Origin: a virus
Virus record (IMG/VR): IMGVR_UViG_3300034418_007185
Coordinates: 1-26,669 of that record
Strand: one strand, 5' to 3'
Length of the DNA stretch: 26,669 nt
Both the position numbers and the translations under genes were made by a program. The notes under the pieces are model-generated. The model did not search any database, had not been told where the DNA came from, and was given only the letters and a program-made list of their open reading frames with translations. Shown piece after piece: positions 1 to 26,669 of the stretch; positions within the stretch are counted from its first letter, which is position 1; each line of letters begins with the position of its first letter.

Positions 1-19
1 CGAAACTCTCAGGAAGTAC

Positions 20-1765
20 CTACGCCCCAAATTCCGCATAGCTCTTTTTGACGATTAGCTCACCAACCAGCATCGTGATGATGTTGCCGCTAGCCAGTGT
101 CGCTTGCACGTCGTACTTGTATCGTCCGCTCGTGATCTCTGTCTCTTCGTTGGTCAGTTGCATGTTAAATTGCTGCGTGCCTGTAGCCTGCGTGACGGTC
201 AGCGTCTTTCGCAGGATGTCATTCTGGTTGATCGCTGTTAGCACAACAGTCGCGCCGCTAAGGTCTGGCCATTGGTCAGCAGTCGCACCAGTCCAGATGA
301 TCGAGCGTCCATCTGCACTGTTGTAATCGTCACCGCGAACTATCGTGACAGTCGTACCGTCACTAGCTACTGGGCTGCTAATAGTAACATCTGCGCCACC
401 GATGCCTGCCACTACCGCCGCTGCGATTGCGGCTTCGTCAACGTCGGCAACCGCCGTAGCATCGACTGAACCAGGTACAGTAAACGTAAGCTCGTCTGTC
501 TTAACCTTGATCGCGTCCACGATGCCGTCGATAGTATCAACGCTTGCCTGTGTCGAGAGGGCTGAGACATCAGCTTTGAATGCGTCCTCGTTGCTTCCAT
601 CTGTGAAGTACGCATAGATCTCAGAGATCGGATCGGTATGATCCGGCACGACGATGAACTCATCAGAACTCGATGGAGCAGAGGTTAGTGCCTCCTGCAA
701 TGTGATGCGTCCGTTAGTCGAATTGTAAGTTGCAATCGGTCGAGCTTCACCAGCAAGCGTTCCACTTGTGAACAACAACAGTAGATGATTGTAAGCACCC
801 GTCACAGCCGTCAGGTTAGTATCAAAAGCCGATGCAGTTGGTGTACCACTGACTTCACCATCGGTAAGTTGTGTAGCTTTGAGTGATTGCCAGAAAGCAC
901 GCTCGATTGTACCAGCAGTTCCCTTTGTCAGTGTATAGGCAAGGAACGCTGCACCGATGGCATCATTGGCCGCAGATGATAGTGCGTAGCCTGTCTTGTC
1001 ATTATTGGTGCTGACGATGACCTGATCTGTGGCCGGATCAAAGTCATTCAAGGCCGCGATTGATGCAGGGATCGTTGTTCCAATATCAACCAAGATCGCT
1101 GCGATGCTTGCGTTATCAGGTGCAACGGTATTGGCTCCATCCGTTCCTCGCATGTCGCTATTGGTTGTCGTTGTAGCGACCAGAGTCACATTGCTGACTG
1201 CACCGCCGGATGTGGTAATAGCGCCACCGCTAACAATGGCTGATGCTGCAATATCATTAAGTGCATCGAGCGTTGTCTTGGTTCCGCTGATGCTGTAGCC
1301 GGTCTTGTCGTTGTTGGTCGATACCGTTACCTGATCGCTTGCAGAATTGAATGTTGATCTGGTGCTGATCGCTGCGTCAAGGTTTGATAAGCCAGCATCT
1401 GTAGCGTCTCGGAGATCGACGTCAAGCAAACTAATCCGCACTACTTTGTCGATCACGCCGCTTGCATTTAGCGTTGTAGTAACTGCGTTCACTCCGGTTG
1501 CTAATGCTGCGTCTGGCAAGTGCAACTGGTATAGACCTGGACAGTTTGTAGCGTCAACCTCGCACCACTTTCCACTGCTGTAAGCATCGCCTGCCGTGCC
1601 TGATGCAAGAGTGATGGCTGTTCTTGTCGAACCTTCACGCACATAACTTGCAGTCACATCAGTATAGGCAACCGCTGTCTTTCCTGCACCAGTTGTACTG
1701 TCACGCAAGATAACCTCGATGATTTTCGAGGATGTGCCTTTGAGAATTGTATGATCGAAACTCAT
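20..1765 (-). CDS. Tail fibre-like protein with internal repeats
   Basis: A 581-residue, Ala/Thr/Ser/Asp-rich protein with no enzymatic motif, typical in composition of phage tail fibres. The N-terminal ~120 residues form one compact region (probable virion-attachment or baseplate domain). Two copies of a motif containing VSTNNDKTGY lie near residues 144-160 and 247-263, in a low-complexity beta-rich middle. The last ~125 residues (from about 458) look like an immunoglobulin-like or BppU-type N-terminal fold placed C-terminally, with alternating beta strands. It is the last gene of the window's operon and follows the beta-helix protein by 4 nt. Start is ATG at 1765; the stop lies inside the window. 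Fibre role is inferred from composition, repeats and position; the receptor is unknown. Confidence 0.65.
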   Translation of the reverse strand: MSFDHTILKGTSSKIIEVILRDSTTGAGKTAVAYTDVTASYVREGSTRTAITLASGTAGDAYSSGKWCEVDATNCPGLYQLHLPDAALATGVNAVTTTLNASGVIDKVVRISLLDVDLRDATDAGLSNLDAAISTRSTFNSASDQVTVSTNNDKTGYSISGTKTTLDALNDIAASAIVSGGAITTSGGAVSNVTLVATTTTNSDMRGTDGANTVAPDNASIAAILVDIGTTIPASIAALNDFDPATDQVIVSTNNDKTGYALSSAANDAIGAAFLAYTLTKGTAGTIERAFWQSLKATQLTDGEVSGTPTASAFDTNLTAVTGAYNHLLLLFTSGTLAGEARPIATYNSTNGRITLQEALTSAPSSSDEFIVVPDHTDPISEIYAYFTDGSNEDAFKADVSALSTQASVDTIDGIVDAIKVKTDELTFTVPGSVDATAVADVDEAAIAAAVVAGIGGADVTISSPVASDGTTVTIVRGDDYNSADGRSIIWTGATADQWPDLSGATVVLTAINQNDILRKTLTVTQATGTQQFNMQLTNEETEITSGRYKYDVQATLASGNIITMLVGELIVKKSYAEFGA

Positions 1766-1769
1766 TCGC

Positions 1770-3182
1770 TTATTCCTCGATTACTATTACGTTGCCGCCG
1801 CCGCCTGATGGGTCTTGGTGCTGGATTGCTCCGATGTCTGCATAGTTTGCCGTTCCGCTATAGCCGGGAATGTTTGCATATACGTCCACGCTTCTTGCGG
1901 CAGATCCGGCAACCAACGCATAGTTTCCGTTTGCTGAATCCTCGAATGGGTCAGTCGCAATCAAAATATCATTAGATCCACCCGTGTAATTAGCATAGTT
2001 TGCGGTGTTGTTGTAGAAAGCGTTGCGATCTGCCCATGCTGTATTGCCCAAATTGGTGTGAGCAGATGGTGTTTGGATACCAGTTGAGCAATTTGCTAAT
2101 AGGTTGAACTTTATTAAGTGTTCATAATTGTCCGATCTGATTCCAATATTGCATCCGACGAGTGTATTTTTTCTAGCCATAGCTTTATGCTCAGAGAGTG
2201 TTCCGCCAAGCAATATTCCGATGCTGCCGCCGATTATCAGGTTTCCGGCTACCATTCCAAAAACATTGCTTATCTGAGCAGCCCTTACACCAGTTGCACT
2301 TGAAGATAATTCAAAAACTGAGTCTACGCAGAAATCGTTGTATTGGTAAAAATTGACGCAGGTGTAATTCGCGTCTGCTCCTGAGTTTTTGAAATAACAA
2401 CCAGACGCACATGCCCAAATTAAATTGCACGCCTTACCATTAGCATCAATAACACAATCAGATAAAAGCAATGTACGCCTACCTTGCAGTCCCCCGTTTA
2501 CAATTCCGTATGCTGCGTTGCCAGTAGACGAGGACGAAAACTTACAGTTGCTGATCGTCCAGTGGCTTATCTGGTTAAACGTCACCTGATCTGTTGGGCT
2601 ACCAGAAATGTGAGGTAATCCGTTGTAACCCACTACCTTTATTAACGCTGTGGTTGTACCGGAAGGAAATATTCTGTATCTCGTAAAATTATAGTCAACG
2701 GAAACAGGATCATTTGACCCACTACCCCTGATGTTTATTTGATTTCCTGCTAGTAATGGTGTGGTGCAGGAATTCCCTAAACTGGTTGCGTCGTTGCTTA
2801 GTGTCGTCTCTATATTTCCCCACGCACCGCCCAGCTTTCCAGCACCACCGCTAAGACCGCCACCACCGTTGTCGCAAGCCCTGTCAATCGTGACTGTGTT
2901 CGCATCGGTAAAACCAATGACAAAATAATAACCAGCGGTAGCATTAGTACCTGATCGCAACTTGACGCAGTTGCCGATCATTGCGGCAGTAAATCCGCCA
3001 GTTGCAGACGTAAGCGTGGTAGAGCCAGCACTAGCGGTAGCAAGATCAGTTAAATCTAATTGTGCGGTGGCTTGGTCACTGTAATTGGTTCCTGCACCAG
3101 AAATGCCAGAATCAAATCCGCCACCATTATCGTCATTGCCATCGGTTCTAATCCACCACTGAGCGGTCGCTTGAACTGTCAT
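1770..3182 (-). CDS. Right-handed beta-helix protein, probable tail spike or appendage
   Basis: 470 residues, no signal peptide. The middle (about residues 150-400) has short repeating segments rich in N, G, S, I and V, such as HWTISNCKF, GNLIIGGSIGILLGG and KNTLVGCNIGI, the pattern of pectate-lyase-like parallel beta-helices. The end, near the sequence YADIGAIQH, is typical of beta-helix proteins, followed by a Gly-rich tail ending VIVIEE. Parallel beta-helices are common in phage tail spikes that bind or degrade surface polysaccharide. No catalytic acid pair can be assigned by eye, so depolymerase activity is not claimed. ATG immediately follows the stop of the upstream gene, implying translational coupling. 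A virion role is inferred from neighbours. Confidence 0.65.
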   Translation of the reverse strand: MTVQATAQWWIRTDGNDDNGGGFDSGISGAGTNYSDQATAQLDLTDLATASAGSTTLTSATGGFTAAMIGNCVKLRSGTNATAGYYFVIGFTDANTVTIDRACDNGGGGLSGGAGKLGGAWGNIETTLSNDATSLGNSCTTPLLAGNQINIRGSGSNDPVSVDYNFTRYRIFPSGTTTALIKVVGYNGLPHISGSPTDQVTFNQISHWTISNCKFSSSSTGNAAYGIVNGGLQGRRTLLLSDCVIDANGKACNLIWACASGCYFKNSGADANYTCVNFYQYNDFCVDSVFELSSSATGVRAAQISNVFGMVAGNLIIGGSIGILLGGTLSEHKAMARKNTLVGCNIGIRSDNYEHLIKFNLLANCSTGIQTPSAHTNLGNTAWADRNAFYNNTANYANYTGGSNDILIATDPFEDSANGNYALVAGSAARSVDVYANIPGYSGTANYADIGAIQHQDPSGGGGNVIVIEE

Positions 3183-3761
3183 CTATATACCCGCCTTAAT
3201 GCTCGCACGCACTTGATCCGCAGTGGAAACGCCATCGCTGATTGCCGGATTGATCCAAGTGTTCTCGATCTCCGCTTGTAATGCGATGATCTCGCTTTGT
3301 CGCTGTTGGTTCGCTAGATCCGCAGCGTGCTGATTGCGACTTGCAACGATGTCAGCTTCCACTGTTCCAGCGTATGGTTTACCACCACCGAGAGAAATCA
3401 ACTGGTTGCAAGCCGGTTGCATTTCCGCTGGCAGATCATCCATGACCATCGCCACTTGCGAGCTTCTTGGATACTCGTGCGAGTTGACATTCTCGCCACG
3501 ACCGAAAACGTGGCTGATATACCAGCCAGTCAGAGACTTTAAAACTGGATCTGCCATCGCTTGATAGTGAGCAATCAAAGATCCTTCACGCTGTCCGCTT
3601 ACTGGATCTTCTCGCACCAACTGCTGTTCTTCCAGCACGAGCTTTGAGTCGTAGCATGGCATCGGTCGAAGCGTCTGGTTCGCGATGCTGTATGCAATCT
3701 CTGCATCTGTTAGTCCTTGAGCTTCCAGCGGCTCAACTTGTCTCAGGTAGTCGATGCTCAT
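3183..3761 (-). CDS. Hypothetical protein of the fibre/lysis region
   Basis: 192 residues, soluble, no transmembrane segment. The N-terminus has an LTDAEIA helix resembling a helix-turn-helix segment. The centre (about 75-140) contains GSLIAHYQ, GWYISHVFGRGENVNSHE and LISLGGGKPYAG, which look conserved and glycine-rich. The C-terminus from about 140 is a Gln/Ala-rich helix. I do not recognise the family with confidence. It overlaps the holin-like gene upstream by 4 nt (ATGA), and its stop touches the start of the beta-helix gene, so all three are translated as a unit. A tail-fibre accessory or structural role is possible but only by position. Confidence 0.6.
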   Translation of the reverse strand: MSIDYLRQVEPLEAQGLTDAEIAYSIANQTLRPMPCYDSKLVLEEQQLVREDPVSGQREGSLIAHYQAMADPVLKSLTGWYISHVFGRGENVNSHEYPRSSQVAMVMDDLPAEMQPACNQLISLGGGKPYAGTVEADIVASRNQHAADLANQQRQSEIIALQAEIENTWINPAISDGVSTADQVRASIKAGI

Positions 3762-3994
3762 TTAATGTTCCTTAGTTCTTCTGCTGATGGGTCGATCTTC
3801 AATACAGCTTGCCACAAGCTCCTGCGGTCATCCTTGCACTCAGCAAGCTCACGACTGATCTTGTCGTTTACGTCTTTTTGCAGCGTAAACTGACTGCGGT
3901 ACAGGTGAACAACGGCTGTCGATAAAGCACCCATGCCTCCGACAAGTGCTGTCGTTACGGTCATGGGGTCGAGGTTAGCGAGGATGCTTTCCAT
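3758..3994 (-). CDS. Small membrane protein, holin-like candidate
   Basis: 78 residues with one hydrophobic segment at about 11-31 (TVTTALVGGMGALSTAVVHLY), followed by a charged, probably coiled-coil C-terminal region (40-78). The N-terminus has few charges. This single-pass plus coiled-coil layout occurs in short phage holins and in small lysis accessory proteins. It lies 2 nt downstream of a secreted small protein and close to the papain-like peptidase, which favours lysis. Holins have no diagnostic motif, so the assignment rests on size, topology and position; an anchoring subunit for another lysis protein is an alternative. Confidence 0.5.
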   Translation of the reverse strand: MESILANLDPMTVTTALVGGMGALSTAVVHLYRSQFTLQKDVNDKISRELAECKDDRRSLWQAVLKIDPSAEELRNIK

Positions 3995-3996
3995 TT

Positions 3997-4236
3997 CTAT
4001 TTCTTCCGCAGTCGCAATTTGCCAATGAGTGTTCGGACGGGTTTACTCGGTTCTTCGCTTACGAGTCGCTCGACTTTGCATTTTTCATCGGAGACTTTTA
4101 CCTCTCGCACTCGTTCGATCTGCTTCTCAACACTGCGGATCACCTGACGCTCTGCCGGCTTGCCTGGCGTCGCTTCTGTATCGAACGGAAAGAACATGGC
4201 CGCAATCAATGCAACCAGAATGATGTTCACTTTCAT
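3997..4236 (-). CDS. Small secreted or membrane-anchored protein
   Basis: 79 residues. The N-terminus is a textbook signal sequence: Lys2, hydrophobic core at about 4-17, then DTEATPG with a plausible signal-peptidase I site after TEA. An uncleaved anchor is also possible. The mature part is very basic and charged (KPAERQVIRSVEKQIERVREV) with one Cys near residue 53; no lipobox is present. It overlaps the peptidase gene by 4 nt (ATGA) and precedes the holin-like gene. A spanin-like or envelope-acting lysis accessory is a reasonable idea from topology and position but is not shown by any motif. Confidence 0.5.
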   Translation of the reverse strand: MKVNIILVALIAAMFFPFDTEATPGKPAERQVIRSVEKQIERVREVKVSDEKCKVERLVSEEPSKPVRTLIGKLRLRKK

Positions 4237-4973
4237 GCCTCTGCTCTCGCTAATACGTGACGGATCGCGACCGCTTCGTATGGTGTCGCTTTGTTTCCCC
4301 AGAGAATTCCATAGCCACCTGACTCGCCACCCGATGAATACCGAGTACTCCAGCTATTAGCGATGATCAGACCGAGCTGTCTTGACTTGTCCAGGACGCA
4401 TCCAACCGCAAGCACCGCATGACGCCACCAGGAAAGAGCGATTGCCACCGCACATGGCTGTTTTCCAATTAGGGCAGAGACCACGCCTTCAATGTCATTC
4501 CGGCCCAGCTCCTCGAACTCGGCCATTCTGTGCTTGTCAGCGTTTTGCTGCTGCTCTTCCGTCCAACGCCGCATCTTTTTGAACTCAGCAAGAACGCTTT
4601 GCTCCGGCACGCCGTATTCTTGGATGTACTTGCAAGCCTCACCGATAAATCCGCCTCGGTTCGCTCCGTTCTTTCCTCGGTATGCTGTCGCGTAGGCATT
4701 TAGATCGACATCGCCAACGCCTTGCCTAGCGTAAGCGTTTTTAAGTCCTGCCACCACAGAATAACACCAGCAATAATTCGTCGACTTTTGAGACATGATC
4801 GAGCAGTATCGCTTGTGCCAATGCACCGGCTGAGACTGCATTTCGTTCATGTAGTCGATCCGCTCTTTCCATTCGTACATCGGAACGCGATCGCCGCTGA
4901 ACTCGCGGTAGAAGCTGAACTCTTTGTGGCTTTCGTAGTCTCGAAGCTCGTAGCCAGTACCCTCACCATCCAT
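4233..4973 (-). CDS. Papain-like (C1-type) cysteine peptidase
   Basis: 246 residues. The papain signature is visible in order: Gln62 (oxyanion hole) before the active-site motif YCWCYS with Cys68-Trp69, then RHAVLAVG with His185, and IIANSW with Asn206-Ser207-Trp208, followed by the Gly-rich GGYGILWG that matches the papain NSWG...G-Y pattern. These give a complete Cys68/His185/Asn206 triad. There is no signal peptide and no obvious inhibitory propeptide beyond the ~55 N-terminal residues. It overlaps the upstream three-TM gene by 11 nt and the downstream secreted protein by 4 nt. Papain-fold enzymes cut peptide bonds; the substrate may be host-envelope protein, peptidoglycan stem peptide or a phage structural protein. 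Endolysin function is inferred from position only. Confidence 0.75.
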   Translation of the reverse strand: MDGEGTGYELRDYESHKEFSFYREFSGDRVPMYEWKERIDYMNEMQSQPVHWHKRYCSIMSQKSTNYCWCYSVVAGLKNAYARQGVGDVDLNAYATAYRGKNGANRGGFIGEACKYIQEYGVPEQSVLAEFKKMRRWTEEQQQNADKHRMAEFEELGRNDIEGVVSALIGKQPCAVAIALSWWRHAVLAVGCVLDKSRQLGLIIANSWSTRYSSGGESGGYGILWGNKATPYEAVAIRHVLARAEA

Positions 4974-5715
4974 TCGCGATTGCCTCCATTTCCGAGAGGC
5001 TCGCTGGAATGTCCAGCACTTCTACCGATCCATCTCGACCGTAAATGATTAGCGAGTTTGCGCCATCGGGTGCCGCTTGCATTGCCTGGCCAACCCAAGG
5101 CTCCGCTGCCTCGCGTTCTTGCATGGATGAATACATCCGACGCTCGATCCCTTTGGATCGCATAAGTTCCTCGACAACGATGGACGAAGAAACGGCAAGT
5201 TGGCCATCCGTGGCCGATGCAGGATCGACTGAGAAAAGAATAGCCGCTGGTTTGTCTTGAACGACGTCAACGCGGTCGGGTATCGCATCGATCAGTACGT
5301 TCCACAGCGACTCAAGTTGTCCGCCAGTCCACAGCATCCACGAGAGGAGGATAACTGCGAGCGGACGCCAATCCCACTGCTCACCGTTTGGGGAGGAATC
5401 GTCTTTTTTGCTTATCGAGTCACGAGCTGACTGGATAAATGCTTTGAGTTGCTTGGCTGCCCAGGTAAACATCGTTTCGACGTGTGGTAGGACGCCAGTG
5501 ACGATGGCGATCGTCGCGATTCCCACCATTTCCAAGAATGACAGCACGAGTGATCCGAGCGTGATCCACAGTTGGCTGTTGCTGTAGCCTTCGGAGTCGT
5601 CGCGGCCATTTAAAAACCAATCGAACCAGCCGTCACGCCAGAGCGAAAACGCAAAATACAGCGTCGCAGCACCAATGATGATATTAAACGTCCGGTTATT
5701 GGTCAGCTTACTCAT
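4963..5715 (-). CDS. Three-TM membrane protein with soluble C-terminal domain
   Basis: 250 residues. Three hydrophobic segments lie at about 10-26, 48-76 and 116-131. A charged loop (around 98-113) separates the second and third segments. The C-terminal ~105 residues (145-250) form a soluble alpha/beta-looking domain with VDVVQDKPAAILFSVDP, a helical ERRMYSSMQEREAAEPWVG and a beta-rich SLIIYGRDGSVEVLDIP. Three TM segments plus proximity to the peptidase are compatible with a holin or envelope protein, but the large C-terminal domain is unusual for holins. Overlaps the upstream small membrane gene by 8 nt. No family recognised; function open. Confidence 0.6.
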   Translation of the reverse strand: MSKLTNNRTFNIIIGAATLYFAFSLWRDGWFDWFLNGRDDSEGYSNSQLWITLGSLVLSFLEMVGIATIAIVTGVLPHVETMFTWAAKQLKAFIQSARDSISKKDDSSPNGEQWDWRPLAVILLSWMLWTGGQLESLWNVLIDAIPDRVDVVQDKPAAILFSVDPASATDGQLAVSSSIVVEELMRSKGIERRMYSSMQEREAAEPWVGQAMQAAPDGANSLIIYGRDGSVEVLDIPASLSEMEAIANGW

Positions 5716-5992
5716 CGCCGTCCTCGCTTACCGAGAACAGACGCTTTTCGATCCACTTTTCCAATAACTTGATGGCGATCCTTGTCATCAGAGAAATGAT
5801 GATCGTTTCCCAGCCAAAACCTACTTTTCCGCCACGCATTGCTCGATGGCTTCGGATGCGTTCACGCACTCGCTCTTTGGCAATGTCCAGGCGTGCCTGC
5901 GGAGGACGTGAATTATCCTCGCTGTTTATCTCGTTCCATACGCGAGCAGCGATGCGTCTTGCACTTCGCTTATCTTCTGATCCGAGAAACAT
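5708..5992 (-). CDS. Small basic protein with C-terminal membrane segment
   Basis: 94 residues when started at the ATG at 5992, which has a GGGG-type ribosome site about 6 nt upstream (CGGGGTGTTTA before ATG). An upstream GTG at 6022 is possible but has no good site. The N-terminal ~55 residues are highly charged, Arg-rich and helical (RSARRIAARVWNEI, DIAKERVRERIRSHR). A short hydrophobic stretch, WETIIISLMTRIAIKLL, follows near residues 61-77, then a charged tail. It heads the lysis-like gene group and overlaps the three-TM gene by 8 nt. A tail-anchored membrane protein is likely; function is unknown. Confidence 0.5.
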   Translation of the reverse strand: MFLGSEDKRSARRIAARVWNEINSEDNSRPPQARLDIAKERVRERIRSHRAMRGGKVGFGWETIIISLMTRIAIKLLEKWIEKRLFSVSEDGDE

Positions 5993-6093
5993 TAAACACC
6001 CCGACTTTGTGGCTCGTATCACCTAAGTTTCCGGCGTGCTTTTTTTGTGTCAAATAGATGGTTTGCTCGGTTTGCTACGTTTGCGGGTTGCCG

Positions 6094-6423
6094 CTAATTT
6101 TTTCCAATGACATACTGATCCAGCAAGTCGATCAGTTCTGGATTGTCTGCAAGTAGCATCAGCAGCAAAGGAGCGAGCCGGCTGACGTGATCTTCCTCGT
6201 CGTCCTTCGATGAGAAGCCGGCAACAGCCCAGAGAGCGTGCAGGCACTCGTGAATGACAGTCTCGACCACTTGCGACGCGTTCTGGTCGCAGTTGATCCG
6301 CATGGTCGCGTGCCGGTAGCAGAACAGACCATCCGCACCGATGCTGTCCGCTTCCTTCTGGTCGATCGAGATTACCTTGATGCTCAGATGACCAATTTTG
6401 ATACGCTCTGGAATGGTGATCAT
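6094..6423 (-). CDS. HExxH zinc peptidase-like phage protein
   Basis: 109 residues with the zinc-peptidase motif HECLH at His58-Glu59-Cys60-Leu61-His62 inside TVIHECLHALW, and acidic residues at about 75-77 (DDEEDH) that could supply the third ligand. The following VSRLAPLLLMLLADNPELIDLL helix matches small phage proteins of this type that I recall. The N-terminal half is beta-rich (KIGHLSIKVISI, ATMRINCDQNA). The gene follows the metallophosphoesterase by 51 nt with no clear Shine-Dalgarno site at the ATG. The substrate is unknown. Similar small gluzincin-like proteins occur in many phages, where some may simply bind zinc. Family call is good, activity is inferred. Confidence 0.65.
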   Translation of the reverse strand: MITIPERIKIGHLSIKVISIDQKEADSIGADGLFCYRHATMRINCDQNASQVVETVIHECLHALWAVAGFSSKDDEEDHVSRLAPLLLMLLADNPELIDLLDQYVIGKN

Positions 6424-6474
6424 TTGACGGCTCGGCTTCGAGTGATGCTTTAAGGTATTACGGGGTAGCCGTGG

Positions 6475-7491
6475 TCATGTCGCGAATACTTCGCCGTCGT
6501 GAATGATCATGTTCTGTACCTGGTAGTTTCCACGATCGCCGACAGTGACGATGGCAAAGCCGTGATTCCACCTATTGATAGTCGCGTACTCTGGCTTGAG
6601 ATCGCAGAGACATCCCAGCGAGTAGCATGGCACCAGACGCTCGTCGATTCCGGTTGTCTCAACGTGTGTACTCGTTCGATGCCAGTGGCCCACCATCGCA
6701 GTTCCAGCTACCCGAAGATAAACACCTCGACCGATGTTGACCGGATCGGTGAGTCCCCTGGGCAGTTCGTGGCCATGTAGCAATGGGAGCTTGCCGAGAT
6801 GGTATTCCTGCTTGGACTGAATGAATTTCCACTTGTGTTCTTTGAGCGGCAGAATCCGATCAAGTCGAAAGTCCTCGATTCCGACCAACGCTGGAGCACG
6901 CTGATGCAGGTAAGCGTGATACCGATGCTCATGGTTTCCGACCTTGAACACTCGCACCGCGTCTGAGCTGAAATGCTTATTTAGCTCGCCGATCACCTCG
7001 GCTCCGATCTTTAGCTCGTCCTCTGGATTCCTGGCTCGCGGATCTTGATCCCAGCGAGACAGCCGGTAGAAGTCCATGAAATCACCATTGAGAACCAAGT
7101 GCTGGCATCCGGCGTCGATTCCCGCTTTCAGGGCCGACTCTAATGCTCGCTCGCAGTGGTATGGTACATGGAGATCCGAGAGTACGAGGTACTTACCAGG
7201 CGTGCGGATCCTGACCGGCTTCTGGACTTGTTTGAGCCCCTTCGGGAAGCTGATGGACTTTTGCTTTCCGTGTTCTCGGAAATGCTCTTTATCAGCAATG
7301 ATTTCCTGTCGTTGCTTGCCGGATGCTCCACGCTGATACCTGATGCGACTCCTCGCGTGTTCCACAGTTGGGAACTCGTGCGGATATTGATCGTGCAGCA
7401 GCCTAGCCAGTGTCCTGGTGTCTGCTTCAGGATGATCACGCAGCAATTCTCGGACGACGTTTCTTGTGTCAGCTTGTTTTTTCTTTCCCAC
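6475..7491 (-). CDS. Calcineurin-like metallophosphoesterase
   Basis: 338 residues. All core motifs of the calcineurin-like phosphoesterase fold are present: SDLHVPYH (Asp106, His108), NGDFMD (Asp137), GNHEHR (Asn186-His187), LLHGHE (His239) and GHWHRT (His269, His271). The N-terminal ~60 residues are helical and may form a DNA-binding or adaptor domain (ELLRDHPEADTRTLARLLH, then EHARSRIRYQRG). Phage members of the family are often nucleases or nucleotide phosphatases; which applies here cannot be read. Start is GTG at 7491, chosen because AAGGAG lies 7 nt upstream. It is in the later part of the early operon, after the HTH genes. Confidence 0.85.
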   Translation of the reverse strand: MGKKKQADTRNVVRELLRDHPEADTRTLARLLHDQYPHEFPTVEHARSRIRYQRGASGKQRQEIIADKEHFREHGKQKSISFPKGLKQVQKPVRIRTPGKYLVLSDLHVPYHCERALESALKAGIDAGCQHLVLNGDFMDFYRLSRWDQDPRARNPEDELKIGAEVIGELNKHFSSDAVRVFKVGNHEHRYHAYLHQRAPALVGIEDFRLDRILPLKEHKWKFIQSKQEYHLGKLPLLHGHELPRGLTDPVNIGRGVYLRVAGTAMVGHWHRTSTHVETTGIDERLVPCYSLGCLCDLKPEYATINRWNHGFAIVTVGDRGNYQVQNMIIHDGEVFAT

Positions 7492-7536
7492 CGCGTGACT
7501 CCTTATGTCATGAGTCTCACACGGTGATGGTATCCG

Positions 7537-7764
7537 TCAATTTAATGGTTTGCTGCTTTGGTTCTCTGGGTTCTGTTGGTTCGAGTAGCGATCCCAGAAC
7601 TCGTCAACTGCTTGCTGGTCAGTCCGAATGCAAGCACGAGACCCACCTGGGACGATGTACCCACGCAGCGTTCCAGCGGTGATCCAGTTGCGAACAGTCT
7701 GCGAGCTTACCCCCAACTGTTTTGCGGCCTGTCTAGTATTGAGTGGAGTTCTATTTGCGCCCAT
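7537..7764 (-). CDS. MerR/excisionase-type helix-turn-helix protein
   Basis: 75 residues. Residues 8-45 form a MerR-type winged HTH: LNTRQAAKQLGVSSQTVRNWITAG followed by the wing GTLRGYIVPGGSRACIRTD and AVDEFWDRY. This is the layout of phage excisionases and small transcription regulators. No integrase is visible in the window, so excisionase function is not supported; a DNA-binding regulator or terminase-like small subunit role is equally possible. The ATG at 7764 lies 58 nt inside the upstream gene; no nearer start codon precedes the HTH, so the long out-of-frame overlap appears real. Confidence 0.7.
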   Translation of the reverse strand: MGANRTPLNTRQAAKQLGVSSQTVRNWITAGTLRGYIVPGGSRACIRTDQQAVDEFWDRYSNQQNPENQSSKPLN

Positions 7765-7952
7765 CGTTGCTCGATCTCCACTGCTGTCACCGGTGCATTG
7801 TTGATGACTCGCCGTGATCGCCGAGTCTGCTCAGACCATGTTTTTCGGATCTCGGCACACATAGCTTTGATCTCCTCCTGCGTCGGCTCGTGCGGAAGCC
7901 GCTCTAGTACTTGCTCACTTGTGAACGTGTGCTGATTGTAGTGCGTCATCAT
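7707..7952 (-). CDS. Small hypothetical protein of a planctomycete-like type
   Basis: 81 residues when started at ATG 7952, preceded by AAGG at 6 nt; an ATG two codons earlier sits too close to that site. The central part PTQEEIKAMCAEIRKTWSEQTRRSRR resembles a short motif I recall in many small planctomycete proteins, usually of unknown function; this is memory, not a search. The C-terminal 20 residues are encoded in the region that also encodes the start of the HTH protein in another frame. Overlaps the nuclease gene end by 38 nt. No catalytic or binding motif is visible. Confidence 0.5.
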   Translation of the reverse strand: MMTHYNQHTFTSEQVLERLPHEPTQEEIKAMCAEIRKTWSEQTRRSRRVINNAPVTAVEIEQRWAQIELHSILDRPQNSWG

Positions 7953-8355
7953 TGCCATCCTTGTTTAATTGGCATCCTTTTACCAAGTCTAAGTATTCCC
8001 ACCATGTAAGCAGCACCACCGTCTCTCCGGCATCCGGTCGGAAAGCCACTGCGTCCACATTTTCATTAGGCAGCAGATAACTCGCGATCGACTTCCGCCG
8101 CTTTGCTTGTATTCGCTTGTCGCAAACCACCAGATCGACTTCCTCATGCAAACCTAGCGATCGACCATTCGACGCCCAGGCTCGCTTTGCTTCGAGTCCG
8201 CTGTCTTTTGCTTGGTTCACCAGCTCTCGCTCGTATGCGTTCCCTTTTCGCTTGCTTGGGTGCGTCATCGCTTCCTCCGTGTATGGACAGTTCCTGCATC
8301 CGTTCCAGCAGCACGAGCCGCGAGACAGCAGGAATTCTCTGCTAAGTGCTGGCAT
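7915..8355 (-). CDS. Holliday-junction-resolvase-like nuclease with Cys-rich N-terminal domain
   Basis: 146 residues from ATG 8355, which has GGAG about 11 nt upstream and overlaps the upstream HTH gene by 14 nt. Residues 6-25 (REFLLSRGSCCWNGCRNCPY) match the CC-x-NGC-x-x-CPY motif of DUF5522-like small proteins, probably metal binding. From residue 35, KGNAYERELV with Glu42, EEVDLVV with Asp74 and IQAKRRK (Gln83-Lys85) follow the E...D...(E/Q)xK order of Hjc-type PD-(D/E)xK nucleases. These cut branched DNA. A second in-frame ATG at 8268 has a much stronger ribosome site and would give the nuclease alone (117 residues). A longer reading to 8478 is possible but overlaps the HTH gene more. Confidence 0.65.
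   Translation of the reverse strand: MPALSREFLLSRGSCCWNGCRNCPYTEEAMTHPSKRKGNAYERELVNQAKDSGLEAKRAWASNGRSLGLHEEVDLVVCDKRIQAKRRKSIASYLLPNENVDAVAFRPDAGETVVLLTWWEYLDLVKGCQLNKDGNDDALQSAHVHK
8266..8278 (-). promoter_or_regulatory. Strong internal ribosome binding site and start of the nuclease domain
   Basis: On the minus strand GGAGG (8274-8278) is followed 5 nt later by an in-frame ATG (8266-8268). This site is stronger than the one at the upstream start 8355. It sits exactly at the boundary between the Cys-rich motif and the nuclease domain, so two products from one reading frame are likely. Which start dominates cannot be told from sequence. Confidence 0.5.
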
Positions 8356-8590
8356 GTTCGATTTGACTCCAGTGCCATCCTTTTGCCAGTTCGCTGGTCG
8401 GTCGCAGTCCCCTGGATAGCCGGCCAACATACATGGCAAGCCTTGGTGATGTCGGACATCCCCTGACTGATCGCTCAACGTAGCTCACCGATCTCCCTAT
8501 TGCCCTTGCTATCCGCGTGCATCCGTATCCGCTTCGGTAGAGATGCTCGATGTGATACGCCTCTGGGCAGTTAAGTGCTGGGCTTCTCAT
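8342..8590 (-). CDS. Small helix-turn-helix protein
   Basis: 82 residues. Residues 8-42 read as a homeodomain-like HTH of the resolvase or sigma-region type: EAYHIEHLYRSGYGCTRIAR then AIGRSVSYVERSVRG, where the second helix pair has the usual small residue and Ile/Val spacing. The C-terminal half is basic and less ordered. It overlaps the upstream gene by 4 nt (ATGA) and its stop lies inside the start of the nuclease gene. Such proteins serve as transcription regulators or as recruiters of nucleases; the target is unknown. Confidence 0.6.
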   Translation of the reverse strand: MRSPALNCPEAYHIEHLYRSGYGCTRIARAIGRSVSYVERSVRGCPTSPRLAMYVGRLSRGLRPTSELAKGWHWSQIEHAST

Positions 8591-8796
8591 TCTGGCCGCT
8601 CAAGATATGAATGCAATTTTCCGTCCACTCCGCGTTTTTCAACATAGAAACATCCAGCTTCTAAAAGCCTGTCCTCAAGTTCTTGCAATAGACCAATGTT
8701 AATTACATTGCTTTGCATTACGGCCCCGTGTTCATAAACAGAAAGTGAATCATTTACCAACTTGACCGCAGTTTCTATTAACTTTGAATTTCTCAT
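8587..8796 (-). CDS. Small hypothetical protein
   Basis: 69 residues, soluble, mixed alpha/beta in appearance (IETAVKLVNDSL helix, NIGLLQELEDRLLEAGCF helix, then a beta-rich KRGVDGKLHSYLERPE). No recognised family. ATGA overlaps of 4 nt on both sides make it a translated member of the early operon. The codon composition is noticeably more A/T-rich than its neighbours, which may mean a separate origin. Confidence 0.5.
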   Translation of the reverse strand: MRNSKLIETAVKLVNDSLSVYEHGAVMQSNVINIGLLQELEDRLLEAGCFYVEKRGVDGKLHSYLERPE

Positions 8797-9089
8797 TTCC
8801 AGTGCCTCGATCTGTAGTTCCTCCCGTCCTTCCCCTTCACGATCGCATCGGCGATCACCGTTCTTGCGGTGCTTCCAAAGTTCCAGGGTAAGCAGGTGGA
8901 CGGCTCAGCTCTGCTGCTCGCTCCGACTCCGGTGAACTTCGCGCCCTTGGCAGGCCCCAGCAGGTGCGCCACGATTCCACGATCTGCCATCAGCCTGGCT
9001 TCCCGTTCCGCGTGTGCTTGTGCTGCCGGCTCGATGCTTGTTCCGGTCGGAGGAACCGTTGCCAGTATCGCTGCCACTATCAAATCCAT
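8793..9089 (-). CDS. Small, probably exported protein, CAP-like fragment
   Basis: 98 residues. The first ~14 residues (MDLIVAAILATVPP) could be a short signal sequence or anchor, followed by AAQAHAEREARLMADRGIVAHLLGP, GVGASSR and TARTVIADAIVKGKDGRNYRSRHWK. The order of helix with alternating Ala/His, a GVG-x-SS turn, Cys-x-x-Trp and final 'DGR-Y' strand recalls degenerate CAP/SCP-type small proteins of planctomycetes, from memory. Four-nt overlap with the downstream gene and 10-nt overlap with the upstream one (9080-9089). An exported protein inside a replication operon is unexpected. Confidence 0.45.
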   Translation of the reverse strand: MDLIVAAILATVPPTGTSIEPAAQAHAEREARLMADRGIVAHLLGPAKGAKFTGVGASSRAEPSTCLPWNFGSTARTVIADAIVKGKDGRNYRSRHWK

Positions 9090-9259
9090 TCGTCGTACTC
9101 CTTCAGTCGTTCCCAGAACACCGAACCGTCATCCAGATAACCAATCAGATACCGCTTGCGTCCGCCTGAGTCCGTGACCAGCAAGCAATCGCCAATCTGC
9201 CGCACTCCATAGAAGCAGATGCAAGCCAGCGATGATGCTCTTTGCACAAGATCAAACAT
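9080..9259 (-). CDS. Small hypothetical protein
   Basis: 59 residues from the ATG at 9259, which has GGAG about 10 nt upstream; a TTG at 9265 would add two residues. The sequence is mostly beta strands (CICFYGVRQIGDCLLVTDSGG, then RKRYLIGYLDDGSVFWERLKEYDEW), suggesting a small barrel or SH3-like fold. No family recognised. The start lies within the last codons of the loader-like gene, and its stop overlaps the next gene, so it is embedded in the early operon. Confidence 0.45.
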   Translation of the reverse strand: MFDLVQRASSLACICFYGVRQIGDCLLVTDSGGRKRYLIGYLDDGSVFWERLKEYDEWI

Positions 9260-9749
9260 ACTCAAACCACTCCGGCTTCTGTGCGTCTTTGTTTCCGTTC
9301 CTGACTTGGCGATCCCATTCCATTAGTTCGTCCATCATCATTTCATTTTGCTCCAGCGTTAGCTGTTTCGCTTTTACCAAAGTTCCGAGCCTGATTGCAA
9401 GTTTACCTGTGATCATATCGCCGACGATCTTCATCGCATTTTTGCTTTGGCCGTGGTAGTTCCGCATTTGCCGCTCTTTCTCGACTCGCTTGAACCGTCG
9501 GTCATTAGCTTCTCGCTTGATGTTCCTTGCTAGAACGTCTGGCTTTTCGTAGCGGCCAACCGGCTCGAAGTCGCCGGCCACTATCTCGGAGACCAGTTGC
9601 GTGACGTCGCTGGCATCACAGTCGCCTAGCATCTCGCACCAAGCGTCAAGAGTATCCTTTGGCTTGCTCGTTGCTTCTAGCCACTGGCGATAACTAGGGA
9701 ACACCGTCAGCACTCTGCCTAGCTCTGTTCTTGCTTCTGCTGTTTTCAT
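9252..9749 (-). CDS. Possible replication helicase-loader (G39P-like) protein
   Basis: 165 residues, all helical. The N-terminal part has the layout of loader/inhibitor proteins of the G39P type: LGRVLTVFPSYRQWLEA, then LDAWCEMLGDCDASDVTQLVSEIVA, then a linker and FEPVGRYEKPDVLARNIKREAN. The C-terminal half is basic and coiled (KRVEKERQMRNYHGQ). Position supports it: the ATG overlaps the end of the initiator gene by 4 nt, as in initiator-loader pairs. Family similarity is a judgement from pattern, without a search, so the call is tentative; no helicase gene is seen in the window. Confidence 0.4.
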   Translation of the reverse strand: MKTAEARTELGRVLTVFPSYRQWLEATSKPKDTLDAWCEMLGDCDASDVTQLVSEIVAGDFEPVGRYEKPDVLARNIKREANDRRFKRVEKERQMRNYHGQSKNAMKIVGDMITGKLAIRLGTLVKAKQLTLEQNEMMMDELMEWDRQVRNGNKDAQKPEWFEYV

Positions 9750-10432
9750 ATCCCTAGATCCACTGTCTTTGGTTTGCTGCGTTGTTTCCCGAAGTCGTTG
9801 TCGCTATCAAGTATCGACCTGGCACCTTTCTGGATGCTGAAGTCGATATCTCGCTTTGCCTTTTCTGGGCCGCGTCGATGCAACTCCATTAGGATCGACT
9901 CTGCTTGCACCTCTGGAATCTGCCGGCCATCTACCGAGTACCGGAACTCGCACCACCGAGTCCATTCTTTCGCGAAACCTTCCGCCTGTGGGTGAGAAAG
10001 TATATTCTTCTCTTCTCTTCTATTCTCTTCTCTGGTCACGCTTTTGTCACAACTTGAGCGTGACGCAAGCGTGACGCTTTTGCGACGGCTTGCCTGCCGA
10101 TTAGCGTCATTTGCCCGTTTTTTTGCACTTTGCGACAAATGGCGATCCCAGTTCGGTATCCGTATGACTGGACGATCGCCGCTTTCGTCGTATTCGAGCC
10201 AGCCGACGTCACACATCAATTCGGGAAAGCCAGGCAAGTTAATGCGACGTCCGAGTGACGCGAGCGTGACGCCTGTCACGGTGTCGGCGTGACATTGGCG
10301 TGACACCCACGACCAAAGAGCGTGACAGTATCCGACGATCGCCTCCTCTCGGATGCCGAGTTCGTCCGCCATTTGCATGACCGCCGGATCTTCCATTAGG
10401 TCGATCCGCATCTTGATCCAATCACCGGCCAT
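9746..10432 (-). CDS. Phage replication initiator protein
   Basis: 228 residues. The N-terminal ~110 residues begin MAGDWIKMRIDLMEDPAVMQMADELGI, continue with VGYCHALWSWVSRQC and TVTGVTLASLGRRINLPGF, and end with PVIRIPNWDRHLSQSAKKR. This is the winged-helix DNA-binding domain of phage replication initiators of the P22 gp18 or lambda-O-like type. A low-complexity Ser/Arg linker (about 110-143) follows, then a helical C-terminal domain (AKEWTRWCEFRYSVDGRQIP, AESILMELHRRGPEKAKRDIDF) likely for helicase or loader contact. The gene carries repeated GCGTGAC iterons in its own sequence, suggesting it binds inside its own gene. Overlaps the methyltransferase gene by 11 nt. Confidence 0.75.
   Translation of the reverse strand: MAGDWIKMRIDLMEDPAVMQMADELGIREEAIVGYCHALWSWVSRQCHADTVTGVTLASLGRRINLPGFPELMCDVGWLEYDESGDRPVIRIPNWDRHLSQSAKKRANDANRQASRRKSVTLASRSSCDKSVTREENRREEKNILSHPQAEGFAKEWTRWCEFRYSVDGRQIPEVQAESILMELHRRGPEKAKRDIDFSIQKGARSILDSDNDFGKQRSKPKTVDLGI
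10001..10033 (-). other. AT-rich polypyrimidine tract, candidate origin unwinding element
   Basis: 33 bp directly beside the inverted iteron contain only T, C and A on the plus strand, with no G. On the minus strand it is a purine-only-like run rich in GAAGAG. It is the most base-biased stretch in the gene and encodes a charged Arg/Glu linker of the initiator. The arrangement of iterons next to an AT-rich, strand-biased tract matches the lambda origin layout. Role is inferred. Confidence 0.45.
10035..10326 (-). repeat. GCGTGAC iterons, candidate replication origin
   Basis: Inside the initiator gene, seven exact copies of GCGTGAC: five-base-or-longer matches at 10058-10064, 10069-10075, 10264-10270, 10287-10293, 10298-10304 and 10320-10326 as read on the plus strand, and an inverted copy GTCACGC at 10035-10041. 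A one-mismatch copy (GAGTGAC) is at 10253-10259. TGAC cores are spaced 11 bp at 10061/10072, 10256/10267 and 10290/10301, and 22 bp at 10301/10323: about one or two helical turns. An 11-bp period shifts reading frame, so it cannot be a codon or peptide repeat. Intragenic iterons are how lambda O recognises its origin. Confidence 0.65.
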
Positions 10433-11354
10433 AGCTCACCTCGTTCAAGTTGTCGAGAACGATCCCGATATCCATAAACTGCTTCCTGAATTGCTCTTTC
10501 TTGTCGCCAATGTAAAGAATTGCTTGCCCCTGTAATGGCGATGACATTGGCTCATTGTCTTTATTCAAAAACTTAATGCGTCCATGCACCAAGCAAATGC
10601 ACTGCGATATCTCTGCGATCTGCTGAAACCACCTAGATTCCGTTGCGTTGTTCACAAGAATGCAGGCTTGCGAAAATTCTATTTGGCAGATCTTTTCCGC
10701 AAATCTTCCGATAAGGTCTTTTGAGTATGGTGGGTTAAGCCATACATTCCCAAACCATCTCTTCGACAGACCGTCAGTTTCTTGCGTATAAAAAACGCCA
10801 GCTTTTACATTTTGTTGAGCAACGTCGCAACTTGCTGGATCAAGATCGATTCCTCCCATCGCTATTCTGGCGGCTTCGATGTATTTGGGTGGCGTGTACC
10901 ATTCGTTTTCACCACTGTTGTTAGAAACATGGCATTTTCCGATCAGCTTTAATAAGCCAGATTGCGTTATCTCCGTCTCGCTTTTATTGCTTTCGTCGAT
11001 ATACCTTTGAAAGGTATCTTCCGGCACAGATGCTTCTTGCTGCCATCTCGCCGATTGCCTTTTGTTAATACCTAGATCCTCTAGCGTTTCTAGCGGTGCC
11101 ATCTTGGCACCGCTAGATTTGCTGTGCCTGTTTTTCGCCTTGTCTCTCGAAGCCAGTAGCTCACCGGCTTTGCGCTCGGCTCTTAGCTTTATTTCTGTCG
11201 CTGCATTAGCGGTCAGATGGCATTGCTTTGCCGCCTTGATATAAACCCTAACAGCTTCCGCCTGGTCGCGTATTTCAAGTATATCTTTTAGGCTGGTCGC
11301 CTTAGACAAAGCTGCTTGAGCTTTGCTTATATTCTGAAGTGTATTTGACTCCAT
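10422..11354 (-). CDS. Phage N6-adenine DNA methyltransferase (Dam type)
   Basis: 310 residues. The C-terminal half is the phage Dam-type methyltransferase domain (Pfam DNA_N-6-adenine-methyltransferase type): EWYTPPKYIEAAR near residue 150, GGIDLDPASCD just after it, and VWLNPPYS with the NPPY catalytic motif near residue 205, then a beta strand ACILVNNATES. The N-terminal ~140 residues (SKATSLKDILEIRDQAEAVR, LRAERKAGELLA, SARWQQEASVP) resemble helical regions often fused to such enzymes in phages. It transfers a methyl group from S-adenosylmethionine to adenine, probably protecting phage DNA or marking it; target site not readable. A strong site (GGAGG, 7 nt from ATG) precedes the start, 1 nt after the HNH gene's stop. 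Confidence 0.8.
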   Translation of the reverse strand: MESNTLQNISKAQAALSKATSLKDILEIRDQAEAVRVYIKAAKQCHLTANAATEIKLRAERKAGELLASRDKAKNRHSKSSGAKMAPLETLEDLGINKRQSARWQQEASVPEDTFQRYIDESNKSETEITQSGLLKLIGKCHVSNNSGENEWYTPPKYIEAARIAMGGIDLDPASCDVAQQNVKAGVFYTQETDGLSKRWFGNVWLNPPYSKDLIGRFAEKICQIEFSQACILVNNATESRWFQQIAEISQCICLVHGRIKFLNKDNEPMSSPLQGQAILYIGDKKEQFRKQFMDIGIVLDNLNEVSYGR

Positions 11355-11355
11355 C

Positions 11356-11928
11356 TCACACCTCCGCTTCCTGCTCTATTCGCCTGATGACATCGGCATT
11401 CGCATAAGATGGGAATGCAATCTTAGAGACCATGTGTATTGCGCTATGATGCCTTGCACAAAAGGTCTGAAGTTCCATCAGGCTTTCGTTGAATAATCGG
11501 TATCTCCAGTGATGCGTTTCTAAATTCTGTGGTGACTTGCAAAGCGTGCATCTGTATCCGTCAAATGCTTTTCTTTCTTGGGACATCCGTTTCCAATGGC
11601 CGGTTTTGTAATAAAGAGATTTGATTGATGCCGTTATCCTTTGCCTTTCTTCTTCTGGAAGAGGATAAACCAATTCGTAATAAGCTCCACCGACACCCTC
11701 GTCTTTGCAGGTCTGTTTGCTAATTACATAACCTCGTTCTCGGAGAGCCTGTATCTCGCAAGAGAAGCGATGCCCTAGCCCTCTCTGCGATAGAAGATCG
11801 TTTGTTGTTTTCCTTCCTCTTTTAAGCATTTCTAGTATTTTGTCCTGCCTCCCTGTCCGGCTTTCCCACCACCTTTCGTCTTGCACCTCATCCAGCAAGT
11901 CGCTTTCGTAATACGAACTGCCCATCAC
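11356..11928 (-). CDS. HNH endonuclease with N-terminal winged-helix-like domain
   Basis: 190 residues. The C-terminal part shows an HNH core: CTLC (Cys pair), then LETHHWRYRLFNESLMELQTFCARHHSAIH, with the His-His dyad, an Asn in the middle and Cys-x-x-His-His zinc ligands. The N-terminal ~90 residues include DKILEMLKRGRKTTNDLL and SCEIQALRERGYVISKQTCKD, which look like a winged helix for DNA binding. Such enzymes nick or cut double-stranded DNA with a metal ion. It could serve recombination, host DNA degradation or act selfishly; fit with the recombination neighbours favours the first. ATGA overlap with the gene upstream. Confidence 0.75.
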   Translation of the reverse strand: MMGSSYYESDLLDEVQDERWWESRTGRQDKILEMLKRGRKTTNDLLSQRGLGHRFSCEIQALRERGYVISKQTCKDEGVGGAYYELVYPLPEEERQRITASIKSLYYKTGHWKRMSQERKAFDGYRCTLCKSPQNLETHHWRYRLFNESLMELQTFCARHHSAIHMVSKIAFPSYANADVIRRIEQEAEV

Positions 11929-12155
11929 ATGTTCCTTTCTCTAATCTCTCGTGTATTTATTCCCATCGACATGCACTTAAAAGCAAAGTAATTCCTAACC
12001 CGGTTCATCTTCGCTTCATCCATCGTCCATTCCATCTCTTCCCACTTGTCATACTCGATCTCCGCGATGCACTCGCGAAGATCGTCAATATTTCTCGCCT
12101 CCTTGATCCGCAGCATGTGCCACTTCTCGTTGGGCATCTCAGAATGGGAACTCAT
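11925..12155 (-). CDS. Small acidic hypothetical protein
   Basis: 76 residues, highly charged and helical (ARNIDDLRECIAEIEYDKWEE), ending with a basic stretch MGINTREIRERNM. No recognised family. The start overlaps the end of ssb by 17 nt; an in-frame ATG at 12137 would avoid the overlap but has no ribosome site. Downstream overlap of 4 nt with the HNH gene shows coupling. Its position between ssb and nuclease suggests a recombination accessory protein, inferred only. Confidence 0.45.
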   Translation of the reverse strand: MSSHSEMPNEKWHMLRIKEARNIDDLRECIAEIEYDKWEEMEWTMDEAKMNRVRNYFAFKCMSMGINTREIRERNM

Positions 12156-12537
12156 CGGCTGACGGCTCCGGCTTCGGTGCTGGTTTCGGTGCCGGCGTTG
12201 CTTCCGACCTCCCGCCGAGTAACTGCAACCGATCCCCGATCACCTTGAGCTTTTTTCGCTCCTGTCCGCTTTGATCCGTCCAAGCATCCATCTTCATCCT
12301 GCCTTCCAAGTAGACTGGCGCACCTTTGCCGGCGTACTCGGCTGCGACTTCGGCTGTCCGACCCCAGAGCGTTACATCTAAAAATAAAACTTCCTCTACC
12401 CATTGTCCGCTTGCGTCCTTTCGCTTCTCGTTGATTGCTACGCCTACATCACAGACAGCGTTTCCGCCTGGTGTACGCTTTAGCTCAATGTCTCTGGTTA
12501 CGTTTCCGATCACTTGCACTTTGTTCAAACTAGCCAT
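12139..12537 (-). CDS. ssb: Single-stranded DNA-binding protein
   Basis: 132 residues. The OB fold of bacterial SSB is clear: NKVQVIGNVTRDIELKRTPGG, VCDVGVAINEK, VEEVLFLDVTLWGRTAEVAAEY, GAPVYLEGRMKMDAWTDQSG, RKKLKVIGDRLQLLG. The conserved sequence after strand 3 (LWGRTAEV) matches the family. A Pro/Ala/Lys-rich linker leads to the acidic tip DEFPF, like the DDIPF tail that recruits replication and repair proteins. It coats single strands during replication and works beside the RecT-like protein, whose gene overlaps it by 8 nt. Confidence 0.92.
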   Translation of the reverse strand: MASLNKVQVIGNVTRDIELKRTPGGNAVCDVGVAINEKRKDASGQWVEEVLFLDVTLWGRTAEVAAEYAGKGAPVYLEGRMKMDAWTDQSGQERKKLKVIGDRLQLLGGRSEATPAPKPAPKPEPSADEFPF

Positions 12538-13120
12538 TGTCGATGTCTCTCAATTCGTCGGTCGTGTATAGCCCCAAGCCGATCTCAGGTGCTGTGGTTC
12601 TTATCAGGAATGCTGCTGCTCTGTATCTCAGCATCAGCTCTGGCATCGTTTTCCATTTCGATCCCGTCTTGGTGGCCCATCCTTCAGCCTTCGCCATTTC
12701 CAGCGAGACCATCGGGCCGGCGATCTCTCTTCCGGTCGCAAGCTCGACAGTCTTTGCCGTGCATTCGCTCTTGTCGTCGTTGAACTCGTAGTAGACTGCC
12801 CCGAACTTTCCGCAGGCGTTAAAGCTCGCAATCAGAAACTGTGCAGACCAGCCAGGCTTGCCGTGGATGATGTGCAGCGACTGCATCACCATCAGCGGAT
12901 CTGCGTTCATCCGGCGAGCCATGTTCATGGCTACGACTACATCGGCGATGTTGCCCTGATACTGCTTCGGCACCAAGCTAGATGCTGAGAGCAGTTTTGC
13001 TTCTCGCTGCACCAGCTCAAACTTTCGCGTATCCGCCTCGACCAAAGCCAACGCGGTCTCTGGTTCTCTTTCCGGCTCGATAACTGCCGGCATCTCTATC
13101 AACTCGTTCTCTTCACTCAT
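12530..13120 (-). CDS. RecT-like single-strand annealing protein
   Basis: 196 residues. Residues 50-110 contain VPKQYQGNIADVVVAMNMARRM and IIHGKPGWSAQFLIASFNACG, and 150-190 contain MAKAEGWATKTGSKWKTMPELMLRYRAAAFL, the conserved C-terminal core of a RecT-type annealing protein family. The N-terminus (first 30 residues) is acidic. RecT proteins bind single-stranded ends and anneal homologous strands, usually with an exonuclease partner; no exonuclease is recognisable next door, so the resolvase-like or HNH protein may substitute. Overlaps ssb by 8 nt, consistent with joint action. Confidence 0.7.
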   Translation of the reverse strand: MSEENELIEMPAVIEPEREPETALALVEADTRKFELVQREAKLLSASSLVPKQYQGNIADVVVAMNMARRMNADPLMVMQSLHIIHGKPGWSAQFLIASFNACGKFGAVYYEFNDDKSECTAKTVELATGREIAGPMVSLEMAKAEGWATKTGSKWKTMPELMLRYRAAAFLIRTTAPEIGLGLYTTDELRDIDNG

Positions 13121-13382
13121 CGCTATCCTCTCGTGTTAGCGTTACATCAGAAAAGCGACTGACCCGACCAGTCGCGTCGTACTCTTTGCGGATCTCGTGT
13201 GCGTCCTCTCGCTCGTCGATCCTTCCTTGCTCGTATGCTCGCAAACAAGCCAGCATAAAGTCGCCTTGCTTGCCGCTGATCTGTACTTTTGGATCGTCCG
13301 GCATATTGAATTGCGGCTTTGCTACTTTCCACCAGTCATCGAATTGCCGGCGTCGCTCTCCCCTAAATACCCAATCAGTCAT
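13113..13382 (-). CDS. Hypothetical early protein
   Basis: 89 residues, soluble, charged. The N-terminus is aromatic and basic (DWVFRGERRRQFDDWWKVAK); the centre has KQGDFMLACLRAYEQGRIDEREDA. No family recognised. AGGA precedes its ATG by about 7 nt. It overlaps the RecT-like gene by 8 nt and starts in an ATGA overlap with the tiny membrane ORF. The tight coupling suggests an accessory of recombination but nothing in the residues proves it. Confidence 0.55.
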   Translation of the reverse strand: MTDWVFRGERRRQFDDWWKVAKPQFNMPDDPKVQISGKQGDFMLACLRAYEQGRIDEREDAHEIRKEYDATGRVSRFSDVTLTREDSDE

Positions 13383-13477
13383 TCCATATCCTCATCGTTT
13401 GGTGCAAGCAAAATTATCATCACCACAGCGACGGTGATCACCGTCATCAACGCAAGTACTTGACACAGTAAGCCCAT
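13379..13477 (-). CDS. Tiny single-pass membrane protein
   Basis: 32 residues from an ATG with an ideal site (AAGGAGG, 5 nt spacing). Residues 2-25 are hydrophobic (MGLLCQVLALMTVITVAVVM then IILLAP), ending with an acidic tail NDEDME. The stop TGA forms an ATGA overlap with the next gene. It lies out of frame over the end of the preceding membrane gene by 86 nt. Its ribosome site is the strongest nearby, so it is probably expressed. Function unknown. Confidence 0.5.
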   Translation of the reverse strand: MGLLCQVLALMTVITVAVVMIILLAPNDEDME

Positions 13478-13655
13478 GACGCCTCCTTATCTCGTCGTTC
13501 TTCTTTGTGATTCCGTCCATATATGCCTCGAAGTCCCGACCAATCCTTCGGATCTCTTGCATCTGTCGCTGCCGGCTGGATTCCATCGACAGCACCAAAG
13601 CGATCAAGAACCCGAATGGTGCAACGATTCCGATTCCGATAATTGCAAAAGTCAT
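13392..13655 (-). CDS. Small N-terminally anchored membrane protein
   Basis: 87 residues starting at the ATG at 13655, which forms a 4-nt ATGA overlap with the upstream stop and has AAGGAG 9 nt before it (a GTG at 13661 would put the site too close). Residues 2-24 are a transmembrane segment (TFAIIGIGIVAPFGFLIALV), followed by a charged helix to about residue 60. The last ~25 residues lie over the tiny membrane ORF in another frame and look unconserved. Anchored helix could act as a lysis accessory or membrane tether; no evidence for either. Confidence 0.5.
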   Translation of the reverse strand: MTFAIIGIGIVAPFGFLIALVLSMESSRQRQMQEIRRIGRDFEAYMDGITKKNDEIRRRHGLTVSSTCVDDGDHRRCGDDNFACTKR

Positions 13656-13921
13656 AGCCACTGACTCCTTAGAATAAAGCTATGAGCTTCTCGCGATGCT
13701 TCGTAGAAAGCCTCTGCTCGTTCAGCGTGTGATAACGCTGCTGATGTGTCGCCTCGTTTCATTGCCTCTTTCACTTGCAAGCGTTCATCGCTGTGCATCT
13801 CGGTCAGCCTAGTCGCTATTTTCGCGATGGCGTTTCTCGCTGCGTCACTTCTTTCTAGCCAGGCTGGTAGCCTCTCTGGTTTTATCGCATTCACACAATA
13901 TGTAGAGTCTTTTGCATCCAT
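13652..13921 (-). CDS. Small helical hypothetical protein
   Basis: 89 residues when started at ATG 13921. The C-terminal 75 residues are helical and charged (PAWLERSDAARNAIAKIATRL, KEAMKRGDTSAALSHAERAEAFYEAS), without Cys-rich or membrane features. An extension upstream to a GTG at 14035 lacks a ribosome site and lies over the zinc-ribbon gene, so it is probably not coding. Even this start overlaps that gene by 77 nt; a GTG at 13894 would shorten the overlap. Real start uncertain. Function unknown. Confidence 0.45.
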   Translation of the reverse strand: MDAKDSTYCVNAIKPERLPAWLERSDAARNAIAKIATRLTEMHSDERLQVKEAMKRGDTSAALSHAERAEAFYEASREAHSFILRSQWL

Positions 13922-14063
13922 TGCACATGCACTCCGAGCAGATGGTTTGATAGGTTGGATTGCCGCATTGATTGCAGCGGTTACGGTTTCCTCGCACTCG
14001 ACCCGCGTCGCTTTTTGTGGTGCTTCTTGATTCACCGCGACGCGAGTCGCGCGAGGATGTCAT
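13845..14063 (-). CDS. Small zinc-ribbon protein
   Basis: 72 residues from the ATG at 14063, which overlaps the csrA stop by 4 nt (ATGA); an earlier ATG at 14141 would lie over csrA in another frame. Residues 30-59 hold eight cysteines in pairs: CNQC, then CSECMC, NGC and CEC. The spacing fits one or two zinc-binding knuckles. The rest is basic (Arg/Lys/Ser-rich N-terminus, KK at the end), suiting nucleic acid binding. A zinc-binding adaptor, possibly RNA or DNA directed, is inferred; its neighbour is CsrA. Confidence 0.55.
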   Translation of the reverse strand: MTSSRDSRRGESRSTTKSDAGRVRGNRNRCNQCGNPTYQTICSECMCNGCKRLYILCECDKTREATSLARKK

Positions 14064-14218
14064 TCGCTGTCTTTCGGTCGAGAAATCTTGTAGTCCTGCG
14101 GTGCAACGATACCGATCGAAGCCGCTGACTTCTTTGACCATTGAAGGTGGATCTCGATGGTCTTGTCCCCGTCGGTAATTTTAATACGTTCGCCTGGTTT
14201 GCGTGTAAGAATTAACAT
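14060..14218 (-). CDS. csrA: CsrA-family translational regulator
   Basis: 52 residues, easily missed because of its length. It begins MLILTRKPGERIKI, the nearly invariant CsrA start (strand 1 with Leu4 and Arg6), continues TIEIHLQWSKKSAASIGIVAPQ (strands 2-4, including IGIVAP matching the IGVNAP block) and ends YKISRPKD, where Arg47 corresponds to the RNA-contacting Arg44 of E. coli CsrA. CsrA dimers bind GGA-containing hairpins, often over ribosome sites, to repress or stabilise mRNA. The start is firm: AAGGAG lies 7 nt before the ATG. It overlaps the upstream gene by 7 nt and the zinc-ribbon gene by 4 nt, and is second in the early operon. Targets could be host or phage messages. Confidence 0.85.
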   Translation of the reverse strand: MLILTRKPGERIKITDGDKTIEIHLQWSKKSAASIGIVAPQDYKISRPKDSE

Positions 14219-14535
14219 TGATCAGCTCCTTGCTTTCGTGTTGTCCAAACTTTTAGTTCACGTCCGTGATTGCTTACTTGTTTCGACATAACTCGCAGTC
14301 CAGTCCACTCAAAATCGCGACTTCTGAAAACTGCTGCCATAGCCGGCCCCATTTCTCCGAGTGCTCGATCTCGCAGCTCCTCGGCAACGTCATCCGCTGT
14401 GACCGTCCCCTGTGATACCGCGATCTCCTTCGCGATCGTTCTGGCGATCCTTAATAGCTCCGGTCGCTTTTCCGCTGCTACCCTGATTCCGTGTTCCTTG
14501 AGTCGCTTTGACTCTTCCATGTCAAATGTTGTCAT
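14212..14535 (-). CDS. Small early protein of a recurrent phage type
   Basis: 107 residues. It has a helical first half (EESKRLKEHGIRVAAEKRPELLRIAR) and then ADDVAEELRDRALGEMGPAMAAVFRSRDFEWTG followed by SKQVSNHGRELKVW. I recall the second half from small phage proteins of unknown function that resemble winged-helix domains. It is the first gene after the early promoter and attenuator-like leader, with GAGGG 6 nt before its ATG. Being the first, it is the direct target of any leader control. Function unknown; DNA binding is a guess. Confidence 0.6.
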   Translation of the reverse strand: MTTFDMEESKRLKEHGIRVAAEKRPELLRIARTIAKEIAVSQGTVTADDVAEELRDRALGEMGPAMAAVFRSRDFEWTGLRVMSKQVSNHGRELKVWTTRKQGADQC

Positions 14536-14551
14536 TAGATGCCCTCAGTGC

Positions 14552-14639
14552 ATAAAAAAACCCCGGTTCACCTTAGTTGTCACACACCAGTGCCGGGGAA
14601 GGTCAGAGACCTGAATAGTTTGTAGGTCGGTGTGTGACG
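14552..14639 (-). promoter_or_regulatory. Leader RNA with interlocking stems and U-tract, possible attenuator or riboregulator
   Basis: Read on the minus strand, the leader starts close to ACGTCACACACC. Stem A: GTCACACACC (14638-14629) pairs perfectly with GGTGTGTGAC (14588-14579), 10 bp. A small hairpin AGGTC-TCT-GACCT (14612-14600) sits inside. Stem B: CCCCGG (14598-14593) pairs with CCGGGG (14566-14561), directly followed by seven Ts (14560-14554): an intrinsic-terminator layout, with a large loop. Order A-B-A'-B' means the stems interlock, giving an H-type pseudoknot or mutually affecting folds. The gene start follows 19 nt after the tract. Ligand or factor unknown. Confidence 0.55.
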
Positions 14640-14645
14640 TTGGCA

Positions 14646-14674
14646 AATTTACGGATCTGACCGACGCCAGTCAA
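14646..14674 (-). promoter_or_regulatory. Early operon promoter, sigma70-like
   Basis: Minus-strand -35 TTGACT (14674-14669), 17-bp spacer, -10 TAAATT (14651-14646). Upstream on the same strand, an A-rich run (about 14679-14700) is placed like an UP element. Predicted start about 14639, just where stem A of the leader begins. It is the best promoter-like sequence I see and lies between the tail module and the replication genes. Confidence 0.65.
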
Positions 14675-14676
14675 CA

Positions 14677-15108
14677 CTACTTTTTTTGTTTTTTTATTTT
14701 CTGGATCGCCTGATCTAGTAGCCTCTTCGCGATCATCCGGCGTCCGGTCTCTGGAATCTTTCGGAATAGCGGGATCAATTTGTCTGTCTGCTTCACAAGA
14801 TGCTCGATGATCTCGTTGTAGTGCTCGCCTTCACATCCGGCGATTCCCCACGCATTCATCTTCCGCTCGAAGTCGCGGCATCCGCATCCTTCTTTGTTCG
14901 CGATCGCCCAGGACGGTATCAATTCGGCCAGTGCTGTCCCGACGTTCTCCACCGGCTTCGGCAGCTGCGGTTGCTGCGTGCTTTTACGTTCCAGCTTGAC
15001 CGGCTTGCCTTCGATCGCGTTTCCGCTTCCGTCGTATGATATTCCGCATCGGCAGACGTTGATCTCTGGATGCAGTCTGCGAAATGTTGCACCGCACCGG
15101 CAGATCAT
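14677..15108 (-). CDS. Cys-rich hypothetical phage protein
   Basis: 143 residues. N-terminus has two CRCG knuckles (MICRCGATFRRL and VCRCGISYDG), a Pro/Gln/Lys linker follows, then GTALAELIPSWAIANKEGCGCRDFERKMNAWGIAGCEG, a GCGC...MN-x-WG-x-x-GC motif I recall from phage proteins of planctomycetes and others (function unknown). The C-terminus is very basic and ends KKQKK, encoded by the A-run serving as promoter upstream element. ATG overlaps the previous gene by 4 nt, so it belongs to the tail module. Probably a metal-binding accessory or minor virion protein; unproven. Confidence 0.55.
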   Translation of the reverse strand: MICRCGATFRRLHPEINVCRCGISYDGSGNAIEGKPVKLERKSTQQPQLPKPVENVGTALAELIPSWAIANKEGCGCRDFERKMNAWGIAGCEGEHYNEIIEHLVKQTDKLIPLFRKIPETGRRMIAKRLLDQAIQKIKKQKK

Positions 15109-17225
15109 GCTTGCACCGCAACTTGAAGGGTGTCGCCGCCTGCGTTGGTTGCTGACTTAGTGACTGAAGATTCCGTGTTCGGTATCGCGCTGGGTACGTT
15201 TGTAAATGTTATCTCTTTGCAGTCTCTTTGCCTTCTCAGGAAGAACGTCCAATAAGTAGGATTGGATTGCTGATACCATTGAATAAACCAAGTATCAGTT
15301 AAGCCAAGCGTCGTAGTTCCAGTGAACTCCATCCACCTATGGTACTTTGCACAGAAAAATCCATACAAGTCATCTTGATACAGTTCGTCCGCTGTACATG
15401 GACATCCGCAGGTTGCATAGTTCGGTCTTGTCGTCGATGCGTTTAATGCTGTGTATTGCATCGTCAATCCGGTACTTGCTGTAAACGTATCCGTCTCGGA
15501 TGCAATATAAAGCTGCAAGTTTATGAGATGCTGATCGCGAGTTGGGATGACATCAAACCCAGCACCACCGATCAGCGTGTAGTCAGGATCGGTCGGCCCG
15601 TAATAGGGAATTTTGACGATAGTCGCACTCTCAGTCAGATCGACATCAACTAGATTCCTGCTGTACGTGAAACCACAGTTAAGAGCAACATACGATGGTA
15701 TCGCGCTTCTAGTGAAATTGTAATCATCGGAAGGAGTCGCGGATGCTTTTGCGTTGGGATAAGCAAAGGCAACAGGCAAACTCCAGAAACTTTTTACGGT
15801 TTGCCCGAATTGAGTGCCTTCCTGGTGCATAATTGGCTTCAGCCATTTACGAACGATGGCCGGAAATGTTGTGTGCTGAATGTTTTTGTACACGAGCTGC
15901 GGATCGCCAGTACACCAAGCCGGCTCTGGGCATGGGACACTATCTGTGTTGTTTTGCTCTGTTAGCAGTGGCCCGCCGGATGGATAAATTCTCGAATTCC
16001 TCGCTGCGTTTAGATCTGCATCTATGTTTGCTTGTGTTTCTGCAACGATATTGCATGTTCCAGTTATCGTTAAAGTGTGAGCGACGGAATAACTCGCTGC
16101 ATTCAGTTCTGGCTCAACCCATTCGTATTGACGCCAGTCAACCAACCTATCTGCGTGTACCCAGTTATGTTGATCGCATTTGCCTAAATATTGCATCAGG
16201 CTACCGATTTGAAGTCCGCTGGCATAAACGCCTGTTTCGTGATAGTCGGTAATATCTGGCCGAGAGAAATACCCCGAAATATCATTCCACTTCATCAACC
16301 ACGCATTGTTACCATTCCACTGCGGATAATCAAAATCAACCTGATAGTCATAGGTGCATCCAGTTGACGCACATCCTCCAATCGTTCTGACATTGCCATT
16401 CATCGACGACGTCATTCGACTCGTAGCATTATTGTAGACGTAAGAGCTTGGGTCTTTGATCGTGTACTGTGCGGTTGTGCAAGGCGACGGAGTGTCGATC
16501 GGAATGTTAAAATCGACCGCGTTGATTGACGCACAGCCGATATGTCCTGCATGAACTTGTATCAAACCTATCTCAACTGGCTGGTTTCCTGTTTCGATGG
16601 TTATTGATACCGTCTGACCGCCAGCATCCGGCGGCAATTTGCTTGTGTTGACCTGCCCGCTATGGGAAGCAGGAACATCCGACCTAAAATCGGGATGGCG
16701 ATATCCAATGACTCCGCTGTTCATCGCAGCAGAATGAAATACTTCGTAAAACCGGTAAGAACAATAATTGTCGCCATAGAATGGTCGGACTTTATTTGGA
16801 GTTCGGTTTACTGTTTCAACATGATGCTGACTAAAGATCGTCGGCTCTTCATAAATGAAAGATGTATCGCCAGATTGGTAAATCTCATCATGATTGACGG
16901 CTCTAAGTACATTTGCCGCCTGTAAACTTTCACCGACTTTTATAACCAGACCTGGCTGCAGGTTCGTTACAGATTGCCCTGAATCATCTAAGACCTCCAC
17001 ATCGACGATGTAGTCAGTGCATCCTATAGGAACAGAAATGCTAATTGTTGTGTTAGCTGGAATCGTGTTAGTCGTTCCGGATATTCCCGAAACATACGAA
17101 GCGTTCCACAGAGTAGCATCGTAGCTAACGACACCACCGACAACATTCCTAGTCGGCAATGGCTTGACGACTATCAATTCGCAGCAACCACTAACACAGC
17201 AGCATTGAGGATTTCGACGGTTCAT
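15105..17225 (-). CDS. Large Cys-rich tail-tip protein
   Basis: 706 residues from the ATG at 17225, which overlaps the upstream stop as ATGA; a TTG at 17231 is the other option. It opens with a cysteine cluster (CCC-VSG-CC at about 8-15) and has about 21 cysteines overall, including GCASTGC, CPEPAWC and CGCPC followed by FFCAKYHRW. The bulk is beta-rich with many aromatic and Asn residues, typical of receptor-binding or baseplate proteins, and no enzymatic motif. Position just before the control region and after the tape-measure cluster suits a tail-tip or central fibre protein. Virion role inferred. Confidence 0.5.
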   Translation of the reverse strand: MNRRNPQCCCVSGCCELIVVKPLPTRNVVGGVVSYDATLWNASYVSGISGTTNTIPANTTISISVPIGCTDYIVDVEVLDDSGQSVTNLQPGLVIKVGESLQAANVLRAVNHDEIYQSGDTSFIYEEPTIFSQHHVETVNRTPNKVRPFYGDNYCSYRFYEVFHSAAMNSGVIGYRHPDFRSDVPASHSGQVNTSKLPPDAGGQTVSITIETGNQPVEIGLIQVHAGHIGCASINAVDFNIPIDTPSPCTTAQYTIKDPSSYVYNNATSRMTSSMNGNVRTIGGCASTGCTYDYQVDFDYPQWNGNNAWLMKWNDISGYFSRPDITDYHETGVYASGLQIGSLMQYLGKCDQHNWVHADRLVDWRQYEWVEPELNAASYSVAHTLTITGTCNIVAETQANIDADLNAARNSRIYPSGGPLLTEQNNTDSVPCPEPAWCTGDPQLVYKNIQHTTFPAIVRKWLKPIMHQEGTQFGQTVKSFWSLPVAFAYPNAKASATPSDDYNFTRSAIPSYVALNCGFTYSRNLVDVDLTESATIVKIPYYGPTDPDYTLIGGAGFDVIPTRDQHLINLQLYIASETDTFTASTGLTMQYTALNASTTRPNYATCGCPCTADELYQDDLYGFFCAKYHRWMEFTGTTTLGLTDTWFIQWYQQSNPTYWTFFLRRQRDCKEITFTNVPSAIPNTESSVTKSATNAGGDTLQVAVQA

Positions 17226-17947
17226 ACGCAAGGAGCCTGAATAGCCTCGAACTCGTTACCACACTGTATACACCATCCTTCATTGCCAGAAACTTGATCC
17301 GACATTATAGAAAGCGGATCGAGCAAATTGATCGTGTGGTAATCGTTGCCGCGTCTGTCTCTAAGCATCACCGGTGTTTCAGCAGGTGCGGCACTGGCTT
17401 GTCCGCAACGGTATCTCCATAGGTTCTGCTCGTGGCCCAGTAGCACCCACGCCCAATGCGTTTGCTCAGTTTCAGTTTCCTGAATGTTGAACGTCTCGAT
17501 TATTTTGGCGAACCCGCTGTAACTGCTTTTTCCATTCCACGGTTCTATTGGATCGAAAAAAGCGTGCGTGTGTTCAGAAGATGCCTCAGACTCTAAAACA
17601 AGCAACGCGAGACCATCGACAATTACTTTCCCGCGTTCACCATTAGGTATAGGCTCAACGCAAATTCCTATCTTGCTAATTTTCGTATGCCAGATTGGAT
17701 CTATTCCGACAAAGCCTATCGAATCAATCGCGTCGTAGACATTTGCTATGCTTCCGTCATAGGAACTCAAAAAAATCAGATTCCCAATTTCTCTTTGTGC
17801 TCCGGTATTGTTTAGCACCTCGACTACTGAATTGTTCAATCCAGACCAAATAGCAGGAAAGCCCACTGTTTGTTGAGGCAATCTATCCACTATCCGATTC
17901 ATGTAACTTGCAGTAATCGGATCGCCTGGATTGACTTTCAAATCCAC
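17222..17947 (-). CDS. Tail-tip associated protein
   Basis: 241 residues starting at GTG 17947, which has GGAG 7 nt upstream and begins just after the stop of the previous gene. A reading back to 18073 would lie over 120 nt of that gene and lacks support. The protein is beta-rich (VNPGDPITASYMNRIVDRL at the N-terminus, KVIVDGLALLVLE in the middle) and ends with GWCIQCGNEFEAIQAPC, a CxxC knuckle. The ITASYMNRI segment resembles starts of phage structural proteins. Overlaps the next gene by 4 nt. Likely virion component; specific role unknown. Confidence 0.5.
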   Translation of the reverse strand: MDLKVNPGDPITASYMNRIVDRLPQQTVGFPAIWSGLNNSVVEVLNNTGAQREIGNLIFLSSYDGSIANVYDAIDSIGFVGIDPIWHTKISKIGICVEPIPNGERGKVIVDGLALLVLESEASSEHTHAFFDPIEPWNGKSSYSGFAKIIETFNIQETETEQTHWAWVLLGHEQNLWRYRCGQASAAPAETPVMLRDRRGNDYHTINLLDPLSIMSDQVSGNEGWCIQCGNEFEAIQAPCV

Positions 17948-17949
17948 TG

Positions 17950-18900
17950 TCAAACTCCGATGTACAAAAGGCCGTGATTTGCTTCGTTGTAAATTCGATT
18001 CACGTAAGCACCTCGAATTTCTCGACGCTTCAACCCAGTACCTGAGTCTTTTGAATTCTTGAATCCGAACCAAATATAGTCGTGTCCGGCTTTGGTGATG
18101 CCAGTAATGTTTCCGATGTTTAGACTAAGAACGTTTTTTGAAACTATGAAATTGAATGTAAGCGTTGGATCTTCTGCCACAATGTCACCAGTGGCACCAG
18201 TGAACAGCATTTCACCAGCCTCGAACCCTGGAAAGTTGATCGGTGGCCCTTGCACTAAAGATGGTGCGTTATTGACGGTTCCGGTTAATTCAGAAATGAT
18301 CTGCGAATAAGCCAATACGCCACCGACCGAATTTACATTAGCAGCCTTTATCTTGGCTCGTATTGAAACCTTTAGAGCTGGAATCACGCGCTGCACTCCC
18401 TGCGGAGTGTCGTCCTGCACGTCGATCGCGCCACCCATGTTCGGCAGCGTTTCACCGCTGGCATTAAACCTCGTTTCCGTGTACGCATAGGTTTGAAGTA
18501 TTTGACCGCCGCTCGTGTCGATGGAGACTGTAAATTGCCCAGGCTCAGGTTCGCGCTGACTATATTCTGCGGTAAATTCCCACGCATCATCAGCGACTCG
18601 CTCCCGTGACAGACTCCGTAGACCGAGGCTGAGACCATTGCGATCGTAGACATTATCAATAGTCTTTACCGTTACTAACGGATCTAGTCCAAGAGCACGC
18701 AAAGCATCTCTGCACGCGATCGGATCAGATGAACCGCTAACGAGCCATGTTATCGCTGCACTTGTTCCGCCGGCAGTCTCCGTTCCCTCACGCGACGTCA
18801 GCTCGCGGACTGTCAGACCGTTTTTCGTATAGACTGGCCCTCCTATAAAACTAGGAAGTACCGTTGGCAGCGTTTTCGGTGTGTATAGATCAGTTGCCAT
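17950..18900 (-). CDS. Tail protein, hypothetical
   Basis: 316 residues, soluble, beta-rich. It starts MATDLYTPKTLPTVLPSFIGG, like the first residues of major tail or tube-related proteins, continues with a Thr/Gly-rich VRELTSREGTETAGGTSAAITW and a middle YSQREPEPGQFTVSIDTSGGQ, and ends with IGNITGITKAGHDYIWFGFKN, GLKRREIRGAYVNRIYNE and LLYIGV. The C-terminal block appears well conserved, but I recognise no named family. It follows the tape measure by 3 nt, which favours a distal-tail or tail-tip function. Start ATG at 18900. Confidence 0.5.
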   Translation of the reverse strand: MATDLYTPKTLPTVLPSFIGGPVYTKNGLTVRELTSREGTETAGGTSAAITWLVSGSSDPIACRDALRALGLDPLVTVKTIDNVYDRNGLSLGLRSLSRERVADDAWEFTAEYSQREPEPGQFTVSIDTSGGQILQTYAYTETRFNASGETLPNMGGAIDVQDDTPQGVQRVIPALKVSIRAKIKAANVNSVGGVLAYSQIISELTGTVNNAPSLVQGPPINFPGFEAGEMLFTGATGDIVAEDPTLTFNFIVSKNVLSLNIGNITGITKAGHDYIWFGFKNSKDSGTGLKRREIRGAYVNRIYNEANHGLLYIGV

Positions 18901-18903
18901 TTT

Positions 18904-20739
18904 TTACCCTGCAAATCTCGCTTGCATATTTATTCGCTTCAGTTGCTGATTCATTTGCCGGCCAAGTTTATTCGCCTCTCTCTGCTCTTTGAGCAAAGCC
19001 GGATCGCTTACCCGCTGCTCAGTTGGTGCCGCACCTATAAGAGCAGCACCAAAAGCCGAGAATGTTCCAGATGGCCCAGCAGCACTAGCAACCGCCCCTG
19101 CTTCAAATTCCGATGCCTCGATTTTGACTTTTAAGTCTTGCTGCTCTTGCTCGTTTTTGTCTTTTGCAAGTTTTGCGTCTTGAACATGTTGATCCATTTG
19201 ATCGGCGAGCACTTGCCGGCGTGCATCACGCTCTGCTTGATCTTGCTGTCTGTTCTGGTCTCTTGTGTTTCGCCTTTGTGCTGCGTCATCTTCCATCGCC
19301 TCTCCGAATTGCCGAAGTTGCTCGATGCCGCCTTCTGCCGCTGCGCCGACGCCACCAAAGTCTGCTTGGAATCCTGATGACGGTGCTCCGATCGTTCTCA
19401 CGCCACTGAGAGCACCGCCAGCTTCGATAACTTTGTTGTAGATGGTGTCATACAGGCTGATGTAGTAATTCATCATTTTCTCAAGCACCGTTGCCAGTCC
19501 TTGAAAAACTTTTCCAATTGCGCCAGCTATCGAGTCGCCAGTCTTGAGTATGAAAGAAAGCATACTCAGCCAAGCTGCTCGGATCTCGTCTGTCATATCG
19601 AGCCAAACAATTTCCAGCGTCTCAGACATGATCTCCCATGCCTTTTCGATGTCGCCGGCTTTTAGTGCTTCTGTGATGGCACTGATTGCTTTTTTGATGT
19701 CTGTTACCAATGGCCCAAAGCGTTTTTGCAGTGCATCGACTGCCATACCACCCAGATCAAAATACTTGACCATCGCGGTGCCGAGTGCGGCAACACCACC
19801 GATCGCCAAGCCGATAGGCGAAAAAAGCACACCAAGAACAGTAGCCAAACCACCAACTGCGACGCCTGCCGCTACAACGACGCCACCGATCGTAACAAGT
19901 GCGGCACCGAGTCCACCAACAGCAACAGCACCAGCAGCAAACATCTTTACTAGATGCTGGTTCTCTCGGATCAGAGGAACCACCTTCGCGGAAGTTCTTG
20001 CAATAAGATCCGACAGGTAAGTCATTGCAGGTGCAAGTGCTGCACCTATCTGGTTTTTCACGCCGATGAATGTGCTTTTTACTCGGTTCATCGCGTCGGT
20101 TAATTCAGCAGCAGACTTTGCATCTTCCTCAGTCATCGTCCGACCAAGTTCGTTTGCTTCTTGGCGTAGATCGGCGATGCCTTTTGCGTTTTCCTGAAAC
20201 ATTGGCAGCAATTCAGATCCAGCCCGCCCAAATAACTGCATCGACAACGCTGCTCGCTTGCTTGGATCTTCGACACGAGCGATAGCATCAGCGATCATAG
20301 TAAACTGATCCTCTGGGTTCATTCCAGATAATTGATCAGCAGAAAGACCGAGCGAAGCGAGAGCATCAGACGCTGCCTTCGATCCCATCTCAGCATTTAG
20401 CAAAGATCGCTGCATCCCACGGATGCCTTTTTCCACGCTGTCCAGGCTTGCGCCAGACTGCTCCGCTGCAAATGCAAGCTCTGACAAAGCCTTGACGCCG
20501 ACGCCAGTACGCTTCGACATCTTATCCAGCCTGTCACCAGCGGACGCAAAAGAAAGCGTCATGCCAGCCAGAGGAGCTGCTGCTGCCGTTGCGATGCCTA
20601 GCAATGATCGCCCAGTGGCAGATATGCTCCCGCCTAGCTTTTTTAGATCCGCCGAGACTTGTTTTGCTCCGGCAGCAATTCTGCTGCTTATACCGATCTC
20701 AATTTCGGCGCGTCCGGCTCTGATGTTTTTCTGTGCCAC
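18904..20739 (-). CDS. Tail tape-measure protein
   Basis: 611 residues. The N-terminal 250 residues have the usual tape-measure layout: AEIEIGISSRIAAGAKQVSADLKKLGGSISATGRSL then GDRLDKMSKRTGVGVKALSELAFAAEQSGA and FGRAGSELLPMF, common in the family. A hydrophobic Gly/Ala/Val block at about 266-322 (multiple membrane-type segments) fits the piece that enters the host envelope. The rest is long helix with Gln/Asp/Arg-rich coiled coil (about 480-540). Family knowledge: about 0.15 nm of tail per residue, so a tail near 90 nm if the rule holds. It sits after the tail chaperone genes, as usual. Confidence 0.85.
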   Translation of the reverse strand: MAQKNIRAGRAEIEIGISSRIAAGAKQVSADLKKLGGSISATGRSLLGIATAAAAPLAGMTLSFASAGDRLDKMSKRTGVGVKALSELAFAAEQSGASLDSVEKGIRGMQRSLLNAEMGSKAASDALASLGLSADQLSGMNPEDQFTMIADAIARVEDPSKRAALSMQLFGRAGSELLPMFQENAKGIADLRQEANELGRTMTEEDAKSAAELTDAMNRVKSTFIGVKNQIGAALAPAMTYLSDLIARTSAKVVPLIRENQHLVKMFAAGAVAVGGLGAALVTIGGVVVAAGVAVGGLATVLGVLFSPIGLAIGGVAALGTAMVKYFDLGGMAVDALQKRFGPLVTDIKKAISAITEALKAGDIEKAWEIMSETLEIVWLDMTDEIRAAWLSMLSFILKTGDSIAGAIGKVFQGLATVLEKMMNYYISLYDTIYNKVIEAGGALSGVRTIGAPSSGFQADFGGVGAAAEGGIEQLRQFGEAMEDDAAQRRNTRDQNRQQDQAERDARRQVLADQMDQHVQDAKLAKDKNEQEQQDLKVKIEASEFEAGAVASAAGPSGTFSAFGAALIGAAPTEQRVSDPALLKEQREANKLGRQMNQQLKRINMQARFAG

Positions 20740-20749
20740 GATTTCGCCT

Positions 20750-21331
20750 TTACCGGTTAAGTACGTTTTTCCATGAAGCTAGAATTTTTCCCTGTTCATC
20801 GGCGTGCAAAAGTGCCGGATACATAAATGGCTTCGGCTCGTATGTCGCTTGCCTTACCCTTCTAGCTACTGACCTATAACTTCGTCGCTGTGCTGTCTCT
20901 AGTGTGTGATATTGCTGCCACTTACGTATCACCACATTTGCCTTCGTGTCGAGCCACTGGAATTCTTCAATAGCAGCTGATCCGCCAAATTCAAGAAAAG
21001 CCGGCAATGTTGGCTTTATTTGATTGCCTCTAGCATCTCTGCTTTTTTTGTTAAGTTTTATTGGACCTACTATTCCGACTCTTTTTCTTGGGTCGTACAG
21101 ATAAAGAATCTTCTTTAGGTTGTCGTCTCCTTTTGTTCGAGTGTATGGAGGCCCACCACGCGGAGATCTTTTCTTTACGTATCGTTTTACGTTCTGCCTT
21201 GCTTGTTTTCGTATAACCCTTAACGCATCCTCGATAGGCTTGCGCTCTTTGTCTTTGATCATTTTTTGAACAGCAGGGCGATCGAAGAAAAACTTTTTCA
21301 TTTGAATATCAATGTCAAATGCGGTTGCCAT
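20750..21331 (-). CDS. HK97 gp10-like tail/neck protein
   Basis: 193 residues, very basic (many Arg/Lys, e.g. RVIRKQARQNVKRYVKKRSPRGGPPYTR). The pattern of a N-terminal coiled helix, the RGGPPYTR turn, IKPTLPAFLEFGGSA and final FMYPALLHADEQGKI resembles HK97 gp10-type or related tail-completion proteins, which sit at the head-tail junction. Position between the tail chaperones and the tape measure is unusual for a neck protein, so a tail-tube terminator is another reading. ATG at 21331; overlaps the frameshifted chaperone tail by 17 nt. Confidence 0.5.
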   Translation of the reverse strand: MATAFDIDIQMKKFFFDRPAVQKMIKDKERKPIEDALRVIRKQARQNVKRYVKKRSPRGGPPYTRTKGDDNLKKILYLYDPRKRVGIVGPIKLNKKSRDARGNQIKPTLPAFLEFGGSAAIEEFQWLDTKANVVIRKWQQYHTLETAQRRSYRSVARRVRQATYEPKPFMYPALLHADEQGKILASWKNVLNR

Positions 21332-21743
21332 TCTCTTTCGCTTTCAACTGTCTAAATATCTTGGCAGGGTCTGCTAGGTTCTTCGGTGCAGTTTCTCGCA
21401 GTGGATGAAAATCGTTTCTGCTGAACTTGTTGCCATGCAGGTTTGCATTTAGTGCCATAAGCTCCGCTGTGTGATCCCAGTCAAACTTTAGCTTCTGCTC
21501 TGCTGCGTGTTGCAGTTCGCGAATCGTCCACGGCCAAGGCTCTAGTCCTGCGATAGCTGCGAGTTCTGCGATCCATTGCCACTGCTCAACTGCATCTGCT
21601 TGAGTGCTTCGTTCTCCAGTTCTTTTAACTGTAAATCGGCTTTTCCACTCTCTATCAATTCTCGGATCTGCGACTGGGCTGCGGTCATTACTTTTATCTG
21701 CGTCTCGGTTAGTCCCGCTTCCAGTCTTTTGCCTAACCTCTGG
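21315..21743 (-). CDS. Tail assembly chaperone frameshift extension (GT-like)
   Basis: In the -1 frame relative to the chaperone gene there is an open region to the stop at 21315 with no ATG/GTG/TTG before its conserved part, so it must be reached by frameshifting. From the U-UUU-UUC site it would add 142 residues to the first 95, giving a 237-residue fusion. The extension includes EQWQWIAELAAIAG, PWPWTIRELQHAAEQKL and DWDHTAELMALNANLHGNK, FHPL, the type of sequence I recall for the second (T) part of lambda G/GT-style chaperones. The -1 frame has four stops just before 21798 and none afterwards. Confidence 0.65.
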   Translation of the reverse strand, partial: PEVRQKTGSGTNRDADKSNDRSPVADPRIDREWKSRFTVKRTGERSTQADAVEQWQWIAELAAIAGLEPWPWTIRELQHAAEQKLKFDWDHTAELMALNANLHGNKFSRNDFHPLRETAPKNLADPAKIFRQLKAKENGNRI

Positions 21744-22027
21744 AAAAAAGATTGCAGTTCCTGTAGGAACGCAATACTCGCAGCGTCGGCAATTCCATCA
21801 CCGTATAAACGCTCCTCAAATGCGTCAGCATCAAGACCAAGTTCCTTTGCTTGATCCTCCACAAGCAGAAACACGAAAGCCAGACGATCGGTTTCACTGT
21901 TCATCACCTGCCAGTGATGCTCTTTGTTCAGCAATTCCAGTCCGAGCTTTTCTCGCAGTTGCCTCACCTTTCCGATCGTTAAAGCGAGGTGCCAGGCGTG
22001 TCCTTCATTGTCTTTGAAACTTTGCAT
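21542..22027 (-). CDS. Tail assembly chaperone, short form (G-like)
   Basis: 161 residues. N-terminal MQSFKDNEGHAWHLALTIGKVRQLREKLGLELL then RLAFVFLLVEDQAKELGLDADAFEERLYGDGI fits tail assembly chaperones placed between major tail protein and tape measure. The C-terminal third is charged and helical. Its last ~66 codons are also open in the -1 frame, and a slippery heptamer near codon 94 allows a fusion (see the extension). Chaperones of this kind load the tape measure and are absent from the finished virion. ATG at 22027 has AGAAGAA as a weak ribosome site, and overlaps the upstream gene by 49 nt. Confidence 0.7.
   Translation of the reverse strand: MQSFKDNEGHAWHLALTIGKVRQLREKLGLELLNKEHHWQVMNSETDRLAFVFLLVEDQAKELGLDADAFEERLYGDGIADAASIAFLQELQSFFQRLGKRLEAGLTETQIKVMTAAQSQIRELIESGKADLQLKELENEALKQMQLSSGNGSQNSQLSQD
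21707..21749 (-). promoter_or_regulatory. Candidate -1 programmed frameshift site
   Basis: Minus-strand heptamer U UUU UUC (21749-21743) lies in the correct register (codons TTT TTC of the chaperone frame). After a 4-nt spacer (CAGA) comes GGTTAG (21738-21733), a 20-nt loop, and its perfect complement CTAACC (21712-21707), a stimulator-like stem. Heptamer form X XXY YYZ and downstream hairpin are the two standard signals. Confidence 0.6.
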
Positions 22028-22230
22028 TTCTTCTTGCTCTCTTTTGGTTCGCTCTCCTCCTGTATTGACGAACTAGCAGCTTGCTGACAGCGCGAGAGCA
22101 TTTCGCTGTGAGCAAATACGATTTGCGTCTGTGGCCCTGACGCACTTTGATCGCACCAGCTTTTGAGTTCCCCTTCGGGCAACTTGTTTGCTAGTTCTGC
22201 TAGTTCGCCGCATGTTATACGCGTGCTCAT
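21979..22230 (-). CDS. Small hypothetical tail-region protein
   Basis: 83 residues, soluble, Ser/Lys/Glu-rich in the second half (SSSIQEESEPKESKKKCK). The N-terminal ITCGELAELANKLPEGEL is helical. AGGA lies 7 nt before the ATG at 22230, supporting translation. Its end lies over the first 49 nt of the chaperone gene in another frame. No family recognised; position suggests a tail assembly accessory. Translational coupling to the chaperone is likely. Confidence 0.5.
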   Translation of the reverse strand: MSTRITCGELAELANKLPEGELKSWCDQSASGPQTQIVFAHSEMLSRCQQAASSSIQEESEPKESKKKCKVSKTMKDTPGTSL

Positions 22231-22243
22231 GGTTCAATCCTGT

Positions 22244-22744
22244 TTATGCACCCGCGTCATATGCTGCAAAATCAACCTGCACTCCGCCGGATGTATATGC
22301 GTCAGCTAAAACGAATGGAATAGTTACGACAACGCTATCGCCGCCGTTAGATGTTTCGCTGAATTCGCCAAGTATGAAAGCCCCTCTCCATCCTTTCCCT
22401 GGCGTTAAAGGAGGAACCTGAACTGGTGGAGTTTCTTCACCATCGAGATGGAAGAATTCAATGATTTTCTTGTTGTCTCTAACATCTTCTAAATGTGCAA
22501 ACACAGCATCCGTTCCAAGTCGTTTGACATATTCAAAAGAACCGGAAACCGTTTCATATCCGTGAATGTTCACAGTTTTGTCAGAACCGTGAAAATTGAC
22601 TTCACTCGTAGCAGCTCCGCGAGTGATCTGTATGTTTCTCGCTCTTTTGATTTCTACAAATGTTGGTGTAGCATATGTGGCGCTGTTGTAGTAAAAGTAT
22701 GTGTCCTTACCTGCATACGCTCCGCGTTCCAGATCGGTCGCCAT
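22244..22744 (-). CDS. Major tail protein
   Basis: 166 residues, beta-rich. It starts MATDLERGAYAGKDTYFYYNSATYATPTFVEIKRARNIQI, which has the form of phage major tail (tube) proteins of siphoviruses, with GSFEYVKRLGTDAVFAHLED and FHLDGEETPPVQ in the middle and VVVTIPFVLADAYTSGGVQVDFAAY at the end. This tube subunit forms stacked hexamer rings around the tape measure. Position after head-tail connectors and before chaperones supports it. Confidence 0.7.
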   Translation of the reverse strand: MATDLERGAYAGKDTYFYYNSATYATPTFVEIKRARNIQITRGAATSEVNFHGSDKTVNIHGYETVSGSFEYVKRLGTDAVFAHLEDVRDNKKIIEFFHLDGEETPPVQVPPLTPGKGWRGAFILGEFSETSNGGDSVVVTIPFVLADAYTSGGVQVDFAAYDAGA

Positions 22745-22754
22745 TGTTAATCTC

Positions 22755-23231
22755 CTAGTCGTCTATGCTGTCTTGATAGGTCAAACGAATTAGCGACAGC
22801 CAAAGACCGTCGCTGTAAAGTTTCTGCGGATCGAAGTAAATTGCGTTTTCGATCACCACAAATCGGTGGCCGGCTAAGCCTGCTGTGCGTTTTGACAACG
22901 GCCCCGATGGCGACCACAGGGCTATGATTTCTTCCATCAAGTCGTCAAACACATCGCAAGCCGCGACCTCCTGAGATCGGTGCGCACTCGTGACCGATCC
23001 GCTGAGAGCCGGAGTGACGCCAACCACCCCAACCTCGATGATCACTTGCCGGTTGTCCGGCCCCTGATCTACTTCTATTTCACGCTCTGCGACTCGCACT
23101 GCGATCTTTGGCCCGTCAGTTAGTTCCTCGCGTGTGTAATGCGGAACGATAAACGCCTCGACGGTTTGCCCCGTCAATCGAGTATTGAGTTCCGTTATCA
23201 CTGCATCACGCAGGTCACTAGCTCGCGACAC
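22755..23231 (-). CDS. Tail completion or minor tail protein
   Basis: 158 residues, mixed fold: VITELNTRLTGQTVEAFIVPHYTREELTDGPKIAVRVAEREIEVDQG, then VIIEVGVVGVTPALSG and DDLMEEIIALWSPSG, ending FVVIENAIYFDPQKL, LIRLTYQDSI. This helix-then-beta layout resembles phage tail terminator/completion proteins (gpU or HK97 gp10 neighbours). GTG start at 23231; no good ribosome site, so an alternative internal start cannot be excluded. Overlaps the preceding connector by 14 nt. Expected to cap the tail tube or join it to the head. Confidence 0.5.
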   Translation of the reverse strand: MSRASDLRDAVITELNTRLTGQTVEAFIVPHYTREELTDGPKIAVRVAEREIEVDQGPDNRQVIIEVGVVGVTPALSGSVTSAHRSQEVAACDVFDDLMEEIIALWSPSGPLSKRTAGLAGHRFVVIENAIYFDPQKLYSDGLWLSLIRLTYQDSIDD

Positions 23232-23586
23232 GTTTCACACTATGAATTCGCAGGAATGTCTTTCGTCCGTCCGAGTATTGCCAGGCTGTCCCTTCGGTTC
23301 CTGGCAACACGTCGTAAACGCTGCCATCGCTTCTCTGGATCTGATCGCCTCTCTGCGGCAGCACCACGCTTGAGTCGATCACGAGCGAGCTTGGCTTCAC
23401 AAGCCAGTCCACCGTTTTAGACAGTGGACGGATCTCGCCAGTGGTCGATACCTCATCAAACTGCGACTGACCAACGACCGCTGTCAGCGAGGCAGTAAAG
23501 TCGCCTCGCTTGTATGTAATCGTTTCGCCAGCAGCGGCTTGCAGCGTTGTGCGGTGAGCCGCGAGTGCGTCATCCAAAAGAGCCAT
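23218..23586 (-). CDS. Head-tail connector or head-closure protein
   Basis: 122 residues, beta-rich. N-terminal helix (DDALAAHRTTLQAAAGETITYKRGDF), then VDWLVKPSSLVIDSSVVLPQRGDQIQRSDGSVYDVLPG and TAWQYSDGRKTFLRIHSVKRV. The final strands with RGD-type turns resemble the lambda FII/HK97 head-closure group. It follows the capsid gene directly; stop and start share one base (TAATG). Expected to plug the portal after packaging. Small family, so the assignment rests on pattern and position. Confidence 0.5.
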   Translation of the reverse strand: MALLDDALAAHRTTLQAAAGETITYKRGDFTASLTAVVGQSQFDEVSTTGEIRPLSKTVDWLVKPSSLVIDSSVVLPQRGDQIQRSDGSVYDVLPGTEGTAWQYSDGRKTFLRIHSVKRVAS

Positions 23587-24500
23587 TAGGCAACCACAGC
23601 CTCGGTTTGCACGATCTGATCGCTAACGATGATCGGAATGCCTTCTACTTCGGTAGGTCGCGGTGCAGGTGCTCCGGTTGCGTTGGTCGAAGTTCTGCTA
23701 GCTCGAAGCAATTTGAGAGCAGTTCTGTTCATGCAAATATGCGTAGGTTGCAAAGATGCTGGGAACAAAGAAAGAGCCTCATATATCTTGTCGTCATCCA
23801 AAGCGGTTTCGACGTTGGCGATACGAGCGGCGGAAAACTTGCTTCCGAGTTGCAGAGCCATGTAAGCAACGATCGGAACGACCCAAGCGTCATATCGTCC
23901 GTTGGTACCTTCAATCATCGACTGGTATGCACCACCGATGCTGATGTCGCCGTTGTTTCCGAATACTGAGCAAACACCAGTTGCGTCTGGTGTGGCGCGA
24001 ATCAGGTAAACGCTGGACTGTACGCCAGCACTTGATCCGCCAGCAGAGATCACCATCTCGTCAGCCAATGCGTTTAGGTCTGCACTGTTGTAGAAACCAT
24101 TGAAGCCGGCTGAGTCGCCGTTTGCACTGGTTCCGTAGAAGATCTGACGCTCTGCTTTTGCGAATGCACTTTGCAGATGGCTGCGTCCTTCCATCGCTGC
24201 TAGCTCTGGATTGTAGATCGCTGCGTCCATGTCGAACGAAGCATCCAAAATCTGCAATGTCTCGGTGACGGTCGTGCGGACGGTGTAATCGTGATCGCGT
24301 CCATCGTTGAGCGAACGGAAGCCAACAGTAGGCTCGGTGGTGAGCTTGTTATACTTATGCAAGGTTCCGTTACTGGCTTCGACTGCCGGCATTGCTGCAA
24401 GCACTGGAGCGTCACGAAGCAAATCGCTGATCTCTACGTCTGCGACGTTCTGATCGTTGATCTTGACTAATTCACTGATTGGTAGTGGAGTTGATGCCAT
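23586..24500 (-). CDS. Major capsid protein
   Basis: 304 residues. The N-terminal ISELVKINDQNVADVEISDLLRDAPVLAAMPA then VGFRSLNDGRDHDYTVRTTVTETLQILDASFDMDAAIYN forms the E-loop and long helix region of an HK97-type capsid. Middle: RSHLQSAFAKAERQIFYGTSANGDSAGFNGFYN; C-terminal YMALQLGSKF, ICMNRTALKLLRAS and IPIIVSDQIVQTEAVVA end in strands of the A domain. Gene order (protease/scaffold before, connectors after) is the usual one. GAGGAAC precedes the ATG. This is the most abundant virion protein. Confidence 0.75.
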   Translation of the reverse strand: MASTPLPISELVKINDQNVADVEISDLLRDAPVLAAMPAVEASNGTLHKYNKLTTEPTVGFRSLNDGRDHDYTVRTTVTETLQILDASFDMDAAIYNPELAAMEGRSHLQSAFAKAERQIFYGTSANGDSAGFNGFYNSADLNALADEMVISAGGSSAGVQSSVYLIRATPDATGVCSVFGNNGDISIGGAYQSMIEGTNGRYDAWVVPIVAYMALQLGSKFSAARIANVETALDDDKIYEALSLFPASLQPTHICMNRTALKLLRASRTSTNATGAPAPRPTEVEGIPIIVSDQIVQTEAVVA

Positions 24501-24545
24501 TGTTTATGTTCCTCTGTTCTGGTGGTTCTTTTTTTTCGATGGTTT

Positions 24546-24884
24546 CTAGTTGTTATTGAAGAACTCGGAGAGTCGCTTCTTGTTGTCGTTCGCTTGAATT
24601 TCGCCAACGTCAATAGGATCTTCACCAACGCTAGCAGCTGCTGCGAGCTGTTCTTTTGCCTCGCTTAGTTCGGCTTTGAGTTGCTCGATCTGCTCGGCAA
24701 ATAGATCGCACTGGCGACCGAGTGCCTCTTGCAGTTCGATTCCTTCGCTGAACCACTTCTGGCCGTTTTCCGATCCAAAGCGATCGACATAAGCCGACAA
24801 CTCAGATAGGAAGTCCTCACGGGTGAAAGATGCAGGTGCGGAGTCGGAAACACCTGCCTCCACAATTTCGGTAGCTTCCGACAT
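24546..24884 (-). CDS. Nested scaffold protein from an internal start (predicted)
   Basis: In frame with the protease, the ATG at residue 261 (24884) is preceded by AGGAG (24898-24894) with a 9-nt spacer. It would give a 112-residue, acidic, coiled-coil protein beginning MSEATEIVEAG. Lambda makes scaffold Nu3 from the end of protease gene C in the same way. The site could be an accident of Glu/Ile codons, but its position exactly at the domain boundary supports use. Confidence 0.5.
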   Translation of the reverse strand: MSEATEIVEAGVSDSAPASFTREDFLSELSAYVDRFGSENGQKWFSEGIELQEALGRQCDLFAEQIEQLKAELSEAKEQLAAAASVGEDPIDVGEIQANDNKKRLSEFFNNN

Positions 24885-25664
24885 CTCGGAGATCTCCTCA
24901 TTACGAGAAACAATGGAAAGCTGATGGCGTTCGAGCCACCTGCCAAGAAACTGACTTGCTCGATCCGCATCCACGCCGAATGCAAGAGACTTTGGTTTGT
25001 CAACGCTGATGCCAGCGGCATAGCTGAGAAGCTCGTCAACGTCCCTTGCGAGCGTCTGACGATCGAATAGTCCATCGGGGTTCGCTGCTGGCTCGTCAAC
25101 GATGTCGGCGGCCCTGAGCTTTTCCAGTCGGACGTGTGGAAAGTTCTTTGTGTTATTTGCGTCGGGCGAAGCAAACTTGCCCGATGAGTGCTCCGTCATA
25201 AATTCCTGCTCGGCTTCTTGGTCGTGCTCGAACACGATAGAGAGACCGGCTGCCGCTGGATCTTCCTCGGCGAGCGTCATCACATATTCGGCCAGATCGC
25301 CTTCTGGCGTAGCGTGTGCAGACTGAGCAAAGTGAAGATCTCCAAGCACTCGGTATCCATCAACTCGGACGTTCTTGATGCGTCCAAGATGCCGGCCCAT
25401 TCCATCGGCTGACATACTTGGATGAGTGAAACGCGACTTTACGCCATGCTTGCCCTGGTTGGCGTACTGTGCGACCTGCTCAAGCGTAACCTCGTCGATC
25501 CACATATCGTGACCAAGAGCCTCGCCAGTTGCGATCAATGAAACGCCAGAAAGTAGACCAGCTTGATAGTCACCGCCTGTTCGAGAAATCTGAATAGGCT
25601 CCTCAACGGTTGCACGAGCACCGCGAAACAAGGTTTCTTTTACTGGTCTTTCTGGATGTGTCAT
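24546..25664 (-). CDS. Capsid maturation protease with scaffold tail
   Basis: 372 residues. N-terminal ~200 residues are the protease: RFTHPSMSADGMGRHLGRIKNV with His81, and AAAGLSIVFEHD with Ser142, the His-Ser pair and GLSI/V surroundings of phage prohead proteases of the herpesvirus-like assemblin fold. Residues 260-372 are acidic and helical with a coiled coil (EALGRQCDLFAEQIEQLKAELSEAKEQLAAAAS), typical of scaffold. It cuts scaffold and capsid N-termini during prohead maturation. An internal start (separate entry) can produce the scaffold alone. Overlaps the portal gene by 4 nt. Confidence 0.75.
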   Translation of the reverse strand: MTHPERPVKETLFRGARATVEEPIQISRTGGDYQAGLLSGVSLIATGEALGHDMWIDEVTLEQVAQYANQGKHGVKSRFTHPSMSADGMGRHLGRIKNVRVDGYRVLGDLHFAQSAHATPEGDLAEYVMTLAEEDPAAAGLSIVFEHDQEAEQEFMTEHSSGKFASPDANNTKNFPHVRLEKLRAADIVDEPAANPDGLFDRQTLARDVDELLSYAAGISVDKPKSLAFGVDADRASQFLGRWLERHQLSIVSRNEEISEMSEATEIVEAGVSDSAPASFTREDFLSELSAYVDRFGSENGQKWFSEGIELQEALGRQCDLFAEQIEQLKAELSEAKEQLAAAASVGEDPIDVGEIQANDNKKRLSEFFNNN

Positions 25665-26669
25665 TCGCTTGCTTCCTCTGCTGATTGCTGTGGTTGTTGC
25701 ATCGCGAACTCGACCGGCACGCCTTTTTCGCTGGCGTACTGCAATGCCTTGCTGATTGCGTCAACATTGTCGAAGTAGTCGGTTCCGGTTGCTCGACAGA
25801 TCCGCTGTGGAGTGTCGAGTCCTGCCTTGATTGCGGCGATATGTCCATTGATCTCTTTGCTTGGATCCCACCAGGGCATCCCACGAGGCACCCACTCAAA
25901 GTTGATGTCTGTTTGACGCATGGAAGCCGGCAGTACTAAGCGACCGCTGGCGATCCAGTTTTGCAGCTTCCACTGGGTATAGTTCCGCCGCATCTCAATC
26001 TGATCGTCTCGCTTGTCTTTGCAGCTCCGCTCGTAATGAAGCCACGCAGCACGAGATCCAAAGAAGTTGGTGTGCGACTCGTCATAGAACGAGAATGGAA
26101 TATCAAGCGACTTGAGAGCGACTTGCATCACGAGCTGCGTAAAGTTCTGGAACTCCGTCGATGGTTGCTTACTCTCGATCACTTCGGCTTTTTCGCCTGG
26201 GTTCAGGTCGATGTATCGAGTATCTGACTTCATGAATGCCTGGAAGCCACGAGGTTCCTCGATGGAATCACCATCGCTGTCGATGTTGCCCTGATCGGGA
26301 TCTGGCTCGACTGGCATCACCGAGTCCGGTGAGTCTCGGTAGAAAGCCATCGCAAATAGCTGACTGACTTTGGCTTTTGCAAGTGCGAAACTGAAGTTTT
26401 CGTAGACATCCCGCAGCGGGTTCAACGCCGATACAAGCGGCGACACTCCACGCACCTGATCAGCAGCGTATCGGTCAAAGAAGCCGTAATGGATCAAGTT
26501 GGTAGCGTTGACTCTTCGAGCGAATTCGGTTCGCGTGTAACCTGATCTCTTGTGGACGCCGTATGCTAGAGGTCGCCCGAAGTCATTGATCAGAACGCCG
26601 TTGATCCATTGCTCTCCCTGTGGTGGACGTGCCGGATCTTGGATCAGGTCGGCTTGAATTCCCTGTAGC
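25661..26669 (-). CDS. Portal protein, lambda type, 5' end cut by the window
   Basis: At least 335 residues are visible; the reading frame stays open to the window edge, so the true start is outside, and a TTG at 26497 is not the start. The first visible part has WINGVLINDFGRPLAYGVHKRSG, then HYGFFDRYAADQVRGVSPLVSALNPLRD, DLNPGEKAEVI and NFTQLVMQVALKSLDIPFSFY, and FFGSRAAWLHYERSC, the conserved blocks of lambda-family portals (gpB). The portal forms the dodecameric ring through which DNA is packaged, beside the terminase that should lie upstream. C-terminal tail is Gln/Glu-rich. Confidence 0.8.
   Translation of the reverse strand, partial: LQGIQADLIQDPARPPQGEQWINGVLINDFGRPLAYGVHKRSGYTRTEFARRVNATNLIHYGFFDRYAADQVRGVSPLVSALNPLRDVYENFSFALAKAKVSQLFAMAFYRDSPDSVMPVEPDPDQGNIDSDGDSIEEPRGFQAFMKSDTRYIDLNPGEKAEVIESKQPSTEFQNFTQLVMQVALKSLDIPFSFYDESHTNFFGSRAAWLHYERSCKDKRDDQIEMRRNYTQWKLQNWIASGRLVLPASMRQTDINFEWVPRGMPWWDPSKEINGHIAAIKAGLDTPQRICRATGTDYFDNVDAISKALQYASEKGVPVEFAMQQPQQSAEEASE

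Follow-up and report, generated by a model that had tools for sequence, protein, structure and literature searches.

A putative terminator leader with two interlocked stems at the late/early gene junction of four related phages

The late/early junction and its leader

The window, by which we mean the whole stretch of DNA analysed here, is IMG/VR record IMGVR_UViG_3300034418_007185, taken whole at 26,669 bases, and appears to be part of a tailed-phage genome. The minus strand carries all of its assigned genes. Those for the portal, major capsid and tape-measure proteins are upstream of the leader described below; downstream are those for RecT, SSB, an HNH endonuclease, a DNA methyltransferase and a replication initiator. 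These late and early gene sets are separated by a 141-bp gap (14536-14676), and within it lie a promoter and a leader of ~87 nt. The same promoter-leader unit was present in three further IMG/VR contigs (L002, L003 and L006), giving four phages in total. The features of the junction in the window are as follows.

14681-14700, minus strand: A-rich tract that may be a UP element; L002 has it, L006 has a shorter one and L003 has none
14646-14674, minus strand: sigma70-type promoter TTGACT-17-TAAATT, read from the sequence; similar arrangement in L006 and L003
14629-14638, minus strand: 5' arm of stem A, GTCACACACC; lies at the 5' end predicted for the RNA
14600-14612, minus strand: P2, AGGTC-TCT-GACCT within loop 1, a hairpin or palindrome with invariant arms (5 bp)
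14590-14598, minus strand: stem B 5' arm, CCCCGG with a CAC extension, from sequence comparison
14579-14588, minus strand: 3' arm of stem A, GGTGTGTGAC, located within the loop of the terminator
14572-14578, minus strand: loop 3, rich in A and 6-8 nt long across the four relatives
14561-14571, minus strand: stem B 3' arm, GTG-AA-CCGGGG, from sequence comparison
14554-14560, minus strand: U7 tract of the putative intrinsic terminator, read from the sequence
14212-14535, minus strand: first downstream gene (107 aa), also in L002 and L003; another gene takes its place in L006

The -35 hexamer TTGACT (14674-14669) and the -10 hexamer TAAATT (14651-14646) are separated by a 17-nt spacer, and a scan returned this pair as the sole minus-strand promoter candidate near the leader. 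Transcription is predicted to start at about 14641-14639 on the minus strand. Promoter-like hexamers also occur in L006 (TTGACT/TATCTT) and L003 (TTGCCT/TACTCT); a distance of 6-7 nt separates the -10-like hexamers TAAATT, TATCTT and TACTCT from the stem A arm that follows them in the window, L006 and L003, respectively, and the promoter thus moves together with the leader in these three phages.

The leader begins directly after the promoter and carries two stems interleaved in the order A-B-A'-B'. Stem A pairs 14638-14629 with 14588-14579 through 10 bp, all of them perfect. Stem B is a C/G stem closed by U7, with a 6-bp core (CCCCGG:CCGGGG) that joins 14598-14593 to 14566-14561 and that can be extended by pairing CAC (14592-14590) with GTG (14571-14569). 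In L003, stem B reads CCCCCG:CGGGGG and is followed by U6, so that both the window and L003 show a GC-rich stem with a U-run right after it, as expected of an intrinsic terminator. The terminator loop measures 18-26 nt and holds one arm of stem A, exceeding the usual, though not obligatory, 3-8 nt; because of this large loop, stem B was not called by a standard terminator scan. The U-tract precedes the first start codon by about 15-35 nt in all four phages, and in the window the 107-aa gene starts at 14535, 18 nt past the T-run. The predicted structure of the 107-aa product was of low confidence (pLDDT 63) and was given no weight.

The initial annotation had proposed the TTGACT-17-TAAATT promoter with its A-rich upstream element and two interlocked stems of H-type order. 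Both promoter elements are found on the minus strand, and the stems are present and show compensatory changes in the relatives. P2 did not figure in that description and is newly seen here.

Covariation and gene exchange among the four phages

The relatives were reached by different routes. L002 and L003 were found via a neighbouring protein, with the leader sequence left unused, whereas L006 was found by the stem pattern and its contig was reached again by protein searches. The sample of four contigs amounts effectively to three independent sequences, the leaders of the window and L002 being nearly identical. The four phages have their virion genes in common (capsid 90-98% identical) and share many early genes too. 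A covariance model located one leader copy per genome. No second copy was detected in the same genomes, as a match at L014:7609 has a broken stem A, and no tandem repeat of the element was present in 14200-14800.

Comparison of the window with L003, the most diverged leader, revealed differences at 6 of the 48 paired positions and at 17 of the 28 unpaired ones. The six paired changes make up three Watson-Crick swaps, two in stem A (A-U to G-C and C-G to U-A) and one in stem B (G-C to C-G). None of the 24 pairs compared between the window and L003 is broken, nor is any pair broken in the other sequences. Six random substitutions would leave all pairs Watson-Crick with a probability of about 2e-5, which rises to 0.0035 when G-U pairs are also accepted. 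This count was taken from a hand-made structural alignment with L003 stem B set as CCCCCG:CGGGGG; in the automatic alignment the register of L003 stem B is off by one, which leaves two unpaired cells in its table. The L006 leader also carries the A-U to G-C exchange in stem A. It is weaker evidence than L003, since the pattern that fetched L006 required parts of the stem A arms. In addition, L003 and L006 may share this change by descent, so that the independent events number three rather than four. The initial annotation had made its proposal depend on conservation and covariation of the stems in relatives, and covariation was found in both stems.

Coordinated changes of this kind would also be expected if the stem A arms and/or P2 were protein-binding operator sites in the DNA just past the promoter, with an incidental RNA fold, considering that the inverted half-sites of a dimeric operator would change in step. 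P2 has an operator-like character: its 10 arm positions are invariant where the linkers have diverged, its 3-nt centre varies, and there is no covariation in it among the four leaders. Judged by sequence, such conserved arms around a variable loop would suit a DNA-binding dimer. However, stem B ends in a U-tract, is not operator-like and is also fully swapped, and an RNA fits both the near-constant loop lengths and the way the stems interleave with a terminator. Furthermore, the P2 palindrome occurs once per genome, which led us to reject it as an operator shared by several promoters, and the stem A arms do not recur elsewhere in the window beyond chance. We therefore regard a DNA element as very improbable.

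The genes that border the leader are not constant. In L003 the gene upstream of it differs and in L006 the gene downstream, which means that the leader persists at a junction of gene exchange. Directly upstream of the leader in L003 lies a tyrosine integrase, with a tRNA-Met(CAT)-like 3' half after it (L003:1337-2640). The tRNA-like segment is probably an attP site, and this phage is probably a temperate one that integrates in a tRNA gene.

This location could suit a constitutive partial terminator, or insulator, that blocks read-through from late genes or from the host and passes a fixed early fraction, with the pseudoknot setting nothing but its strength. The assigned genes run one way with the leader at the late/early junction, the integrase and the probable, tRNA-like attP lie just upstream in L003, and mobile elements such as Tn916 are known to carry terminator insulators at their ends (PMC11658703). 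A pure insulator has no need, however, of its own promoter upstream of the terminator, and the conserved 10-bp interlocked stem and loop lengths exceed what it would require. Refolding, used to ask whether transcripts initiated upstream favour stem B, gave results that were inconsistent across the four phages; we also discarded it as a means of telling transcripts with their own start from read-through ones. Taken together, we consider the insulator unlikely.

When IMG/VR and 84,980 prokaryote genomes were scanned with patterns, the same three relatives emerged together with chance-level matches, whose model scores were below 18 bits. Within the 84,980 prokaryote genomes, the two patterns used, which tolerate limited sequence change, found no relatives, a result that does not imply that the class is rare. 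Among the named phages of INPHARED, nothing related to the leader region turned up, nor to those neighbouring genes that were tested. An element of the form AGGTC-TTYT-GACCTTCTTTATA followed by a C5/G5 terminator recurs in many other contigs (L022, L023, L025, L033, L037, L042, L046 and others). These elements are without stem A and were rejected as copies of the leader.

Folding of the interlocked stems

An interlocked arrangement of a 6-bp GC stem with T5, in which the loop pairs with an upstream arm, occurs at one site in the real window. Among 300 dinucleotide-shuffled windows, searched on both strands, none contained an interlock with a stem A of 8 or 10 bp; when stem A was reduced to only 6 bp, the same shuffles gave 8 matches. 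Nested folding alone was unremarkable (z -1.4), because it cannot show an interlocked pair.

With stem B extended by CAC:GUG, the loop lengths in the four phages are 30/30/28/30 nt for loop 1, 1/1/2/1 nt for loop 2 and 7/6/8/7 nt for loop 3. By a rough A-form helix estimate, crossing the 10 bp of stem A needs about 5.3 backbone links, for which the 6-8 nt of loop 3 suffice. A pseudoknot with both stems formed together therefore appears possible in this model, though tight. Stacking energies came to about -20 to -22 kcal/mol for stem A and -15.6 kcal/mol for stem B, and the penalty for a pseudoknot is 9-10 kcal/mol. As the best nested folds of the leaders reach -25.5 to -31.8 kcal/mol, the combined fold would match or exceed these folds in stability, on an estimate that is not a pseudoknot-aware partition function.

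The order of synthesis was considered as well. In each of the four phages, prediction has stem A complete (about 0.997) as soon as its 3' arm has emerged, while B' is still to be made. Under nested folding, the equilibrium between stems A and B differs among the four phages, and thus no single two-state switch is conserved in the simple nested model. The compact loops favour coexistence of both stems over a simple either/or switch. Attenuators usually alternate between two mutually exclusive folds; here the terminator stem is itself half of a pseudoknot and able to coexist with the other half. Tertiary structure, and not strand competition, could thus tune how strong the termination is.

A putative attenuator of the replication operon

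We consider it fairly probable that the leader is a pseudoknotted intrinsic terminator that acts in cis as an attenuator of the early, or replication, operon. In all four phages the stem B terminator lies between the promoter and the first gene without room for another promoter. Attenuation is favoured because this promoter is the only one nearby, and the position of the U-run so close to the start codon means that the first gene can be reached from the leader promoter only by read-through. Since paired mutations have preserved the interlock, the leader probably serves as a control element that restrains or meters out the replication genes.

Three functions had been offered in the initial annotation. 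Attenuation remains the best functional reading on account of the terminator position, with termination itself predicted. A riboswitch-like element gained no support, as the analysis yielded neither an Rfam match nor a ligand, and for a protein-responsive switch there was no positive evidence and no protein partner emerged. Its placement of the element before the replication operon agrees with the RecT, SSB and replication initiator genes downstream. That the leader gates the whole operon is plausible, and internal promoters further downstream are possible.

The proposed arrangement runs from the promoter through a compact H-type pseudoknot, with stem B as the intrinsic terminator, to the ribosome-binding site of the first gene. 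RNA polymerase would start just before stem A, and stem A would form as its 3' arm exits the polymerase, ahead of synthesis of the terminator 3' arm. Stem B and the U-tract would then decide between a stop, giving an RNA of ~87 nt, and continuation into the operon. The default would most likely be the pseudoknot with the terminator formed and the operon attenuated. Read-through could be set by the folding of the pseudoknot or by a factor engaging it, for which P2 would be the likeliest contact.

A self-contained fold with its own promoter and terminator could also describe a stand-alone small RNA, an ~87-nt pseudoknotted product acting in trans for which read-through is incidental. The downstream gene is exchangeable while the RNA stays, as seen in L006, and there is a precedent in IsrK of Gifsy-1, a small RNA of a prophage operon that ends at an intrinsic terminator with partial read-through downstream, so that short and read-through forms both exist (PMC4825925). 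Nevertheless, the next start codon lies within the same 15-35 nt of the terminator in four out of four phages, so the first gene needs read-through unless transcripts from upstream supply it, and the long complementary segments of the RNA are already paired internally. We hold a trans-acting RNA to be distinctly unlikely.

A more far-reaching form of the attenuator reading, to which we give little credence at present, is that the leader represents a new RNA switch class of phages, temperate ones among them, in which the fusion of pseudoknot and terminator senses the state of the phage or host and decides on expression of the replication genes. Sensing would then proceed via a protein at P2 or via an RNA pairing with the arms of stem A, and the switch would perhaps be part of immunity or of the choice between lysis and lysogeny. 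The element itself precedes a replication operon, stays unchanged while its neighbours are exchanged and is short enough for in vitro transcription tests.

To place the leader among known systems, we compared it with other termination-controlling RNAs. The preQ1-I, fluoride and ZTP riboswitches are pseudoknots that control termination, with aptamer and terminator competing for the same bases. The leader resembles them as a compact pseudoknot beside an intrinsic terminator; it differs in that the terminator stem is the second stem of the pseudoknot and that no metabolic gene lies directly downstream. Rfam 15 gave no match at the gathering score, its weak matches having E values of 0.7 or more, far below the cut-off, and a riboswitch of a known class was rejected on this ground. 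The lambda nut site consists of boxA followed by boxB with a pentaloop. P2 is likewise a short 5-bp hairpin near an early-operon promoter; unlike nut, it has a triloop and is followed by a terminator before the first gene, and no boxA like CGCTCTTA was present in the leader as read.

In phage HK022, putL is a structured ~70-nt leader RNA of the early operon that follows closely on the promoter and exerts its effect on termination in cis (PMC9378689). Our leader shares with it the early-operon position near the promoter and a first duplex near the 5' end of the RNA. However, put consists of two stem-loops with a minor-groove triplex and no terminator, and makes the polymerase resistant to distant terminators (PMC9378689). 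Its stems are successive and nested, whereas those described here are interlocked and one is the terminator, and identity with put RNA was rejected because of this difference in structure. In the seqA/CI RNA immunity of P4, premature termination keeps the replication genes off (PMC4825925). Both IsrK and P4 have a terminated leader with a read-through layout, which in our case is predicted from the sequence, but the leader differs from them in its H-type pseudoknot, and no second complementary RNA or seqA/seqC pair was seen. An RNA of the P4 CI, c4 or IsrK type was rejected given the lack of an Rfam match and of repeated stem A arms in the window beyond chance.

Several other identities were tried and set aside. 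For a leader peptide, L006 has a GTG frame from stem A' into the next gene; this frame is not conserved, being shifted by a 1-nt deletion in L002 and meeting a stop before the gene in L003. A type III toxin-antitoxin RNA, which has tandem pseudoknot repeats before a toxin gene, does not agree with a single copy without tandem repeat. Direct action of CsrA on the leader was rejected, as GGA motifs number zero in the window, L002 and L006, and one in L003.

Other observations concern the surrounding genes. A CsrA-like small protein is encoded in the early region of all four phages, with a Pfam CsrA match at E 4e-11 for L003 and matches by tblastn in the others. In the window, its frame is short, unlisted and overlaps the end of the 107-aa gene. 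Between early genes of L006, the segment L006:4583-5003 consists of low-complexity short repeats, seen as repetitive six-frame translations. The coordinates of the CsrA-like frames, and of a group of large proteins with a common start, are listed here.

Window about 14218-14078, minus strand; L003:3318-3512, plus strand; L006:816-1085, minus strand: CsrA-like frames
Window 15105-17231; L002:15-2411; L006:6307-8445: large proteins starting with an NRRNPQCCCD motif

The window copy of the NRRNPQCCCD-motif protein had no Pfam or PHROG match. The protein is strongly diverged in L002 while its neighbouring genes are conserved, a pattern like that of a receptor-binding or tail-tip protein.
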